64,000 nucleotides of DNA from Pseudomonas fluorescens (GTDB taxonomy: Bacteria > Pseudomonadota > Gammaproteobacteria > Pseudomonadales > Pseudomonadaceae). Position numbers and translations under genes: made by a program. The stretch covers positions 62,001-126,000 of the forward strand of contig NZ_CP015225.1 of the NCBI RefSeq assembly GCF_001623525.1, given 5' to 3'. Shown piece after piece: positions 1 to 64,000 of the stretch (its first letter is position 1; each line of letters starts with the position of its first letter). The notes under the pieces were generated by a model. That model searched no databases, had not been told where the DNA came from, and worked only from the letters and a program-made list of their open reading frames with translations.

Positions 1-2
1 CG

Positions 3-134
3 AGCATGCACCTGAGCCAGGCGCCACTGCCTGACCTTGTCTCCCTGCGGCGCCTGATGGAGCAGGTCGACCCTCAAGTCCGTGAGTCGCTGCAACCGTG
101 GACGCACGCCCTCAGGCAGGGCCATGGACGCTGA
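3..134 (+). CDS. C-terminal end of an unidentified protein, cut by the window edge
   Basis: An open frame runs in from the left edge and stops at TGA 132-134, leaving about 43 residues. The segment is Leu/Gln/Arg-rich, looks alpha-helical, and has no motif I recognise. It lies about 115 bases upstream of a NarL-type response regulator on the same strand, so it could be the end of a partner sensor kinase; that is inference from position only. The coding assignment rests on the open frame reaching the edge and on the following gene starting soon after. Confidence 0.4.
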   Translation, partial: SMHLSQAPLPDLVSLRRLMEQVDPQVRESLQPWTHALRQGHGR

Positions 135-248
135 GAAAGACCGTTGGTCTGCACTGTCGGATCTGACAGGTGGCTGGGCCTGGCGCTTGTGCAAGAGTCC
201 GGTGCAGTCATGGCGCCGGTGCCGTTTGTAATGACCTGGGGAATTGCC

Positions 249-863
249 TTGAAAGACGTGTTGATCGTGGATGACCACCCTGTCATACGAGGGGCGCTGC
301 GGCTTATTTGCCAGAATGAGGCGTTCACCCACATCCGAGACGCCAGCGGCGTGGCCGATGCCAGGGCCCTCATCAAGGAGTGCGTGCCAGACCTGGTGAT
401 CCTCGACCTGGTGATGAACGGTTTCGATGGCCTGGACCTGCTGGTCTGGATCATGGCCCAATTCCCTGAGTGCAGTGTGCTGGTGTTCACTTCCCAGGAT
501 GCGCAGCACTTCTGCAACCGCTGCATCTCGGCCGGGGCCCGGGGTTTTGTGACCAAGAAAAGCGACCTCAAGGAACTGACCAAGGCCATCCAGGCCTTGA
601 AGTCCGGTTATGCCTATTTTCCGCAGATGTCCGTCAGGCTGGATTTTCAGCAGCGCAGCGAACAGCAGGCGCTGGAAAGCCTCTCCACCCGCGAGCTGTC
701 CATCCTGCGCATGCTGGCCATGGGCATGCGCGGCAAGGACATCGCCGAAAGCCTGTTCCTGAGTCCAAAAACCGTCAGCACCTACAAGACTCGGCTGCTG
801 GAAAAGCTTGGCCTGCAATCCTTGGTGGGGCTGTCGGAGTTTGCCAAGCGCAATCACCTTTGA
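249..863 (+). CDS. NarL/LuxR-type response regulator
   Basis: Two-component response regulator of about 204 aa. The N-terminal receiver domain has the acidic pair D8-D9, phospho-acceptor D53 in VILDLVMNG, and conserved K103 in GFVTKKSD. The C-terminal LuxR-type helix-turn-helix (about 140-200) contains LSTRELSILRMLAMG and LSPKTVSTYKTRLLEKL. I chose TTG 249 because it follows a purine-rich CTGGGGAA by about six bases and gives the family's usual start MKDVLIVDDHP. ATG 231 and ATG 144 are in frame but add residues that do not fit the receiver fold. Inferred role: phosphorylation-dependent transcription control in the cytoplasm; the target genes are not evident. A strong hairpin terminator follows directly. 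Confidence 0.9.
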   Translation: MKDVLIVDDHPVIRGALRLICQNEAFTHIRDASGVADARALIKECVPDLVILDLVMNGFDGLDLLVWIMAQFPECSVLVFTSQDAQHFCNRCISAGARGFVTKKSDLKELTKAIQALKSGYAYFPQMSVRLDFQQRSEQQALESLSTRELSILRMLAMGMRGKDIAESLFLSPKTVSTYKTRLLEKLGLQSLVGLSEFAKRNHL

Positions 864-873
864 ATGACACCAG

Positions 874-904
874 AACCTGTAGGAGCGAGCTCCTACAGGT
901 TTTT
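874..904 (+). terminator. Rho-independent terminator after the response regulator
   Basis: Perfect 13-bp arms (874-886 and 889-901) around a 2-base loop, followed by TTTT. The arm contains TGTAGGAGC, the same half-site used by the genome's REP-like repeats, so this may be a REP half-element recruited as a terminator. Confidence 0.75.
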
Positions 905-1016
905 CAGTCGTTCTCTAAATAGAACGCTAAAGCCGATTTTTGCAGTCTAGTGTTGCAAAGGTGTCGGTTCTAAGCTGTGTCCATTGAATCGCAGTAGCTG
1001 ATTTTGGAGACACAGC

Positions 1017-1883
1017 ATGAAAAACATCATCGGCCTCTACACCAGCCCACGGCCCCATTGGGTTGGCGATGGCTTCCAGGTTCGCACGCTGTTTTCCTAC
1101 GACAACCTGGGCAAGCACGTCAGCCCGTTCCTGCTGCTGGACCACGCCGCCCCGACTGAATTCACGCCCACCACCGAGCGTCGTGGCGTCGGCCAGCACC
1201 CGCATCGCGGTTTCGAAACGGTGACCATCGTCTACCAGGGCGAACTGGAGCACCGAGACTCCACGGGCAGCGGCGGCAAGATCGGTCCCGGCGATGTGCA
1301 ATGGATGACCGCCGCGTCCGGCATCATCCACGAAGAGTTTCACTCCGAAGCCTTCGCCCGGCAGGGCGGGTTCATGGAGATGGTCCAGTTGTGGGTCAAC
1401 CTGCCTGCCAAGGACAAGATGGCCCCGGCCGGCTACCAGACACTGCTCAAAGGCGACATTCCGAACATTGCGCTGAAGGACGATGCCGGCAGCCTGCGGT
1501 TGATCGCCGGGCGCTTCGAGGGGCATCAAGGGCCCGCGAAGACTTTCACCCCCATCGACGTCTGGGACATTCGCTTGAAGGCCGGTAAAGACCTGGTCCT
1601 TGACCTGCATGAAGGCCACAACACCGCCCTGGTGGTGCTGCATGGCTCGGTCCAGGTCAATGGCCGCGAACGGGTCGAGGCCGGCCAGCTCGCGCTGTTC
1701 GACCGGGCTGGCGACCAATTGAGCCTGCAAGCCAATAACGATGCCGTTGTGCTGCTGCTCAGTGGCGAGCCGATCGACGAACCCATCGTTGGCCATGGCC
1801 CGTTCGTGATGAACAGCGAGCAGGAAATCCACCAGGCCTTCAACGATTTCCACTCGGGGCGTTTTGGCCGGATGGACGATTGA
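1017..1883 (+). CDS. Pirin family protein
   Basis: Bicupin protein of the pirin family (288 aa, the family's usual length). Bacterial pirins are metal-binding cytoplasmic proteins; some have quercetin dioxygenase activity and others modulate enzyme partners. The metal-binding set is visible in the first cupin: H61 and H63 in HPHRGFETV, then H105 and E107 in IIHEEFHS. The second cupin (about 185-270) is the typical degenerate copy, with the GRERVEAGQLALF segment. The start is supported by GGAGAC about 8 bases upstream. It appears monocistronic, with a terminator before it and an unrelated membrane protein 108 bases after it. Family assignment is firm; the substrate is not determinable from sequence. 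Confidence 0.93.
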   Translation: MKNIIGLYTSPRPHWVGDGFQVRTLFSYDNLGKHVSPFLLLDHAAPTEFTPTTERRGVGQHPHRGFETVTIVYQGELEHRDSTGSGGKIGPGDVQWMTAASGIIHEEFHSEAFARQGGFMEMVQLWVNLPAKDKMAPAGYQTLLKGDIPNIALKDDAGSLRLIAGRFEGHQGPAKTFTPIDVWDIRLKAGKDLVLDLHEGHNTALVVLHGSVQVNGRERVEAGQLALFDRAGDQLSLQANNDAVVLLLSGEPIDEPIVGHGPFVMNSEQEIHQAFNDFHSGRFGRMDD

Positions 1884-1991
1884 ACGCGAAAACAACAGCC
1901 ATGCCGCTCCCACATGGAGATCTGCGGGGATCTCTACAGCTTGGTCATTCTGTGCCAATCTTCGCCTCATTGATCTTTCTGGAGCCGTCCG

Positions 1992-3434
1992 ATGCTGTCT
2001 CTGATCTCCGAGCACCCGCTGCTCTGTGCCCTGGCGCTGCTTGTGCTCGACATCCTGATATGGCGGCTGGTGAGTGCGGATCGGACCTACTGGAAAATCG
2101 GCGCGCGGCTGGTGATTTTTTCCTTGTTCAGCATGTTGCTGTTCAACGAGGGCCTCAACCCCATGGAGCCGGCGCAGTGGGTCGACGACGTGCCACGGCA
2201 CCTGGCGGCCACCGGGTTGCAGATCGCCTGGTGGCTGCTCGCCGCGCGAACCCTGACGGTGATGATGGGCGCGGTGATGATGCAGCGGGTCGGTCACACC
2301 GGGCGCTTGTTGCAGGATTTGCTCGGCGCGGTGATTTTCCTGATCGCCGTCATCGCAGCGCTGGCCTATGTGCTGGACCTCCCAGTCAAGGGCGTGCTGG
2401 CAACGTCCGGGGCGATGGCGATCATTGTCGGCCTGGCGTTGCAGAGCACCCTCAGCGACGTGTTTTCCGGGATCGTGCTCAACACCACCAAGCCTTATCA
2501 GCTCGATGACTGGATTTCCATCGACGGCACCGAAGGCCGGGTCACTGACATCGACTGGCGGGCCACGCGGTTGCAGACCGCCCAGGGCAGCATGGCGGTG
2601 ATCCCCAACTCACTCGCGGCCAAGGCCAAGGTCATCAACTTCAGTCGACCCAGCGACGTCCATGGCTTGTCCATCAGTATCCAGGTCAGCCCTCACGCGC
2701 GGCCACAAACCGTGATCGACGCACTGGAGCGAGCGATGATCGGTTGTCGGACCTTGCTCGCCAACCCGGCACCCTGCGTGACGCTCAAAAGCAGCAGCAG
2801 TGACGGGGCGGAATACGAGATCAGCGGGTTCGTCGCCTCCAGGGCCCAGAAGCGCGAGGTGCGCAACCAGCTGTTCGACCTGGCGTTCCGGCATTTGCAG
2901 GCCTCGGGCGTGAGCCTGTTGTCCAACAGTGAAAGCGCCACCGCCAAGGATGCGTCGCGGCCTCGGGCGTTGCTGGAAAGCTCGAACATCTTCTCCACCT
3001 TGCGCCAGGACGAGAAAGACACCTTCAGCCAGAACATGACCCTGCAGACCTTCCGCGCCGGCGACATGATTTTGCCGGCGGGGGAGGTCAGCGATCATTT
3101 GTTCATCATTGAATCCGGTGTGGTCAGCGTGACCCTTGTGCGTAACGGCCAGCCATTCGAGGCCGGGCGCATGGGACCCGGAGAGGTGATCGGCGAAGCC
3201 GGGATCGTTTCCGAACAGGCCGCGCTGGCGAGCTTTTCGGCCAAGACCTTCTGCACCCTTTATCGCATCGAGAACAGCTACCTCAAACCTTGCCTCGACG
3301 CCCGTCACGACATCAACGACGCCATGAAAAACCTGCTGGACGTACGCATCCACCTCGCCCAGAACCTCACCCGCGAGCTGCCCAAGCCCGTGGCCAAGAA
3401 GCGCTTCCTGCAGTGGCTGCGCAGCCGGGCCTGA
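1992..3434 (+). CDS. MscS-family channel with C-terminal cyclic nucleotide-binding domain
   Basis: A 480-aa fusion. The N-terminal half has about four hydrophobic segments (residues 5-25, 35-50, 72-100, 112-145) leading into an MscS core with GVLATSGAMAIIVGLALQ and SDVFSGIVLNTTKPYQLDDW, the pore helix and start of the beta domain. After a linker (about 310-330) comes a cNMP-type beta-roll (about 333-450) with DHLFIIESGVVSVTL and GPGEVIGEAG. The family (bacterial cyclic nucleotide-gated mechanosensitive-like channels) sits in the inner membrane and is thought to gate in response to cyclic nucleotide, often with little mechanosensitivity. SD TGGAG lies about 8 bases before the ATG. It stands alone between the pirin and a REP pair. 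The specific ligand (cAMP or cGMP) cannot be read here. Confidence 0.9.
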   Translation: MLSLISEHPLLCALALLVLDILIWRLVSADRTYWKIGARLVIFSLFSMLLFNEGLNPMEPAQWVDDVPRHLAATGLQIAWWLLAARTLTVMMGAVMMQRVGHTGRLLQDLLGAVIFLIAVIAALAYVLDLPVKGVLATSGAMAIIVGLALQSTLSDVFSGIVLNTTKPYQLDDWISIDGTEGRVTDIDWRATRLQTAQGSMAVIPNSLAAKAKVINFSRPSDVHGLSISIQVSPHARPQTVIDALERAMIGCRTLLANPAPCVTLKSSSSDGAEYEISGFVASRAQKREVRNQLFDLAFRHLQASGVSLLSNSESATAKDASRPRALLESSNIFSTLRQDEKDTFSQNMTLQTFRAGDMILPAGEVSDHLFIIESGVVSVTLVRNGQPFEAGRMGPGEVIGEAGIVSEQAALASFSAKTFCTLYRIENSYLKPCLDARHDINDAMKNLLDVRIHLAQNLTRELPKPVAKKRFLQWLRSRA

Positions 3435-3456
3435 ACCTGCCCCGAAAACACCCCCT

Positions 3457-3586
3457 GTGGCGAGGGAGCTTGCTCCCGCTGGGTGGCGCAGCCGCCCCAA
3501 AATGGCCTACACCGTTCCCCAGGCAGACCGCGTCAGTCGGGTGACGACTGCTTCGCAGCCGAGCGGGAGCAAGCTCCCTCGCCACA
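3457..3586. repeat. REPIN: inverted pair of REP elements
   Basis: Two inverted copies of GTGGCGAGGGAGCTTGCTCCCGC..., one reading in at 3457 and its reverse complement ending at 3586, separated by about 70 bases containing GGTGGCGCAGCCGCC. It fills most of the 307-base gap 3435-3740; the rest of the gap shows nothing I can name. The same module recurs at six or more other sites in the window, always between genes. Confidence 0.9.
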
Positions 3587-3740
3587 ACAGCCCCTATGAT
3601 TGAATACCCTTGCACAGGCCAATATCCGCTCCAACCTGGCGGCCTCCCATTGGCCACCCGAACTTCCCAACAATTGGCTATTTGTACCGCGCCACTGCAC
3701 GGCTAACGTAGCGCTACACCCCATTGTTCTGGAGTTCACC

Positions 3741-4181
3741 ATGCAACCGCGTATCGATTTCTACACCGCTTCCCCCGACGCCTTCAAAGCCATGCTGGCC
3801 CTGGAAAATGCCGTCTCGAAACTGGGCCTGGAAAAATCCCTGCTGGAGCTGGTCAAGCTGCGTTCCTCGCAAATCAACGGCTGCGCCTTCTGCATCGACA
3901 TGCACACCGCCGACGCCCGCAAGGACGGCGAGACCGAACGTCGCCTCTACGCCGTGACCGCCTGGCGCGAAGCACCGTTCTTCACCGGCCGCGAGCGCGC
4001 CGCACTGGCCTGGACCGAAGCCCTGACCCGCCTGAGCGACACCCACGCGCCGGACGCCGACTATGCCCTGCTGAGCGAGCATTTCAGCCCCAAGGAAATG
4101 GTCGACCTGACCGTGGCGATCAACGCCATCAATGGCTGGAACCGCCTGGCGGTGGGGTTTCGCAAGATGCCTGAGGCGTAG
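3741..4181 (+). CDS. Carboxymuconolactone decarboxylase / AhpD-family protein
   Basis: 146-aa all-helical protein of the CMD/AhpD superfamily. The redox motif C48-AF-C51 followed by H55 (NGCAFCIDMH) is the peroxidase-type signature of the alkylhydroperoxidase AhpD core domain, so a role in peroxide or aldehyde detoxification is likelier than lactone decarboxylation. The start is set at ATG 3741 because GGAG lies 7-10 bases upstream and the encoded N-terminus matches the family; an in-frame upstream ATG at 3600 would add unlike sequence running through the end of the REP. It is flanked by repeats on both sides and so probably monocistronic. The substrate is unknown. Confidence 0.9.
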   Translation: MQPRIDFYTASPDAFKAMLALENAVSKLGLEKSLLELVKLRSSQINGCAFCIDMHTADARKDGETERRLYAVTAWREAPFFTGRERAALAWTEALTRLSDTHAPDADYALLSEHFSPKEMVDLTVAINAINGWNRLAVGFRKMPEA

Positions 4182-4204
4182 TCAGAAAAAACTACCCGGG
4201 GCGC

Positions 4205-4294
4205 CTGTAGGAGCAAAGCTTGCTCGCGATAGCGGTGCAACAGTCCATACACATCGACTGACACACCGTCATCGCGAGCAAGCTTTGCTCCCAC
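4205..4294. repeat. REP-like inverted pair (GCAAAGCTTGCTCGCGAT type)
   Basis: GTAGGAGCAAAGCTTGCTCGCGAT at 4208 onward and its reverse complement ending about 4294 bracket some 45 bases. This is the second repeat family of the window (TGTGGGAGCNAGCTTGCTCGCGATG), distinct from the GTGGCGAGGGAGC family. Confidence 0.85.
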
Positions 4295-4357
4295 ATAGAT
4301 TTAATCCTCATCTTTAAAGCTTCGGACGACAGGCACCGTAATAGGTTTGCTTCATAT

Positions 4358-4378
4358 GAATAGTAACCATTACTATTC
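4358..4378. promoter_or_regulatory. Fur-box-like palindrome upstream of the ECF sigma gene
   Basis: GAATAGTAA-CCA-TTACTATTC is a perfect 9-3-9 inverted repeat, AT-rich against a GC-rich background, 27 bases before the sigma factor ATG. Its central 19 bases match the classical Fur consensus GATAATGATAATCATTATC at 11 of 19 positions by eye. Fur repression of fecI-type sigma genes is well established; the assignment here is inference from position and symmetry. Confidence 0.65.
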
Positions 4379-4404
4379 ACGCCCCGTTTCCACAGCGCGC
4401 CGCG

Positions 4405-4905
4405 ATGACCCCCAAGCTGCCCCGCAGTCCCGGCTTTTTCGAGCATTACGAAGAGTTGATCGGCACCTGGACCCGTCGCCTGCGCAATCGCCAGCAGGCC
4501 GAGGACCTGGCCCATGACACCTTCGTGCGGGTGCTTGAGTCCGATTCGAGCGGGGTCGAGCAGCCACGGGCCTATTTACATCAGACGGCGCGCAACATTG
4601 CAGTGGATGGCTATCGGCGCGAAGATCGACGGGGGGCCATGGAGGAGGCGGCCGTCGACCATAGCCAGTCGCTGTCGGGCGACCCGGAGCACTACATGCA
4701 CGCGATCCAGCTGGCAGACTCCATCGAGCGGGCGCTTGCCGAACTGCCGGCCAACTGCCGCACGGTGTTCGTCTGGCAGAAGATCGAAGGCCTGACCCAG
4801 GCGGAAATCGCCGAGCGTTTGGGCCTGTCCAAAAACATGGTGGAAAAATATATGATCCGCACCCTGCGGCATCTGCGCGATCGCCTGGACGGGCCTGGCC
4901 AATGA
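4405..4905 (+). CDS. ECF sigma factor, FecI-type (iron-starvation surface signalling)
   Basis: 166-aa extracytoplasmic-function sigma factor. Region 2 (about 12-75) has EDLAHDTFVRVLES and LHQTARNIAVDGYRRE; region 4 (about 100-160) has IERALAELPANCRTVFVW and LTQAEIAERLGLSKNMVEKY, the FecI/FpvI-style sigma-4 helix-turn-helix. It would direct RNA polymerase to the downstream receptor promoter when released by its FecR partner. It is the first gene of a three-gene cassette, with 37 bases to the FecR gene, and is preceded by a Fur-like box, so iron repression is expected. The specific siderophore or iron complex is not shown by this gene alone. Confidence 0.94.
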   Translation: MTPKLPRSPGFFEHYEELIGTWTRRLRNRQQAEDLAHDTFVRVLESDSSGVEQPRAYLHQTARNIAVDGYRREDRRGAMEEAAVDHSQSLSGDPEHYMHAIQLADSIERALAELPANCRTVFVWQKIEGLTQAEIAERLGLSKNMVEKYMIRTLRHLRDRLDGPGQ

Positions 4906-4942
4906 TCCGTCGTCCTCTTCCACCTGAGCCACAGGACCTTCC

Positions 4943-5926
4943 ATGATGGATAGCCGTGAATGCCCGTGCGGGCAGGACAGGGTTCGCGACGCGGCGGCGC
5001 AATGGTTCGTGCGCCTGCAAGCGCCCGCCATGAGTGTCGAGGAGCGCCAGCGTTTCGAAGCCTGGCTGGACGAACATGCCAACCACCGTGACGAAATTCA
5101 ATTGCTCCAGGGTATCTGGAGCGCCACGGACCTGCTGCCCAAGGAACGCCTGCGAGCGCTGTGCGAACCTCCCGCCGAACGCCCCAAGCGTCGGCCGCTG
5201 CTGCGCTATGCCGTCGCCGCCGGACTGTTCGCGGTGGCGCTGGGGTTGGGGCTGTTCAGCGGTTTGAGTTCTTCCACCGACTACAGCGGCGAATACACCA
5301 CCGCCCTTGGCGAGCGTCGGCACATCGCCTTGCCGGACGGCTCGATGATCGACCTCAACAGCCGCAGCCGGGTGCGTATTCAATTTGCACATCATCAACG
5401 TCGGGTGGAACTGGTCGAAGGCGAGGCCTTGTTTTCGGTCGAGCATGATGCCGGCCGACCCTTCACCGTCGATGCGGGTAACGGCCAGGTGACGGTGACC
5501 GGGACGCGCTTCGATGTGCGCCGCGATGCCGACAAGACCCGGGTGGCGGTGGCGCAGGGCAGCGTCAAGGTCCAGGGACGCGCCGCGCCCCCGGCTCAGT
5601 TGGCCATACTGACAGCGGGTCTCGGCACCCAGATCGATGCCCAGGGCAAAGTCGCCACACCTTACGCGGTCAACGCCGAGGCGCTTACTGCCTGGCGCAA
5701 CGGCAAACTGGTGTTCAACAACGCGCCGCTCAAGGAAGTGGCCGAAGAGGTTTCCCGTTATCGCACTCACCCCCTGCGGGTCGGCAGCGCGGCGGTGGGC
5801 GACCTGCGCCTGACCAGCGTGTTCCGCGCCGACGATCCCGAGGCACTGCTCAAGGCGCTGCCGAATATTCTGCCGGTGGCCGTGCGCAGCCTGGATGACG
5901 GCAGCCAGGAAATAATTGCGCGATAA
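4943..5926 (+). CDS. FecR-family transmembrane sigma regulator
   Basis: 327 aa. The cytoplasmic N-terminal domain (about 12-58, AAAQWFVRLQAP..RFEAWLDEHANHRDEI) is the sigma-binding DUF4880-like segment. One membrane helix (about 88-108) is followed by a periplasmic FecR domain (about 118-215, ALGERRHIALPDGSMIDLNS) and a C-terminal STN-like segment (about 232-325, AWRNGKLVFNNAPLKEV). Known role of the family: it relays the signal from the receptor's periplasmic signalling domain to the ECF sigma factor, acting as anti-sigma and often also as an activator. Position between sigma factor and receptor supports this. The start ATG 4943 follows AGGACC; ATG 4946 is equally possible. Confidence 0.93.
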   Translation: MMDSRECPCGQDRVRDAAAQWFVRLQAPAMSVEERQRFEAWLDEHANHRDEIQLLQGIWSATDLLPKERLRALCEPPAERPKRRPLLRYAVAAGLFAVALGLGLFSGLSSSTDYSGEYTTALGERRHIALPDGSMIDLNSRSRVRIQFAHHQRRVELVEGEALFSVEHDAGRPFTVDAGNGQVTVTGTRFDVRRDADKTRVAVAQGSVKVQGRAAPPAQLAILTAGLGTQIDAQGKVATPYAVNAEALTAWRNGKLVFNNAPLKEVAEEVSRYRTHPLRVGSAAVGDLRLTSVFRADDPEALLKALPNILPVAVRSLDDGSQEIIAR

Positions 5927-6023
5927 ATTCAGGTTTTTTTCGAGTTCTTCGTCTTCTTGTCCAACTGCAACTGGTTTGCATTAACAGACGCGTATTCTTG
6001 CGATCAACAGGACAAGGTTCGAC

Positions 6024-8462
6024 GTGAAAACAACCGCCAAAAACAACAACCGTACCCACGTACGCTGGCTGCCCCTGGCCCTGACCCTGGCGGTCAGCGC
6101 CGCTGTGCCCCAGGCGTACGCCGATCAGGCTACCACCGCCATTCACATCCAGGCGCAGCCGTTGGGGCAAGCCTTGAGCCAGCTCGGCCAGCAAACCGCG
6201 TTGCAGGTGTTCTTCAGCCCCGAACTGGTGGCCGGTAAACAAGCGCCGGCCGTGGACGGCACCCTGTCCCCGGAAGCGGCCTTGCACCAACTGCTGCAGG
6301 GCAGTGGCCTGCAATACCAGATTGATGAGGGTTCGGCGACCGTATTGCCGGCGCCTTCGGCCTCCAGCGCCGGCCCGCTGGAGCTTGGCGCTACTGAAAT
6401 CCAGGTGGTCGGTGACTGGCTCGGCGATGCCAACGCCGAGGTGGTGCAGAACCACCCCGGTGCGCGGACGGTGATCCGCCGCGAAGCGATGGTGGAGCAG
6501 GGCGCGATGAACGTCGGCGATGTGCTGCGGCGCGTGCCAGGGGTGCAGGTGCAGGACGCCAACGGCACGGGTGGCAGCGACATTTCCCTGAACGTCGGCG
6601 TGCGCGGCCTCACCTCACGTTTGTCGCCACGCTCCACGGTGTTGATCGACGGCGTTCCGGCAGCGTTCGCGCCCTACGGCCAGCCGCAACTGTCCATGGC
6701 CCCGATTTCCTCGGGCAACCTGGACAGCATCGACGTGGTGCGCGGTGCCGGTTCCGTGCGCTACGGGCCACAGAACGTCGGCGGGGTGATCAACTTCGTG
6801 ACCCGGGCGATCCCGGAAAAAGCCACCGGTGAAATCGGCAGCACCCTGGAAACCTCCCAGCGCGGCGGTTGGAAGCACATCGACACGGCGTTCCTCGGCG
6901 GCACGGCGGACAATGGCCTGGGCGTGGCGCTGTTGTATTCCGGCGTCAACGGCAACGGTTATCGCCGGAGCAACAACGACAACGACATCGACGACGTCAT
7001 CCTCAAGACCCATTGGGCACCCACCGAGGTGGACGATTTCTCGCTGAACTTCCATTACTACGACGCCAAGGCCGACATGCCCGGTGGCCTGACCCAGGCC
7101 CAGTACGACGCGGACCCGTACCAGTCCGACCGCGACTGGGACAACTTCAGCGGCCGGCGCAAGGACGTGTCGTTCAAATGGTTGCGCCAGATCGACGACC
7201 GCACCCAGGCCGAAGTGCTGACCTATTACTCCGACAGCTACCGTGGCAGCACCATCGCTTCCCGGGACCAGCGCAACCTGGTGTCCTACCCGCGCACCTA
7301 TTACACCTTCGGCATCGAGCCCCGGGTGTCCCACGTGTTCGACCTGGGCCCCACCACCCAAGAGGCCAGCGTGGGTTATCGCTACCTCAAGGAAGGCATG
7401 CACGAAGAGGCCAGTCGCCTGGCGTTGCGTGATAACGAACCAGTGGTGCGTCCGGGGGCCGACGGTCACGTCTACCAGGACCGTACCGGTGGCACTGAAG
7501 CCCACGCGGTGTATATCGATGACAAGATCGATGTCGGCAAGTGGACCATCACCCCGGGCATCCGCTTCGAAAGCATCAGTACCGAATGGCACGACCGTCC
7601 GGTGCTCGACACCGCCGGTCGCCCGGTGCAGGAAAAACGCCGCAGCATCGACAGCAACGAACCGTTGCCGGCCCTGAGCGTGATGTATCACCTGTCCGAT
7701 GCCTGGAAGCTGTTCGCCAACTACGAGACCTCGTTCGGCAGCCTGCAGTATTTCCAGCTCGGCCAGGGTGGTGACGGCAACAACACCGCCAATGGCCTGA
7801 GCCCGGAAAAGGCCAAGACCTACGAGATCGGCACGCGCTACAACGATGACGTGTGGGGCGGGGAAGTGACGCTGTTCTACATCGACTTCGACGACGAATT
7901 GCAGTACATCAGCAACGACGTGGGCTGGACCAACATGGGCGCGACCAAGCACCAGGGGCTGGAGGCTTCGGTGCATTACGACATGGCCGCGCTCGACCCA
8001 CGTCTTGAAGGCCTCACCGCCAATGCCGGTTTCACCTACACCCGTGCGACCTATGAAGGCGAGATCCCGAGCTTCAAGGGACGTGACCTGCCGTTCTATT
8101 CCCGGCAGGTGGCGAACCTGGGCCTGCGCTACGACGTCAATCGCTGGACCTACAACCTCGACGCCTTTGCCCAGTCCAAGCAGCGCTCACCGGGCAACAG
8201 TGTGAACGCCGATGGCAGCTTCAGCGGCGACTACATCACCGATGGCAGCGCCGATGGGCAGTACGGCGACATGCCGGGCTACGTGCTCTGGAACGTGCGC
8301 GCCGGTTATGACTTTGGCGCGCAGCTGTCGAACCTGAAAGTCGGCGCCGGGGTGAAGAACCTGTTCGACCATCAGTACTACACCCGCTCCAGCGACAACA
8401 ACTCGGGCATGTACGTGGGCGCACCGCGTACGTTCTTTGTGCAGGCGAGTGTGGGGTTTTGA
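6024..8462 (+). CDS. TonB-dependent receptor with signalling domain, FecA-like
   Basis: 812-aa outer-membrane transporter. Signal peptide about 1-33, cleaved after QAYA. The secretin/TonB short N-terminal signalling domain is at about 38-105 (IHIQAQPLGQALSQLGQQ). The plug (about 130-260) shows MNVGDVLRRVPGVQVQD and VDVVRGAGSVRYGPQNVGG-type motifs, then comes a 22-strand barrel ending in aromatic F (VQASVGF). The signalling domain plus adjacent sigma/FecR genes mark a surface-signalling receptor. The barrel segment MPGGLTQAQYDADPYQSDRD resembles ferric dicitrate receptors, so ferric citrate is my preferred substrate, at moderate confidence. The gap of 97 bases from the FecR gene may hold the sigma-dependent promoter. 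No fecBCDE-type permease follows; a REP pair and a convergent MFS gene do. Confidence 0.92.
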   Translation: MKTTAKNNNRTHVRWLPLALTLAVSAAVPQAYADQATTAIHIQAQPLGQALSQLGQQTALQVFFSPELVAGKQAPAVDGTLSPEAALHQLLQGSGLQYQIDEGSATVLPAPSASSAGPLELGATEIQVVGDWLGDANAEVVQNHPGARTVIRREAMVEQGAMNVGDVLRRVPGVQVQDANGTGGSDISLNVGVRGLTSRLSPRSTVLIDGVPAAFAPYGQPQLSMAPISSGNLDSIDVVRGAGSVRYGPQNVGGVINFVTRAIPEKATGEIGSTLETSQRGGWKHIDTAFLGGTADNGLGVALLYSGVNGNGYRRSNNDNDIDDVILKTHWAPTEVDDFSLNFHYYDAKADMPGGLTQAQYDADPYQSDRDWDNFSGRRKDVSFKWLRQIDDRTQAEVLTYYSDSYRGSTIASRDQRNLVSYPRTYYTFGIEPRVSHVFDLGPTTQEASVGYRYLKEGMHEEASRLALRDNEPVVRPGADGHVYQDRTGGTEAHAVYIDDKIDVGKWTITPGIRFESISTEWHDRPVLDTAGRPVQEKRRSIDSNEPLPALSVMYHLSDAWKLFANYETSFGSLQYFQLGQGGDGNNTANGLSPEKAKTYEIGTRYNDDVWGGEVTLFYIDFDDELQYISNDVGWTNMGATKHQGLEASVHYDMAALDPRLEGLTANAGFTYTRATYEGEIPSFKGRDLPFYSRQVANLGLRYDVNRWTYNLDAFAQSKQRSPGNSVNADGSFSGDYITDGSADGQYGDMPGYVLWNVRAGYDFGAQLSNLKVGAGVKNLFDHQYYTRSSDNNSGMYVGAPRTFFVQASVGF

Positions 8463-8518
8463 TCGAGGACCAGGCCCTGTAGCTTGGAACACAATGCTAG
8501 GGGCTGAAATACAATCCA

Positions 8519-8648
8519 GTGGCGAGGGAGCTTGCTCCCGCTGGGTGGCGCAGCCGCCCCAAAATGGCCTGACGCCGTTTTCCAGGCAGACCGCATCGGC
8601 TGGTTTACGACTGCTGCGCAGCCGAGCGGGAGCAAGCTCCCTCGCCAC
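8519..8648. repeat. REPIN: inverted pair of REP elements
   Basis: GTGGCGAGGGAGCTTGCTCCC at 8519 and its reverse complement ending at 8648, in the convergent gap between the receptor (+) and the MFS gene (-). Arms and spacing (about 130 bases overall) match the 3457-3586 copy closely, including the GGTGGCGCAGCCGCC inner part. Confidence 0.9.
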
Positions 8649-8666
8649 AGAGAGCGGTGTGAGGCC

Positions 8667-9818
8667 TCAGACTTTCAACACTTTCCCGCTAATCGCCACC
8701 GCCACCAGCGACAACGCAATCAACCCAAACGCAAAGCTCAAGCTGCTGCCATGGGCGACGAAACCAATCAGCGCCGGGCCGGCAAGGATGCCGGCATAGC
8801 CGATGGTGGTGATGGCCGGCACAGCGATGGCCTCTGGCATTAAGGTCTGTTTGCCGACGGCGGTGTACAGCACCGGCACGATGTTCGAACACCCGGCGCC
8901 CACCAACCCATAGCCCAGTAGCGCGGCTTGCCACATCGGTGCGAGGGTCGCCAACAGGAACCCGGCGGCCGCGATCGATCCGCCATAGATGATCACGCGT
9001 TTGGCTCCGAGGCGATGTACCACTGAATCGCCGGTCAGCCGGCCGACGGTCATGGTCAGCGCGAAGGCGGCATAACCCAGCCCGGCATAGGCGGTATCCA
9101 CCGCGCGTTCGGTGGTCAGGAATACGGCGCTCCAGTCCAGCACCGCGCCTTCGGCCAGGAATACGATGAAACACAGGATGCCGATAAACAGCACCACGCC
9201 GTGGGGAATGGCGAACGCCGGTCCCGAGCTTTCACTGCCGTAGGGCAGCAGGTGCGGCGCAGCCTTGAACAACGCTACCAGTAGCACGCCATTGACCACC
9301 AGCGTCGCCCCCAGCGGCGAAAGCCCCAGGCCAAGCAGGGCACTGACACCCGCCGCGCCAATGATCCCGCCGAGACTGAACATGCCGTGGAAACCCGACA
9401 TCATGGTCTTGCCACTGGCCCGTTCGACGATCACCGCTTGCAGGTTCACGGTCGAGTCCACGGTGCCGAGCCCGGCGCCAAACAGGAACAATGCGGCCAC
9501 CAGCCAGGGCAGGGAAGTCATTGTCGCCAGCAACGGCAACGCCAGGCAGATCAGAATCGTACCGCCGCTGAGCACCCGCCGGCAGCCGAACCGCGTCGCC
9601 AGCGCACCGGAAATCGGCATCGCCAGGATCGACCCGACCCCCAGGCACAACAGCAGCAACCCGAGGGTGCCTTCATCCAGGTTCGCCCGCACCTTGGCGT
9701 AAGGCACCAGCGGCGCCCAGGCGGCGATGCCGATGCCGGCGATGAGATAGGCGATGCGGGTGGACATCTGTTCCAGGCGTCCGGGGATAAAGGTGGGCGG
9801 GGGCGTAATGGCAGTCAT
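8667..9818 (-). CDS. MFS transporter
   Basis: 383-aa inner-membrane protein with about 12 hydrophobic segments in two halves, consistent with the major facilitator superfamily (small-molecule efflux or uptake). Visible features are GTLGLLLLCLGVGS near TM2, the loop-2/3-like segment SGALATRFGCRRVLSGG, and a second-half repeat TGDSVVHRLGAKRVIIYGG. AAGGA lies 7 bases before the ATG. It is divergent from the DapF-like gene, with 179 bases between them. The substrate cannot be inferred; the closest recognisable type is the YbjJ/fucose-permease-like branch, held tentatively. Confidence 0.87.
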   Translation of the reverse strand: MTAITPPPTFIPGRLEQMSTRIAYLIAGIGIAAWAPLVPYAKVRANLDEGTLGLLLLCLGVGSILAMPISGALATRFGCRRVLSGGTILICLALPLLATMTSLPWLVAALFLFGAGLGTVDSTVNLQAVIVERASGKTMMSGFHGMFSLGGIIGAAGVSALLGLGLSPLGATLVVNGVLLVALFKAAPHLLPYGSESSGPAFAIPHGVVLFIGILCFIVFLAEGAVLDWSAVFLTTERAVDTAYAGLGYAAFALTMTVGRLTGDSVVHRLGAKRVIIYGGSIAAAGFLLATLAPMWQAALLGYGLVGAGCSNIVPVLYTAVGKQTLMPEAIAVPAITTIGYAGILAGPALIGFVAHGSSLSFAFGLIALSLVAVAISGKVLKV

Positions 9819-9997
9819 GAAACGTCCTTGGCTTACGTGCGATGCGGTGGTGCAGGCAGGAGCCTATGCTTGCATATCCACTGACCGCACCGCGACCCCA
9901 AGGTGCCGACGCGAATATCCGGTTGCCAGCAAGCTTTGCTCCCTGGCCTTTGCCGACATAAAGTAGCGGTCCTTGCTGGCTGATACCGGACAGATCC

Positions 9998-10989
9998 ATG
10001 ACGAAGTTTTATGACGCGCGCGGCAATATCTATGGCGTCATTTCCCCTCGGCAGGTTCGAGACCACGGCATCGCTCTGCCTCAGTCGGCTGCCCAGGCCG
10101 CGCAGACACGCGAGTCTTGGGCAACGGCTGCCGTGCACGCGTTCTGCGCCTGGGCGCCGGGCGAAGCTCCGCCGGATGCCAAGGCTCATCGCAGTGACGG
10201 TTTGCTGATCGGCCCGTTCCAGAACGAACCGCCCTTTGATCTGTTGATCGTCAATACCGACGGCACCCTGGCCGAGCGCAGTGGCAACGGCTTGACGATT
10301 TTCTCCCAGGCCTTGCAAGAGCAGGGCTTGATGGCAGGGACGGGTGATTGCTTGCTGCAGGTCCATCACGATAAACCCGACGGTTTGTCACCGCTGCAAA
10401 CCTCGGTTCGCGCTGCTGAATTCGAAGGCGCCCAAGGCTTCTGGCTGGACCTGGGCAAACCGCTGTTCGGGCCCGGCGCCGTCGGTGCCCAGGACGTCGT
10501 GCGTGTGATGTTCAACCAGTGCGATGTCAGCCGTGTGGCGGCGCTTGAACGGTTGAACCCGGCGTGGGGCAACAGCCAGTTCGTGAACATTGGCAACCCG
10601 CATTGCGTGACGCTGGTGGACAGTGCCGAGGCGCTGCCGAGCAATCCGCAGATGCGTGCGCCGGCGCTGTGCCAGAGCCTGACCCGCATCGCCTATGCTC
10701 CGCCGGGTGGGGCTGGAATGCCGTGCCCTATGGGGGTGAACCTGCAATGGGCCTGGCTCGAAGCCGAAGGGCGAATCGCCGCCCGGGTGTTCGAGCGGGG
10801 CGAAGGTCCCACCGCATCCTCGGGCACCAGCGCCAGCGCCGTGGCCTGCGCGGCGTGGCGGGCGGGGTGGGTGCAGGCGGGGCCGGTGAGTGTGATGATG
10901 CCAGGGGGACTGCGCCGATTTTGCTGGAAGAAGAGGCGGGTGAGTGGGTGCGGGTCAGGTTGTTTGGGACGGCGCGGTCTGTGCCCTAG
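9998..10989 (+). pseudogene. DapF-like epimerase-fold gene, frameshifted near the 3' end, catalytic cysteines replaced
   Basis: The fold is diaminopimelate epimerase-like (DapF makes meso-DAP from LL-DAP). The N-terminus FYDARGNIYGVIS matches the family start, and VNTDGTLAERSGNGL and ARVFERGEGPTASSGTS match the two active-site loops. Both loops lack the catalytic cysteine: S95 stands where CGNG is usual, and S275 stands where TLACGTG is usual. At the G-run 10904-10908 one base appears missing: frame one goes off into LRRFCW, while the +1 frame continues naturally as TAPILLEEEAGEWVRVRLFG to TAG 10987-10989. Restored length would be about 330 aa, longer than typical DapF (about 275). It may be a real pseudogene, a diverged isomerase, or a sequencing error in a homopolymer. 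The housekeeping dapF must lie elsewhere. Confidence 0.75.
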
Positions 10990-11055
10990 AGCTTTCTGAA
11001 AGTTTGTGGCGTGGCCGATGCCGCTATCGCGAGCACGCCCGCTCCCGCAGGGAAA

Positions 11056-12303
11056 TCAGCCTGGCTGCTGCGCAAACTCCACCACCGGCATCTGCCGCTT
11101 CATCAGCACTTCACCGTTGCGAATCGAATAGAGCGGCAAGCCCTGGCTGCGGATCACTTCGTAGTCACTGTCCGCCGACAGGATCAGCAGGTTAGCCGGA
11201 CGCCCGGGTTCCAGGCCATAGCGCTCGCCCAGGGCCATGGCCTTGGCGCTGTTGTCGGTGACCAGGTCGAGGGCGCTTTGCAGGTTGCGGTAGCCGAGCA
11301 TGTGGCAGATGTGCAGGCCGGCTTCGAGGACTCGCAAGATATTGCCGTTGCCCAGCGGGTACCACGGGTCGACGATGGAGTCCTGGCCGAAGCACACATT
11401 CATCCCGGCCTCGAGCAGTTCATTGACCCGGGTGACACCGCGGCGTTTGGGGAAATTATCGAAGCGCCCTTGCAGGTGAATGCTTTCGGTCGGGCACGAG
11501 ACAAAGCTGATGCCCGAGTGCCCGAGCAGGCGGAACAGCTTGGCGCAGTAGGCGTTGTCGTAGGAGCCCATGGCCGTGGTGTGGCTGGCGGTGACACGCG
11601 CGCCCATGTCGCGGCTACGGGCTTCCTCGGCGAGCACTTCGAGGAAGCGTGAGTGCGGGTCATCGGTTTCGTCGCAATGCACATCCACCAGGCAACCGGT
11701 GCGTTCGGCCAGGTCCATGAGGAATTTCACCGAGCTGACGCCCTGGTCGCGGGTGTACTCGAAGTGGGGAATGCCACCCACCACGTCGGCGCCCATGCGG
11801 ATCGCTTCTTCCATGAGCTCGCGGCCGTTGCGATAGGACTCGATGCCTTCCTGGGGAAACGCGACGATCTGCATGTCGATCAGGTGACGACTTTCCTCGC
11901 GCACTTGCAGCAGGGCCTTGAGCGCCGTGAGCTCGGGGTCGGTCACGTCGACGTGGGTGCGCACATGCTGGATGCCATGGGCGGCGAGGGCCTGGATGGT
12001 TTTCCTGGCGCGGGTCTTGGTGTCTTCCTCGGTGATGGTGGCCTTGCGTTCGCCCCAGCACTCGATGCCTTCGAACAGCGTGCCGCTCATGTTCCAGCGC
12101 GGTTCACCGGCGGTGAGCGTGGCGTCCAGGTGGATGTGTGGTTCGACGAAGGGCGGGACCACCAGGTTGCCGCCGGCATCGAGGTCTTCCGGGCCGAGGC
12201 TGGGTGCCTCGGTCTGGCGGGCGATGTTGGCGATCAAGCCGTTTTCCAGGTGCAGTTCATGCAAGCCTTCACGGTTACGCAGACGGGCGTTGATGATGTG
12301 CAT
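11056..12303 (-). CDS. codA: Cytosine deaminase
   Basis: 415-aa amidohydrolase that hydrolyses cytosine to uracil and ammonia (pyrimidine salvage, cytoplasm). Metal ligands are visible in VEPHIHLDATLT (HxH), the H of DVHCDETDDPHS, and SHTTAMGS; the late aspartate is in CFGQDSIVDPW. Length and these motifs match E. coli-type CodA. The gene lies 12 bases downstream of codB, so the pair is a codBA operon: uptake, then deamination. The start ATG 12303 is the only one giving the family N-terminus MHIINARLRNREGLHE. Confidence 0.93.
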   Translation of the reverse strand: MHIINARLRNREGLHELHLENGLIANIARQTEAPSLGPEDLDAGGNLVVPPFVEPHIHLDATLTAGEPRWNMSGTLFEGIECWGERKATITEEDTKTRARKTIQALAAHGIQHVRTHVDVTDPELTALKALLQVREESRHLIDMQIVAFPQEGIESYRNGRELMEEAIRMGADVVGGIPHFEYTRDQGVSSVKFLMDLAERTGCLVDVHCDETDDPHSRFLEVLAEEARSRDMGARVTASHTTAMGSYDNAYCAKLFRLLGHSGISFVSCPTESIHLQGRFDNFPKRRGVTRVNELLEAGMNVCFGQDSIVDPWYPLGNGNILRVLEAGLHICHMLGYRNLQSALDLVTDNSAKAMALGERYGLEPGRPANLLILSADSDYEVIRSQGLPLYSIRNGEVLMKRQMPVVEFAQQPG

Positions 12304-12315
12304 CAGGCGAATCCT

Positions 12316-13587
12316 TTAGAGGTTTTGTAGGGACGCATCAGCGGTGCGAGTACCCATTACGCTGATCAATAGCACATACGTTAGCGCGCCGGCAGCGATT
12401 CCTACCAGCGGCGCGACCCAGGGTGAATTGAACGCCGCGACGGTGCCAATCCCATAGGCCAACAGCCCGGGCCAGTTGAACGCCGGCAGTTGCGCCTCGG
12501 CCAGGCGCGGATAACGACCACGCCAGCGGAAGAAGAAATCGGCCATGATGACCCCGCCGATGGGTGGGATGACGGTGCCCAGCAGGATCAGGTAGGGCAC
12601 CAGCAGATCGTACATGCCCAGCAGCGCCAGCAACGTGCCGATCACCGCGCCGCCGAGGGTTACGGTCTTGCGCCGACGGGTGCGCAGCAGGTTGCAACCG
12701 GCCACGGCGAAGTTGTAGATGGTGTTGTCCTGGGTGCTCCAGATGTTGAGCAGCAGCATCGCCATCGCCGCCATGGCGAAGCCCTGCAGCAGCAACACTT
12801 CGACCACGTCCGGTTGCTGATAGACGATGGCTCCGTAGGCGCCGATCAGCACCATCAGCCCATTGCCGAGGAAGAAGCCGATCAGACTCGCCAGCACCGC
12901 GACCTTCGCCGAGCGGGAGAACCGCGTCCAGTTGGTGGCCTGGGTCGCGCCGCTGACGAAGGTGCCGAACACCAACGTGATGGCGGTGGACCAGTCGAGG
13001 CTGCCCGTCGGCACCACCGCCAACAAGCCTTCGAAGCCGCCGACCTTCACCGTCGCGACCCACATCGACAGCATCAGCAGCAACATCATGGCCGGCACGG
13101 CGAGGTACGAGAGGATTTCCAACCCGCGATAACCGACATAGGCCGTGGCACAAAACCCCAGGCCGAACAGCACCATCAACCCGAGCACGGTGCTCTCGCT
13201 CAACTCGAAATACTTGCCCAGCACCACCGCGGCAGTCGCCGTGCCCCAGGCGTACCAGCCGATCTGGGTGAACCCCAGAATCAAGTCACTGAGCTTGCTG
13301 CCCACCTCGCCGAAACAGAAACGCCCCATCAACACCGAATTGAGCCCGCTCTTGAAGGCGATATAGCCCAGGCCGGCGGCGTAGAGGCCCAGCAGCAGAT
13401 TGCCGATGACGATGACCGTGAGCATTTCGGCAAAACCGAACGCTACCCCCAGCTTGCCGCCGGCAAACATGGTGGCGGTGAAAAAGGTGAAACCCAGCAG
13501 CACCATGGCCGTGGAGGCCAGGCCCTTGCGAGCGTGCATCGGGACTTCGCTCAAGGGATAGTCATTGCCTGGATCGTTCTGAGTCAT
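12316..13587 (-). CDS. codB: Cytosine permease
   Basis: 423-aa member of the nucleobase:cation symporter-1 family with about 12 membrane helices; imports cytosine. Start set at the ATG whose complement is 13585-13587 (MTQNDPGNDYPLSEVP), preceded by AAGGACC at 7 bases. A longer frame to 13701 exists but has no family resemblance. Motifs include GWYAWGTATAAVVLG and the NWTRFSRSAKVAVLAS loop typical of CodB/NCS1. First gene of the codB-codA operon. Its upstream gap (13588-13773) shows no operator I can name. Confidence 0.92.
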   Translation of the reverse strand: MTQNDPGNDYPLSEVPMHARKGLASTAMVLLGFTFFTATMFAGGKLGVAFGFAEMLTVIVIGNLLLGLYAAGLGYIAFKSGLNSVLMGRFCFGEVGSKLSDLILGFTQIGWYAWGTATAAVVLGKYFELSESTVLGLMVLFGLGFCATAYVGYRGLEILSYLAVPAMMLLLMLSMWVATVKVGGFEGLLAVVPTGSLDWSTAITLVFGTFVSGATQATNWTRFSRSAKVAVLASLIGFFLGNGLMVLIGAYGAIVYQQPDVVEVLLLQGFAMAAMAMLLLNIWSTQDNTIYNFAVAGCNLLRTRRRKTVTLGGAVIGTLLALLGMYDLLVPYLILLGTVIPPIGGVIMADFFFRWRGRYPRLAEAQLPAFNWPGLLAYGIGTVAAFNSPWVAPLVGIAAGALTYVLLISVMGTRTADASLQNL

Positions 13588-13773
13588 GTGGCGGTCCTTG
13601 CGGATGAGGGGTATATCGCAAACGTGCAGCGCCCGTGCCAAGCGAGTGATCGCGAGGTTATTTATAGACAATCCTGGGGATTGGGTGGGCGCAGGGACCA
13701 AAAGCGGTGCGCGAGTGATTCAAGTTGGAACACGGATCTCACTCGCAGGGAATTCCCTGTGGGAGCGGTTTCT

Positions 13774-14604
13774 TCAGGGACCAAGATGCAATGGCAGGAA
13801 CCGCAACACCGCCGCGACGATGGCCTCCGGCGCGTCTTCCTGGACCAGGTGCCCGGCATTTGGAATGGGATGAAATTGTGCCCCTGGGATCATCCGTTGC
13901 AGGGCCCGGCCGCGCTCGATGGGAATCCACTGATCATCCTCGCCCCACAGGATCTGGGTCGGGCAGCGCACGTTCGGATACAGCCCCTCGGCTTCACGGG
14001 TGTAGCGTTCGTCCATCTGCGCGATCTGCCGGTAGAACGCCGCCTGGCCCGGCTCGCCAAGCCACGGCTGCACGTAGGGCGCCAGTTCCGCGTCCGGGAT
14101 GTCCCGTTTGATCGCGCCGCGGACATAGGTCGGCACGATGGCCCGCTGAATGTAGTCGGGCAGGCCGCTGAAGGCCGCTTCATGCTGGCGGACATGCTGC
14201 ACAAAGGGCGAACCCCAGGGTGACAGCGCCACGGGGTCGATCAGGGTCAGGCTGCGGTAATCCTTGCCGTTTAGCAGGTGCGTGCGCAGGGCCGTGGCAC
14301 CGCCAAAGTCATGGGCCACCACATCCGGGCAATCCAGGCGCCAATGCTCCAGCAATTGTGCGAACAACAGGTTTTGCACGCCGAGGGACACTTCGGCATC
14401 GGGTTGTGCGGATTGGCCATACCCCAGCAGGTCGAAGTAATGCACCCGGTGGGTGGCGAAGAACAGCGGGGCGATCCGGTGCCACACGTAGGAAGAGAAG
14501 GGCGTGCCGTGGACAAACACCAACGGCGGGCCATCGCCCTGGATGGCGTAGCGGATGCAGTGCCCGTTGAAGTCGTATGTTTGATCCAGCGGCCAGTGGG
14601 TCAT
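13774..14604 (-). CDS. Alpha/beta hydrolase with Asp nucleophile (haloalkane dehalogenase / epoxide hydrolase-like)
   Basis: 276 aa. The oxyanion motif VHGTPFSS (about 31-38) is followed by the nucleophile elbow VVAHDFGG, with D99 where esterases have Ser. The acid/base His is in PNAGHLVQED (about 252). Asp nucleophiles characterise haloalkane dehalogenases, fluoroacetate dehalogenases and soluble epoxide hydrolases, which form an alkyl-enzyme ester. ILWGEDDQWIPIERG carries the usual late acidic residues. GGGGAG lies about 8 bases before the ATG. It is downstream of no obvious partner; codBA points the same way but is separate, beyond a 186-base gap. The physiological substrate is unknown, and dehalogenase activity should not be assumed. 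Confidence 0.85.
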   Translation of the reverse strand: MTHWPLDQTYDFNGHCIRYAIQGDGPPLVFVHGTPFSSYVWHRIAPLFFATHRVHYFDLLGYGQSAQPDAEVSLGVQNLLFAQLLEHWRLDCPDVVAHDFGGATALRTHLLNGKDYRSLTLIDPVALSPWGSPFVQHVRQHEAAFSGLPDYIQRAIVPTYVRGAIKRDIPDAELAPYVQPWLGEPGQAAFYRQIAQMDERYTREAEGLYPNVRCPTQILWGEDDQWIPIERGRALQRMIPGAQFHPIPNAGHLVQEDAPEAIVAAVLRFLPLHLGP

Positions 14605-14677
14605 GATCGATACTCCCCTGAAAATGGCTCAGGGGCTAGAGCATAGGCCAATGCCATTGAGCAGGGGAGACACCCTT

Positions 14678-14808
14678 GTGGCGAGGGAGCTTGCTCCCGC
14701 TGGGCCGCGAAGCGGTCCTCAAGCCTGAGATTGCGGTGTATCAGGTTGAATCGAGTCGCTGCTTTTGGGGCTGCTGCGCAGCCCAGCGGGAGCAAGCTCC
14801 CTCGCCAC
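14678..14808. repeat. REPIN: inverted pair of REP elements
   Basis: GTGGCGAGGGAGCTTGCTCCC at 14678 and its inverse ending at 14808, with inner GGGCCGCGAAGCGGTCC. A partial third piece (CTCCCTTGCCACAAGG) follows at about 14816, directly beside the queD stop codon. Confidence 0.9.
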
Positions 14809-14837
14809 AGGAAACTCCCTTGCCACAAGGAAAGGGG

Positions 14838-15194
14838 TTATTCGCCGTGGTAGATGCAACCGCTGGTGCAAGTCTCATGGATGCGGATGGCGCTGAGTTC
14901 CGGCAGCAAAGGCTTCAATTCATTCCAGATCCACTTGGCCAGGACTTCGCTGGTGGGGTTTTCCAGGCCAGGAATGTCGTTGAGGTAGTTGTGGTCCAGG
15001 CGCTCGTAGAGCGGCTTGAAGATCGCCTTGATTTCCGAGAAGTCGCGAATCCAGCCCGTGTGTGGATCGATGTCGCCGCTCAGGTGGATCGCCACTTTGA
15101 ACGAGTGGCCGTGAAGGCGGCCGCACTTGTGGCCGTCCGGCACGTGGGGCAGGCGGTGGGCGGATTCGAAGGTAAATTCTTTGAAGATTTCCAC
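14838..15194 (-). CDS. queD: 6-carboxytetrahydropterin synthase
   Basis: 118-aa T-fold enzyme of queuosine biosynthesis: converts dihydroneopterin triphosphate to 6-carboxy-5,6,7,8-tetrahydropterin. Zinc ligands H13, H28 and H30 are visible (ESAHRLP and GRLHGHSF), as is catalytic C24 in GHKCGR. The late segment [11 protein letters not shown] is family-typical. Length equals that of E. coli QueD. It appears monocistronic, ending in a REP-rich gap. I see no preQ1 riboswitch upstream. Confidence 0.95.
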
Positions 15195-15277
15195 AGGTTC
15201 GGGCTCTTTAAGGTAGCGGTCGCGAGGCAGGCGGCGGAGTTTATCAGTTTGATAACGGTGTTGCGCGACCGTGCTGA

Positions 15278-16357
15278 CTAAAGGGTCAGCAAACGCTCGC
15301 CCAACCTGCCGTTGGCCGTCAGTTCCAGGAACTCGTCACCGAGCCGGCGGCTTTCGTCCATCGCCGTGCGCCAGTACTGGCGGCGGCTCGTGTCATCGCC
15401 CATGAACCGCTTGAAGTCGTTACGGTCTGGCAGCTTGCCGTAGGGCAGGCGCGCCAGGTATTCACGGGACGGCGCCAGCAGCAGCACGTCTTGCAGGCGG
15501 TCGACGTTGCCCCGGCGCCACGGCAGGCCCTTGTCGAACCAGCCGGGAATGACCCGGTCGGTGAAATGCGGGTAGAGCACGATGTCCTCGCCGCTGTAGG
15601 GCAGGTCGAGGTGGTAGTCCAGCAGACCGCCGTCGCGGTAGGTGCCGGCACCGGCGCCCGGCAGGTCGCGCACGCCTTCCATCACCATCGGGATCGAGCC
15701 CGAGGCCAGCAGGGCCTGGCGCAGGTTGCCGGCCGCCAGCGGAACGAAACGTGACGGAAAGTCATTCAACGGATGCAGGGGCGGGGCCAGGCGCGGGTCA
15801 TGGATGATCAGCCGTTCGAAATGCCGCGACAGCCGTGCCCGACCTCGCAAGTTGTCGGCAATCACCGACGACAAGCCCAGGCCCAGTCGGCCGCGATGAT
15901 CCTGGGCCAGCAGGCCGTGGCTCTTGACCACCATGATGTTGAGCCGGTATCGCGGGTTATCGAGGATCGACGCATCGCGGCCGTCGAGCAAATCATCGAG
16001 CATGCGTTGCGAACTCTGGCTGACCCCGGCCATGGTCACGCCTTTGGCAAAGCTTTGTTCGTTGTACAAGGTGCCCAGGCGCCGGATGCCCTCGGCGGCA
16101 TCCGGCAGGCAGGCGCTGGCGAAGCGCCAGGCACCCACCGAGGCCCCGATCAGCGAGCGCTCCCGGGGCGCGGCGGGCAGCCATTCGTCGAACAGCGCCA
16201 AGTCCAGCCCCTGGATGCCCAGGGCCTTGGGACCACCGGCAGCGCCCGGCAGGATGCCGACGTCGGCGGCGTTCAAGCCGGCCTGGCGAATCCGCGCGAA
16301 CGCACGGGGGCCGGCCTTGAGGGTGAGGGCGGGAAACTTGATGTGGATGGCGGTCAT
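15278..16357 (-). CDS. Patatin-like phospholipase family protein
   Basis: 359 aa. The serine-aspartate dyad is recognisable: S73 in GASVGAW (G-x-S-x-G) and the Asp of [10 protein letters not shown] (about residue 240). The glycine-rich oxyanion loop is [10 protein letters not shown] (about 38-47). The start is ATG at complement 16355-16357 ([13 protein letters not shown]); an upstream in-frame ATG at 16435 would run into the promoter region shared with the divergent PepSY operon. No signal peptide or membrane helix, so cytoplasmic lipid-acyl hydrolase activity is the best guess. It is divergent from the PepSY/two-component operon. Confidence 0.82.
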
Positions 16358-16434
16358 ACCGGTCTCGAATGCGGGTAAGCGGCTGATTATAACGACACAA
16401 AACCTTGTTATTGATGTGGGTCCCATGATGGCCA

Positions 16435-16465
16435 TTCAGTTTCAGTTAAGTTCACCCCGATACAG
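16435..16465 (+). promoter_or_regulatory. Direct-repeat motif upstream of the PepSY operon
   Basis: TTCAGT occurs twice in tandem (16435-16446), followed by TAAGTTCA, giving AGTT at 16438, 16444 and 16449. Short direct repeats of this kind are typical OmpR/PmrA-type response regulator sites, so self-regulation by the operon's own regulator is possible. This is inference; the spacing is not a textbook 11-bp repeat. Confidence 0.3.
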
Positions 16466-16500
16466 TCCCCCCGGTAAAGATTATAAGAAGGAGATACCCC

Positions 16501-16809
16501 ATGAACCGCCTGACTGCCTTTTTTATCGCGACCCTGATGGCACTGGGAACCAGCCTGGTTCACGCACGAGACCTGGACACGGACGAAGCCCGCAAACTGC
16601 AAGACGCTGGTACCATCCTGTCCTTTGAAAAACTCAACGCCGCTGCCCTGGCCGAACACCCTGGCGCCACCTTGACCGATACCGAGCTGGACGAAGAGTA
16701 CGGCAAGTACATTTACCAGGTGGATTTGCGCGATACGAAGGGCATTGAGTGGGATCTGGAATTGGACGCCACCAACGGCAAGGTGCTCAAGAATCATCAG
16801 GATACGTAA
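16501..16809 (+). CDS. Periplasmic PepSY-domain protein (first of pair)
   Basis: 102 aa. Signal peptide 1-22 (MNRLTAFFIATLMALGTSLVHA), then a single small PepSY domain (about 25-98) with ARKLQDAGTILSFEKL, HPGATLTDTELDEEYGKYIYQVDL and ATNGKVL. PepSY domains are periplasmic or membrane-facing modules, known from inhibitory propeptides and from proteins encoded with two-component systems. The very strong SD AAGGAG suggests high expression. Its stop codon TAA shares its last A with the ATG of the next gene, so the two are translationally coupled. Confidence 0.9.
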   Translation: MNRLTAFFIATLMALGTSLVHARDLDTDEARKLQDAGTILSFEKLNAAALAEHPGATLTDTELDEEYGKYIYQVDLRDTKGIEWDLELDATNGKVLKNHQDT

Positions 16810-17120
16810 TGAAGCTTAATCTGCGCGCCCATAATCGATGGGCGCTGGCGCTGCTGGCGTTTTGTTCGCTGGCCGTGGCCCGGGACCTGGATCAGGACGA
16901 GGCCCTGCAACTGCGCCAGCAGGGTGTGATCTTGCCGCTGGAGCAACTGCTGCAACAGGCGCTGGACCTGCACCCGGGCGCCAAACTGCTGGAAGCCGAG
17001 CTGGAGGAGAAACACGGCGTCTATATTTATGAGGTCGAGTTGCTGGACACCGACGGCGTCGTGCGCGAATTGGACCTGGAGGCCGCGACCGGCCGCTTAC
17101 TCAAAGATAAGGAAGACTGA
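16809..17120 (+). CDS. Periplasmic PepSY-domain protein (second of pair)
   Basis: 103 aa, a paralogue of the preceding protein: same layout of signal peptide (1-24, ending SLAVA), then [47 protein letters not shown] and [12 protein letters not shown] 16809 overlaps the previous stop by one base; the next gene's ATG overlaps this stop in the same way (TGATG at 17118-17122). Tandem duplication of a small PepSY protein directly in front of its two-component genes suggests both act as periplasmic inputs or targets of that system. Confidence 0.9.
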
Positions 17121-17788
17121 TGCGCCTGCTTCTGGTGGAAGATCACGTGCCCCTGGCCGACGAACTGATGGCCGGACTTGCACGCCAGGGCTACGCCGTC
17201 GACTGGCTCGCCGATGGTCGCGACGCGGTATACCAGGGCAGCAGCGAACCCTACGACCTGATCATCCTCGATCTCGGCCTGCCGGGCGTGCCGGGGCTTG
17301 AGGTGCTCGCCCAATGGCGTGCCGGTGGCTTGAGCACGCCAGTGTTGATCCTTACCGCACGCGGTTCCTGGGCCGAGCGCATCGAAGGCCTCAAGGCCGG
17401 GGCCGACGATTACCTGACCAAACCTTTTCATCCTGAAGAGCTGCAGTTGCGGATCCAGGCGTTGCTGCGCCGCTCCCACGGCCAGGTCAACCAGCCGACG
17501 CTGAAGTCGGCCGGGTTGCACCTGGATGAGAGTCGCCAGTGCGTGGTCCGCGACGGCACCGACATCCAGCTCACGGCCGCCGAGTTCCGCCTGTTGCGCT
17601 ATTTCATGCTGCATCCCGAGCAGATCCTTTCTAAAAGCCATCTCGCCGAACACCTGTACGACGGTGAGACCGAGCGCGATTCCAACGTGCTTGAAGTCCA
17701 CGTCAATCACCTGCGGCGCAAGCTGGGCCGCAGCGTGATCGAAACCCGTCGCGGCCAGGGTTACCTGTTCGGCGGGCAGGCGCAGTGA
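17120..17788 (+). CDS. OmpR-family response regulator
   Basis: 222 aa. Receiver domain with E7-D8 and phospho-acceptor D51 ([10 protein letters not shown]), and Lys in [13 protein letters not shown] (about 101). C-terminal winged helix (about 128-220) with [16 protein letters not shown] and [12 protein letters not shown]. Closest to the QseB/PmrA/PhoP branch. It overlaps the kinase gene by four bases (GTGA), a classic coupled pair, and is coupled upstream to the PepSY genes. Likely regulates envelope or metal/antimicrobial response genes, including its own operon; the stimulus is unknown. Confidence 0.94.
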
Positions 17789-19098
17789 GATCCATCCAGC
17801 GGCGCCTGAGCCTGGGGTTGATCGGTGTGATGGTGGTGGTCGGCCTGGTTCTGGCACAGACCAGCCTGTGGTTGTTCGAGCTGGGCTTGCAGCGTTACCT
17901 GGAAGCCGGGCTGCGCAACGACAGCGAAAACCTGCTGGTGGCCCTGGTGCGCGGCCCGCAGGGGCTGCAACTGGATGAACGACGCTTGTCGCCGGCCTAT
18001 CAGCGGCCGTTTTCCGGGCATTATTTCCGTATCGACTTTGCCGATGTGCACTGGCGCTCCCGCTCCCTGTGGGACCAGGAATTGCCCCGGCTCGACCACC
18101 CGGGCCTGCACAGCAACCTGCAACTGGGGCCCGAGGGCCAGAAGCTGCTGGTGCTGCGCACCGACTATCGACGGCTGGGCCAGGCGATCTCCATCAGCGT
18201 GGCCCAGGATTACACGCCGGTGCGTGACAGCTTCCGCCGAATGCAGCAGATCGGCCTGGGGCTCGGGTTGGCGGGGTTACTGTTGATTCTGTTGCTGCAA
18301 CGCATCACCGTGCGCCGCGCCTTGCGTCCGCTGGACCGGGCGCGGGAGCAGATTGCCCAGTTGCAGCGCGGGCAGCGTTCGCAACTCGACGAACAGGTGC
18401 CACGGGAGCTGGAACCGCTGGTGGCGCAAATCAACCATCTGCTGGCCCACACCGAGGACAGCCTCAAGCGTTCGCGCAACGCATTGGGCAACCTCGGCCA
18501 TGCCTTGAAGACCCCGCTGGCGGTGCTGCAAAGCCTGGCTTCGAACGAGAAGCTCGATCCGTATCCCGAGTTGCGCAAGCTGCTGCTCGATCAACTGGAG
18601 CAGGTCCGCCAGCGCCTGAACCGGGAACTCAACCGCGCCCGCTTGTCCGGCGATGCCTTGCCCGGCGCGCACCTGGACTGCGATGCCGAGCTGCCGGGAT
18701 TGCTCGCCACGCTGAACATGATCCACGGCGAACACCTGCACCTGAGCTACGCCGCCCCGCCGGGCCTGCACCTGCCGTGGGATCGTGAAGACCTGCTGGA
18801 GCTGTTGGGCAACCTGCTGGACAACGCCTGCAAATGGGCCGACGCCGAAGTGCGCCTGACCATGACCGAGACAGCCGACGGATTCAGCCTGGCCGTGGAA
18901 GACGACGGCCCGGGCATCCCCAGGGATCGCCGCGACCAGGTGTTCAGCCGCGGCACGCGGCTGGATGAACAGACCGATGGACACGGCCTGGGCCTGGGCA
19001 TCGTGCGGGACATCGTCGACACCTGGGGTGGCCTGCTGGCGTTGGACGACAGCGAGTGGGGTGGATTGAAGGTCGTGATTGAGTTGCCCAAGCGCTGA
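17785..19098 (+). CDS. Sensor histidine kinase paired with the OmpR-type regulator
   Basis: 437 aa with a GTG start inside the regulator's stop (GTGA). TM1 about 8-30, a periplasmic domain about 31-150, TM2 about 155-172 and a HAMP-like linker. The dimerisation/phospho-acceptor helix carries H239 in [13 protein letters not shown]. The ATPase domain has N-box [13 protein letters not shown]1 VEDDGPGIP and G2 GHGLGLGIV. Inner-membrane sensor that would phosphorylate the adjacent regulator at D51. The periplasmic location of its sensor domain fits with input from the two secreted PepSY proteins of the same operon. Confidence 0.94.
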
Positions 19099-19123
19099 CC
19101 TCTATCGCATGGCGCCGCCCTCA

Positions 19124-19211
19124 TGTGGGTGCGAGCTTGCTCGCGATGGCGTCAGTTCAGCCACATGGATAGCTACCGAAAGATCGCTATCGCGAGCAAG
19201 CTCGCTCCCAC
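19124..19211. repeat. REP-like inverted pair (GCGAGCTTGCTCGCGAT type)
   Basis: GTGGGTGCGAGCTTGCTCGCGATGGC at 19124 and GCTATCGCGAGCAAGCTCGCTCCCACA ending at 19211 form a palindromic pair around a 35-base centre. It lies right after the kinase stop codon and may end that transcript. Confidence 0.85.
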
Positions 19212-19348
19212 AAGGGTGGGGCGGTGGTGGTCGTCAATATTGCGAGATTTGAAAACCCGCCCCACGGCCCTTGCAGCTTGCCGCCGCTTGCTGCAAAGTC
19301 GCGACCTTTTTGTCCGGTGGCTTTCCATCGCTGTGCTTTGAGGTAATG

Positions 19349-20668
19349 ATGATAAATGCAGTAATTGCCGCGGTTGGCGTCATGCTGGTGCTCAGCCTGG
19401 CCCGCGTGCATGTGGTGATCGCGCTGATTATCGGTGCGTTGGTGGGTGGCCTGACGGGTGGCCTGGGGATCGAGGCGACGCTCAAGGCGTTCAATGCCGG
19501 CCTGGGTGGTGGTGCGACGGTGGCGCTGTCCTACGCCTTGCTCGGCGCTTTCGCCGTGGCGATTGCCAAGTCCGGCATGGCCCACGCCCTGGCGGACAAA
19601 GCCCTGGCCCTGGTGGATCGCCAGGACACTGCCGGCGGCAGGGGCGTCAAATGGGTGCTGATCGGTTTGCTGGGAACGGTCGCGGTCGCCTCCCAGAACA
19701 TTTTGCCGATCCATATCGCTTTCATTCCGTTGCTGGTGCCGCCGCTGCTCTATGTGCTGACCAAGTTGCAGCTGGACCGTCGGTTGATCGCCTGCGTCAT
19801 GACCTTCGGCCTGATCACGCCCTACATGTTCCTGCCGGTTGGTTTCGGCAATATCTTCCTCAACGAAATCCTCCTGGCCAACATCGCCCGCAGCGGTGTG
19901 GACGTCAGCGGCATCAACGTCACCCATGCCATGGGCATCCCGGCGCTGGGCATGGTGTTTGGTCTGCTGTTGTCGTTGTTCTCCTACCGCAAGAAGCGCG
20001 TCTATGACCTGAAGAAAATCGCCCGGGTCGAGCAAGTGGCCGTGCGCTACAACCCACTGAGCCTGATGGTGGCCGGTTTTGCGGTGGCGGCGGCGTTCGC
20101 GGTGCAACTGCTGGTGGACTCGATGATCATCGGCGCCCTGGTCGGGTTCCTGATTTTCTCGCTGTCGGGGGTGGTGCGCTGGCGCGAGACTGACGACCTG
20201 TTCACCGAAGGCATGAAGATGATGGCGATGATCGGCTTCATCATGATCGCGGCCTCAGGCTTCGCCGAAGTGATGAAGGCCACCGGCGAAGTCCAGAGCC
20301 TGGTGGAGTCTTCGGCGGCCTGGATCGGCCACAACAAGGGCATTGGCGCGCTGATGATGTTGCTGGTGGGGCTGCTGGTGACCATGGGCATCGGCTCGTC
20401 GTTTTCCACGGTGCCGATCCTGGCGACGATTTTCGTGCCACTGTGCCTGCAACTGGGCTTCAGCCCGCTGGCGATCGTCTGCATCGTCGGCACCGCCGGC
20501 GCCCTGGGCGATGCCGGCTCGCCCGCCTCGGACTCGACCCTGGGCCCGACCTCCGGCCTGAACATCGACGGCCAGCACCATCACATCTGGGACACCGTGG
20601 TCCCGACCTTCATCCACTACAACCTGCCGCTGCTGGTGTTTGGTTGGGTGGCGGCGATGGTGTTGTAA
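19349..20668 (+). CDS. Na+/H+ antiporter-family permease (NhaC/YuiF-like)
   Basis: 439 aa with about 11-12 hydrophobic segments. It has the ion-transporter-superfamily look of the Na_H_antiport_2 group, with conserved [19 protein letters not shown] near the C-terminus and [18 protein letters not shown] in the middle. Members of this group are annotated as Na+/H+ antiporters but some are thought to move amino acids, so the substrate is left open. Start chosen at ATG 19349 (GAGG five bases upstream); the ATG immediately before it (19346) is too close to that SD. Single gene between two REP-like repeats. Confidence 0.82.
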
Positions 20669-20705
20669 GGCTGATTCAACAGGGCTCAAGGACCGAGTCG
20701 CATCC

Positions 20706-20800
20706 TTCGCGAGCAAGCCCGCTCCCACACTGGATCCGCAATGAACACAGAATATGTGTGCACCAGCGATCCCTTGTGGGAGCGGGCTTGCTCGCGATGA
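20706..20800. repeat. REP-like inverted pair (GCAAGCCCGCTCCCACA type)
   Basis: TTCGCGAGCAAGCCCGCTCCCACA at 20706 and its inverse TTGTGGGAGCGGGCTTGCTCGCGATGA ending at 20800, in the gap before the chemoreceptor gene. Confidence 0.85.
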
Positions 20801-20927
20801 GTCCTTTGAATCCCGCGAAGAAGTTGCTATCTGTACGCGATAGCCGGTTAAACCTGTCCTACAGTTTTGCCGTGCGGTGCCGTTAATACAGCTAACCACG
20901 CCAATAACACCTACAAGAGTGAACAGC

Positions 20928-22607
20928 ATGCGCCTGAGCCTGAAGGCTAAAGTCCTGTCCCTTGCGATACTGCCGGTATTGCTGTCCGCCGTGATCATCA
21001 GCCTGACCACGGCTTTCATCTTGAAGGAGCAAGCTAGCAAAGAGGTCCAGCAGACCCGCGAACGCCTGCTCAGCGAGGCCAAGGCCACGCTGCAGAACTA
21101 TGTGGCAGTGGGCCTGACCGCGATCAAGCCGCTCTACGATGCCGCTACGCCTGGCGATAATGAAGCGCGTGCCCAGGCGATCAAGCTGCTGTCGAACATC
21201 AGCTACGGCAAGGACGGCTATTTCTTCGGCTACGACTCCGAGACCATTCGTCTGTTCAAGGCCAACAGCCCCGATGGCGTTGGCAAGAGTTTCAAGGACA
21301 ACCGCGACCCGAACGGTGTCTACGTCAACCGCGACCTGGTGAAAGTCGCCAAGGACGGAACGCATTATCTGGAATACAGCTCGCCACTGCCCGGCAGCCA
21401 GGACTTGGTGCCCAAGCTCGGCTACACCGAGTACCTGTCCAAGTGGGACCTGGCAGTCGGTAGCTCAGTCAACCTGGACGGCATCGAGGCCCAGGTGGCC
21501 CTGGTGGAAGCCAAGGTCCACGATCGTGTACAAGGCGTGATATTGAGCATTGTCGGGATCGCCGCCGTGGTGTTGCTGGTGATCGCGGTCGTGGGCCTGT
21601 TGCTGGCCAATGCGATCCTGCGTCCCCTGCACCTGATGAAAGACAACCTCGACGACATCGCCGCGGGCGAGGGCGACCTGACCCGTCGCCTGACCATCAC
21701 CAGCCAGGACGAGCTCGGCCAACTGGCCGGTTCGTTCAACCGCTTCGTCGACAAGATCCACGGCCTGGTGCGGCAGATCACCGACATGACCTCGCAACTG
21801 ACCGGGCTGGTGACGCAAGTCTCCGAGCAGGCCCAGCGCTCCGAACAGGCCATGGAACGCCAGCGCCACGAAACCGATCAGGTCGCCACGGCGATCAACG
21901 AGATGTCCTCGGCCGCCCAGGAAGTCGCCCGCAGCGCCCAGGGTGCCGCTGTCGCGGCCCAGCAGACCGACGAGGAAGGACAATCGGCCAAGCGTGTGGT
22001 GGCCGGCAGCATCCAGCAGATTCATGCGTTGGTGAACGATATCCGCAGCAGCGGCGTGTCCCTGGACAGCCTGCAGCAGGACGTGGCCTCGATCGTCAGC
22101 GTGCTCGGAGTGATTCGTTCGATTGCCGAGCAGACCAACCTGCTGGCCCTCAACGCCGCCATCGAGGCCGCGCGTGCCGGGGAGGCGGGGCGTGGGTTCG
22201 CGGTGGTGGCCGATGAAGTACGGGCCCTGGCCAGCCGGACCCAGCAGAGCACCCAGGAAATCCAGGGCATGATCGATCGCCTGCAATCAGGCACCCACGC
22301 GGCGGTGGAAGCGATGCGCCGTTCCAGTGAGGCCGGCGACGGCACCTCGGAACGGGCCAACGAGGCGGGCGCCTCCCTGGACACCATGGCGCAACTGATC
22401 GGCACCATCAACTCGATGAACGCCCAGATCGCCAGCGCTGCCGAAGAACAGACCGCGGTGGCCGAGGAAATCAACCGCAGCGTGCATCAGATCGCCGTGG
22501 CCGTGGACAGCGTCGCCGACGAAACCCAACTCGGCGCCCAGACCTCCCGCAGCCTGGCTGACCTGGGCCAGCGCCTGGGCAAGCTGGTGGGGCAGTTCCG
22601 GATCTGA
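20928..22607 (+). CDS. Methyl-accepting chemotaxis protein with periplasmic cache domain
   Basis: 559 aa. TM1 about 9-30; periplasmic single-cache (sCache_2-like) sensor about 35-185, with GYFFGYDSETIRLFKANSPD and DGTHYLEYSSPLPG; TM2 about 203-228; HAMP about 229-282; then the cytoplasmic signalling coiled coil with the hairpin tip EQTNLLALNAAIEAARAGEA and GRGFAVVADEVRALASRT. sCache receptors typically sense small organic acids. The start at 20928 (MRLSLKAKVL) follows AAGAG; an in-frame upstream ATG at 20877 lacks family support. No che genes are adjacent, as is usual for orphan receptors in pseudomonads. Confidence 0.94.
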   Translation: MRLSLKAKVLSLAILPVLLSAVIISLTTAFILKEQASKEVQQTRERLLSEAKATLQNYVAVGLTAIKPLYDAATPGDNEARAQAIKLLSNISYGKDGYFFGYDSETIRLFKANSPDGVGKSFKDNRDPNGVYVNRDLVKVAKDGTHYLEYSSPLPGSQDLVPKLGYTEYLSKWDLAVGSSVNLDGIEAQVALVEAKVHDRVQGVILSIVGIAAVVLLVIAVVGLLLANAILRPLHLMKDNLDDIAAGEGDLTRRLTITSQDELGQLAGSFNRFVDKIHGLVRQITDMTSQLTGLVTQVSEQAQRSEQAMERQRHETDQVATAINEMSSAAQEVARSAQGAAVAAQQTDEEGQSAKRVVAGSIQQIHALVNDIRSSGVSLDSLQQDVASIVSVLGVIRSIAEQTNLLALNAAIEAARAGEAGRGFAVVADEVRALASRTQQSTQEIQGMIDRLQSGTHAAVEAMRRSSEAGDGTSERANEAGASLDTMAQLIGTINSMNAQIASAAEEQTAVAEEINRSVHQIAVAVDSVADETQLGAQTSRSLADLGQRLGKLVGQFRI

Positions 22608-22617
22608 TCCGGCGCAG

Positions 22618-22722
22618 CAGGAGCTGCCGAAGGCTGCGATCTTTTGCTCTCGATCCAGATGTTTTCACCCGGGCAACCGGGTCTTATCGAGAAAGAAGGA
22701 TCGCAGCCTTCGGCAGTTCCTG
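22618..22722. repeat. Long inverted repeat (GGAGCTGCCGAAGGCTGCGATC), probable bidirectional terminator
   Basis: CAGGAGCTGCCGAAGGCTGCGATC at 22618 is matched by GATCGCAGCCTTCGGCAGTTCCTG ending about 22722, with some 57 bases between. It lies in the convergent gap between the chemoreceptor (+) and the U32 gene (-), so it may end both transcripts. It belongs to neither REP family above. Confidence 0.75.
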
Positions 22723-22730
22723 CCGGGTAA

Positions 22731-22783
22731 GTGGCGAGGGAGCAAGCTCCCTCGCCACATTGCCACATTGCCACATTGCCATA
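22731..22783. repeat. REP hairpin followed by a tandem 8-bp repeat
   Basis: GTGGCGAGGGAGC-AA-GCTCCCTCGCCAC is a near-perfect self-palindrome (22731-22758), i.e. two REP halves fused with no spacer. Then ATTGCCAC repeats about three times, the last degenerate (22759-22780). Confidence 0.85.
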
Positions 22784-22784
22784 A

Positions 22785-24116
22785 TCAGGCAGGCAACTCG
22801 CGCACATCGCGCATCAACAACCCAAACCGCAGGTCCACCGCATCCGGGATGGGCAGGTACACCACGTGTCCATCCCCCGGTGCCACCTCGATGCCCTGGC
22901 CTTTGGCATTCTGCAACTGATGCAGGTCGAAGTGGAAATTGCCCTTGGGGGTCATCAGTTCCATGTGATCCCCCAGGCCAAAGCGGTTCTTCACCCGCAC
23001 TTCGGCCAGGCGTTCGCGCCGTGCGCCGGTCAGTTCGCCGACGAACTGCTGGCGCTCCGACACCGAGCTGCCGTTCTGGTAGTTCTGGTATTCGTCGTGC
23101 ACGTGGCGCCTCAGAAAACCTTCGGTGTAGCCGCGCTGGGCCAGGGACTCCAGGTCGGTCATCAGGCCACGATCGAATTCCCGGCCGGCCACCGCGTCAT
23201 CGATGGCCCGGCGATACACCTGGGTGGTGCGCGCGCAATAGAAGTGCGACTTGGTCCGGCCTTCGATCTTCAGCGAATGCACGCCCATGCGCGCCAGGCG
23301 CTCGACGTGTTGTACGGCGCGCAGGTCCTTGGCATTCATGATGTAGGTGCCGTGTTCGTCCTCGAAGGCCGGCATGGATTCTTCCGGGCGGTTGGCTTCC
23401 TGGAGCAAAAACACTTGGTCAGTGGGCGCGCCGAGACCCAGGGTCGGCTCGGGCTGATAGCTCTGCACAATGTCGCCCACGATATTTTCCACCGCCGGTT
23501 GTGCCGCATATTTCCAGCGACAGGCATTGGTGCAACTGCCCTGGTTGGCGTCGCGCTTGTTTAAATAGCCGGACAGCAGGCAGCGCCCGGAATAAGCCAT
23601 GCACAGCGCTCCGTGGACGAACACTTCCAATTCCATGGCCGGCACCTGCTCGCGGATCTCGGCGATTTCCTCCAGGGACAGTTCCCGGGACAGGATGATC
23701 CGGCTCAAGCCCTGCTGCTGCCAGAACTCGACGCTCGCCCAGTTCACCGTGTTGGCCTGCACCGACAGGTGAATCGGCATCTGGGGGAAGTGCCGGCGCA
23801 CCAGCATGATCAGCCCCGGGTCGGACATGATCAGCGCGTCCGGCGCCATGGCGATCACCGGTTCAAGGTCTTTGAGGAAGGTGCGCAGCTTGGCGTTGTG
23901 CGGGGCAATGTTCACCACCACGTAGAAGCGCTTGCCCATGGCCTGGGCCTCGGCAATACCCAAGGCCAGATTCGCATGGTCGAACTCGTTGTTGCGCACC
24001 CGCAGGCTGTAGCGCGGCTGGCCGGCATACACCGCATCGGCACCGTAGGCGAAGGCATAGCGCATGTTTTTCAGGGTACCGGCGGGAGCCAGCAGTTCGG
24101 GGGCGGCGAGGGTCAT
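22785..24116 (-). CDS. trhP: tRNA 5-hydroxyuridine formation protein TrhP (peptidase U32 family)
   Basis: 443 aa. The N-terminal TIM-barrel-like segment APELLAPAGTLKNMRYAF and YGADAVYAGQPRYSLR is near identical in style to E. coli YegQ (TrhP). The U32 signature EVFVHGALCMAYSGRCLLSG is present, with C172, C179, C195 and C199 as the likely Fe-S ligands. Known role of the family: prephenate-dependent hydroxylation of the wobble uridine in certain tRNAs; the old name is collagenase-like protease. The start is put at complement 24114-24116 (MTLAAPELLAPAG); in-frame ATGs further upstream would add 12 or 33 residues absent from the family. Confidence 0.9.
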   Translation of the reverse strand: MTLAAPELLAPAGTLKNMRYAFAYGADAVYAGQPRYSLRVRNNEFDHANLALGIAEAQAMGKRFYVVVNIAPHNAKLRTFLKDLEPVIAMAPDALIMSDPGLIMLVRRHFPQMPIHLSVQANTVNWASVEFWQQQGLSRIILSRELSLEEIAEIREQVPAMELEVFVHGALCMAYSGRCLLSGYLNKRDANQGSCTNACRWKYAAQPAVENIVGDIVQSYQPEPTLGLGAPTDQVFLLQEANRPEESMPAFEDEHGTYIMNAKDLRAVQHVERLARMGVHSLKIEGRTKSHFYCARTTQVYRRAIDDAVAGREFDRGLMTDLESLAQRGYTEGFLRRHVHDEYQNYQNGSSVSERQQFVGELTGARRERLAEVRVKNRFGLGDHMELMTPKGNFHFDLHQLQNAKGQGIEVAPGDGHVVYLPIPDAVDLRFGLLMRDVRELPA

Positions 24117-24263
24117 GATGGCGTCGGATCGCAAAAGGCGGCGAGGGTAGCCCATGGTCGGCCAGGCCTTATTGATCTGAATCAATGCACGGCGCAAACG
24201 AGAAGGCACTCCCACGAGTCCTGGCTGACTAATGTTTATCCCGCCTTAGGACATGGAAAGCTG

Positions 24264-25325
24264 ATGAATCGAAAGATGCTGCAAAACAAAGCCCAGATGC
24301 TGCTCCTGGTGCTGGTCACCATCGCGTTCATCTGGATTCTGCTGCCGTTTTACGGCGCGGTGTTCTGGGCGGTGATCCTGGGCATCGTCTTTGCGCCGAT
24401 GCAGCGCCGCCTGCAGTTGAAATTCGGCTGGCACCGCAATGTCACGTCGCTGTTCACGTTGAGCATCTGTGTGGTCAGCGCGATCTTGCCGGTGATCATC
24501 ATCAGTACGTTGTTGGTCCAGGAAGGCGCGGCGCTGTACAAGAGCCTGGAAAGCGGAGAACTGGACATTGCCGATTACCTGGCCCGTTTCAAGGATGCCT
24601 TGCCGCCGTACTTTCAGCACCTGCTGGACCGCTTCGGCCTGGGCAACCTGAACGGCTTGCGCGACAAGATCGTCAGGAGCGCGATGCAGGGCAGCGAGTT
24701 CTTCGCCACCCAGGCCTTCAGTTTCGGGCAGGGCACCTTTCAGTTCATGGTCAGCTTCTTCGTGATGATCTACCTGCTGTTCTTCTTTCTGCGCGACGGC
24801 GCGGAGCTGGTGCGTAAGGTGCGCATGGCCATTCCCTTGGCGGAACACCAAAAGCGCCGCCTGCAGCTGAAGTTCAATCGAGTGGTGCGCGCCACGGTGA
24901 AAGGCAACCTGCTGGTCGCCATCAGCCAGGGGGCGCTGGGTGGGCTGATCTTCTGGGTCCTGGGGATTTCGACGGTGTTGCCCTGGGCGGTGCTGATGGC
25001 GTTCCTGTCGTTGTTGCCAGCGGTGGGGGCGGGCCTCGTCTGGGCGCCGGTGGCGGTGTATTTCCTGCTTTCCGGGGCGATCTGGCAGGGCGTGGTGCTG
25101 ACGCTGTTCGGGGTGTTCGTGATCGGCCTGGTGGACAATTTCCTGCGCCCGATCCTGGTGGGCAAGGACACCAAGATGCCCGACTACATGGTGCTGGTCT
25201 CGACACTGGGCGGGCTGGCGGTGTTCGGGCTCAATGGCTTCGTGATCGGGCCGCTGATCGCCGCGCTGTTCATGTCGAGTTGGGCCCTGTTCGTCGAAAC
25301 CACGCCGCGGGTGCAGTTGCCCTAG
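24264..25325 (+). CDS. AI-2E family transporter (PerM/TqsA-like)
   Basis: 353-aa inner-membrane protein with the 8-helix AI-2E exporter layout: paired helices at about 12-45 and 60-85, a long amphipathic region (about 90-165), then helices from about 150 to 340. The C-terminal motif DNFLRPILVGKDTKMPDYMV is characteristic. Despite the name, few members have been shown to move autoinducer-2. GGAAAG sits before ATG 24264. Its stop overlaps the 3' end of a small gene on the opposite strand by 4 bases. Confidence 0.88.
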   Translation: MNRKMLQNKAQMLLLVLVTIAFIWILLPFYGAVFWAVILGIVFAPMQRRLQLKFGWHRNVTSLFTLSICVVSAILPVIIISTLLVQEGAALYKSLESGELDIADYLARFKDALPPYFQHLLDRFGLGNLNGLRDKIVRSAMQGSEFFATQAFSFGQGTFQFMVSFFVMIYLLFFFLRDGAELVRKVRMAIPLAEHQKRRLQLKFNRVVRATVKGNLLVAISQGALGGLIFWVLGISTVLPWAVLMAFLSLLPAVGAGLVWAPVAVYFLLSGAIWQGVVLTLFGVFVIGLVDNFLRPILVGKDTKMPDYMVLVSTLGGLAVFGLNGFVIGPLIAALFMSSWALFVETTPRVQLP

Positions 25326-25504
25326 GCGCTCAGCAGATACGGGCCGATGCGTTGCGACAGGGCCTGGGCGGCGGGCAGTGAAGTCAGCGGGCCGCTGATG
25401 GTCACGCCGTCTTGCACCAGATACCAGCAGGCCAGCAACCCGAGCTCCCGGAGTGGGGCAGGGACGGCGCTGCCAATGACAGACATGATTTGAACCTTGG
25501 GCAT
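25322..25504 (-). CDS. Small hypothetical protein (60 aa)
   Basis: 60-aa frame starting MPKVQIMSVIGSAV and ending GPYLLSA. GGAGG lies about 5 bases before its ATG (from the complement of 25505-25515), a better SD than most genes here, so translation is plausible. It carries one moderately hydrophobic stretch (LRELGLLACWYLV). No domain recognised. It is convergent with, and overlaps by four bases, the AI-2E-family gene. Confidence 0.6.
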   Translation of the reverse strand: MPKVQIMSVIGSAVPAPLRELGLLACWYLVQDGVTISGPLTSLPAAQALSQRIGPYLLSA

Positions 25505-25593
25505 GGGAAACCTCCATCAATCGATGGGGTTACCTTACGACTCAGTGGGGGTAACGAAAAATCAACCGGCTCAATAGTAGGAATCGATGCCGC

Positions 25594-25788
25594 TCAATCG
25601 ACGACCAGATCGAGCATGTGCACCACTTCCTGCTCGTTGAGCAGGCCCTTGCGCACCAGGTTTTCCGTCAGTAGGGAAAGGAACTTGGCGCTGCGGTGGC
25701 CTTCGAGTTGCTTGAGTTCGGTCAGCACGTTGTACACCTTGCTGGAGGTGCACAGGCCGACGATGCGATGGGGGTTTTGTGTGGGCAT
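25594..25788 (-). CDS. Small hypothetical protein (64 aa)
   Basis: 64 aa from ATG at complement 25786-25788 (MPTQNPHRIVGLC). AAGGA lies about 7 bases upstream. The frame could extend to an ATG at 25860, but the added residues look random. The sequence is helical and soluble, with LTELKQLEGHRSAKFLSLLTE and a C-terminal acidic VVHMLDLVVD. No family recognised. It sits 90 bases upstream of, and on the same strand as, the other small gene. Confidence 0.6.
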   Translation of the reverse strand: MPTQNPHRIVGLCTSSKVYNVLTELKQLEGHRSAKFLSLLTENLVRKGLLNEQEVVHMLDLVVD

Positions 25789-25988
25789 ACCTTCGTCCTT
25801 GTTTTTATGAAGCTGTTGTTGGCGGACAGAGCCAGTTTGCGGCCCTGTCATGACGCTCACGTGACAGCTTGGGTTGTTGGAAAAAAGAAAGCAGGATTCA
25901 GACCATAATGCCTTTTTGGCGCCGGATTATTGTTCCTGTAGCGACCTCGGCAAGTCTTTTCAACCAGCTGCGCTTAAATTTTTCCCAC

Positions 25989-26022
25989 AAAAAAGCCCCT
26001 GAACCTTTCGATTCAGGGGCTT
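25989..26022 (-). terminator. Rho-independent terminator of tRNA-Asn
   Basis: On the minus strand AAGCCCCTGAA pairs with TTCAGGGGCTT (25993-26003 with 26012-26022), followed by six T (25989-25994). It lies 14 bases beyond the tRNA 3' end. Confidence 0.85.
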
Positions 26023-26036
26023 GATTGCTTGCTATC

Positions 26037-26112
<76 letters not shown>

Positions 26113-26121
26113 ATGGCGCGT

Positions 26122-26149
26122 ATGTTACTGATTGGAAAAGAGAAGTCAA
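26122..26149 (-). promoter_or_regulatory. Sigma-70 promoter of tRNA-Asn
   Basis: On the minus strand TTGACT (complement of 26144-26149), a 16-base spacer, then TAACAT (complement of 26122-26127), 9 bases before the mature tRNA 5' end at 26112. Confidence 0.7.
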
Positions 26150-26236
26150 GCGTCCATTGCCGCACGGCGCATTCCTGGTGCCCTTTGACGGTCAATCAAC
26201 GATTGGCAGTTACCGTCAGGGCAGGAGAGGACTACC

Positions 26237-26287
26237 ATGGTCGCCCGGAAGTGGCAGGATGCGCTGCCGGCCATTCGCCGACATTAA
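26237..26287 (+). CDS. Possible 16-residue leader ORF with a strong ribosome site
   Basis: ATG 26237 follows GGAGAGG by six bases, the best SD in this gap. It reads 16 codons (MVARKWQDALPAIRRH) to TAA 26285-26287. A second mini-ORF follows 10 bases later and runs into the next gene's start. This could be a translated leader or simple chance; no known attenuator signature (codon run plus alternative hairpins) is obvious. Confidence 0.3.
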   Translation: MVARKWQDALPAIRRH

Positions 26288-26297
26288 GGTACGCGCC

Positions 26298-26351
26298 ATG
26301 AACCACCTGTTACCTCTTCTCAGTGCCCGCCGCGCCGAGGTGCTCTTGTGA
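26298..26351 (+). CDS. Possible 17-residue mini-ORF coupled to the next gene
   Basis: ATG 26298 to TGA 26349-26351 encodes MNHLLPLLSARRAEVLL. The TGA overlaps the GTG start of the following 75-aa gene (GTGA), the arrangement typical of translational coupling. Its own SD is weak (GGTACGCGCC). It may be an uORF, or the true gene may be longer by a mechanism not visible. Confidence 0.3.
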   Translation: MNHLLPLLSARRAEVLL

Positions 26352-26575
26352 GTACCGCCCAGATCAGCTTGCCCAAGGGTGTGGGGCCTCATGCCGAGAA
26401 ACTGTACGACGCCATCACCCAGGCCAGCACGGCTGAGGAATTGAACCGTGCCGGGGGCAAGGCCGAGGGTTTTGTCCTGGGGCTGGAAAGTACCAAGGCG
26501 ATCAAGAGCCAGGTGGCCGAGTCGCTGTACGTCGTGTACGACGATGCGGCGAGCCAGCGGGCGACGGAGTTGTAG
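26348..26575 (+). CDS. Small hypothetical protein (75 aa)
   Basis: GTG-started frame of 75 aa, soluble and mixed-charge: SLPKGVGPHAEKLYDAITQA, TAEELNRAGGKAEGFVLGLE and VAESLYVVYDDAASQRATEL. GAGG lies about 8 bases before the GTG. I do not recognise the family, though the composition and codon use look like a real Pseudomonas gene. Preceded by two mini-ORFs, the second overlapping this start. A REP pair follows directly. Confidence 0.65.
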   Translation: MSTAQISLPKGVGPHAEKLYDAITQASTAEELNRAGGKAEGFVLGLESTKAIKSQVAESLYVVYDDAASQRATEL

Positions 26576-26590
26576 TTCTGGAGGCTTTTT

Positions 26591-26722
26591 GTGGCGAGGG
26601 AGCTTGCTCCCGCTGGGCTGCGTAGCAGCCCCAGGAAATGCTTGAGCCAATCAGTCTGACACACCGCGGTGGCTGGCTTTAGGGCCGCTTCGCAGCCCAG
26701 CGGGAGCAAGCTCCCTCGCCAC
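26591..26722. repeat. REPIN: inverted pair of REP elements
   Basis: GTGGCGAGGGAGCTTGCTCCC at 26591 and its inverse ending at 26722. The first copy continues as GCTGGGCTGCGTAGCAGCCCC, the uninterrupted version of the sequence split by the IS110 element near 60.25 kb. Confidence 0.9.
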
Positions 26723-26740
26723 GGGGCGGTGTGCGGGCTC

Positions 26741-26770
26741 AAAAAAAACGGGAAGCCATGGCTTCCCGTT
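26741..26770 (-). terminator. Rho-independent terminator of the aminotransferase gene
   Basis: AACGGGAAGCCATGGCTTCCCGTT (26747-26770) is a perfect 24-base palindrome, followed on the minus strand by a run of eight T (26741-26748). It begins 17 bases after the stop codon. Confidence 0.9.
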
Positions 26771-26787
26771 CTTCATTACAGAGACCT

Positions 26788-27984
26788 TCAGATCACCTGT
26801 ACGATGGCCTTGGTCACCGCATCGATGTTGTTCTGGTTCAGCGCGGCCACGCAGATGCGGCCGGTGTCCAGGGCATAGATGCCGAACTCGTTGCGCAGGC
26901 GTGTCACTTGTTCAACGGTCAGACCGGAGTAGGAGAACATCCCGCTCTGGCGTGCGACGAAGCTGAAGTCGTGGTGCGGGGCGGCCTTGGCCAGCATGTC
27001 CACCATCTGGATGCGCATGCCGCGAATGCGCAGGCGCATTTCGGCCAGCTCGGCTTCCCACTGGGCCCGCAGTTCCGGGCTGTTGAGCACGGCGGCGACG
27101 ATGCTGGCGCCGTGGGTCGGTGGGTTGGAGTAGTTGGTGCGGATCACGCGCTTGACCTGGGACAGCACGCGGGCACTTTCTTCTTTCGATTCGCTGACGA
27201 TCGACAGGGCGCCGACGCGCTCGCCGTACAGGGAGAACGACTTGGAGAACGAGCTGGAGGCAAAGAAGGTCAGGCCCGACTCGGCGAACAGGCGCACGGC
27301 CGCCGCGTCTTCGTCGATACCGGCGCCAAAGCCCTGGTAGGCCATGTCCAGGAACGGAACGTGGTTCTTGGCCTTGACCACGGCCAGCACGTTTTTCCAG
27401 TCTTCCGGGCTCAGGTCCACGCCGGTCGGGTTGTGGCAGCAGGCGTGCAGCACAACGATGGAGCGGTCGGGCAGGGCGTTGAGGTCTTCCAGCAGGCCGC
27501 TGCGGTTCACGTCGTGGGTGGCGGCGTCGTAGTAGCGGTAGTTCTGCACCGGGAAACCAGCGGTTTCGAACAGGGCGCGGTGGTTTTCCCAGCTTGGGTC
27601 GCTGATGGCGACGACGGCGTCAGGCAGCAGTTGCTTGAGGAAGTCGGCACCGATCTTCAGTGCACCGGTGCCGCCCACGGCCTGGGTGGTGATGACGCGA
27701 CCGGAGGTGATCAGCGGCGAATCCTTGCCGAACAGCAAGGTCTGCACGGCCTGGTCGTAGGCGGCGATGCCGTCGATCGGCAAGTAGCCACGGGAAACGT
27801 GCTGAGCCACGCGAGCCGTCTCGGCCTCGACAACGGCGCGCAGGAGTGGAATACGCCCCTCTTCATTGCAGTAAACACCCACACCCAGGTTGACCTTGTT
27901 GGTACGGGTGTCGGCGTTGAAAGCTTCGTTGAGGCCCAGGATGGGGTCGCGGGGTGCCAATTCGACAGCGGAAAACAGGCTCAT
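26788..27984 (-). CDS. Aromatic/aspartate aminotransferase (class I, PLP)
   Basis: 398-aa fold-type I aminotransferase that exchanges amino groups between aromatic amino acids or aspartate and 2-oxoglutarate. PLP-lysine K248 is in SSSFSKSFSLYGER, ACCHNPTGVD carries N185, and DMAYQGFG follows as in AspC/TyrB. Length and motifs match E. coli TyrB and AspC equally well; the gene next to uvrB in pseudomonads is usually annotated as an aromatic amino acid aminotransferase. The gene has its own terminator and is divergent from uvrB. Confidence 0.93.
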   Translation of the reverse strand: MSLFSAVELAPRDPILGLNEAFNADTRTNKVNLGVGVYCNEEGRIPLLRAVVEAETARVAQHVSRGYLPIDGIAAYDQAVQTLLFGKDSPLITSGRVITTQAVGGTGALKIGADFLKQLLPDAVVAISDPSWENHRALFETAGFPVQNYRYYDAATHDVNRSGLLEDLNALPDRSIVVLHACCHNPTGVDLSPEDWKNVLAVVKAKNHVPFLDMAYQGFGAGIDEDAAAVRLFAESGLTFFASSSFSKSFSLYGERVGALSIVSESKEESARVLSQVKRVIRTNYSNPPTHGASIVAAVLNSPELRAQWEAELAEMRLRIRGMRIQMVDMLAKAAPHHDFSFVARQSGMFSYSGLTVEQVTRLRNEFGIYALDTGRICVAALNQNNIDAVTKAIVQVI

Positions 27985-28315
27985 TATTGCGCGGCTCTAA
28001 TGGAGAGTGAGGGGAGGTGTGGCGCTCCAGCCGAATGCACTAGAGCGGTGCACAAACGGGGAGCTAGTATAGAGGCCATCACTCGGCACGGCGACAGGCG
28101 ATTCGGCTTTCAGGCTAAGTTTTTTCGATTTTTTTCGACCGTTAGTCCTTTCGCCGCGTCAAAGTCTTCAAGGCGTGTAGGACGTTCGTCTTGAAAGCGA
28201 AGGCATTCACCTCCACATTGTGTGCATCCCAGCTTTTTCCTCGGGCGACACCCGTCGTTTCGGTCTTTCTCGTTCCTGTCGGCTGGCCGACAGGGGTGAA
28301 TCCAGAGGTTATGTC
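27985..28315. other. Divergent intergenic region between aminotransferase and uvrB
   Basis: 331 bases without a gene. It must hold both promoters. I looked for a LexA operator (CTGT-N8-ACAG) and saw none. An AT-rich stretch with TTTTTTCGATTTTTTTCGACC at about 28119-28139 is the only notable composition change. The uvrB ribosome site AGAGG is at 28303-28307. No repeat or RNA gene recognised. Confidence 0.5.
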
Positions 28316-30331
28316 ATGTCTGAATTCCAGCTAGTCACCCGCTTCCAGCCCGCCGGCGATCAGCCGGAAGCCATCCGCCTGATGGTCGAGGGCATCGAGG
28401 CCGGGCTGGCGCACCAGACGTTGCTCGGTGTGACCGGTTCGGGCAAGACCTTCAGCATCGCCAACGTGATCGCCCAGATTCAGCGCCCGACCCTGGTACT
28501 GGCGCCGAACAAGACCTTGGCGGCGCAGCTGTACGGCGAGTTCAAGGCGTTTTTCCCGAATAACGCCGTGGAATACTTCGTTTCCTACTACGACTACTAC
28601 CAGCCCGAGGCCTACGTGCCGTCGTCGGACACCTTCATCGAGAAGGATGCCTCGATCAACGATCACATCGAACAGATGCGACTGTCGGCGACCAAGGCCT
28701 TGCTCGAGCGCAAGGACGCGATCATCGTCACCACGGTGTCGTGCATCTACGGCCTGGGCAGCCCGGAAACCTACTTGAAGATGGTGCTGCACGTGGACCG
28801 TGGCGACAAACTCGACCAACGCGCCTTGCTGCGGCGCCTGGCGGACTTGCAGTACACCCGCAACGACATGGATTTCGCCCGGGCGACGTTCCGGGTGCGT
28901 GGCGATGTGATCGACATCTACCCGGCGGAATCGGACCTGGAAGCGATTCGCATCGAGCTGTTCGACGATGAAGTGGAGAGCCTCTCGGCGTTCGACCCGC
29001 TGACCGGTGAAGTGATCCGCAAGTTGCCACGCTTCACGTTCTACCCCAAGAGCCACTATGTGACGCCCCGGGAAACCCTGCTGGACGCCATCGAAGGAAT
29101 CAAGGTCGAGTTGCAGGAGCGCCTGGAATACCTGCGTTCGAACAACAAGCTGGTGGAAGCCCAGCGTCTGGAGCAGCGGACCCGGTTCGACCTGGAGATG
29201 ATCCTGGAGCTGGGCTACTGCAACGGCATCGAAAACTATTCGCGCTACCTGTCGGGCCGTCCGGCGGGCGCGCCACCCCCCACCTTGTATGACTACCTGC
29301 CGGCCGATGCCCTGCTGGTCATCGACGAGTCCCACGTCAGCGTGCCCCAGGTCGGCGCCATGTACAAAGGCGACCGTTCGCGCAAGGAAACCCTGGTGGA
29401 ATACGGTTTCCGCCTGCCCTCGGCCCTGGACAACCGGCCGATGCGCTTCGATGAATGGGAAAGCGTGAGCCCGCAGACGATTTTTGTCTCGGCCACCCCT
29501 GGCAACTACGAAGCCGAGCATGCCGGGCGGGTGGTCGAGCAAGTGGTGCGACCGACCGGGCTGGTGGACCCGCAAGTCGAGGTGCGCCCGGCGCTGACCC
29601 AGGTGGACGACCTGCTCTCGGAAATCTCCAAGCGCGTGGCGCTGGAAGAGCGAGTGCTGGTCACCACGCTGACCAAGCGCATGGCCGAAGACCTTACCGA
29701 CTACCTGGCCGACCACGGCGTGCGGGTGCGTTACCTGCACTCGGACATCGACACGGTGGAGCGGGTCGAGATCATTCGCGACCTGCGCCTGGGCACTTTC
29801 GATGTGTTGGTGGGGATCAACCTGCTGCGCGAAGGCCTGGACATGCCGGAAGTGTCGCTGGTGGCGATTCTCGACGCCGACAAGGAAGGTTTCCTGCGTT
29901 CCGAGCGTTCGTTGATCCAGACCATCGGTCGTGCGGCACGTAACCTCAATGGCCGGGCGATTCTGTATGCCGACCGCATCACCGGCTCCATGGAGCGGGC
30001 CATCGGCGAGACCGAGCGCCGTCGCGACAAACAGATCGCCTTCAACCTGGCCAACGGCATTACCCCCAAAGGCGTGTTCAAGGACGTCGCCGACATCATG
30101 GAGGGCGCCACCGTGCCCGGCTCGCGCAGCAAGAAGCGCAAGGGCATGGCCAAGGCGGCCGAAGAGAGCGCTCGTTACGAGGCCGAACTGCGCTCGCCAA
30201 GCGAAATCACCAAGCGCATCCGGCAGTTGGAAGAGAAGATGTACCAGTTGGCCCGGGACCTGGAGTTCGAGGCGGCGGCGCAGTTGCGCGATGAGATTGG
30301 CAAGTTGCGCGAGCGTTTGCTGGTTGTCTGA
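28316..30331 (+). CDS. uvrB: Excinuclease ABC subunit B
   Basis: 671-aa helicase-like damage-verification subunit of nucleotide excision repair, acting with UvrA and UvrC. Walker A GVTGSGKT (about residues 39-46); the beta-hairpin region [20 protein letters not shown]; motif DESHVSVPQ; helicase motifs [20 protein letters not shown] and [10 protein letters not shown]-terminal UVR motif [20 protein letters not shown] that binds UvrC. The start ATG 28316 is preceded by AGAGG at 8 bases; a longer frame from 28220 has no family match. No LexA box is visible, so SOS control is not supported here. Confidence 0.98.
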
Positions 30332-30356
30332 GGTTGTGTGGCGACCTTAAGGGCGT

Positions 30357-30434
30357 CATCGCGAGCAAGCTCGCCCCCAGAGTTCGATCGAATCGCCCAA
30401 TGATCCCTTGTGGGAGCGGGCTTACTCGCGATGG
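30357..30434. repeat. REP-like inverted pair (GCGAGCAAGCTCGC type)
   Basis: CATCGCGAGCAAGCTCGCCCCCAG at 30357 and its inverse CTTGTGGGAGCGGGCTTACTCGCGATGG ending at 30434, slightly degenerate, in the uvrB-gltX gap. Confidence 0.8.
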
Positions 30435-30555
30435 GGGCGATTCGGTCTGACGACTGGCGACACAAATCCCGCTCTCACTGGAGCCCGCCCGCCATCGCCT
30501 GTTACCATTCGCCCCCTGTTTGATCTTCGCTTTTATATTCTTTCCGAGACATGCC

Positions 30556-32037
30556 ATGACCACCGTCCGCACCCGCATCGCGCCTTCGCCCACTGGCGAT
30601 CCCCATGTCGGCACCGCCTACATCGCTTTGTTCAACTATTGCTTTGCCAAGCAGCATGGCGGCGAGTTCATTCTGCGGATCGAGGACACCGACCAGTTGC
30701 GTTCGACCCGCGAGTCCGAACAGCAGATCTTCGACGCCCTGCGCTGGTTGGGGATCGACTGGAGCGAAGGCCCGGACGTCGGCGGCCCGCACGGTCCGTA
30801 TCGCCAGAGCGAGCGTGGTGACATCTACCAGCAATATTGCCAGCAACTGGTGGACATGGGGCATGCGTTCCCGTGTTTCTGCACCGCCGAAGAGCTGGAC
30901 CAGATGCGCGCCGAGCAAATGGCCCGTGGCGAAACCCCGCGCTACGACGGCCGGGCGCTGCTGCTGTCCAAGGAAGAAGTCGCTCGTCGCCTGGCGGCTG
31001 GCGAGCCCCATGTGATCCGCATGAAGGTGCCAACCGAAGGCGTCTGCGTGGTGCCGGACATGCTGCGTGGCGATGTCGAGATCCCGTGGGATCGCATGGA
31101 CATGCAAGTGCTGATGAAGACCGACGGCCTGCCGACGTACTTCCTGGCCAACGTGGTCGACGATCACTTGATGGGCATCACCCACGTGTTGCGCGGTGAA
31201 GAATGGCTGCCGTCGGCGCCGAAACTGATCCTGCTCTACGAATACTTCGGCTGGGAGCAACCACAGCTGTGCTACATGCCGCTGCTGCGTAACCCGGACA
31301 AGAGCAAGCTGTCCAAGCGCAAGAACCCGACCTCGGTGACGTTCTACGAGCGCATGGGCTTCATGCCCGAGGCGATGCTCAACTACCTGGGACGCATGGG
31401 CTGGTCGATGCCGGACGAGCGCGAGAAGTTCTCGCTGCAGGAAATGGTCGAGCATTTCGATCTGTCGCGCGTGTCCCTGGGCGGGCCGATCTTCGACGTC
31501 GAGAAACTGTCGTGGCTCAACGGCCAGTGGCTGCGGGACCTGCCGGTGGAGGAGTTCGCCGCACGTGTGCAGAAGTGGGCATTGAACCCTGAGTACATGA
31601 TGAAGATCGCTCCTCATGTGCAGGGTAGGGTAGAGACCTTCAGTCAGATCGCCCCGCTGGCCGGTTTCTTCTTCGCCGGCGGCGTGACGCCGGATGCGAA
31701 GTTGTTCGAATCCAAGAAGCTTTCGGGCGACCAGGTGCGCCAGTTGATGCAACTGATCCTGTGGAAGCTCGAAAGCCTGCGTCAATGGGAGAAGGACAGC
31801 ATCACCGCGACCATCCAGGCCGTGGTCGAATCGCTGGAGTTGAAACTGCGCGATGCCATGCCGCTGATGTTCGCCGCCATTACCGGCCAGGCCAGCTCGG
31901 TGTCGGTGCTCGATGCGATGGAAATCCTCGGGCCGGACCTCACCCGTTTTCGCCTGCGCCAGGCCATCGATCTGCTCGGTGGTGTGTCGAAGAAGGAAAA
32001 CAAGGAGTGGGAAAAACTGCTGGGCGCGATCGCGTAA
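30556..32037 (+). CDS. gltX: Glutamate--tRNA ligase
   Basis: 493-aa class I aminoacyl-tRNA synthetase that charges tRNA-Glu. Signature motifs: HIGH-type [12 protein letters not shown] at about 8-20 and KMSKS-type [10 protein letters not shown] at about 250. Full length relative to bacterial GltX. The start is set at ATG 30556 ([14 protein letters not shown]); an in-frame ATG 12 codons upstream adds non-family residues. Notably the gene is followed by two tRNA-Glu genes, its own substrates, within 700 bases. Confidence 0.98.
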
Positions 32038-32058
32038 GCGTTCAATGAGGCAGGACAT

Positions 32059-32078
32059 ACCCCGGTTTTCCGGGGTTT
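32059..32078 (+). terminator. Hairpin terminator after gltX
   Basis: ACCCCGG-TTTT-CCGGGGT (32059-32076) followed by TTT, 22 bases after the stop. The T-tract is short, so efficiency is uncertain. Confidence 0.65.
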
Positions 32079-32133
32079 GTCGGTAAGTGATTGTTATCCC
32101 GGCAAAAAATTTTCAAATTTGTTGAAAATAAAT

Positions 32134-32162
32134 TTGACAGCCCTCCGATACGCCCTTAAGAT
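32134..32162 (+). promoter_or_regulatory. Strong sigma-70 promoter of the Ala-Glu tRNA cluster
   Basis: TTGACA (32134-32139), an exact 17-base spacer, then TAAGAT (32157-32162). AT-rich upstream tracts (AAAAAATTTTCAAATTT) look like an UP element, and the GC-rich stretch after the -10 (TCGCCCCGTCC) looks like a stringent-control discriminator, as expected for stable RNA. Confidence 0.85.
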
Positions 32163-32183
32163 TCGCCCCGTCCTCAGCGATGA

Positions 32184-32259
<76 letters not shown>

Positions 32260-32338
32260 ATTTACACTTCAAGGCCTGGCCACACCGGTCTTGATGCGAT
32301 CAACACTCAGCGTTGATCAGTTGTACAGAAGGGTTTGC

Positions 32339-32414
32339 GTCCCCTTCGTCTAGTGGCCTAGGACACCGCCCTTTCACGGCGGTAACAGGGGTTCGAGTCC
32401 CCTAGGGGACGCCA
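32339..32414 (+). tRNA. tRNA-Glu (TTC), copy 1
   Basis: 76 nt with encoded CCA. Acceptor GTCCCCT pairs with AGGGGAC; the anticodon arm CCGCCCTTTCACGGCGG gives TTC; the T arm is CAGGGGTTCGAGTCCCCTA. Confidence 0.97.
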
Positions 32415-32467
32415 GTTTTACAGAAGCGATGTTGCAAGATGTCGCTCCGCCGCGAGGCGAAAAATCC

Positions 32468-32543
<76 letters not shown>

Positions 32544-32618
32544 ATTACAGGTTCAAGGTCTGGCCACACGGTCCTTGAATCGATCAGTTCTCAGCACTGA
32601 TCAAGTCAGAAGGTTTGT

Positions 32619-32694
32619 GTCCCCTTCGTCTAGTGGCCTAGGACACCGCCCTTTCACGGCGGTAACAGGGGTTCGAGTCCCCTAGGGGACGCCA
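32619..32694 (+). tRNA. tRNA-Glu (TTC), copy 2
   Basis: Identical to the copy at 32339. Last gene of the four-tRNA transcript; a terminator hairpin follows within 30 bases. Confidence 0.97.
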
Positions 32695-32700
32695 CGATTA

Positions 32701-32754
32701 CCCGCTCTGCGGGATTTTATAAGGGTCATTCAATTCTTGAATGGCCCTTTTGTT
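32701..32754 (+). terminator. Terminator of the Ala-Glu tRNA cluster
   Basis: A short CCCGC-TCT-GCGGG hairpin (32701-32713) followed by ATTTTAT, then a second longer hairpin AAGGGTCATTCAA/TTGAATGGCCCTT (32721-32733 with 37-49) ending in TTTTGTTT. Two in series give a likely complete stop. Confidence 0.85.
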
Positions 32755-32783
32755 TGTCTGGCGTTCGGCCAATTCCCTTGTCC

Positions 32784-32830
32784 TTGAAAATAGACTTCTG
32801 ACCGGCGGTCAAAATTTCCGCTTGCGGAAA
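32784..32830 (+). promoter_or_regulatory. Probable TetR operator/promoter
   Basis: Perfect 13-base palindrome TGACC-GGC-GGTCA (32799-32811), 10 bases after a -35-like TTGAAA (32784-32789) and overlapping a possible -10 (TCAAAAT). A second palindrome TTTCCGC-TT-GCGGAAA lies at 32815-32830. Both are upstream of a TetR gene at 32876, which suggests autorepression; GACCG..CGGTC-type palindromes are common TetR operators. Confidence 0.5.
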
Positions 32831-32875
32831 ATTATTATAGGAATAATATTTCAATCATAATATTCGGAGGCGACG

Positions 32876-33415
32876 ATGAGCGATAAAAAGGCACAAACCC
32901 GTGAACGCATTCTCAAGGCCGCCAGCGACGCGCTGATCCAGCGTGGGCCGGCTGAGCCGAGCGTGGGCGAGGTGATGGGCGCGGCCGGCCTGACGGTGGG
33001 CGGTTTTTATGCCCATTTCGAAAGCAAGGATGCCTTGATGCTGGAGGCATTCAAGCACTTGCTCAGCCGGCGTCGCGGCCTGATCGCCGACATGGACGGC
33101 GAGCTGACAGGCGAAGAGCGGCGCGCCCTGGTGGCGGCGTTCTATCTGTCGCGCAAGCACCGCGATTCCACCGAAAACGCTTGTCCGATCCCGGCGTCGG
33201 TCGGCGAGCTCGGCCGGCTGCCGGATGCGTTCCGTGAGGTCCTCAATGAGCATATCGAGCTGATGACCGCGCAATTGGCGGCCAGCCCGGAAGACGCCGA
33301 CAAAGTCTTGGCCGACATTGCCCTGATGGTGGGCGGCCTGGCCCTGGCGCGGGCATTGGGCCCTGGAGAGTTGTCGGATCGTTTGCTGCGCGCCGCCAAG
33401 TCGGCGGTGCGATGA
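32876..33415 (+). CDS. TetR/AcrR family transcriptional regulator
   Basis: 179 aa. N-terminal DNA-binding domain (about 5-55): TRERILKAASDALIQRG, SVGEVMGAAGLTVGGFYAHF and SKDALMLEAF. The C-terminal helical ligand domain is about 60-178, with a conserved-looking ENACPIPASVGEL segment. GGAGG lies 6 bases before ATG 32876. It lies 28 bases upstream of the hydrolase gene, so the regulator, hydrolase and perhaps the thioesterase may form a unit responding to an acyl or xenobiotic compound. Two palindromes upstream suggest autoregulation. The ligand is unknown. Confidence 0.92.
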   Translation: MSDKKAQTRERILKAASDALIQRGPAEPSVGEVMGAAGLTVGGFYAHFESKDALMLEAFKHLLSRRRGLIADMDGELTGEERRALVAAFYLSRKHRDSTENACPIPASVGELGRLPDAFREVLNEHIELMTAQLAASPEDADKVLADIALMVGGLALARALGPGELSDRLLRAAKSAVR

Positions 33416-33443
33416 GCTAAGGCGCAAGCCCTGGAGATGAGCG

Positions 33444-34277
33444 ATGAACAGGTTGAGCTGGATTCGTAGCGTCAATGGCACGCTTGGTTGGGTGGCTCCG
33501 CGCCTGGTAGCGAAGAAGATGCGTGGGGTGTTCATGCAGCCCCGGAACCTGCCGCCCCGCGACTGGGAGTTGCCGTTGCTGGCCAGTTCTGAGCGCATCA
33601 CCTTGCGTTTCGGTCTGTCGGCGTTACGTTGGGGCAGGGGCCCGGTCGTCCTGCTGATGCACGGCTGGGAAGGGCGGCCCACTCAGTTCGGGGCGTTGAT
33701 CACTGCATTGGTGGACGCCGGCTACATGGTGGTGGCGCTGGACGGCCCGGCCCATGGTCGCTCTCCTGGTCGCGAGGCGAATGTCTTGCTGTTCGCCAGG
33801 GCCATGCTTGAAGCAGCGGCTGAATTACCGCCGCTGCAAGCCGTGATCGGGCATTCCATGGGCGGTGCCAGTGCCATGCTGGCGGTTCAGTTGGGGTTGC
33901 GTACCGAGACCCTGGTCAGTGTTGCCGCGCCCGCGCGCATTCTTGGCGTGTTGCGCGGGTTCGCCCGGATCATGGGGTTGCCACCCAAGGCACGTTCGGC
34001 CTTCATTCGCGAAGTGGAGCGTGACGTCGGCATGCGGGCCGCAAAGATGGACGTCTCCCACTACCAGCTGGATCTGCCCGGGCTGATCGTCCATGCCGAG
34101 GACGACACATTCGTCTCGGTCAAGGAATCGCAACTGATCCACGAAGCCTGGTTCGACAGCCGCTTGCTGCGATTGCCCGAGGGTGGGCACCAGCGGGTGC
34201 TGGCCGATCCTCGTGTCATTGATGGGGTGTTATCACTGCTGGCCGGGCGCAGCCTGCAAGCGCGGCAATCGGCTTGA
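33444..34277 (+). CDS. Alpha/beta hydrolase
   Basis: 277 aa. Oxyanion motif LMHGWEGRPTQ (about 71-81), nucleophile S138 in VIGHSMGGASAM, acid in HAEDDTFVSV (about 218) and His in LPEGGHQRVL (about 249). The first 50 residues form an N-terminal extension without signal-peptide character. A serine esterase, thioesterase or lipase-like role is possible; no substrate can be named. Directly downstream of the TetR gene (28 bases) and so probably its target. Confidence 0.87.
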   Translation: MNRLSWIRSVNGTLGWVAPRLVAKKMRGVFMQPRNLPPRDWELPLLASSERITLRFGLSALRWGRGPVVLLMHGWEGRPTQFGALITALVDAGYMVVALDGPAHGRSPGREANVLLFARAMLEAAAELPPLQAVIGHSMGGASAMLAVQLGLRTETLVSVAAPARILGVLRGFARIMGLPPKARSAFIREVERDVGMRAAKMDVSHYQLDLPGLIVHAEDDTFVSVKESQLIHEAWFDSRLLRLPEGGHQRVLADPRVIDGVLSLLAGRSLQARQSA

Positions 34278-34322
34278 TCATCCGTTACACTGCCCCGATC
34301 CACATTCGACCGGGAGAGGGGC

Positions 34323-34772
34323 ATGGGCTGGGATCGCGCAACACCGTTCATTATTGATCTTCAGGTAAATGCCGAAGACATCGACGGGCTGGGCCACGCC
34401 AACAACGCGGTATACGTCACCTGGCTCGAGCGCTGTGCCTGGCGTCATTCCCAGCGCCTGGGCCTGGACCTGGTGGAGTACCGGCGCCTCGACCGGGCCA
34501 TGGCAGTGGTGCGGCATGAAATCGATTACCTGGCAGCCGCCTATGAAGGCGACGAGCTGCAATTGGCGACCTGGATCGTCGACTGGGACCAGCGGTTGAA
34601 GATGACCCGGCATTTCCAGCTGATTCGGCCAAGCGACAACACCACGTTGCTGCGGGCCCAGACCACCTTCGTTTGCATCGAGCTGTCCACTGGCCGGCCC
34701 AAGCGTATGCCGCAGGAATTCATCGAGGGTTATGGTCCCGCCCTGGAACCGTCCGGCATCCTCGTGGATTGA
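34323..34772 (+). CDS. Acyl-CoA thioesterase, 4HBT hotdog fold
   Basis: 149-aa single-hotdog protein of the 4-hydroxybenzoyl-CoA thioesterase/YbgC type. The active-site stretch IDGLGHANNAVYVTWLERC contains the Asp/His-N-N pattern of the family, then RRLDRAMAVVRHEIDYLAAA. Hydrolyses a fatty or aromatic acyl-CoA; which one is not shown. It starts 45 bases after the hydrolase stop, same strand. Confidence 0.88.
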   Translation: MGWDRATPFIIDLQVNAEDIDGLGHANNAVYVTWLERCAWRHSQRLGLDLVEYRRLDRAMAVVRHEIDYLAAAYEGDELQLATWIVDWDQRLKMTRHFQLIRPSDNTTLLRAQTTFVCIELSTGRPKRMPQEFIEGYGPALEPSGILVD

Positions 34773-34780
34773 TCCACCGC

Positions 34781-34807
34781 CATCACGAGCAAGCTCAGCT
34801 CCCACAG
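34781..34807. repeat. Single REP-like fragment
   Basis: CATCACGAGCAAGCTCAGCTCCCACAG is one degenerate half of the TGTGGGAGC..GCTCGCGATG repeat, in the thioesterase-dusC gap, with no inverse partner. Confidence 0.6.
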
Positions 34808-34885
34808 GGATTGATGGTGAATTCCGATGTCATGGGCAAAATCCGGTAAACTGCCGCACGTTTTTTCCTTGAGTGTGTCTTTTTC

Positions 34886-35845
34886 ATGCAAATTGCCCTG
34901 GCGCCCATGGAGGGGTTGGTCGACAACATCCTGCGGGATGTCCTGACCCGTGTTGGCGGGATCGACTGGTGTGTCACCGAGTTCATCCGTGTCAACGACC
35001 GCCTGCTCACGCCGGCCTATTTCCATAAGCTCGCCCCTGAGTTGCTGACCGGTGCCCAGACGGCTGCCGGCGTGCCGTTGCGGGTGCAGTTGCTCGGTTC
35101 CGATCCGGTGTGCCTGGCGGAAAACGCGGCGTTGGCGTGCGAGTTGGGTTCCCAGGTTATCGATCTGAACTTCGGTTGCCCGGCCAAAACCGTGAACAAA
35201 TCCCGGGGCGGGGCGGTGTTGCTCAAGGAACCGGAGTTGCTCAACCAGATCGTCGAACACGTGCGCCGCGCGGTGCCCAGGCATATCCCCGTTACCGCCA
35301 AGATGCGCCTGGGCTTCGACAGCCCGGACGGCGCGTTGGTCTGTGCCACGGCGCTGGCCGAAGGTGGCGCGGCGCATATCGTGGTGCATGCGCGGACCAA
35401 GGTCGACGGCTACAAGCCTCCGGCCCACTGGGAGTGGATTCCCCGGGTGCAGGAAGTGGTCAAGGTGCCGGTGTTCGCCAACGGCGATATCTGGAGCGTG
35501 GACGATTGGCGCCGTTGCCGCGAAATCAGCGGTGTCGAAGACATCATGCTCGGTCGCGGTCTCGTTTCCCGTCCTGACCTGGCCCGGCAGATCGCCGCCG
35601 CTCGAGCCGGTGAGGAGGTGGTCGAGATGTCCTGGGTCGAACTGCAGCCGATGCTCCACGACTTCTGGGTGCAAGTGGTCGAGCAGCTGACACCGCGCCA
35701 GGCCCCGGGCCGGTTGAAGCAGTGGCTGGCGATGCTGACTCGCAATTACCCCGAAGCGGTGGCGCTGTTTAGCGCTTTGCGCCGGGAAACCGACCTGGAC
35801 GCGGTGGGCCATTTGTTGGGTGTGCAGCGCACCGAAGCGGCCTGA
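34886..35845 (+). CDS. dusC: tRNA-dihydrouridine(16) synthase
   Basis: 319-aa FMN-dependent TIM-barrel enzyme reducing a specific uridine in tRNA D-loops. N-terminus [17 protein letters not shown], catalytic C98 in [19 protein letters not shown], phosphate/FMN site VVHARTK and later [12 protein letters not shown]. The LAPMEGLVD start and the [13 protein letters not shown] segment are of the DusC subtype rather than DusA or DusB. The start overlaps no other gene; a hairpin with A/T tails follows the stop. Confidence 0.92.
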
Positions 35846-35865
35846 AAAAAATTTCAGAAAAAGCT

Positions 35866-35893
35866 CTTGAAAAGTTTTTGGCGGTCCCTAGAT
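35866..35893 (+). promoter_or_regulatory. Heat-shock (sigma-32) promoter of ibpA
   Basis: CTTGAAA (35866-35872), 13 bases, then CCCTAGAT (35886-35893), close to the sigma-32 consensus CTTGAAA-N(11-16)-CCCCATNT: the -35 is exact and the -10 matches at most informative positions. It would start the transcript near 35900, giving a 5' leader of about 65 bases. Confidence 0.75.
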
Positions 35894-35899
35894 AAGGGT

Positions 35900-35965
35900 T
35901 ACGCGATGCCGAATTCGGGTCGCGGAGACAAAAAAACTTGCTGAATTTTTCAGGAGATTTGAATC
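35900..35965 (+). promoter_or_regulatory. ROSE-type RNA thermometer in the ibpA 5' leader
   Basis: The SD-containing hairpin CTTGCTGAA (35937-35945) / TTCAGGAG (35949-35956) has the ROSE hallmark: UUGCU facing AGGA with a single bulged G (35940), a U-G pair next to it, and a 3-base loop. It masks AGGAG before ATG 35966. A second hairpin, GCGATGCCGAATTCGGGTCGC (35913-35933), precedes it. ROSE thermometers on ibpA-type genes, including in pseudomonads, are established; the folding here is by eye. Confidence 0.85.
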
Positions 35966-36418
35966 ATGAGTACTGCATTTTCGCTGGCCCCTCTGTTCCG
36001 TTCCTCGGTAGGTTTCGACCGTTTCAACGACTTGTTCGAAACCGCCCTGCGCAACGAGCCGGGCAGCAGCTATCCACCCTACAACGTGGAAAAACATGGT
36101 GATGACGAGTACCGCATCGTGGTCGCCGCCGCCGGGTTCCAGGAAGAAGACCTGGACCTGCAAGTGGAAAAAGGTGTGCTGACCATCAGTGGTGGCAAAC
36201 GTGAAGCCAGTAACGACAGCGTCACCTACCTGCACCAGGGCATCGCCCAGCGTGCGTTCAAGCTGTCCTTCCGGTTGGCCGATCATATCGAGATCAAGTC
36301 CGCCGGCCTGCGTAACGGTCTGTTGAGCATCGACCTGTTGCGAGTGGTTCCGGAAGAGGCGAAAGCCAAGCGCATCCCGATCAACGGTGCGCAGCAGCAA
36401 CCCGCGCTGCAAAACTGA
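35966..36418 (+). CDS. ibpA: Small heat-shock protein (Hsp20/IbpA)
   Basis: 150 aa. Alpha-crystallin domain about 40-130: YPPYNVEKHGDDEYRIVVAA, LDLQVEKGVLTISGGK, FKLSFRLADHIEIKSA and LRNGLLSIDL. The N-terminus MSTAFSLAPLFRSSVGFDRF is the IbpA type. ATP-independent holdase that binds unfolding proteins in the cytoplasm. Control is expected at two levels: the sigma-32 promoter and the ROSE hairpin. A strong terminator follows within 20 bases, so the gene stands alone. Confidence 0.95.
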   Translation: MSTAFSLAPLFRSSVGFDRFNDLFETALRNEPGSSYPPYNVEKHGDDEYRIVVAAAGFQEEDLDLQVEKGVLTISGGKREASNDSVTYLHQGIAQRAFKLSFRLADHIEIKSAGLRNGLLSIDLLRVVPEEAKAKRIPINGAQQQPALQN

Positions 36419-36434
36419 TGCATCGCAACTGAAG

Positions 36435-36459
36435 AAGGGCGCCAGATGGCGCCCTTTTT
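36435..36459 (+). terminator. Rho-independent terminator of ibpA
   Basis: AAGGGCGCC-AGAT-GGCGCCCTT (36435-36456) followed by TTT. Perfect 9-bp arms, with a further pair possible at the base. Confidence 0.92.
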
Positions 36460-36472
36460 CATATTTGTACCT

Positions 36473-36588
36473 GTGGCGAGGGAGCTTGCTCCCGTTGGAC
36501 TGCGCAGCAGTCCCAATCAATTGTCGAGGTACAGTCGACCGCTTTTAGGGCTGCGGCGCAGCCCAGCGGGAGCAAGCTCCCTCGCCAC
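36473..36588. repeat. REPIN: inverted pair of REP elements
   Basis: GTGGCGAGGGAGCTTGCTCCC at 36473 and its inverse ending at 36588, slightly shorter than other copies, between ibpA (+) and the GGDEF-EAL gene (-). Confidence 0.9.
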
Positions 36589-36611
36589 AACATCGCCTCT
36601 CATATTCCTTT

Positions 36612-39600
36612 CTATGGCAACAACCGCTCAAACGCCTCCAGCGGCAGCGGTCGGCTATGCAAATAACCCTGGTATAGATGGCAATCGAGCCCTTGCAGGA
36701 AGTGCAATTGCTCCAGGGTCTCCACGCCTTCGGCAATCATGATCAGGTTGAGGCTGCGGGCCATGGCGACGATGGCGCGGATGATTTCGGCGTCGTTGGG
36801 GTCGCTGGTGGCGTCGCGCACGAATGACTGGTCGATTTTCAGCGTGTCCACCGGCAGGCGCTTGAGGTAGGTCAGCGACGAATAACCGGTGCCGAAATCA
36901 TCCATGGCGAAGCTCACCCCCAGTTTCTTGAGCCGGCGCATCTTGGCAATGGTGTCGTCCAGGTTCTGGATCACGATGCCTTCGGTGATCTCCAGTTTCA
37001 GCAGGGAGAAGGGCAGGCCATGAGTGACGAGGCTATTTTCGATGCGTTCGACAAAGTCGCTCTGGCGGAATTGCCGTGGGCTGATGTTCACGCACAGGCT
37101 GAATTGCTGGGGATCGATCTTGCCCTTGGCGATCAGTTGCTTGAAGCCGTCGCAGGCTTCATCGAGGATCCAGGTCCCGACTTCCAGGATCAGGCCACTG
37201 TCCTCCAGCACTTTGATGAATTCGTTAGGCGATTGGGCGCCCAGGTCCGGGTGGTGCCAGCGCACCAGGGCTTCGGCGCCGATGATGCGGTTGTCCCGGG
37301 CATCGACCTGAGGCTGGAAATGCACGCTGAACTCGCCACGGGCCAGGGCAAGGCGCAGATCGGTCTCCATGCGCAGTCGTTCGCTGGCGGCTTTTTGCAT
37401 GGTGGTGTGAAACATCTGCGAGGTGTTGCGCCCTGAGTCCTTGGCGCGGTACAGCGCAATGTCGGCGCGCTTGAGCAAATCGGTGGGCGTGGAACCGTGG
37501 TCGGGAATCAGCGCTATACCGATGCTCGGCGTGACCTGCAGTCGCTGGCCATCGAGGAACATCGGCTCCGAGAGCAATTCGCGCAGGGTGTTGGCCAGGG
37601 TCTGCACTTGCTTGCTGACATCGCTGCGCGAGCCTTCCAGGCCGCTGAGCAGCACCACGAACTCATCGCCACCCAGCCGTGCGACGGTGTCTTCCAGGCG
37701 CACGCTGGCCTCCAGGCGTGCGGTGATGATCTTCAGCACGGTGTCGCCCACCGGGTGACCGAGGGAGTCGTTGATGTGCTTGAAGTGATCCAGATCGAGA
37801 AACAGCAGGGCGCCGCGCAAGTTGTGGCGCTTGAGCAGGGCGATCTGCTGGCTCAGCCGGTCCATCAGCAAGGCGCGGTTGGGCAGGTTGGTCAGCGGGT
37901 CGTGGTAGGCCAGGTGGCGGATCTGGGCTTCGGCATTGCGCAGCAGGCTCACGTCCCGGGCGGTCAGCAGCAGGCACGCCGTTTCATTGAGGGTGATGGG
38001 CTCGACCGAGACCTCCACCGTAAGGATTTCCCCCCGTTTATTGCGCCCGAGCATCTCCTGGTGAACGACGCGGCCCTTGAGTCGCAGCTCGGCCAGCAAG
38101 GCGGCTCGCTGTTTTTCTTCGGCCCAGATCCCCACTTCGTAGACGGTGTGCCCGATCACTTCGTCGGCGCGGTAGCCGGTCAGCCGGCAGAAGCCGTCGT
38201 TGACCTCGAGGTAGCGACCGCTTTCGAGCTCGGTGATGGTGATGGCGTCGGGGCTGGAATGGAACGCCTTGGCGAATTTCTCTTCACTGGCCTTGAGGGC
38301 GGCTTCGGAGCGTTGTTGCTGCGTGATGTCCCGCAAGGTCGTGACGATGCAGGGCTGGTTGCCGACGTTGATTTGCCGGCTGGAAATCACACAGGTCAAT
38401 GGCTGGCCGTTCTTATGGTGAACGACGATGGCGACATTGTTCAGCGATTGTTCGCGGATCACCCGTTCGATGCGTTGCAGGCTGCTGCCCGAGGCATCCC
38501 ATAGGCCGATTTCGTCGGCGTCGAGACCAATCACGTCGCTGGCGGTCCAGCCGAAGGTCTGGGTGAAACTGGAATTGATCTCAAGGAATCGGCCGCTGTC
38601 CTGGTGAGTGACGCAGATGGGGTCGGGGCTGACCTGGAACAGTGTGGCGAATTTTTCCTCCGAGGCGGCCAGGCTTTGTTCGCGCTCCACCTGGTCGGTG
38701 ATGTCGAGCAAGGTGCCGGCCATGCGCAAGGGGCTGCCGTCGTCGTTGCGGTAGAGGCGGGCGCGGCTTTCCAGGTAGCGCGAACTGCCGTCCGGCAGTT
38801 GCACGCGGTAGGTCAACTGATAGTTGCCCGCCGGGCCTTCGCGCAGGCTGCGATAGGCATTGCGCATGTTGTTGCGTTCTTCAGTGGGGACGCCTTCGAA
38901 AAACGCATCGAACGATTCGTGGAACGGCTTGGGCTCCAGGCCATGGAGCTGCGCGGCCCGGGCCGAGCCGTAGAGCATGCCGCTGGGAATGTGCCAGTCC
39001 CAGGTGCCCAGTTGCGCCGAGTCGAGGGCCAGGTCCAGGCGTTCCTGGCTGTCCTTGAGGGCCTGTTCGGCGAGTTTGTGCTCGGTGGTGTCGAGGAAGG
39101 TACTCAACAGGTAGGGCTGGCCCTCCAGCTCGACTTTCTGTGCGCTGAGCAGGCCGGTGTGGATCTGGCCGTTGCTGGCCCGCAGTTCCACCTCCATGCT
39201 CGCCAGTTCGCCCCTGGCCTTGATGACCTCCAACAGTTTTACCCGTTGCCCGGGGTCGACCCACAGGCCCAGTTCCAGGGTGGTCCGGCCAATCACATCG
39301 TGCAGCGGCCAGCCGAACAGGCTTTCGAAATACTGGTTGGCCTCGCTGATCATCCCGTCTTCCTGGCGGGTCAGCAGCACCATGTTCGGGCTCAGGTGGA
39401 ACAGCGTGGCAAAGCGCTTTTCCGAACTGCGCAGCGCCTGTTCCCGCTCGCGCTGATGGGTGATTTCGCGGATCACCCCGATCATGCGCGGGCGCCCGTG
39501 CTTGTCGGGCAGCACGCTGCCGCTGATCTCCAGCCAGTGCAGGCTGCCATCGGGCCAGACGATGCGGTGGTGCATGGCCTGTTCCAGCGGCGCTCCGGCC

Positions 39601-39890
39601 ACTGCCGCGTGAAAGGCGCGCACGGCCCGGGCCCGGTCTTCGGGTAGTAACAGGTCCAGATAATCCACATCCGCTGGCAATGGCTGCCGCGGATCGAAGC
39701 CGAACAGCGCCTGGGTGCCCCGGGACCAGCTGATCTGTCCGCTGTCGATGTCCCACGACCAGGCCCCCAGCCGTGCACCGTTCAGGGCGGCCAGCAACTG
39801 CTGCGCGCTGTCCCAGCTTTGTTCGGACCGTTTCGGGTCGAGCGCCTGGATGCGTGGCAAGGGCGGAAGGTGGTCAGCGGGTTTGGGCAT
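36612..39890 (-). CDS. Five-PAS GGDEF-EAL protein (c-di-GMP turnover)
   Basis: 1092 aa, no membrane segment. Five PAS units with PAC tails, beginning at about LGAWSWDIDSGQ (36), KRFATLFHLSP (155), LGTWDWHIPSG (295), KFATLFQVSPDP (411) and KFAKAFHSSPDA (537). Then comes a GGDEF domain (about 655-830) with intact GGDEF in RLGGDEFVVLLSG, and an EAL domain (about 840-1085) with EALVRWHHPDL and MDDFGTGYSSLTYL. Both catalytic signatures look complete, so it may make, degrade or switch c-di-GMP under control of small ligands or redox/light sensed by PAS. Cytoplasmic. Monocistronic, and upstream of no partner gene. Confidence 0.95.
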   Translation of the reverse strand: MPKPADHLPPLPRIQALDPKRSEQSWDSAQQLLAALNGARLGAWSWDIDSGQISWSRGTQALFGFDPRQPLPADVDYLDLLLPEDRARAVRAFHAAVAGAPLEQAMHHRIVWPDGSLHWLEISGSVLPDKHGRPRMIGVIREITHQREREQALRSSEKRFATLFHLSPNMVLLTRQEDGMISEANQYFESLFGWPLHDVIGRTTLELGLWVDPGQRVKLLEVIKARGELASMEVELRASNGQIHTGLLSAQKVELEGQPYLLSTFLDTTEHKLAEQALKDSQERLDLALDSAQLGTWDWHIPSGMLYGSARAAQLHGLEPKPFHESFDAFFEGVPTEERNNMRNAYRSLREGPAGNYQLTYRVQLPDGSSRYLESRARLYRNDDGSPLRMAGTLLDITDQVEREQSLAASEEKFATLFQVSPDPICVTHQDSGRFLEINSSFTQTFGWTASDVIGLDADEIGLWDASGSSLQRIERVIREQSLNNVAIVVHHKNGQPLTCVISSRQINVGNQPCIVTTLRDITQQQRSEAALKASEEKFAKAFHSSPDAITITELESGRYLEVNDGFCRLTGYRADEVIGHTVYEVGIWAEEKQRAALLAELRLKGRVVHQEMLGRNKRGEILTVEVSVEPITLNETACLLLTARDVSLLRNAEAQIRHLAYHDPLTNLPNRALLMDRLSQQIALLKRHNLRGALLFLDLDHFKHINDSLGHPVGDTVLKIITARLEASVRLEDTVARLGGDEFVVLLSGLEGSRSDVSKQVQTLANTLRELLSEPMFLDGQRLQVTPSIGIALIPDHGSTPTDLLKRADIALYRAKDSGRNTSQMFHTTMQKAASERLRMETDLRLALARGEFSVHFQPQVDARDNRIIGAEALVRWHHPDLGAQSPNEFIKVLEDSGLILEVGTWILDEACDGFKQLIAKGKIDPQQFSLCVNISPRQFRQSDFVERIENSLVTHGLPFSLLKLEITEGIVIQNLDDTIAKMRRLKKLGVSFAMDDFGTGYSSLTYLKRLPVDTLKIDQSFVRDATSDPNDAEIIRAIVAMARSLNLIMIAEGVETLEQLHFLQGLDCHLYQGYLHSRPLPLEAFERLLP

Positions 39891-39959
39891 TATCTCGCGA
39901 GCCTTGAGCGGGTTTGGGCATAAAGCACAAGCGTTCGGGCCCTACAGGCGCGGCACAAC

Positions 39960-40852
39960 CTATGCCCTTGTCCCTGGCAAATCGATTTGTGCGTCCAGTA
40001 AGGCCATGAAAGCCCGTGCGGCATTCGATAGCGTCCGTTCGGTGTGCAAGATATAGCCTAGCTGGCGACTGAGTTGTATGCCCGGTAAAGGAATGCGCGC
40101 CACCTGTTCGTCGAGCATGGTGCGCGGCAAGACGCTCCAGGCCAGGCCGATGGAGACCATCATTTTTATGGTTTCCAGGTAATTCGTGCTCATGGCGATG
40201 TTCGGCGTCAGGCCCTGGGCTTCGAACAGCCGTTGCACGATGTGATGGGTAAACGTGTTGCCCCCCCGGGAAAACCGCTGGATGCAAGGCAACGTCCGCC
40301 AGGCTGACCGCGCCGTTTTCCAGCAGCGCATGCTCCGGGGCGACCACGAAATCCAGGGGGTCGTCCCACACTGGCTTGGCCCGTACCAGCGTATGGGGTT
40401 CGGGGGGCGAGGGTGATGACGGCCAGTTCCGCCCGACCATGGAGGATTTCTTCGTAGGCCACTTCCGAATCCAGAAACTGGATATCCAGCGCCACCTGGG
40501 GGTAGCGTCGGGTAAATTCCCGCAATAACGGCGGCAGGCGGTGCAGGCCTATGTGGTGGCTGGTGGCGAGCGTCAGGCGCCCGGTCACTTCGCCGGTCAG
40601 GTTGGTCAGGGCGCGGCGGGTGTCGTCCAGCACGTTGAGGATCTGATAGGCCCTTGGTAACAGGGCCCGGCCGGCCTCGGTCAGGCCCACTTCACGACCG
40701 AGGCGGTCGAACAGGCGCACCTTGAGTTGTTGCTCAAGGCCGGCAATGCGCTTGCTGATGGCCGGCTGGGTCAGGTGCAAGCGTTCGCCGGCGCCGGAGA
40801 AACTGCCCGTCTCGGCGATGGCTATAAAGGCATTGAGGTTGGCGAGATCCAT
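39960..40852 (-). pseudogene. LysR-family regulator with two frameshifts (or sequence errors)
   Basis: The N-terminal wHTH (MDLANLNAFIAIAETGSFSG, LTQPAISKRIAGLEQQL) and the first part of the co-inducer domain read in one frame to ELAVITLAP. There a C/G-run (G x6 at 40402-40407) appears one base too long, and the protein continues in another frame (EPHTLVRAKPVWDDPLDF). At the C-run 40261-40267 (seven C) a second +1 insertion moves the frame to GNTFTHHIVQRLFEAQ, continuing to the C-terminus. Restoring both gives a normal protein of about 297 aa, divergent from leuC. PAO1 has a LysR gene at the same place. It could regulate leuCD; it is a pseudogene if the sequence is right. Confidence 0.85.
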
Positions 40853-41009
40853 GGCGGTTCCGATTGAATTCCAGTTGGTTATGCAAAGTATGAAAAATAT
40901 GAATTTGAGTTATTTAATGTAACCCCATAGGATCAGCCTCACAAGCCAAGGGGTTATTGATTCGTTCAAGGCCCGGGGCATAGAAACAAGCTGATGAGGA
41001 AACCGTCTG
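40853..41009. promoter_or_regulatory. Divergent LysR-leuC control region
   Basis: 157 bases, AT-rich relative to neighbours. For leuC a possible promoter is TTTGAG (40904-40909), 18 bases, TAGGAT (40928-40933). Candidate LysR T-N11-A half-sites occur around TTATGCAAAGTATGAA. No attenuator with a leucine-codon leader peptide is visible. Confidence 0.35.
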
Positions 41010-42428
41010 ATGGCCGGCAAAACGCTCTACGACAAGCTCTGGGATTCGCATTTGGTCAAGCAGCGCGACGATGGCTCGGCGCTGATCTACATCGATCGTC
41101 ACATCATCCACGAAGTGACGTCGCCGCAAGCCTTCGAAGGCCTGCGCCTGGCCGGGCGCAAGCCGTGGCGCATCGATGCCAACATCGCGACCCCGGACCA
41201 CAACGTACCGACCACGCCAGAGCGCAAGGGCGGCATCGAAGCCATTGTCGACCAGGTCTCGCGCTTGCAGGTCCAGACCCTCGACGATAACTGTGACGAA
41301 TACGGCATCGTCGAATTCAAGATGAACGATGTGCGCCAGGGCATCGTCCACGTCATCGGCCCGGAGCAGGGCGCGACCTTGCCGGGCATGACCGTGGTCT
41401 GCGGTGACTCGCACACCTCGACCCACGGTGCTTTCGGCGCCCTGGCCCATGGCATCGGCACCTCCGAGGTGGAGCATGTGCTTGCCACCCAGTGCCTGGT
41501 CGCCAAGAAAATGAAAAACATGCTGGTGCGCGTCGAGGGCAAGTTGCCGTTCGGCGTGACCGCCAAGGACATCGTCCTGGCGGTGATCGGCAAGATCGGC
41601 ACCGCCGGCGGTAACGGCCATGCCATCGAGTTCGCCGGCAGCGCGATCCGTGACTTGTCCGTCGAAGGCCGCATGACCATCTGCAACATGTCCATCGAGG
41701 CCGGTGCCCGCGTGGGCCTGGTGGCCGCCGATAAAAAAACAGTGGAATACGTCAAGGGCCGTCCGTTTGCCCCGAAAGGCGCCGAGTGGGACATGGCGGT
41801 CGAGGCCTGGAAAGACCTGGTCTCCGATGCCGATGCCAAATTCGACACCGTGGTCGAGCTCGACGCAACGCAGATCAAGCCGCAAGTCAGCTGGGGCACT
41901 TCGCCTGAGATGGTGTTGGCGGTGGACCAGAACGTACCGGATCCGGCCAAGGAAATGGACCTGGTCAAGCGCGACTCCATCGTCCGCGCCTTGAAATACA
42001 TGGGCTTGAGCGCCAACCAGGCGATCACTGACATTCAGCTCGACCGCGTGTTCATCGGCTCCTGCACCAACTCGCGGATCGAAGACCTGCGCGCTGCGGC
42101 GGTGATCGCCAAGGGCCGCAAAGTCGCCTCGACCATCAAGCAGGCCATCGTGGTACCGGGTTCGGGCCTGGTGAAGGCCCAGGCGGAAGCGGAAGGGCTG
42201 GACAAGATTTTCCTCGAAGCCGGTTTCGAATGGCGTGAGCCGGGCTGCTCCATGTGCCTGGCGATGAACCCGGACCGTTTGGAGTCGGGCGAACATTGCG
42301 CCTCCACCTCCAACCGTAACTTCGAAGGCCGTCAGGGCGCCGGTGGCCGTACGCACCTGGTGAGCCCGGCCATGGCCGCGGCGGCGGCTGTCAACGGCCG
42401 TTTCGTCGACGTCCGCGAATTGATCTGA
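41010..42428 (+). CDS. leuC: 3-isopropylmalate dehydratase large subunit
   Basis: 472-aa aconitase-fold subunit that, with LeuD, isomerises 2-isopropylmalate to 3-isopropylmalate in leucine synthesis. The 4Fe-4S cysteines are visible in [13 protein letters not shown] and [30 protein letters not shown] is family signature sequence. leuD follows after 11 bases, so the two subunits are co-translated. Confidence 0.97.
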
Positions 42429-42439
42429 AGGAGCGCAGC

Positions 42440-43084
42440 ATGAAAGCTTTTACCCAGCACACCGGTCTTGTCGCGCCTTTGGATCGTGCCAACGTCGACA
42501 CCGACCAGATCATTCCCAAGCAGTTCCTGAAGTCCATCAAGCGCACCGGCTTCGGCCCGAACCTGTTCGACGAGTGGCGCTACCTGGATGTCGGCCAGCC
42601 ATACCAGGACAACTCCAAGCGCCCAGTGAACAAGGATTTCGTGCTCAACGCCGAGCGTTACCAAGGCGCCAGCGTGCTGCTGGCCCGTGAGAACTTCGGC
42701 TGCGGTTCCAGTCGTGAGCACGCGCCATGGGCCCTGGAAGAGTACGGTTTCCGCAGCATCATCGCGCCGAGCTACGCCGACATCTTCTTCAACAACAGCT
42801 TCAAGAACGGTTTGCTGCCGATCATCTTGAGCGACGCTGAAGTGGATGAACTGTTCCAGCAGGTCGAGGCCAACCCCGGCTATCAGTTGCAGATCGACCT
42901 GGCGGCCCAGACCGTGACCCGTCCCGACGGCAAGGTGCTGGGTTTCGAGATCGACGCGTTCCGCAAGCATTGCCTGCTCAACGGCCTGGACGATATCGGC
43001 CTGACTTTGCAGGACGGCGAGGCGATTGCTGCGTTCGAGGCCAAGCACCGGGCGAGCCAGCCTTGGTTGTTTCGCGATGCTTGA
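42440..43084 (+). CDS. leuD: 3-isopropylmalate dehydratase small subunit
   Basis: 214-aa swivel-domain subunit. N-terminus [20 protein letters not shown] and core [20 protein letters not shown] are the family hallmarks; the C-terminus [12 protein letters not shown] is usual. Ribosome site AAGGAGCG lies before the ATG. It is separated from leuB by a methyltransferase gene and a REP pair. Confidence 0.97.
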
Positions 43085-43107
43085 TTTTGCGTAAGGCGTA
43101 AAGACAC

Positions 43108-43185
43108 CATCGCGAGCAAGCTCGCTCCCACATTGGATTTGCGGCGTTCACAAAGCCCCCGTGGGAGCGAGCTTGCTCGCGATGG
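43108..43185. repeat. REP-like inverted pair (GCGAGCAAGCTCGC type)
   Basis: CATCGCGAGCAAGCTCGCTCCCACA at 43108 and its inverse CGTGGGAGCGAGCTTGCTCGCGATG ending at 43185, between leuD and the methyltransferase gene. Confidence 0.87.
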
Positions 43186-43222
43186 GGCCGGCCCAGGCAA
43201 GACAAAACCACAAGGACATCCC

Positions 43223-43987
43223 ATGACCAGCACCGCCCACAGTCAGGTTGTACAAAAGCAATTCGGTGAACAGGCCTCGGCCTATCTGAGCAGTGCCGTG
43301 CACGCCCAGGGTGCTGAATTCGCGCTGCTACAAGCTGCATTGGCCGGTCGTGGCGATGCGCGGGTGCTGGACCTGGGGTGCGGTGCCGGCCATGTGAGTT
43401 TCCACGTGGCGCCGCTGGCCGGTGAAGTGGTGGCTTATGATTTGTCCCAGCAGATGCTCGACGTGGTTGCCACGGCGGCTGCCGAGCGTGGCCTGGGCAA
43501 TATCGGCACGGTATGCGGCGCCGCTGAGCACCTGCCGTTCGCCGACGCTGAGTTCGACTTCGTGTTCAGCCGCTATTCGGCGCATCATTGGAGCGATCTG
43601 GGCCTGGCGTTGCGGGAAGTGCGCCGAGTGCTCAAGCCGGGCGGGGTGGCGGCGTTCATCGATGTCCTGTCGCCTGGCGCGCCGTTGCTGGACACGTACC
43701 TGCAAAGCGTCGAAGTGCTGCGTGACACCAGCCATGTGCGCGATTATTCGGCCGGTGAGTGGTTGCGGCAGGTCAGCGAGGCGGGGCTGCACACCCGCAG
43801 TACTTCGCGTCAGCGCCTGCGCCTGGAGTACCGCTCGTGGGTCGAGCGCATGCGTACCCCCGAGGTGATGCGGGCGGCGATTCTCGAGCTGCAGCGATCG
43901 ATGGGCGACGAAGTGCGTGAATATTTTCAGATTGAGGCCGATGGTTCGTTCAGTACAGATGTGCTGGTGCTGTGGGCCGAGCGATAG
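43223..43987 (+). CDS. Class I SAM-dependent methyltransferase
   Basis: 254 aa. Motif I VLDLGCGAGHVSFHVAPL (about 50-67), the acidic end of strand 2 in VVAYDLSQQML, motif II/III AEFDFVFSRYSAHHW and VLKPGGVAAFIDV. The pattern resembles the UbiE/Methyltransf_11 group, but no substrate is indicated. The start ATG 43223 follows AAGGAC; the longer frame from 43133 lies within the REP pair. It is embedded in the leu cluster at the place where PAO1 also has a methyltransferase gene. Confidence 0.9.
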   Translation: MTSTAHSQVVQKQFGEQASAYLSSAVHAQGAEFALLQAALAGRGDARVLDLGCGAGHVSFHVAPLAGEVVAYDLSQQMLDVVATAAAERGLGNIGTVCGAAEHLPFADAEFDFVFSRYSAHHWSDLGLALREVRRVLKPGGVAAFIDVLSPGAPLLDTYLQSVEVLRDTSHVRDYSAGEWLRQVSEAGLHTRSTSRQRLRLEYRSWVERMRTPEVMRAAILELQRSMGDEVREYFQIEADGSFSTDVLVLWAER

Positions 43988-44053
43988 CATTTTTCCCGGC
44001 CAGGCGTTGGGTACAAAGCCCAGGCGTGTGCCGACAGAGCAAACGAGGAAAGC

Positions 44054-45136
<1,083 letters not shown>

Positions 45137-45142
45137 TCTTTC

Positions 45143-45174
45143 GGGCCCACCGCTCCGACGGTGGCCCACTTTTG
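45143..45174 (+). terminator. Possible terminator/attenuator hairpin between leuB and asd
   Basis: GGGCCCACCG (45143-45152) can pair with CGGTGGCCC (45159-45167), with one bulged C, followed by ACTTTTG. Weak T-tract, so probably only partial termination. Confidence 0.5.
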
Positions 45175-45190
45175 TATAGGTGTAGTTGCG

Positions 45191-46303
45191 ATGAAACGTG
45201 TAGGTCTGATCGGTTGGCGCGGCATGGTCGGTTCCGTGCTCATGCAGCGAATGCTGGAAGAGCAGGATTTCGATCTCATTGAGCCGGTGTTTTTCACCAC
45301 TTCCAATGTCGGTGGCCAGGGCCCGTCCGTGGGCAAGGACATCGGTGCGCTCAAGGATGCCTACAGCATCGAAGAGCTCAAGACCCTCGACGTGATCCTG
45401 ACCTGCCAGGGTGGCGACTACACCAGCGAAGTCTTCCCCAAGCTGCGTGAAGCCGGCTGGCAGGGTTACTGGATCGACGCCGCTTCCAGCCTGCGCATGC
45501 AGGACGACGCGGTGATCATCCTCGACCCGGTGAACCGCAAGGTCATCGACCAGCAGCTGGACGCGGGCACCAAGAACTACATCGGCGGCAACTGCACCGT
45601 CAGCCTGATGCTGATGGGCCTGGGCGGCCTGTTCGAAGCGGGTCTGGTGGAATGGATGAGCGCCATGACCTACCAGGCGGCGTCCGGTGCCGGCGCGCAG
45701 AACATGCGTGAGTTGATCAAGCAGATGGGCGCCACCCACGCCGCCGTCGCCGATGACCTGGCCAACCCGGCCAGCGCCATCCTCGACATCGACCGCAAGG
45801 TCGCCGAGGCGATGCGCAGCGATGCCTACCCGACCGAGAACTTCGGCGTACCGCTGGCCGGCAGCCTGATCCCCTGGATCGACAAGGAACTGCCTAACGG
45901 CCAGAGCCGCGAAGAGTGGAAGGCCCAGGCCGAAACCAACAAGATCCTGGGTCGCTTCAAGAGCCCGATCCCGGTGGACGGCATCTGCGTGCGCATCGGC
46001 GCCATGCGCTGCCACAGCCAGGCGCTGACCATCAAGCTGAACAAAGACGTGCCGATCGCCGACATCGAAGGGCTGATCAGCCAGCACAACCCTTGGGTCA
46101 AGCTGGTGCCGAACAACCGCGAAATCAGCATGCAGGAGCTGAGCCCGACCAAGGTCACCGGCACCCTGAACGTACCGGTCGGCCGTCTGCGCAAACTGAA
46201 CATGGGTTCGCAGTTCGTCGGTGCCTTCACCGTCGGCGACCAACTGCTGTGGGGCGCGGCCGAACCGCTGCGTCGCATGCTGCGGATCCTGCTCGAACGT
46301 TGA
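45191..46303 (+). CDS. asd: Aspartate-semialdehyde dehydrogenase
   Basis: 370 aa. Makes aspartate-4-semialdehyde from aspartyl phosphate with NADPH, the branch point to lysine/DAP, threonine, methionine and isoleucine. N-terminal [17 protein letters not shown], catalytic C135 in [11 protein letters not shown], and [17 protein letters not shown]. The start is ATG 45191 (MKRVGLIG); an in-frame ATG at 45161 adds non-family residues. Followed by a strong terminator, then a paralogue. Confidence 0.97.
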
Positions 46304-46322
46304 TCGATTGCTGCTGTGAAAG

Positions 46323-46355
46323 AACCCGTGCCTTGTGAGAGGTGCGGGTTTTTTT
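46323..46355 (+). terminator. Rho-independent terminator of asd
   Basis: AACCCGTGCC (46323-46332) pairs with GGTGCGGGTT (46341-46350, two wobble pairs), followed by TTTTT. Confidence 0.85.
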
Positions 46356-46456
46356 ATCTCGGTCGGGTGAGTGCCACAGGTTCTCTTGTGTTCAATTGCT
46401 TGCCCGCCAGCCACCCGGTAAAGTGCCGCTCCCCACGTTTTACCTGAGGTAGACCC

Positions 46457-47467
46457 ATGAGCCAGTCCTTTGATATTGCCGTGATCGGCGCCACCGGTAC
46501 TGTCGGCGAAACCCTCGTGCAGATTCTCGAAGAGCGGGACTTCCCGGTCGGCAACCTGCACCTGCTGGCCAGCAGCGAATCGGCAGGCAGCTCGGTGATG
46601 TTCCGCGGCAAAAACGTGCGGGTGCGCGAAGTCGACGAGTTCGATTTCAGCAAGGTCCAACTGGTGTTCTTCGCCGCCGGTCCGGCGGTGACCCTGAGTT
46701 TCGCCCCGCGGGCCACGGCGGCTGGCTGTGCGCTGATCGACCTGTCCGGCGCCTTGCCGCCTGAACAGGCCCCGCAGATCGTGCCGGAAGCCAATGCCCA
46801 GATGCTCGCCGGCTTGGGCAAGCCGTTGCAGGTCAGCAGCCCCAGCGCTTCGGCCACGGCCTTGGCGGTGGTGCTGGCGCCGCTGCGCGAATGCCTGGAC
46901 TTGCAGCGCATCAGCCTGACCGCGAGCCTGGCTGTGTCGGCCCAGGGCCGCGTGGCGGTGAGCGAATTGGCGCGCCAGACCGCCGAGCTGCTCAACGCCC
47001 GTCCGCTGGAGCCGAAATTCTTTGATCGACAGATGGCGTTCAACCTGCTGGCCCAGGTCGGCACCCCGGACGAGCAGGGTCATACGCAGCTGGAAAAGCG
47101 CCTGGTCCGCGAGTTGCGCCAGGTGCTGAATCAACCTTTGTTAAAGATTTCCGTAACTTGCATTCAAGCCCCGGTGTTTTTTGGCGATAGCTTTAGCGTG
47201 ACTGTGCAGTCTGCGACTCCCGTCGACCTGGCCAAGGTCAACGCGGCGTTGGAAGCGGCACCCGGTATCGAGCTGGTGGATGCGGGCGATTATCCGACGG
47301 CGGTAGGCGATGCGGTGGGGCAGGATGTGGTCTACGTTGGTCGTGTGCGCAATGGGATCGACGATCCGGCGGAACTAAATATGTGGCTGACGTCAGATAA
47401 CGTGCGCAAGGGCGCGGCACTCAATGCCGTGCAGGTGGCTGAGTTGTTGATAAAAGACTTGCTGTAA
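46457..47467 (+). CDS. Asd-paralogue lacking the catalytic cysteine (Usg-like)
   Basis: 336 aa. Semialdehyde dehydrogenase fold: AVIGATGTVGETLVQILEER, then LLASSESAGSSVMFRGK and dimerisation/catalytic half with VTCIQAPVFFGDSFSVTV. At the catalytic site, where ASADHs have (N)P-x-C, this protein has SSPSASAT: A131 or S130 instead of Cys. Known Usg-type paralogues share this loss and are not active dehydrogenases. Their function is unclear. Terminator upstream, so independent expression is likely; fimV follows 211 bases later. Confidence 0.88.
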   Translation: MSQSFDIAVIGATGTVGETLVQILEERDFPVGNLHLLASSESAGSSVMFRGKNVRVREVDEFDFSKVQLVFFAAGPAVTLSFAPRATAAGCALIDLSGALPPEQAPQIVPEANAQMLAGLGKPLQVSSPSASATALAVVLAPLRECLDLQRISLTASLAVSAQGRVAVSELARQTAELLNARPLEPKFFDRQMAFNLLAQVGTPDEQGHTQLEKRLVRELRQVLNQPLLKISVTCIQAPVFFGDSFSVTVQSATPVDLAKVNAALEAAPGIELVDAGDYPTAVGDAVGQDVVYVGRVRNGIDDPAELNMWLTSDNVRKGAALNAVQVAELLIKDLL

Positions 47468-47677
47468 AAGATACTTGGCATCAATTTGTCGAATGATTCT
47501 AGCTGGGCGCTATGCTTGGCCGGAGTGCTAAAGGCGAACATCCCTCTGGGGGACTTTCCCGGGGCATGAGTGAAATGATCGCGCGCACCGTCGCATCGGG
47601 GCTGCGCGCAATGCCTTACGGCAGCGGCATCAATACCTTCTCGCTGGCCGAGGAATGTTCAAACAAAGGAAGAGGCT

Positions 47678-50272
47678 ATGGTTCAAGTTCGCAAACTGGT
47701 GTTAGCAATAGCGGCCGCCTCGGCGCTGTCCTCCGGTATGGCGCAAGCGCTCGGGCTCGGGGAATTGACCCTGAAGTCGACGCCGAACCAGCCTCTGGTC
47801 GCCGAGATCGAGTTGCTCGACGTCCAGCAACTGACCGCTGCCGAAGTCGTGCCGAGCCTGGCCTCGCCCGATGACTTCGCCAAGGCCGGCGTCGACCGCC
47901 AGGCCTTTCTCAACGACCTGAGCTTCACCCCGGTGATCAACGCCAATGGCAAGAGCATCCTGCGGGTAACGTCCAGCCGGCCGCTGTCTGAACCGATGGT
48001 CAAGTTCCTGGTGCAGGTGATGTGGCCCAACGGCCGTCTGCTGCGCGACTACAGCGTATTGCTCGATCCTTCCAAATTCTCGCCACAGGCCGCTGACGCG
48101 GCCCGGGCGAAACCGCCCCAGGTCGTGGCCACGCCGGTCACCGGGGCCACCAAGCCTTCCCAATACACCACCACGCCGCGCGATACCCTGTGGGAAATCG
48201 CCGCCAAGGTGCGTAATGGTGGGTCGGTCCAGCAAACCATGCTTGCGATCCAGGCGTTGAACCCGAACGCATTCATCAACGGCAACATCAACCTGCTCAA
48301 GACCGGTCAGGTCTTGCGCCTGCCCGACCCGGTGCAAAGCACTGCACTGCCGCAACCCCAGGCCATTGCTGAAGTGGCTGCGCAGAACGCCGCCTGGCGC
48401 TCGGGTCGCCGTGGCGTGGCGGGTGCTGGCAAGCAGCAGTTGGATGCCACCAAGCGTGGCCGTGGCGAAGGCGCGCCGGCGCAGGCTGCCGGTCGCGACA
48501 ACTTGAGCCTGGTGTCGGCCGACTCGGCGAAGGCGGGCGGCAAGGGCAAGGGCGCTGCCGGCGATGCCCAGGCGCTTAGCAACAAGCTTGCAGTCACCCA
48601 GGAAAGCCTCGACTCGGCTCGCCGGGATAACGAAGAACTGAAAAGCCGCATGGCAGATCTGCAGAGCCAACTGGACAAACTGCAGCGCCTGATCGAGCTG
48701 AAGAACAACCAACTGGCCAAGATGCAGGCCGAAGGTGCCGCCGTTCCTCCTGCTGGCGAGGCACCTCCTGCAATGTCCGCAGAGTTGACCCCTGCGCCAG
48801 CGGCACAGGCCCCGACGGCTGCGCCTGCGCCAGAGGCGGCCCCGGAAGCGACGCCGCCTGCCGCTCCGGTCGAGCCGACGCCTGCCGCGTCCAACGAGCA
48901 AAAATACAATGACCTGCTGACCAACCCGATCCTGCTGGGATTGATTGGCGGCGGCGCGGTGCTCCTGCTGTTGCTGCTGTTGTTGCTCGCCCGTCGCCGC
49001 AAGGCTCAACAGGAAGCGGAAAAGCATTTGCGCATGGCTCGAGCCCTCGAGGAGGAGGCTGACTTCTCCCCGGAGCTCGATCTGCCCCCGAGCAGCTTCG
49101 AGGGCATTGATGTTCCACCGCCAAGCGTGAAACTCGAGCCAAAACCCGCGCCTGCCCCTGCGCCAGTGCCCAAGCCGGCTCCGGTGGTCGCGCCTGTGGT
49201 GGTCACACCGCCTATCGCGGCGCCATTGGTGGCTCCGGCTGCCGAGCGCTCCGACGACGTGCTGCCCCAGGCCCAGTCCCATATCGACCGCGGTCGCTTG
49301 AACCAGGCCGCTGACTTGCTTGAGCAAGGCATCAAGGCCGAGCCTCAGCGCAGCGACCTGCGCCTGAAGCTGATGGAAGTCTACGGTCAGCAGGGCGACC
49401 GCGACGCTTTCGTCGCCCAAGAACGCCAATTGGTGGCCAATGGCGAGAATTTCGCCCAGGTCGAACAGCTGAAAAGCCGTTTCCCGGCCATGGTGGTCGC
49501 CACCGCCGCAGGCTTGGCCGCCGCGACCGTGGCAGCAGAGCTGGACGCGCAGTACGTCAAGGACCTGCTGGAAGACAAGACGCCGACCGACGAGGAGTTG
49601 GACAACGCCTTCGACCTGAGCCTGGATGACCTGGAAACGACCCCGGTTGCGCCGACGCCAGAGCCTGTCGCTGAGCTGGACGCGTTCCCGGAAGATGACG
49701 ACCTGAGTTTCGAGTCGGTGCTCAAGCAGCAGACTGAAGCCAACGAAAGCCTGGACGACCTGTCGGAATTCGACCTGGACCTGGGCGCCGAGGCGCCGAC
49801 GCCGGTTGCGGCGCTCGACGATGAAGACTTCCTGCTGGACCTGGATGACGACCTCAAGGGCCTGGATCTGCCTGCGACTGAAACGCCAGCCTTGGCCGAC
49901 ATCCCAGCCGACGATCTCGAACTGCCAGCGGATTTCGATCTGTCCCTGTCTGACGAAATGGACGCGCACGATGCGCCCAAGGATGCCTTCGAGTCCGAGC
50001 TGGACGATGTGAACGCCGAGCTGGATCGCCTGTCCGACAGCCTGGGCCAGCCGACGTTTACCGCCGAAGATGCCTTGGTCGGCGCCGAAGACGAACCGGA
50101 CTTCGACTTCCTTAGCGGTACCGATGAAGTGGCGACCAAGCTCGATCTGGCCCAGGCCTACATCGACATGGGCGACAACGACGGCGCCCGCGACATCCTC
50201 GGCGAAGTCCTCAGCGAAGGCGACGCCACCCAGAAGAGCGAAGCGCAGGAGATGTTGTCGCGCCTGGCGTGA
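47678..50272 (+). CDS. fimV: FimV-family peptidoglycan-binding / motility protein
   Basis: 864 aa. Signal peptide 1-24 (ending AQALG), FimV N-terminal domain about 25-130, LysM about 167-218 (TPRDTLWEIAAKV, LLKTGQVLRL), Ala/Pro-rich linker, coiled coil about 303-350 (LQSQLDKLQRLIELKN), one membrane helix about 418-436 (GLIGGGAVLLLLLLLLL), a long acidic cytoplasmic part and a C-terminal FimV/TPR-like motif (LDLAQAYIDMGDNDGARDIL). Known for twitching motility, polar localisation and type IV pilus/secretion assembly. Length is close to P. aeruginosa FimV. AGGAAGAGG precedes the ATG. The upstream gap 47468-47677 holds no other recognisable gene. Confidence 0.95.
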   Translation: MVQVRKLVLAIAAASALSSGMAQALGLGELTLKSTPNQPLVAEIELLDVQQLTAAEVVPSLASPDDFAKAGVDRQAFLNDLSFTPVINANGKSILRVTSSRPLSEPMVKFLVQVMWPNGRLLRDYSVLLDPSKFSPQAADAARAKPPQVVATPVTGATKPSQYTTTPRDTLWEIAAKVRNGGSVQQTMLAIQALNPNAFINGNINLLKTGQVLRLPDPVQSTALPQPQAIAEVAAQNAAWRSGRRGVAGAGKQQLDATKRGRGEGAPAQAAGRDNLSLVSADSAKAGGKGKGAAGDAQALSNKLAVTQESLDSARRDNEELKSRMADLQSQLDKLQRLIELKNNQLAKMQAEGAAVPPAGEAPPAMSAELTPAPAAQAPTAAPAPEAAPEATPPAAPVEPTPAASNEQKYNDLLTNPILLGLIGGGAVLLLLLLLLLARRRKAQQEAEKHLRMARALEEEADFSPELDLPPSSFEGIDVPPPSVKLEPKPAPAPAPVPKPAPVVAPVVVTPPIAAPLVAPAAERSDDVLPQAQSHIDRGRLNQAADLLEQGIKAEPQRSDLRLKLMEVYGQQGDRDAFVAQERQLVANGENFAQVEQLKSRFPAMVVATAAGLAAATVAAELDAQYVKDLLEDKTPTDEELDNAFDLSLDDLETTPVAPTPEPVAELDAFPEDDDLSFESVLKQQTEANESLDDLSEFDLDLGAEAPTPVAALDDEDFLLDLDDDLKGLDLPATETPALADIPADDLELPADFDLSLSDEMDAHDAPKDAFESELDDVNAELDRLSDSLGQPTFTAEDALVGAEDEPDFDFLSGTDEVATKLDLAQAYIDMGDNDGARDILGEVLSEGDATQKSEAQEMLSRLA

Positions 50273-50286
50273 ATCAGCGGTTATAC

Positions 50287-50320
50287 AAAAGCGGCAGCCA
50301 GTGAGGCTGCCGTTTTTTTT
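50287..50320 (+). terminator. Rho-independent terminator of fimV
   Basis: CGGCAGCC-AGTGA-GGCTGCCG (50292-50312) with eight T. Strong. Confidence 0.93.
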
Positions 50321-50343
50321 GCGGGTGATTCACACCGCTCTTG

Positions 50344-50452
50344 GTGGCGAGGGAGCTTGCTCCCGCTGGGCTGCGAAGCAGACCCTCTCCATGGTGCGTC
50401 GAGCACTTTTGCGAGCGCTGCGCACTCGAGCGGGAGCAAGCTCCCTCGCCAC
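50344..50452. repeat. REPIN plus a partial second-type repeat
   Basis: GTGGCGAGGGAGCTTGCTCCC at 50344, its inverse ending at 50452. A piece of the other repeat family (GTGCGAGCTTGCTCGCGATAGCG) follows at about 50491. With the fimV terminator, these fill the 337-base gap 50273-50609. Confidence 0.88.
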
Positions 50453-50609
50453 AAAGACTTGTCTTGGTCTGGAAAATCACCTGAGCCTCTGTGCGAGCTT
50501 GCTCGCGATAGCGCCAGCCCATTCAACACAGGATCACCCGCCGGACTGGCATCCCTAGCCATCGGCCTTATAATGCCCGCCTTTGCGTACTTCAGCAGGC
50601 TGTAATTCC

Positions 50610-51464
50610 TTGGCAAACATAGACAACCCGGCCGCCGAAATGGCGGCCGACGGCTTTTTCCGGATCGCCTTGGGCGTTGAATACAAAGGCTCGCGCTATC
50701 GTGGCTGGCAGCGCCAGGCTTCCGGTGTGTTGACGGTGCAGGAAACCCTCGAAAACGCCCTGTCCAAAGTCGCCGACTCGCCCGTGTCGCTGCATTGCGC
50801 CGGCCGTACCGATGCCGGCGTGCATGCCTGCGGCCAAGTGGTGCATTTCGACACCCAGGTCGAGCGTTCGATGAAGGCCTGGGTGATGGGCGCCAACATC
50901 AACTTGCCCCACGACGTCAGCGTCAGTTGGGCGAAGGTGATGCCGGCGCATTTCCATGCACGCTTCAAGGCCATCGCCCGGCGTTATCGCTACGTGATCT
51001 ACAACGATCAGATCCGCCCGGCGCACCTGAATGAAGAAATCACCTGGAATCACCGCCCGCTGGACGTCGAACGCATGGCCGAGGCCGCGCAATACCTGGT
51101 CGGTGTCCATGATTTCAGCGCCTTCCGTGCCGGCCAGTGCCAGGCCAAATCGCCGATCAAGGAGTTGCATCACCTGCGCGTGACCCGTCACGGCAAGATG
51201 ATCGTGCTCGACATCCGCGCCAGCGCGTTCCTGCATCACATGGTGCGCAACATTGCCGGCGTGCTGATGACCATTGGTGCTGGCGAACGGCCGGTGGAGT
51301 GGATCAAGGAAGTGCTCGACAGTCGTGTCCGTCGCTCCGGTGGCGTCACCGCGCACCCGTTTGGCTTGTACCTGGTACAGGTCGAATATCGCGATGAATT
51401 CGAGCTGCCGGAGCGTTACATCGGGCCACATTTCCTCACGGGCTTCTCGGAACTCGACGGCTGA
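50610..51464 (+). CDS. truA: tRNA pseudouridine(38-40) synthase
   Basis: 284 aa. Isomerises uridines 38-40 in the tRNA anticodon arm. FRIALGVEYKGSRYRGWQRQ, catalytic Asp in CAGRTDAGVHACGQVVHF, LDIRASAFLHHMVRN and RRSGGVTAHPFGLYL are TruA hallmarks. Start uncertain: TTG 50610 (LANIDNPAAEMAADG) or ATG 50640 (MAADGFF, 274 aa); neither has a strong SD. trpF follows after 63 bases; the block truA-trpF is conserved in pseudomonads. Confidence 0.93.
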   Translation: MANIDNPAAEMAADGFFRIALGVEYKGSRYRGWQRQASGVLTVQETLENALSKVADSPVSLHCAGRTDAGVHACGQVVHFDTQVERSMKAWVMGANINLPHDVSVSWAKVMPAHFHARFKAIARRYRYVIYNDQIRPAHLNEEITWNHRPLDVERMAEAAQYLVGVHDFSAFRAGQCQAKSPIKELHHLRVTRHGKMIVLDIRASAFLHHMVRNIAGVLMTIGAGERPVEWIKEVLDSRVRRSGGVTAHPFGLYLVQVEYRDEFELPERYIGPHFLTGFSELDG

Positions 51465-51527
51465 CGCCCTCCGCAGCATTTGCTACCATCCGGGACTTTC
51501 ACGGATTTGCCTGAGGTTTTACCCACC

Positions 51528-52160
51528 ATGCCGGTCGTTCGCAGCAAGATTTGCGGGATTACCCGCGTCGAGGACGCGTTGGCGGCTGTCGAGGCCGGGG
51601 CCGATGCCATCGGGCTGGTGTTTTACGCCAAGAGCCCGCGCGCGGTGACGGTGCAGCAGGCGAGAGCGATTATCCAGGCCTTGCCGCCGTTCGTGACGCC
51701 CGTGGGCCTGTTCGTCAACGCCAGTCGTTGCGAGTTGGGCGAAATACTCGATGCGGTGCCGCTGGGCCTGTTGCAGTTTCATGGCGACGAGGCCCCGGCC
51801 GATTGTGAAGGCTGGCATCGCCCGTACATCAAGGCGTTGCGGGTCAAGGCCGGGGATGACATTGCCGCCAGTTGCGCAGCGTTCGCCAGTGCCAGCGGCA
51901 TTTTGCTGGACGCCTATGTGGAAGGCGTTCCCGGAGGGACCGGCGAAGCGTTCGATTGGTCGCTGGTGCCCCAAGGCCTGGACAAACCGATCATCCTGGC
52001 CGGTGGCCTGACCGTGGACAACGTGGCCCAGGCCATTCGCCAGGTTCGCCCTTACGCGGTGGACGTGAGCGGAGGTGTGGAGCAGGGCAAGGGCATCAAG
52101 GACCCTGCAAAGATTCGTGCATTCATGGCCGCTGTGCGCAGCAGCCAGTCGTCAATGTGA
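51528..52160 (+). CDS. trpF: Phosphoribosylanthranilate isomerase
   Basis: 210-aa TIM barrel; Amadori isomerisation in tryptophan synthesis. Catalytic Cys in [16 protein letters not shown] (C9), substrate-binding QFHGDE, and catalytic Asp in [10 protein letters not shown]. Phosphate-binding [11 protein letters not shown] and [15 protein letters not shown]. The start is ATG 51528 after TGAGG; the frame from 51480 adds non-family residues. Separated from the other trp genes, as is normal in Pseudomonas. Confidence 0.96.
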
Positions 52161-52412
52161 CGGCTGGCAGACTGCCGCCGTCCATACCAGCACTGTACAA
52201 AGCAGGCCGGTGCCGCCTCCGGGTGGGCCGATAGCGAAGTGGTAGCCGCCGTGCGGTTGCCGGGATGGCTGAGGAAGGTTGGGTTGCACGCAGGTCATGT
52301 TTTGCACTGACCGTGGTGGCCCCTCGACTCGCCGCACAATGAATTTAGCTCAAGGGCATACGCGGGGCCGCGAACCAAAGCGTTCGGGCCGCCGGTACTG
52401 GAGAAAGAAAGC

Positions 52413-53333
52413 ATGAGCAACTGGTTGGTAGACAAACTGATCCCTTCGATCATGCGTTCCGAGGTGAAGAAAAGCTCGGTGCCTGAAGGTCTGTGGCACA
52501 AATGTCCATCCTGCGAAGCGGTGCTGTACCGCCCCGAGCTGGAAAAGACCCTGGACGTTTGCCCCAAGTGCAACCATCACATGCGCATCAGTGCGCGTGC
52601 CCGTATCGACATTTTCCTCGATGCAGAAGGCCGTGTTGAGCTGGGTGCCGACCTGGAGCCAGTGGACCGTCTGAAATTCCGTGACGGCAAGAAGTACAAG
52701 GATCGCCTGACCGCTGCCCAGAAGCAGACCGGCGAAAAAGACGCGCTGATATCCATGAGTGGCACCCTGCTGGGCATGCCGGTGGTGGTGTCGGCCTTCG
52801 AATTTTCCTTCATGGGCGGCTCCATGGGTGCCATCGTCGGTGAGCGCTTCGTTCGTGCCGCCAACTACGCTCTGGAAAACCGTTGCCCGATGATCTGCTT
52901 CGCCGCTTCCGGCGGTGCGCGGATGCAGGAAGCGCTGATCTCCCTGATGCAAATGGCCAAGACCTCCGCGGTGCTGGCGCGTCTGCGCGAAGAAGGCATT
53001 CCGTTCATCTCGGTGCTGACCGACCCGGTCTACGGTGGCGTTTCCGCCAGTCTGGCCATGTTGGGCGACGTGATCGTCGGCGAGCCGAAAGCCTTGATCG
53101 GCTTTGCCGGCCCGCGCGTGATCGAGCAGACCGTGCGTGAAAAACTGCCGGAAGGCTTCCAGCGCAGTGAGTTCCTGCTGGAGCACGGCGCCATCGACAT
53201 GATCATCCATCGTCAGGAGTTGCGTCCGCGCCTGGGCAACCTGCTGGCGCAACTGATGGGGCTGCCGACGCCGAAATTCGTCGCCGCGCCGATCGAGCCG
53301 ATCGTGGTTCCGCCAGTGCCTGCCGGACTATGA
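52413..53333 (+). CDS. accD: Acetyl-CoA carboxylase carboxyltransferase subunit beta
   Basis: 306 aa. N-terminal zinc ribbon C31-x2-C34 ... C50-x2-C53 ([20 protein letters not shown]), followed by a carboxyltransferase crotonase-like domain with [20 protein letters not shown] and [15 protein letters not shown]. Forms the carboxyltransferase with AccA for malonyl-CoA synthesis. The 252-base gap before it holds no gene I recognise; a leader with regulatory structure is possible. The stop overlaps the folC start by four bases (ATGA). Confidence 0.97.
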
Positions 53334-54637
53334 CCCAACGCACCCTGGGCGACTGGCTTGCCTACCTCGAGCAGTTGCATCCTTCGGCCATCGACATGGG
53401 GCTGGAGCGGTCGCAAGCGGTAGCGTCCCGGATGGGGCTGTCCAAGCCGGCGCCCCGGGTCATCACCGTCACTGGCACCAACGGCAAGGGTTCGACCTGC
53501 GCCTTCGTGGCTTCGCTGCTGCGGGCCCAGGGCCTGGGCGTCGGTGTCTACAGCTCGCCGCACCTGCTGCGCTACAACGAGCGGGTGCAAGTGAACGGCG
53601 TCGAAGCCACTGACGTCCAGCTGTGCGAAGCCTTTGCCGCGGTGGAAGCCGGGCGAGGCGATACAACCCTCACGTATTTCGAAATGGGCACCCTGGCGGC
53701 GTTCTGGTTGTTTGCCCGTGCCGGTCTCGATGCGGTTGTGCTGGAGGTGGGCCTGGGCGGACGGCTGGATACGGTCAACCTGGTGGACGCAGACATTGCG
53801 CTGGTCACCAGCATTGGTGTGGACCATGCCGATTACCTGGGCGATACCCGCGAATCCGTGGCCTTCGAGAAGGCCGGCATCTTTCGCCAGGGCGTGCCTG
53901 CGCTTTGCGGCGATCTCAATCCCCCCCAGCCGTTGCTGGACAAGGTTCGCGAATTGAGCTGCCCGTTCTTTCTGCGCGGGCGGGATTTCGACCTGGCGAT
54001 GACCGAGCAGCATTGGCAATGGCGCGGCAGCGACCTGCAGGGCAATCCAGTGGAGTTGCACGATCTGCCCTTGCTGGACCTGCCGATGGAAAACGCCGCG
54101 CTGGCGCTCCAGGCCTATCTGTTGCTGGGCTTGCCATGGGATGCCGGGCAAATCGTCCAGGCGCTGCAGGCGACCCGTGTGGTCGGGCGCCTCGATCGTC
54201 GTCAGTTCGACTGGCAAGGCAAGCGTCTGAACCTGTTGCTGGATGTCGGCCATAACCCCCACGCGGCGCAGTACCTGGCTGAGCGCCTGGCACGGCGACC
54301 CGTGGTGGGGCGGCGCCTGGCGGTGTTCGGGCTACTGTCTGACAAGGATCTGGATGGCGTTGTCGAGGCGTTGGGTGCTAGTGTCCAGCATTGGGCGGTG
54401 ACGCCACTGGATTCGCCGCGCTCGCGTACCGCGGCGCAGTTGCAGGAAGCCTTGCAGCGCCATGGCGCTTCAGTGCAGGCCTACGCTAGCGTGGCCGCCG
54501 CGCTGGAAGGGCAGTGCGCCCTGGCGACGGCCGATGATGAAATCCTGCTGTTCGGATCATTTTTTTGTGTTGCCGAGGCCCTTCAATGGTTGGCCCGGCG
54601 CTCCACGGAGGAGGCTGCAGATGGCATTGCTGGATAA
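53330..54637 (+). CDS. folC: Bifunctional folylpolyglutamate synthase / dihydrofolate synthase
   Basis: 435-aa Mur-ligase-fold ATP enzyme adding glutamate to dihydropteroate and folates. P-loop [15 protein letters not shown] (about 45-59), [26 protein letters not shown] and [17 protein letters not shown] segments are all visible. ATG 53330 overlaps the accD stop (ATGA), so translation is coupled. The C-terminus overlaps the start of the SPOR-protein gene by 17 bases. Confidence 0.96.
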
Positions 54638-55295
54638 GGCGTACAAGCAGCGCATGGTCGGGGCCTTGGTGTTGGTGGCCCTGGCGGTGATTTTCCTGCC
54701 GATGCTGTTTTCCCGTCAGGACGAGCAACGCCAGGTCACGGTCGACGCGCCGGCCGCGCCCCAGGCACCTTCGGTGCCGCCTGTGCAAGTCGAGCCAGTG
54801 GCGGTGCCCGAGCCCCAGGCGTTGCCTCAGGAACCTGTCCCGAGCGACGAGGAGTTGGCCGAGCAACCGGCGCCGTCGATGCCGATTGCGCCTGCACCCG
54901 CAACGCCTGCGCCTGCCGCACCGACCAAGCCGTCAGTCGCTCCGACTCCAGCTCCCGTTCCGGCTGCTCCAGCGGTCAAGCCGGCCCCAAGCCAGCCGAT
55001 TACCGCCGCCACGACCAAGCCTGACACCACGCAAAGCCGCGTGGATGCCAATGGCCTGTCGGTCAGCTGGTCGGTTCAGTTGGCCAGCCTGACCAGCCGT
55101 GAAAGTGCCGAGAACTTGCAGAAAACCCTGCGCAGCCAGGGCTACAACGCCTACATCCGTTCCGCCGATGGCAAGAACCGGGTGTTTGTCGGGCCGCTGA
55201 TCGAGCGTGCCGAAGCCGACCGCCTGCGCGATCTGCTCAGCCGCCAGCAGAACCTCAAGGGTTTTGTGGTGCGCTTCCAGCCAGAGCGCGGCTGA
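54621..55295 (+). CDS. SPOR-domain cell-division protein, DedD-like
   Basis: 224 aa. Short cytoplasmic N-terminus, one membrane helix about 13-32 (MVGALVLVALAVIFLPMLF), a Pro/Ala/Val-rich periplasmic linker (about 45-140), and a C-terminal SPOR domain (about 148-222) with WSVQLASLTSRESAENLQ and NRVFVGPLIERAEAD. SPOR domains bind denuded septal peptidoglycan. GGAGGAGG lies ahead of ATG 54621, within the 3' end of folC. Order folC-dedD-cvpA-purF is shared with E. coli and PAO1. Confidence 0.93.
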   Translation: MALLDKAYKQRMVGALVLVALAVIFLPMLFSRQDEQRQVTVDAPAAPQAPSVPPVQVEPVAVPEPQALPQEPVPSDEELAEQPAPSMPIAPAPATPAPAAPTKPSVAPTPAPVPAAPAVKPAPSQPITAATTKPDTTQSRVDANGLSVSWSVQLASLTSRESAENLQKTLRSQGYNAYIRSADGKNRVFVGPLIERAEADRLRDLLSRQQNLKGFVVRFQPERG

Positions 55296-55384
55296 CAGCG
55301 ATTTGGCTGATTTGAATCGTGCAGCTTACCGACAGCCCTGCGCTCTGCTAAAATGCGCCGCCTTATCCGTCTGTAGGCTGCACC

Positions 55385-55945
55385 GTGCCATTTACCTGGG
55401 TTGACTGGGCGATCGTTGCGATCGTCGCCATCTCCGCATTGATCAGTCTGAGTCGCGGCTTCGTCAAGGAAGCCCTCTCGCTGCTGACCTGGATCATCGC
55501 GGGAGTCGTAGCCTGGATGTTTGGTGGTTCGCTGTCCCAGTACCTCGCCGGATACATCGAAACTCCGTCGGCTCGCGTGATCGCGGGCTGTGCCATCTTG
55601 TTTATCGCCACCTTGCTGGTTGGCGCAATGATCAATTATCTGATCGGCGAACTGATTCGCGTCACCGGGCTTTCCGGGACGGACCGGTTCCTGGGCATGG
55701 CCTTTGGCGCGGCGCGTGGCGCGTTGCTGGTGGTCGTGGCCGTCGGGCTCTTGAGCCTGGGGCCGGTACAGCAGGATACGTGGTGGCAGGAGTCCCGGCT
55801 CGTGCCACAATTTCTATTGGTCGCAGACTGGTCCAAAAACCTGATCCTGGGTTGGAGTAGTCAGTGGCTTGCCAGCGGTATCAGCGTACCCGCTGAAATA
55901 CCGTTCAAGGAACACCTCTTGCCGACGGCCAAAACGCCGCAGTGA
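55385..55945 (+). CDS. cvpA: CvpA family membrane protein
   Basis: 186 aa, GTG start (MPFTWVDWAIVAIVAISALI). Four hydrophobic segments (about 6-26, 33-50, 63-85, 103-122) of the CvpA/colicin V production family, an inner-membrane protein of uncertain function linked to envelope integrity and purF. purF follows after 41 bases. CvpA motif GFVKEALSLLTWIIAG is evident. Confidence 0.94.
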   Translation: MPFTWVDWAIVAIVAISALISLSRGFVKEALSLLTWIIAGVVAWMFGGSLSQYLAGYIETPSARVIAGCAILFIATLLVGAMINYLIGELIRVTGLSGTDRFLGMAFGAARGALLVVVAVGLLSLGPVQQDTWWQESRLVPQFLLVADWSKNLILGWSSQWLASGISVPAEIPFKEHLLPTAKTPQ

Positions 55946-55986
55946 GTGTTGTTCAGTTCAGATCCATTAAGTAGGGGTTGCGTCGC

Positions 55987-57492
55987 ATGTGTGGCATCGT
56001 CGGTATCGTCGGTAAGTCGAACGTCAATCAGGCGCTGTATGACGCGCTAACCGTGCTCCAGCACCGCGGCCAGGACGCTGCCGGTATCGTGACCAGCCAT
56101 GACGGCCGGTTATTCCTGCGCAAGGATAATGGCCTGGTGCGTGATGTGTTCCACCAGCGCCACATGCAGCGCCTGGTCGGCCACATGGGTATCGGCCACG
56201 TGCGCTATCCGACCGCGGGCAGCTCGACGTCGGCTGAAGCCCAGCCGTTCTACGTCAACTCGCCGTACGGCATCACCCTGGCGCACAACGGCAACCTGAC
56301 CAACGTCGAGCAACTGGCCAAGGAGATCTACGAATCTGACTTGCGCCACGTCAACACCAATTCCGACTCGGAAGTGATGCTCAACGTGTTCGCCCATGAG
56401 CTGGCCCAGCGCGGCAAGCTGCAGCCGACCGAAGAAGACGTATTTGCCGCCGTGACCGACGTGCACAACCGTTGCGTGGGCGGCTATGCGGTGGTGGCAA
56501 TGATCACCGGCTACGGCATCGTCGGTTTCCGCGATCCCCACGGCATCCGCCCGATCGTGTTCGGCCAGCGCCACACCGACGAAGGCGTCGAATACATGAT
56601 TGCCTCCGAAAGCGTGTCCCTGGATGTGCTGGGCTTCACCCTGATTCGCGACCTGGCCCCGGGCGAAGCGGTCTACATTACAGAAGACGGCAAGCTGCAC
56701 ACCCGTCAGTGCGCGACCAACCCGTCCTTGACCCCGTGCATCTTCGAACACGTCTACCTGGCGCGTCCGGACTCGATCATCGATGGCGTCTCGGTCTACA
56801 AGGCCCGCCTGCGCATGGGTGAGAAACTCGCCGACAAGATCCTGCGCGAGCGTCCGGACCACGACATCGACGTGGTCATCCCGATCCCGGACACCAGCCG
56901 CACCGCGGCCCTGGAGCTGGCGAACCACCTGGGCGTCAAGTTCCGCGAAGGCTTCGTGAAGAACCGCTACATTGGCCGGACCTTCATCATGCCAGGCCAG
57001 GCTGCACGGAAAAAATCCGTACGCCAGAAGCTCAACGCCATCGAACTGGAGTTCCGCGGCAAGAACGTGATGCTGGTGGACGACTCCATCGTCCGTGGCA
57101 CCACGTGCAAGCAGATCATTCAGATGGCCCGTGAAGCCGGCGCCAAGAACGTGTATTTCTGCTCTGCGGCCCCGGCCGTGCGCTACCCTAACGTCTACGG
57201 CATCGACATGCCGAGTGCCCATGAGCTGATCGCTCATAACCGTACCACCCAGGATGTGGCCGACCTGATCGGCGCTGACTGGTTGATCTACCAGGACCTG
57301 CCGGACCTGATCGAAGCGGTCGGTGGCGGCAAGATCAAGATCGAGCACTTCGATTGCGCGGTATTCGACGGCAAGTACGTCACCGGCGACGTCGACGAGG
57401 CCTACCTGAACAAGATCGAGAACGCACGTAACGATGCGTCCAAGGCCAAGACTCAGGCGGTCAGCGCGATCATCGATCTGTACAACAATTGA
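55987..57492 (+). CDS. purF: Amidophosphoribosyltransferase
   Basis: 501 aa; first committed step of purine synthesis. After Met removal the nucleophile is C2 (MCGIVGIVG). Ntn-hydrolase half to about 240, PRPP-binding [13 protein letters not shown] in the second half. The start is set at ATG 55987 so that Cys 2 is exposed; the in-frame GTG/TTG upstream would block it. Downstream hairpin before metZ. Confidence 0.97.
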
Positions 57493-57498
57493 TTAACC

Positions 57499-57522
57499 AA
57501 CCGGCCCTGAGGGGCCGGTTTG
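57499..57522 (+). terminator. Hairpin between purF and metZ
   Basis: AACCGGCCC-TGAG-GGGCCGGTT (57499-57520) then T-G. Good 9-bp stem but almost no T-tract, so it may mark RNA processing or weak termination. Confidence 0.55.
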
Positions 57523-57550
57523 CGTTTAAACCGATTTCAGGAGTGACAGC

Positions 57551-58762
57551 ATGAGTCAGGATTGGGATGCCGGTCGGCTGGACAGCGACCTTGAAGGCGT
57601 AGCGTTCGATACCCTGGCGGTTCGCGCGGGTCAGCACCGTACACCGGAAGCCGAACATGGCGATCCGATGTTTTTTACCTCCAGCTACGTGTTCCGCACC
57701 GCTGCCGATGCAGCCGCACGGTTTGCCGGCGAAGTGCCGGGCAACGTTTACTCGCGCTACACCAACCCGACCGTGCGGGCCTTCGAGGAGCGCATCGCCG
57801 CCCTGGAAGGCGCTGAGCAAGCGGTGGCCACTGCCACCGGCATGGCCGCGATCATGGCCGTGGTGATGAGCCTGTGCAGCGCCGGTGATCATGTGCTGGT
57901 GTCGCGCAGCGTCTTCGGCTCGACCATCAGCCTGTTCGAGAAGTACTTCAAGCGCTTTGGCGTGGAGGTCGATTATGTGCCCCTGGCGGACCTGTCTGCT
58001 TGGGATGCGGCAATCAAGGCCAATACCAAGCTGCTGTTCGTCGAGTCGCCTTCCAACCCTCTGGCCGAGCTGGTGGACATCGCCGCGCTGGCGGAAATCG
58101 CCCACGCCAAGGGCGCCATGCTGGTGGTCGATAACTGCTTCTGTACCCCGGCGCTGCAACAGCCACTGAAAATGGGCGCGGACATGGTGGTGCATTCGGC
58201 CACCAAGTTCATCGACGGCCAGGGGCGTTGCATGGGCGGCGTGGTGGCCGGTCGTGGCGAACAGATGAAAGAAGTCGTGGGCTTTTTGCGCACCGCAGGC
58301 CCCACCCTCAGTCCGTTCAACGCCTGGATCTTCCTCAAGGGCCTGGAAACCCTGGGCCTGCGCATGAAAGCCCATTGCGCCAATGCCCAGGCCTTGGCCG
58401 AGTGGCTGGAGCAGCAGGATGGCATCGAGAAGGTGCATTACGCCGGCCTCAAGAGCCATCCGCAGCATGACCTGGCCTTGCGTCAGCAACGCGGTTTCGG
58501 CGCGGTGGTGAGCTTTGAGGTCAAGGGGGGCAAGGAGGGCGCCTGGCGCTTCATCGACGCGACCCGGTTGATTTCCATCACCGCCAACCTGGGTGACAGC
58601 AAGACCACCATCACCCACCCGAGCACCACGTCCCACGGTCGCTTGTCGCCCCAGGAACGTGAATCGGCGGGTATTCGTGACAGCTTGATCCGCGTTGCGG
58701 TCGGCCTGGAAGACGTGGCTGACCTGCAAGCCGACCTGGCCCGCGGGTTGGCGGCCTTGTGA
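57551..58762 (+). CDS. metZ: O-succinylhomoserine sulfhydrylase
   Basis: 403-aa Cys/Met-metabolism PLP enzyme that makes homocysteine from O-succinylhomoserine and sulfide. [36 protein letters not shown] and the PLP-lysine segment [12 protein letters not shown] are visible. The substrate assignment follows Pseudomonas MetZ by context (purF-metZ). Overlaps the next gene by four bases (GTGA). Confidence 0.94.
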
Positions 58763-59532
58763 TCGAGCTGGCAACGCCACCGAGCGGCACTCATGGCCGG
58801 GTTGCCCTGGTTACGGGCGCCGCACGGGGCATCGGCCTTGGCATCGCTGCCTGGCTGATCTGTGAAGGCTGGCAGGTGGTGCTGACCGACCTGGATCGCG
58901 AACGCGGTTCCAAGGTGGCGAAGACCCTGGGCGACAATGCCTGGTTCATTGCCATGGACGTGGCGGACGAGGCGCAGGTCGCCACCGGTATCGCCGAGGT
59001 GCTTGGGCAGTTCGGGCGGCTCGACGCGCTGGTGTGCAACGCGGCCATCGCCGACCCGCACAACATCACCCTGGAAAGCCTGGACCTGGCTTATTGGAAT
59101 CGGGTCCTGGCGGTGAACCTGGGTGGGCCGATGCTGCTGGCCAAGCACTGCGCGCCGTATCTGCGCGCTCACAACGGCGCCATCGTCAACCTGGCCTCGA
59201 CCCGCGCTGCGCAATCGGAACCCGACACCGAAGCCTATGCGGCGAGCAAGGGCGGCTTGCTGGCCCTGACTCATGCCCTGGCCATCAGCCTCGGGCCGGA
59301 GATCCGGGTGAACGCCGTCAGCCCTGGCTGGATCGACGCGCGCGATCCATCACAGCGTCGTGCACAGCCGCTGACCGACGCCGATCACGCCCAGCATCCA
59401 GCGGGCAGGGTAGGCACGGTAGAGGACGTGGCGGCGATGGTGGCGTGGCTGTTGTCGCGCAACGCCGGTTTTGTCACGGGGCAGGAGTTCGTGGTGGACG
59501 GCGGCATGACCAAGAAAATGATTTATGAGTGA
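58759..59532 (+). CDS. Short-chain dehydrogenase/reductase
   Basis: 257-aa classical SDR. Cofactor motif [15 protein letters not shown] (T-G-x3-G-x-G, about 17-31), NAAIADPH (about 94), and catalytic S / YAASKGG (Y and K at about 154-158). D40 at the end of strand 2 (TDLDRER) suggests NAD(H) preference. GTG start overlapping the metZ stop, so co-translated; its substrate is unknown. Confidence 0.93.
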
Positions 59533-59629
59533 GGAGCAGCTGCAAGTGGCGAGCTGCAAGCTGCAAGCGACTATGCGGTGTTGGTGCTTCTGACTTGTAG
59601 CTTGAAGCTTGCCGCTCGAAGCTGTTTTT
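59533..59629. repeat. Imperfect long inverted repeat (AGCTGCAAG type)
   Basis: CAGCTGCAAGTGGCGAGCTGCAAGCTGCAAG at about 59537 pairs with CTTGTAGCTTGAAGCTTGCCGCTCGAAGCTG ending about 59624, then TTTTTG. It looks like another Pseudomonas intergenic repeat that doubles as a terminator for the metZ-SDR transcript. Confidence 0.65.
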
Positions 59630-59650
59630 GAAAAAAACCCAACCCTGCTA

Positions 59651-59679
59651 TTGACTTAGCTTCGGTACCTGCGTAAATT
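59651..59679 (+). promoter_or_regulatory. Sigma-70 promoter of the Val-Asp-Asp tRNA operon
   Basis: TTGACT (59651-59656), 17 bases, TAAATT (59674-59679), 21 bases before the first tRNA. Confidence 0.8.
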
Positions 59680-59700
59680 TCGCGGCCTCAACGAAGCAAA

Positions 59701-59776
59701 GGGTGATTAGCTCAGCTGGGAGAGCGTCTGCCTTACAAGCAGAATGTCGGCGGTTCGATCCCGTCATCACCCACCA
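59701..59776 (+). tRNA. tRNA-Val (TAC)
   Basis: 76 nt with encoded CCA. Acceptor GGGTGAT pairs with ATCACCC; the anticodon loop CTTACAA gives TAC; T arm GGCGGTTCGATCCCGTC. Confidence 0.96.
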
Positions 59777-59834
59777 TGTTTTACGAGAGTTTTGCGAAAG
59801 CAAGACGGAAGCTGTCAAAAGCCTCCACCGACGC

Positions 59835-59911
59835 GCAGCGGTAGTTCAGTCGGTTAGAATACCGGCCTGTCACGCCGGGGGTCGCGGGTTCGAGTCCCGT
59901 CCGCTGCGCCA
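59835..59911 (+). tRNA. tRNA-Asp (GTC), copy 1
   Basis: 77 nt with encoded CCA. Acceptor GCAGCGG pairs with CCGCTGC; the anticodon loop CTGTCAC gives GTC; T arm GCGGGTTCGAGTCCCGT. Confidence 0.97.
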
Positions 59912-60001
59912 TATTTTCCGAAGCAGGTTCGCCTGGTTCGAGATCCAAGCTCAAAGGGGTTGGGTCAGACGAGTTAACTGGACGCAAGTCCATAGCGATA
60001 C

Positions 60002-60078
60002 GCAGCGGTAGTTCAGTCGGTTAGAATACCGGCCTGTCACGCCGGGGGTCGCGGGTTCGAGTCCCGTCCGCTGCGCCA
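60002..60078 (+). tRNA. tRNA-Asp (GTC), copy 2
   Basis: Identical to the copy at 59835, 90 bases downstream of it. The flank CGCAGCGGTAGTTCAG.. is shared but the spacers differ. Confidence 0.97.
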
Positions 60079-60154
60079 TATCTGCTTTGAGGCCCACTGA
60101 ACGCCTTGAAGCTAAGAAGAAAGCTGCAAAGCTACTTCTAATCGATAGCAAAGA

Positions 60155-60182
60155 CCCTGGTCGAAAGACCGGGGTTTTTTGT
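60155..60182 (+). terminator. Terminator of the Val-Asp-Asp tRNA operon
   Basis: CCCTGGTC-GAAA-GACCGGGG (60155-60174, one T-G pair) then TTTTTT. Confidence 0.9.
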
Positions 60183-60215
60183 TTTTGGTGTACTGCAATC
60201 CATATGTTGGATGCT

Positions 60216-60248
60216 GTGGCGAGGGAGCTTGCTCCCGCTGGGCTGCGA
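60216..60248 (+). repeat. Left part of a REP interrupted by the IS110 element
   Basis: GTGGCGAGGGAGCTTGCTCCC then GCTGGGCTGCGA, where the repeat stops abruptly. Intact copies (e.g. 26591, 50344) continue as GCTGGGCTGCGWAGCAG.CCC; that continuation appears at 61797, just after the IS. Confidence 0.85.
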
Positions 60249-60254
60249 TATAGG

Positions 60255-60480
60255 TAGTCCGTTCCTTGCTCCCCCATACTGATACTCGCTGGAGTCCGGT
60301 TGTTGCGAGGAAGGAACATGCACCTGCGAGCTACGAATAGGGCTGCAACGCATCTCGATGATTACTGCTTCACCTTCGAGCCCAGCAGGTGCGCTTGCGC
60401 CCTCTAACGAACACTCAGGGAAAGCCGGGCACGGCTCTCTATATCGCCTTCGCTGGACGCAAGCATGCATGTTCCTGCAT
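60255..60480 (+). ncRNA. Candidate IS110 bridge RNA
   Basis: Three consecutive structured units in the non-coding left end. (1) 5' stem GTTCCTT/AAGGAAC (60261-60267 with 60311-60317). (2) Loop closed by CACCTGC/GCAGGTG (60321-60327 with 60385-60391), carrying GGGCTGC (60340-60346), identical to the left half of the target, and CTGCTTC (60365-60371), reverse complement of GA-AGCAG across the right half. (3) Loop closed by GCTTGCG/CGCAAGC (60393-60399 with 60458-60464), with inner hairpin AGCCG-GGCA-CGGCT (60423-60436). This loop carries CTCAGGG (60414-60420), identical to the element's right end (61785-61791), and CTATATC (60439-60445), reverse complement of GA-TATAG at its left end. This is the target-loop/donor-loop plan described for IS110 bridge RNAs. 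The ends are approximate. Confidence 0.75.
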
Positions 60481-60507
60481 GTACTTTAGCGTCTGTGGAG
60501 GTGTGCG

Positions 60508-61776
60508 ATGCAAACGCTCTTGTCTCAGAAATTCACTGCTTATATCGGAATTGATTGGGCCGATACCAAACATGACGTCTGTTTGCAGGTTGCTGGGCAA
60601 GCCCAGCGGTGCTTCTCGGTCATCCGACACAACCCCGAAGCTATTGATCAATGGGCTCATGCGCTGTATCAGCGTTATGGCGGTCCTATCGCCATTGCCG
60701 TGGAGTTAGACAAAGGACCGTTGATAGCGGCCCTGCAAAAATATGATTTTTTTTGTTTGTTCCCGATCAACCCCGCCACCTTAGCCAAGCAGCGTAAGGC
60801 CTTCGTTCCCAGCGGTGCGAAGGACGATCCGAGCGATGCCCAGTGGGCACTTGAGCTATTGCTCAAGCATCCCGACAGATTTCCCCAGCAGGAGAAACAA
60901 AGTCCTGCCATACGTTCTCTGGCTAGCTTGACTGAACATCGGAGAACCTTGGTTGATGAGCGGGTAAGAATCAGTAATCGGTTGGTTTGCATGCTCAAGC
61001 AGTACTATCCGTTGGCGCTGGAGTTGTTCCACGATCATGACACACAGGTGTTCTGTGATTTCCTGGAGCGCTGGTCGACGTTGGAAACACTTAAACGTGC
61101 TCGGCCTACAAGCGTTTTGAAGTTTCTTAACGCGCATAATGTTCGCCATGCAGAACTCAATCAGCAGCGTCTGGCCTTGATCCTCAAGGCCACGCCGCTG
61201 ACAGAGGATCCGGGGATTGTTAACCCTTCAGCGCTGTATGTGCGGACCCTGGCATCGCAACTGAGTGGGATGCTGGTGGCGATCAAGCAGTTTGATGCGG
61301 CGATCGAAGAAACGGCCAATACCCTGGCCGATTACAGCCTCTTCAAATCCTTGCCTGGAGCCGGGCAACAGCTTGCACCACGGCTAATGGTAGCTTTTGG
61401 TGAGCAACGTGATCGCTTCAAGGATGCTGGTGCTATGCAGCGATATGCCGGGATCGCTCCGGTTACCGAGCGCAGTGGCAAGAAGAAAATCGTTCGCTGG
61501 CGCTATCAATGTTCAACCTTTTTGCGCCAGACATTTGTCGAGTGGGCTGCCCACAGCATCAATCAATCGGTATGGGCAGGGGCGTACTATCGCCAACAGA
61601 AGGCCAAAGGCTGCTCTCATCAAGCAGCCCTGAGGGCACTGGCTTTTAAATGGATCAGGATCGTTTATCGGTGCTGGAATGCTGGATCCCAGTATGACGA
61701 GAGCGTCTATTTACAAGCCTTGGCCCGCCACGACTCGCCTTTGATAAGAGCACCGGAGGCAACGAAAGCATGTTGA
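60508..61776 (+). CDS. IS110-family transposase (DEDD recombinase)
   Basis: 422 aa. N-terminal RuvC-like domain with D16 (YIGIDWADTKHD), E66 (AIAVELDKG), D107 and D110 (KDDPSDAQWA), the DEDD set. The C-terminal Tnp domain has SLPGAGQQLAPRLMVAFG, LQRYAGIAPVT-like MQRYAGIAPVTERSGKKK with S323 as the likely nucleophile, and WRYQCSTFLRQTF. Works with the element's own structured RNA to recombine without DDE chemistry. GGAGG lies 7 bases before the ATG. Base composition is visibly more AT-rich than neighbours, consistent with transfer. Frame and motifs look intact. Confidence 0.95.
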   Translation: MQTLLSQKFTAYIGIDWADTKHDVCLQVAGQAQRCFSVIRHNPEAIDQWAHALYQRYGGPIAIAVELDKGPLIAALQKYDFFCLFPINPATLAKQRKAFVPSGAKDDPSDAQWALELLLKHPDRFPQQEKQSPAIRSLASLTEHRRTLVDERVRISNRLVCMLKQYYPLALELFHDHDTQVFCDFLERWSTLETLKRARPTSVLKFLNAHNVRHAELNQQRLALILKATPLTEDPGIVNPSALYVRTLASQLSGMLVAIKQFDAAIEETANTLADYSLFKSLPGAGQQLAPRLMVAFGEQRDRFKDAGAMQRYAGIAPVTERSGKKKIVRWRYQCSTFLRQTFVEWAAHSINQSVWAGAYYRQQKAKGCSHQAALRALAFKWIRIVYRCWNAGSQYDESVYLQALARHDSPLIRAPEATKAC

Positions 61777-61796
61777 CGGAAGAGCTCAGGGCGTGA

Positions 61797-61822
61797 AGCA
61801 GCCCTTGGTGTTGGTGGCTTCA
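61797..61822 (+). repeat. Right part of the interrupted REP
   Basis: AGCAGCCCTTGGTGTTGGTGG continues the REP broken at 60248. No inverse REP partner follows, so the original site was probably a single REP. Confidence 0.75.
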
Positions 61823-63103
61823 GAACCCCAATTTATCCCGCAACCCGTAATACCAAGCCCCCATTGCCGCGAACGGCGTACGCAACAACTGCCCACCGGG
61901 GAAAGGGTAGTGGGGCAGGTCGGCAAACGCATCAAAGCGCTCAGCCTGACCCCGTAGCGCTTCCGCCAGAACCTTGCCCGCCAGATGCGTATACGTCACG
62001 CCGTGGCCGCTGCAGCCCTGGGAATAATAAATGTTATCCCCCAGTCGCCCGACCTGTGGAAGACGCGACAGCGTCAGCAGGAAATTTCCGGTCCAGGCGT
62101 AATCGATCTTCACATCCTTGAGCTGCGGGAAGGCCTTGAGCATCTTCGGCCGAATGATCGCCTCAATGTTCGCCGGATCCCTCGCGCCATATACCACGCC
62201 GCCCCCGAAGATCAGGCGCTTGTCGCCGGTCAGGCGGTAGTAATCGAGCAGGTAGTTGCAATCTTCGACGCAATAATCCTGGGGCAGCAGGCTATGAGCC
62301 AGTTCATCGCCCAACGGCTCGGTGGCGATCACCTGCGTGCCGCAAGGCATGGACTTGGCCGCCAACTCCGGCACCAGATTGCCCAGGTAAGCATTGCCCG
62401 CCACGATAATGAACTTGGCCCTGACCTTGCCCTGTGGCGTATGCACAACCGGGCTGGCACCACGCTCGATGCGCACCGCTGGCGATTGCTCATAAATCAC
62501 CCCACCCAGGGACTCCACCGCCGCCGCTTCGCCCAGCGCCAGGTTGAGCGGATGAATATGCCCGCCGCTCATATCGAGCATGCCGCCCACATACTCCTCG
62601 CAAGCCACCACCTCGCGAATACGCCGCTGATCCAGCAACTCCAACTGGGTATGCCCGAAACGCTCCCATAAACGCTTCTGCGACTCCAGGTGACCCATCT
62701 GTTTAGCGGTGAGGGCGGCGAATACGCCGCCGTCCTTCAAATCACACTGAATCTGATACTTCGCCACCCGCTCACGAATGATCCGCCCACCCTCGAACGC
62801 CATGTTGCCCAGCAACTGAGCCTGCTGAGGGCCAACGCTGCGTTCGATCACATCAATATCGCGGCTATAACTGTTAACGATCTGCCCGCCGTTGCGACCC
62901 GAAGCCCCAAAGCCGACCTTCGCCGCCTCAAGCACGGTGACTTTGAAACCGTTCTCCAGCAAAAACAGTGCAGAGGACAGGCCGGTGTAACCAGCGCCGA
63001 TCACGCACACATCCGTCTCGACGTCATCCTGCAGGGTAGGGCGCGGAGGAGTGGGGTTGGCCGACGCGGCGTAATAGGACGCTGGATAGGATGTGTTCGC
63101 CAT
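61820..63103 (-). CDS. FAD-dependent oxidoreductase (gamma-glutamylputrescine oxidase / PuuB-like)
   Basis: 427 aa, DAO-type flavoprotein. The FAD-binding segment VCVIGAGYTGLSSALFLLENG (G-x-G-x2-G, about 31-51) is preceded by ASYYAASANPTPPRPTLQDD, a PuuB/PauB-like N-terminus. GFGASGRNGGQIVNSYSRD (about 63-81) is the covalent/ligand loop region. The C-terminal part has GCSGHGVTYTHLAGKVLAEAL. Likely oxidises a gamma-glutamyl polyamine or secondary amine. It ends 24 bases from the IS right end on the opposite strand, so the IS lies just beyond its 3' end and has not broken it. Its promoter lies in the gap before tRNA-Val. Confidence 0.88.
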   Translation of the reverse strand: MANTSYPASYYAASANPTPPRPTLQDDVETDVCVIGAGYTGLSSALFLLENGFKVTVLEAAKVGFGASGRNGGQIVNSYSRDIDVIERSVGPQQAQLLGNMAFEGGRIIRERVAKYQIQCDLKDGGVFAALTAKQMGHLESQKRLWERFGHTQLELLDQRRIREVVACEEYVGGMLDMSGGHIHPLNLALGEAAAVESLGGVIYEQSPAVRIERGASPVVHTPQGKVRAKFIIVAGNAYLGNLVPELAAKSMPCGTQVIATEPLGDELAHSLLPQDYCVEDCNYLLDYYRLTGDKRLIFGGGVVYGARDPANIEAIIRPKMLKAFPQLKDVKIDYAWTGNFLLTLSRLPQVGRLGDNIYYSQGCSGHGVTYTHLAGKVLAEALRGQAERFDAFADLPHYPFPGGQLLRTPFAAMGAWYYGLRDKLGF

Positions 63104-63245
63104 TCTGCAACCTCTGTTTTATATTTTTTACGAATGCAGCGATCCTACCCGAGATAAAAATCGGCCGCCAGCCACCGCCAAGTCTTCGTCGCATCGGCGA
63201 AATTAAATATTTTGCATATTCATAGGGTTAGGTGAAAAAAAGGTG

Positions 63246-63273
63246 TTGACACCCCTCCGGAATTCCGTAGAAT
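63246..63273 (+). promoter_or_regulatory. Sigma-70 promoter of tRNA-Val (GAC)
   Basis: TTGACA (63246-63251), 16 bases, TAGAAT (63268-63273), 13 bases before the mature 5' end. Confidence 0.82.
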
Positions 63274-63286
63274 GCCGCCTCACAGC

Positions 63287-63363
63287 AGGCACGTAGCTCA
63301 GTTGGTTAGAGCACCACCTTGACATGGTGGGGGTCGTTGGTTCGAGTCCAATCGCGCCTACCA
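63287..63363 (+). tRNA. tRNA-Val (GAC)
   Basis: 77 nt with encoded CCA. Acceptor AGGCACG pairs with CGCGCCT (one A-C mismatch); anticodon loop TTGACAT gives GAC; T arm GTTGGTTCGAGTCCAAT. Confidence 0.96.
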
Positions 63364-63392
63364 AACAAAATCCGCTCTGCTGGGCGGTCTAG

Positions 63393-63422
63393 AAGGGTCA
63401 ACCGAGAGGTTGGCCCTTTTTT
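63393..63422 (+). terminator. Terminator of tRNA-Val (GAC)
   Basis: AAGGGTCAACC-GAGA-GGTTGGCCCTT (63393-63418, one T-G pair) with a T-run. Confidence 0.9.
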
Positions 63423-63448
63423 GTTGGCGTACACATAAGGACATGGTC

Positions 63449-64000
63449 ATGCGGGTTGTCACTTCCGTCACTCTTCTTGCTTTAGCACTTGCTGGTTGCT
63501 CTGGAATACCTTCAGTTCCATACGAAGAGCCTGCTCAATCAGAGGGCGTGGCGCGCGTTCGCGTTATCACGAACTCCGATGTGTATGGAGATAGCATCGT
63601 CGGCAGTTGTGCTCCTGCTACCCGGCATAAGATGGCAGAAGCCGGACGTTTCGGGCAGGACGGTACGGCGAGCATCAATTATCCGCAGTATCCCCTGAAG
63701 TCGGCGAGCATTGGCATACCGAAAAGAGTTTGGCCCAGTCTTATCCAGTACATCCCTGCAATTCGGATGGGGGAAGGGGCTTACAAAGAGGTCGTGACCG
63801 AGTATCGCGTCAGGACGGATCTGCCATTCCAAATTGCAACCCTAGGCGCGACCATTGCGGGCAATGGCAGCTCTTACCGGACCTGTGGTGGCCAGGCGCT
63901 CGTTTACAAGCTGGAACCCGGGAAAGACTACGAAGCAGTGGTAGGGGTGGATGGCAGACCAAGCAAAGATGGCGAGCCAGCGCTGATTTGCATGTTGGCG
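63449..64000 (+). CDS. Putative lipoprotein, cut by the window edge
   Basis: Open frame of at least 184 codons to the right edge. It starts at ATG 63449 (or 63443); AAGGA lies 7 bases before the former. N-terminal signal peptide with lipobox LAGC (ALALAGCSG), so lipid-modified Cys at about residue 18. The mature part has a few Cys (GSCAPATRH, RTCGGQAL, LICML) and a beta-rich composition; no known domain. Composition is more AT-rich than the housekeeping block. It follows a tRNA terminator and has no visible promoter, so the transcript origin is unclear. Confidence 0.75.
   Translation, partial: MRVVTSVTLLALALAGCSGIPSVPYEEPAQSEGVARVRVITNSDVYGDSIVGSCAPATRHKMAEAGRFGQDGTASINYPQYPLKSASIGIPKRVWPSLIQYIPAIRMGEGAYKEVVTEYRVRTDLPFQIATLGATIAGNGSSYRTCGGQALVYKLEPGKDYEAVVGVDGRPSKDGEPALICMLA

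Follow-up and report, generated by a model that had tools for sequence, protein, structure and literature searches.

Analysis of a 64,000-nucleotide stretch of the Pseudomonas fluorescens genome (the window) identified an IS110-group element with a putative bridge RNA specifying REP, and we are highly confident that this is the best explanation of the locus. The left end displays the anatomy of such an RNA, with stems that covary and guides that track the flanks among relatives; the recombinase has conserved residues, the joined ends form a promoter-like junction and nine on-target copies are present in the genome. The features are listed below by window position.

60249..61796, plus strand: IS110-group element, 1548 bp, with boundaries set by comparison with relatives and with a related element for which an exact empty site was found
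60216..60248, plus strand: left part of the interrupted REP, with the left target (LT) GGGCTGC at 60240-60246 and the target core GA at 60247-60248
61797..61804, plus strand: right part of the interrupted REP, with the right target (RT) AGCAGCCC
60249..60254, plus strand: right donor (RD) TATAG; TATAGG would also serve as the -10 of a promoter formed on circularisation
61785..61796, plus strand: left donor CTCAGGGCGT and donor core GA, at the right end
60261..60475, plus strand: predicted bridge RNA (about 215 nt), based on covariation; both ends inferred, the start about 7 nt after the -10
60263..60315, plus strand: 5' stem-loop (60263-60270 with 60308-60315)
60316..60472, plus strand: helix joining the two guide modules (60316-60321 with 60467-60472)
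60322..60390, plus strand: target-binding loop (stem 60322-60337 with 60375-60390)
60340..60346, plus strand: left target guide (LTG) GGGCTGC, from guide-flank tracking and word match
60365..60373, plus strand: right target guide (RTG) CTGCT, with core TC and handshake AC
60393..60464, plus strand: donor-binding loop (stems 60393-60402/60455-60464 and 60408-60411/60449-60452; inner hairpin 60424-60435)
60414..60420, plus strand: left donor guide (LDG) CTCAGGG, in columns invariant across 43 aligned left ends
60439..60447, plus strand: right donor guide (RDG) CTATA, with core TC and handshake GC
60497..60501, plus strand: ribosome-binding-site-like GGAGG upstream of the recombinase start, read from the sequence
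60508..61776, plus strand: IS110 recombinase, 422 aa, likely catalytic residues D16, E66, D107, D110 and S323
61773..61778, plus strand: -35-like TTGACG, 18 nt from TATAGG after joining of the right end (RE) and left end (LE)

The boundaries were refined from a related plasmid element with an exact empty site, where the two bases preceding TATAG are the core of the target and the GA preceding RT belongs to the element. Carried over to the window, this places the element at 60249-61796 (1548 bp). As in the IS110 group, a long left end (259 nt) lies upstream of the start codon, the right end extends only 20 nt past the stop codon, and the core is shared, with GA at both junctions in 9 of 9 copies of the element in this genome. 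Three consecutive tRNA genes, two with equal Rfam scores, lie directly left of the element (window 59701-60075). Elsewhere in the window, a ROSE_3 RNA thermometer was matched at 35900-35971 (71.9 bits, Rfam).

The genome is a single contig of 6.9 Mb, in which the DNA search listed 88 matches. Nine were full-length copies (99-100% identity); the remainder were confined to bases 9-49 of the query, its REP flank. Five copies, including that in the window, are identical, three others differ by 15 or 16 bases, and a further copy (L008) resembles these three; the guides are unchanged across the copies. The number of copies, and the identity of five, indicate that the element may be recently active. 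All nine are inserted at the same REP palindrome apex in one orientation, with ...CTGC-GA on the left and GA-AGCAG... on the right; intact REPs, such as L015, read ...GCTGGGCTGCGAAGCAGCCC. An earlier note, made from the sequence alone, had proposed a REP-directed recombinase, and the presence of all nine copies at the REP that the guides would specify supports that reading. The LT is exact in eight of the nine copies. The exception, L005, carries GGACTGC rather than GGGCTGC, a change that the same guide could accommodate through a predicted G:T wobble; an rG:dT pair is reported to be tolerated in the left target of IS621 (PMC11208160). The intact 14-mer GGGCTGCGAAGCAG is present and unoccupied at 79 perfect sites (42 + 37), and a backward-pattern control gave none. 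In 24 loci from the same genus with homology to the right flank (L129-L152), no REP motif was found in the 420 nt before the match, and hence no empty site was found for the window copy.

Re-reading of the sequence reproduced exactly all seven coordinate pairs of the earlier note. The LTG is identical to 60240-60246, directly left of the junction, and the RTG with its core and handshake bases (CTGCTTCAC) is the reverse complement of GTGAAGCAG at 61793-61801. The LDG is identical to 61785-61791 at the right end, and the RDG (CTATATCGC) is the reverse complement of GCGATATAG at 60245-60253. The hairpin described between the donor guides is likewise readable (GCCG at 60424-60427 with CGGC at 60432-60435). 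Each of the four guide words occurs once in the 259-nt left end.

The structure was analysed in an alignment of 43 left ends, three of which are from this genome. The consensus comprises a 5' stem-loop, a joining helix, a target loop and a donor loop, and 94.2% of cells form standard pairs, compared with 26-44% when one side is slid by 1-3 columns. Both-side changes were observed in 29 of 44 pairs. The 5' stem-loop (helices 1-2) has 92.3% and 87.6% of cells paired and both-side changes in 8 of 12 pairs, and the joining helix (helix 3) has 96.3% paired and such changes in 2 of 5 pairs. The earlier note had proposed a three-unit fold closed by two stems, and covariation over the 43 left ends backs this fold. 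Both closing stems covary: the target-loop stem (helix 4; 96.1% paired) has both-side changes in 10 of 15 pairs, and the donor-loop stems (helices 5-6) in 9 of 12. Among five shuffle measures of the stems, four were reached by 0 of 500 shuffles, and the measure of further pair types by 29 of 500. The minimum-free-energy fold of the left end of the window element by itself gave a z of -2.68, with 3 of 200 shuffles equally stable, and the three units were not cleanly visible in that fold. Comparison of the left end with Rfam gave no family at the gathering score, and none up to an E of 1. As a conserved, covarying predicted structure, the left end is a putative non-coding RNA with the anatomy of a bridge RNA.

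A scan of genomes from different species identified 46 loci encoding relatives, with 47-85% identity in the best segment. Protein searches of 369 genomes of the class and 398 of the phylum (E 1e-100) added two relatives, and no relative was found in the viral contigs searched. Parsing was applied to 65 loci, made up of relatives, six of the element's nine own copies, copies from related genomes and five plasmid records. Nine failed and one (L036) was re-added by hand, leaving 57 left ends with 43 distinct target loops. Three left ends (L052, L054 and L078) were set aside. The right ends of L043, L070 and L073 were kept in the guide-flank test where distinct, and were dropped as not credible from the handshake, promoter and core counts. 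In L043, the right end reads CTCAGGGCGTGA followed by TATAGCC, which resembles a circle junction and shows no in-register match to the right guide of that element. A copy in another genome of the genus (G274) has a loop and flanks identical to those of a P. umsongensis record (L072).

In these relatives the guides change with the insertion site. Over 40 distinct loops, the left guide matched the seven bases before the core at a mean of 6.30 of 7 positions, compared with 3.62 when partners were swapped, and 36 of the 40 matched at 6 or 7 positions. Over 37 distinct loops, the right guide matched its flank at a mean of 4.81 of 6 positions compared with 3.36 when swapped; 27 matched at 5 or 6 positions and 31 were in the same register. 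The true value was reached by 0 of 20,000 permutations on the left and 0 of 20,000 on the right, in a test uncorrected for relatedness, so that inherited pairings are counted more than once; swaps between elements with a common target reduce the contrast. The left guides of L063 and L064 match at 3 of 7 positions and those of L067 and L059 at 5 of 7, while the right guides of L052, L070 and L088 match at only 3 of 6. When homologous copies were checked for guides disagreeing with their sites, there were few exceptions (L063, L064 and L067, on the left), and guides and flanks change together.

The nearest sisters, whose recombinases are 73-75% identical to that of the window, form a natural series, with close relatives differing in target guides and site while the donor guides remain constant. 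They retain the donor guides CTCAGGG and CTATATCGC, and carry the target guides GCCTCYC (GCCTTCC in L056) on the left and CCCCT or CCTCC on the right. Their insertion sites read GCCTCYC-GA followed by AGGGG, GGGGG or, in L029, GGTGG. The sisters represent natural retargeting with unchanged donor guides, and such swaps between close sisters would mean that target guides evolve independently of donor guides. The sister target is a dispersed repeat: GCCTCYCGARGGGGC was found 8, 26 and 3 times in three genomes, with none in the control, and was not found in the present genome.

We noted that unoccupied matches to the sister repeat were mostly of a variant not matched by the genome's own guide (G262, G274 and G252). 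All unoccupied matches in G274 (26/26) and G252 (3/3) read GCCTCTC-GA-GGGGGC, with guides there of GCCTCCC/AGGGG, and 7 of 8 in G262 read GCCTCCC-GA-AGGGGC, with an own guide of GCCTCTC. This skew, a pattern limited to the variants searched, possibly reflects site saturation. In two sister copies at different places in G262 (L029 and L031), the recombinase gene contains a single in-frame TGA, located in the same stretch in both; this suggests either spread in trans or locus duplication. In the Enterobacterales loci L088 and L093-L117, the target is a dispersed palindrome, GTCnGCT..GAGCGA-NN-AGCGGACATT, and several further members of the clade target variants of this pattern.

In IS621, two bases per loop are described as pairing with the other partner after strand exchange (PMC11208158). 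The earlier note had likened the two bases beyond the core in each right guide to this handshake, and these bases do covary with the swapped partner. The target base preceding the core (LT-1) fitted the donor-loop handshake base at 33 of 44 sites (permuted mean 20.0; reached by 0 of 20,000 permutations), and the donor base before the core (LD-1) fitted the target-loop handshake base at 32 of 40 (25.8; 4 of 20,000). The association was weaker one position further out, for LT-2 (16 of 44; permuted mean 11.1; 127 of 20,000) and LD-2 (20 of 40; 13.8; 8 of 20,000). The handshake of the window element is complete (2+2), AC fitting the donor GT and GC the target GC. Wild-type IS621 is reported to pair three of the four handshake bases (U167 faces tG6), the fourth being made by an engineered post-HSB RNA (PMC11208158). 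With a complete natural handshake and nine copies, the element may be a useful test system.

Joining of RE and LE would rebuild a putative promoter, TTGACG-18-TATAGG. Of 32 distinct RE/LE pairs, 23 have TTGAC at a spacing of 16-19 nt and 9 do not.

The recombinase matched PF01548 (82.5 bits; cut-off 29), PF02371 (58.5; cut-off 21.3) and NCBIfam NF033542 (159 bits; cut-off 140). It has the DEDD RuvC-like domain and the C-terminal domain with a conserved serine that characterise the IS110 group, and D16, E66, D107, D110 and S323 are invariant in 21 of 21 aligned sequences, the window recombinase included. The only PDB sequence match at E ≤0.001 was IS621 (1.6e-4), for which the catalytic set D11, E60, D102, D105 and S241 is reported (PMC11208158). 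S323 aligned with S241 within the significant stretch; D16, D107 and D110 aligned with D11, D102 and D105 in a stretch not significant by itself, and E66, which was not aligned with E60, was assigned from its motif position. The best structural matches of an AlphaFold2 model (mean pLDDT 85.3) were IS621 and ISCro4, with a predicted fold similarity of E ~1e-12 and a query TM-score of 0.44-0.47; identity to IS621 in the structural match was 17-19%.

The mechanism that we propose takes the circle, transcript, ribonucleoprotein, tetramer and strand exchange from IS621 by analogy. The element would excise as a circle, and the RE-LE joining would rebuild a sigma-70 promoter from which the bridge RNA of about 215 nt would be transcribed out of the left end. 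This RNA would bind a DEDD/serine recombinase tetramer. The REP would be read by the target loop, through the LTG on the bottom strand and the RTG on the top strand; the donor loop would read the junction between the element's own RE and LE. The top strands would be cut directly after the core dinucleotide and then exchanged, with the handshake bases, AC for the target loop and GC for the donor loop, pairing with the incoming partner strand and thereby aiding the exchange. The circle would thus enter REP palindromes at GGGCTGC-GA^AGCAG in one orientation.

Several other explanations were considered. The recombinase alone might recognise the REP, with the structured left end acting only as a regulatory 5' UTR of its mRNA. 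The left end does lie upstream of the start codon, and ISPpu9 of P. putida is reported to have a long structured 5' UTR and two sRNAs affecting recombinase expression (PMC8450116). A regulatory leader does not, however, predict that loop letters change with both flanks, as they do across the 40 and 37 distinct loops, nor that handshake bases covary with the other partner, and we regard this explanation as very unlikely. That the guide matches are chance or captured REP fragments without function is more improbable still. REPs are abundant in the genome, and in 20,000 dinucleotide shuffles of the left end the two 7-nt words alone arose fairly often (LTG in 1105, LDG in 359), with the RTG and RDG words in 53 and 27; however, at least two of the four words occurred together in only 30 of the 20,000, and jointly the four are beyond chance. 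Sisters with different targets, moreover, differ in sequence at these two positions of the loop, and capture of REP fragments leaves unexplained why the second loop matches the element's own end.

An IS1111-type arrangement, in which a seekRNA lies downstream of the recombinase and the guide order is reversed, has a similarly negligible probability. The DEDD recombinase superfamily is common to both types, but here the structured 259-nt region is upstream, and a right end only 20 nt past the stop codon leaves little room for a structured guide-bearing RNA. The bottom-strand guide also precedes the top-strand guide, as described for the IS110 type (PMC11187229). With this right end the element was not assigned to the IS1111 group, and with its GA core it is not an IS621 in the narrow sense, which has a CT core. 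An IS110-group element with a putative bridge RNA specifying REP is therefore preferred, and the relatives with altered guides at matching altered sites make it a convincing new example of predicted RNA-guided recombination.

The core dinucleotide was examined across the clade. IS621 is reported to prefer a CT core strongly in both target and donor, with AT, GT and TT usable if the two cores and the guides are altered in concert (PMC11208160, PMC11208158). Five of the 57 distinct sites (L059, L063, L064, L067 and L088) failed the guide-match filter, leaving 52, several of which are copies of one element and so are not independent. The left and right cores agreed at 20 of the 52 sites, and the right core was GA at 45. 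For the guide core UC, which reads GA, the left core was GA at 14 of 18 sites, and for AG, which reads CT, the left core was CT and the right core GT at 3 of 3. For UU, which reads AA, the left core took nine forms in 31 sites (purine-purine in 20 of 31), a tolerance possibly due to G:U wobble.

The pre-insertion reading of the core draws on L158, the one exact empty counterpart (of L095), and on two looser homologous sites (L119 and L176). The empty plasmid site L158 reads AAGAGCGA-AG-AGGGGC and the filled L095 reads AAGAGCGA-AG|element...GA|AGGGGC, indicating that the left core there is the target's (AG) and the right core the donor's (GA). The looser homologous sites have the non-GA cores AG (L119) and AT (L176); they are unequal to the left cores of their filled counterparts (TA in L106 and AG in L068, respectively), and so show only that such cores occur. 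Searches with the flanks of L104 in E. coli genomes and of L093 in plasmids found no locus that spanned both flanks. In the window element both cores are GA, which has no bearing on a relaxed core. We give an even chance to the reading that a shared core is not required in this recombinase clade, the dinucleotide of the target staying on the left and that of the donor, mostly GA, on the right. If the target's core does stay on the left, the left edge of each element records the pre-insertion core. Such a relaxed core, if true, would loosen the core rule reported for IS621 and, if confirmed, could widen the sites usable by such recombinases.

REP-targeting IS110s were in print by 2006 (PMC1525189). 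In that report all copies of ISPpu9 and ISPpu10 (P. putida) and ISPa11 (P. aeruginosa) lie in REP (7/7, 7/7 and 6/6), as here; their insertion, described at REP bases 9/10 and 6/7, sets them apart from the present element by description, and ISPa11 is treated elsewhere as an IS1111-type element (PMC11187229). The ISEc21 seekRNA resembles the present RNA in being of the IS110 type and upstream, and ISEc21 and ISMch6 provide a described natural redirection between relatives; by description ISEc21 differs in targeting IS3-family transposase genes, not REP (PMC11187229). The same genome also holds a second IS110 element in six copies (L170-L175; 1177 bp; core CT; 320-aa open frame), all six found in a REP-like repeat, GCGAGCAAGCTCG-CT-CCCACA. 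Its left end (L171) contains AAGCTCG, equal to its LT, and GTGGGAGAT, the reverse complement of its right junction, whereas its donor guides could not be read clearly. It is alike in targeting a REP-like repeat and differs in its length of 1177 bp, its CT core and its repeat class, and the two elements seem to partition the genome's repeat classes between them.

In a literature search from 2024 on, mostly among papers available without subscription, only two Nature papers were found to tie bridge RNA to REP. These describe IS621 of E. coli (PMC11208160, PMC11208158), which shares with the present element the IS110 group, a long left end with a 5' stem-loop and target and donor loops, the LTG/RTG and LDG/RDG logic, an RE-LE promoter, handshake guides, REP targets and a DEDD and serine recombinase. 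The window recombinase (422 aa) is distant from that of IS621 (E 1.6e-4; 17-19% identity), the core is GA and not CT, and the handshake is complete (2+2), compared with three of four in wild-type IS621 (PMC11208158). The locus thus offers independent support for the bridge-RNA model, including the handshake, in a recombinase only distantly related to that of IS621. The kind of system, IS621-type bridge recombination, is known; the additions are this member and the core behaviour of its clade.
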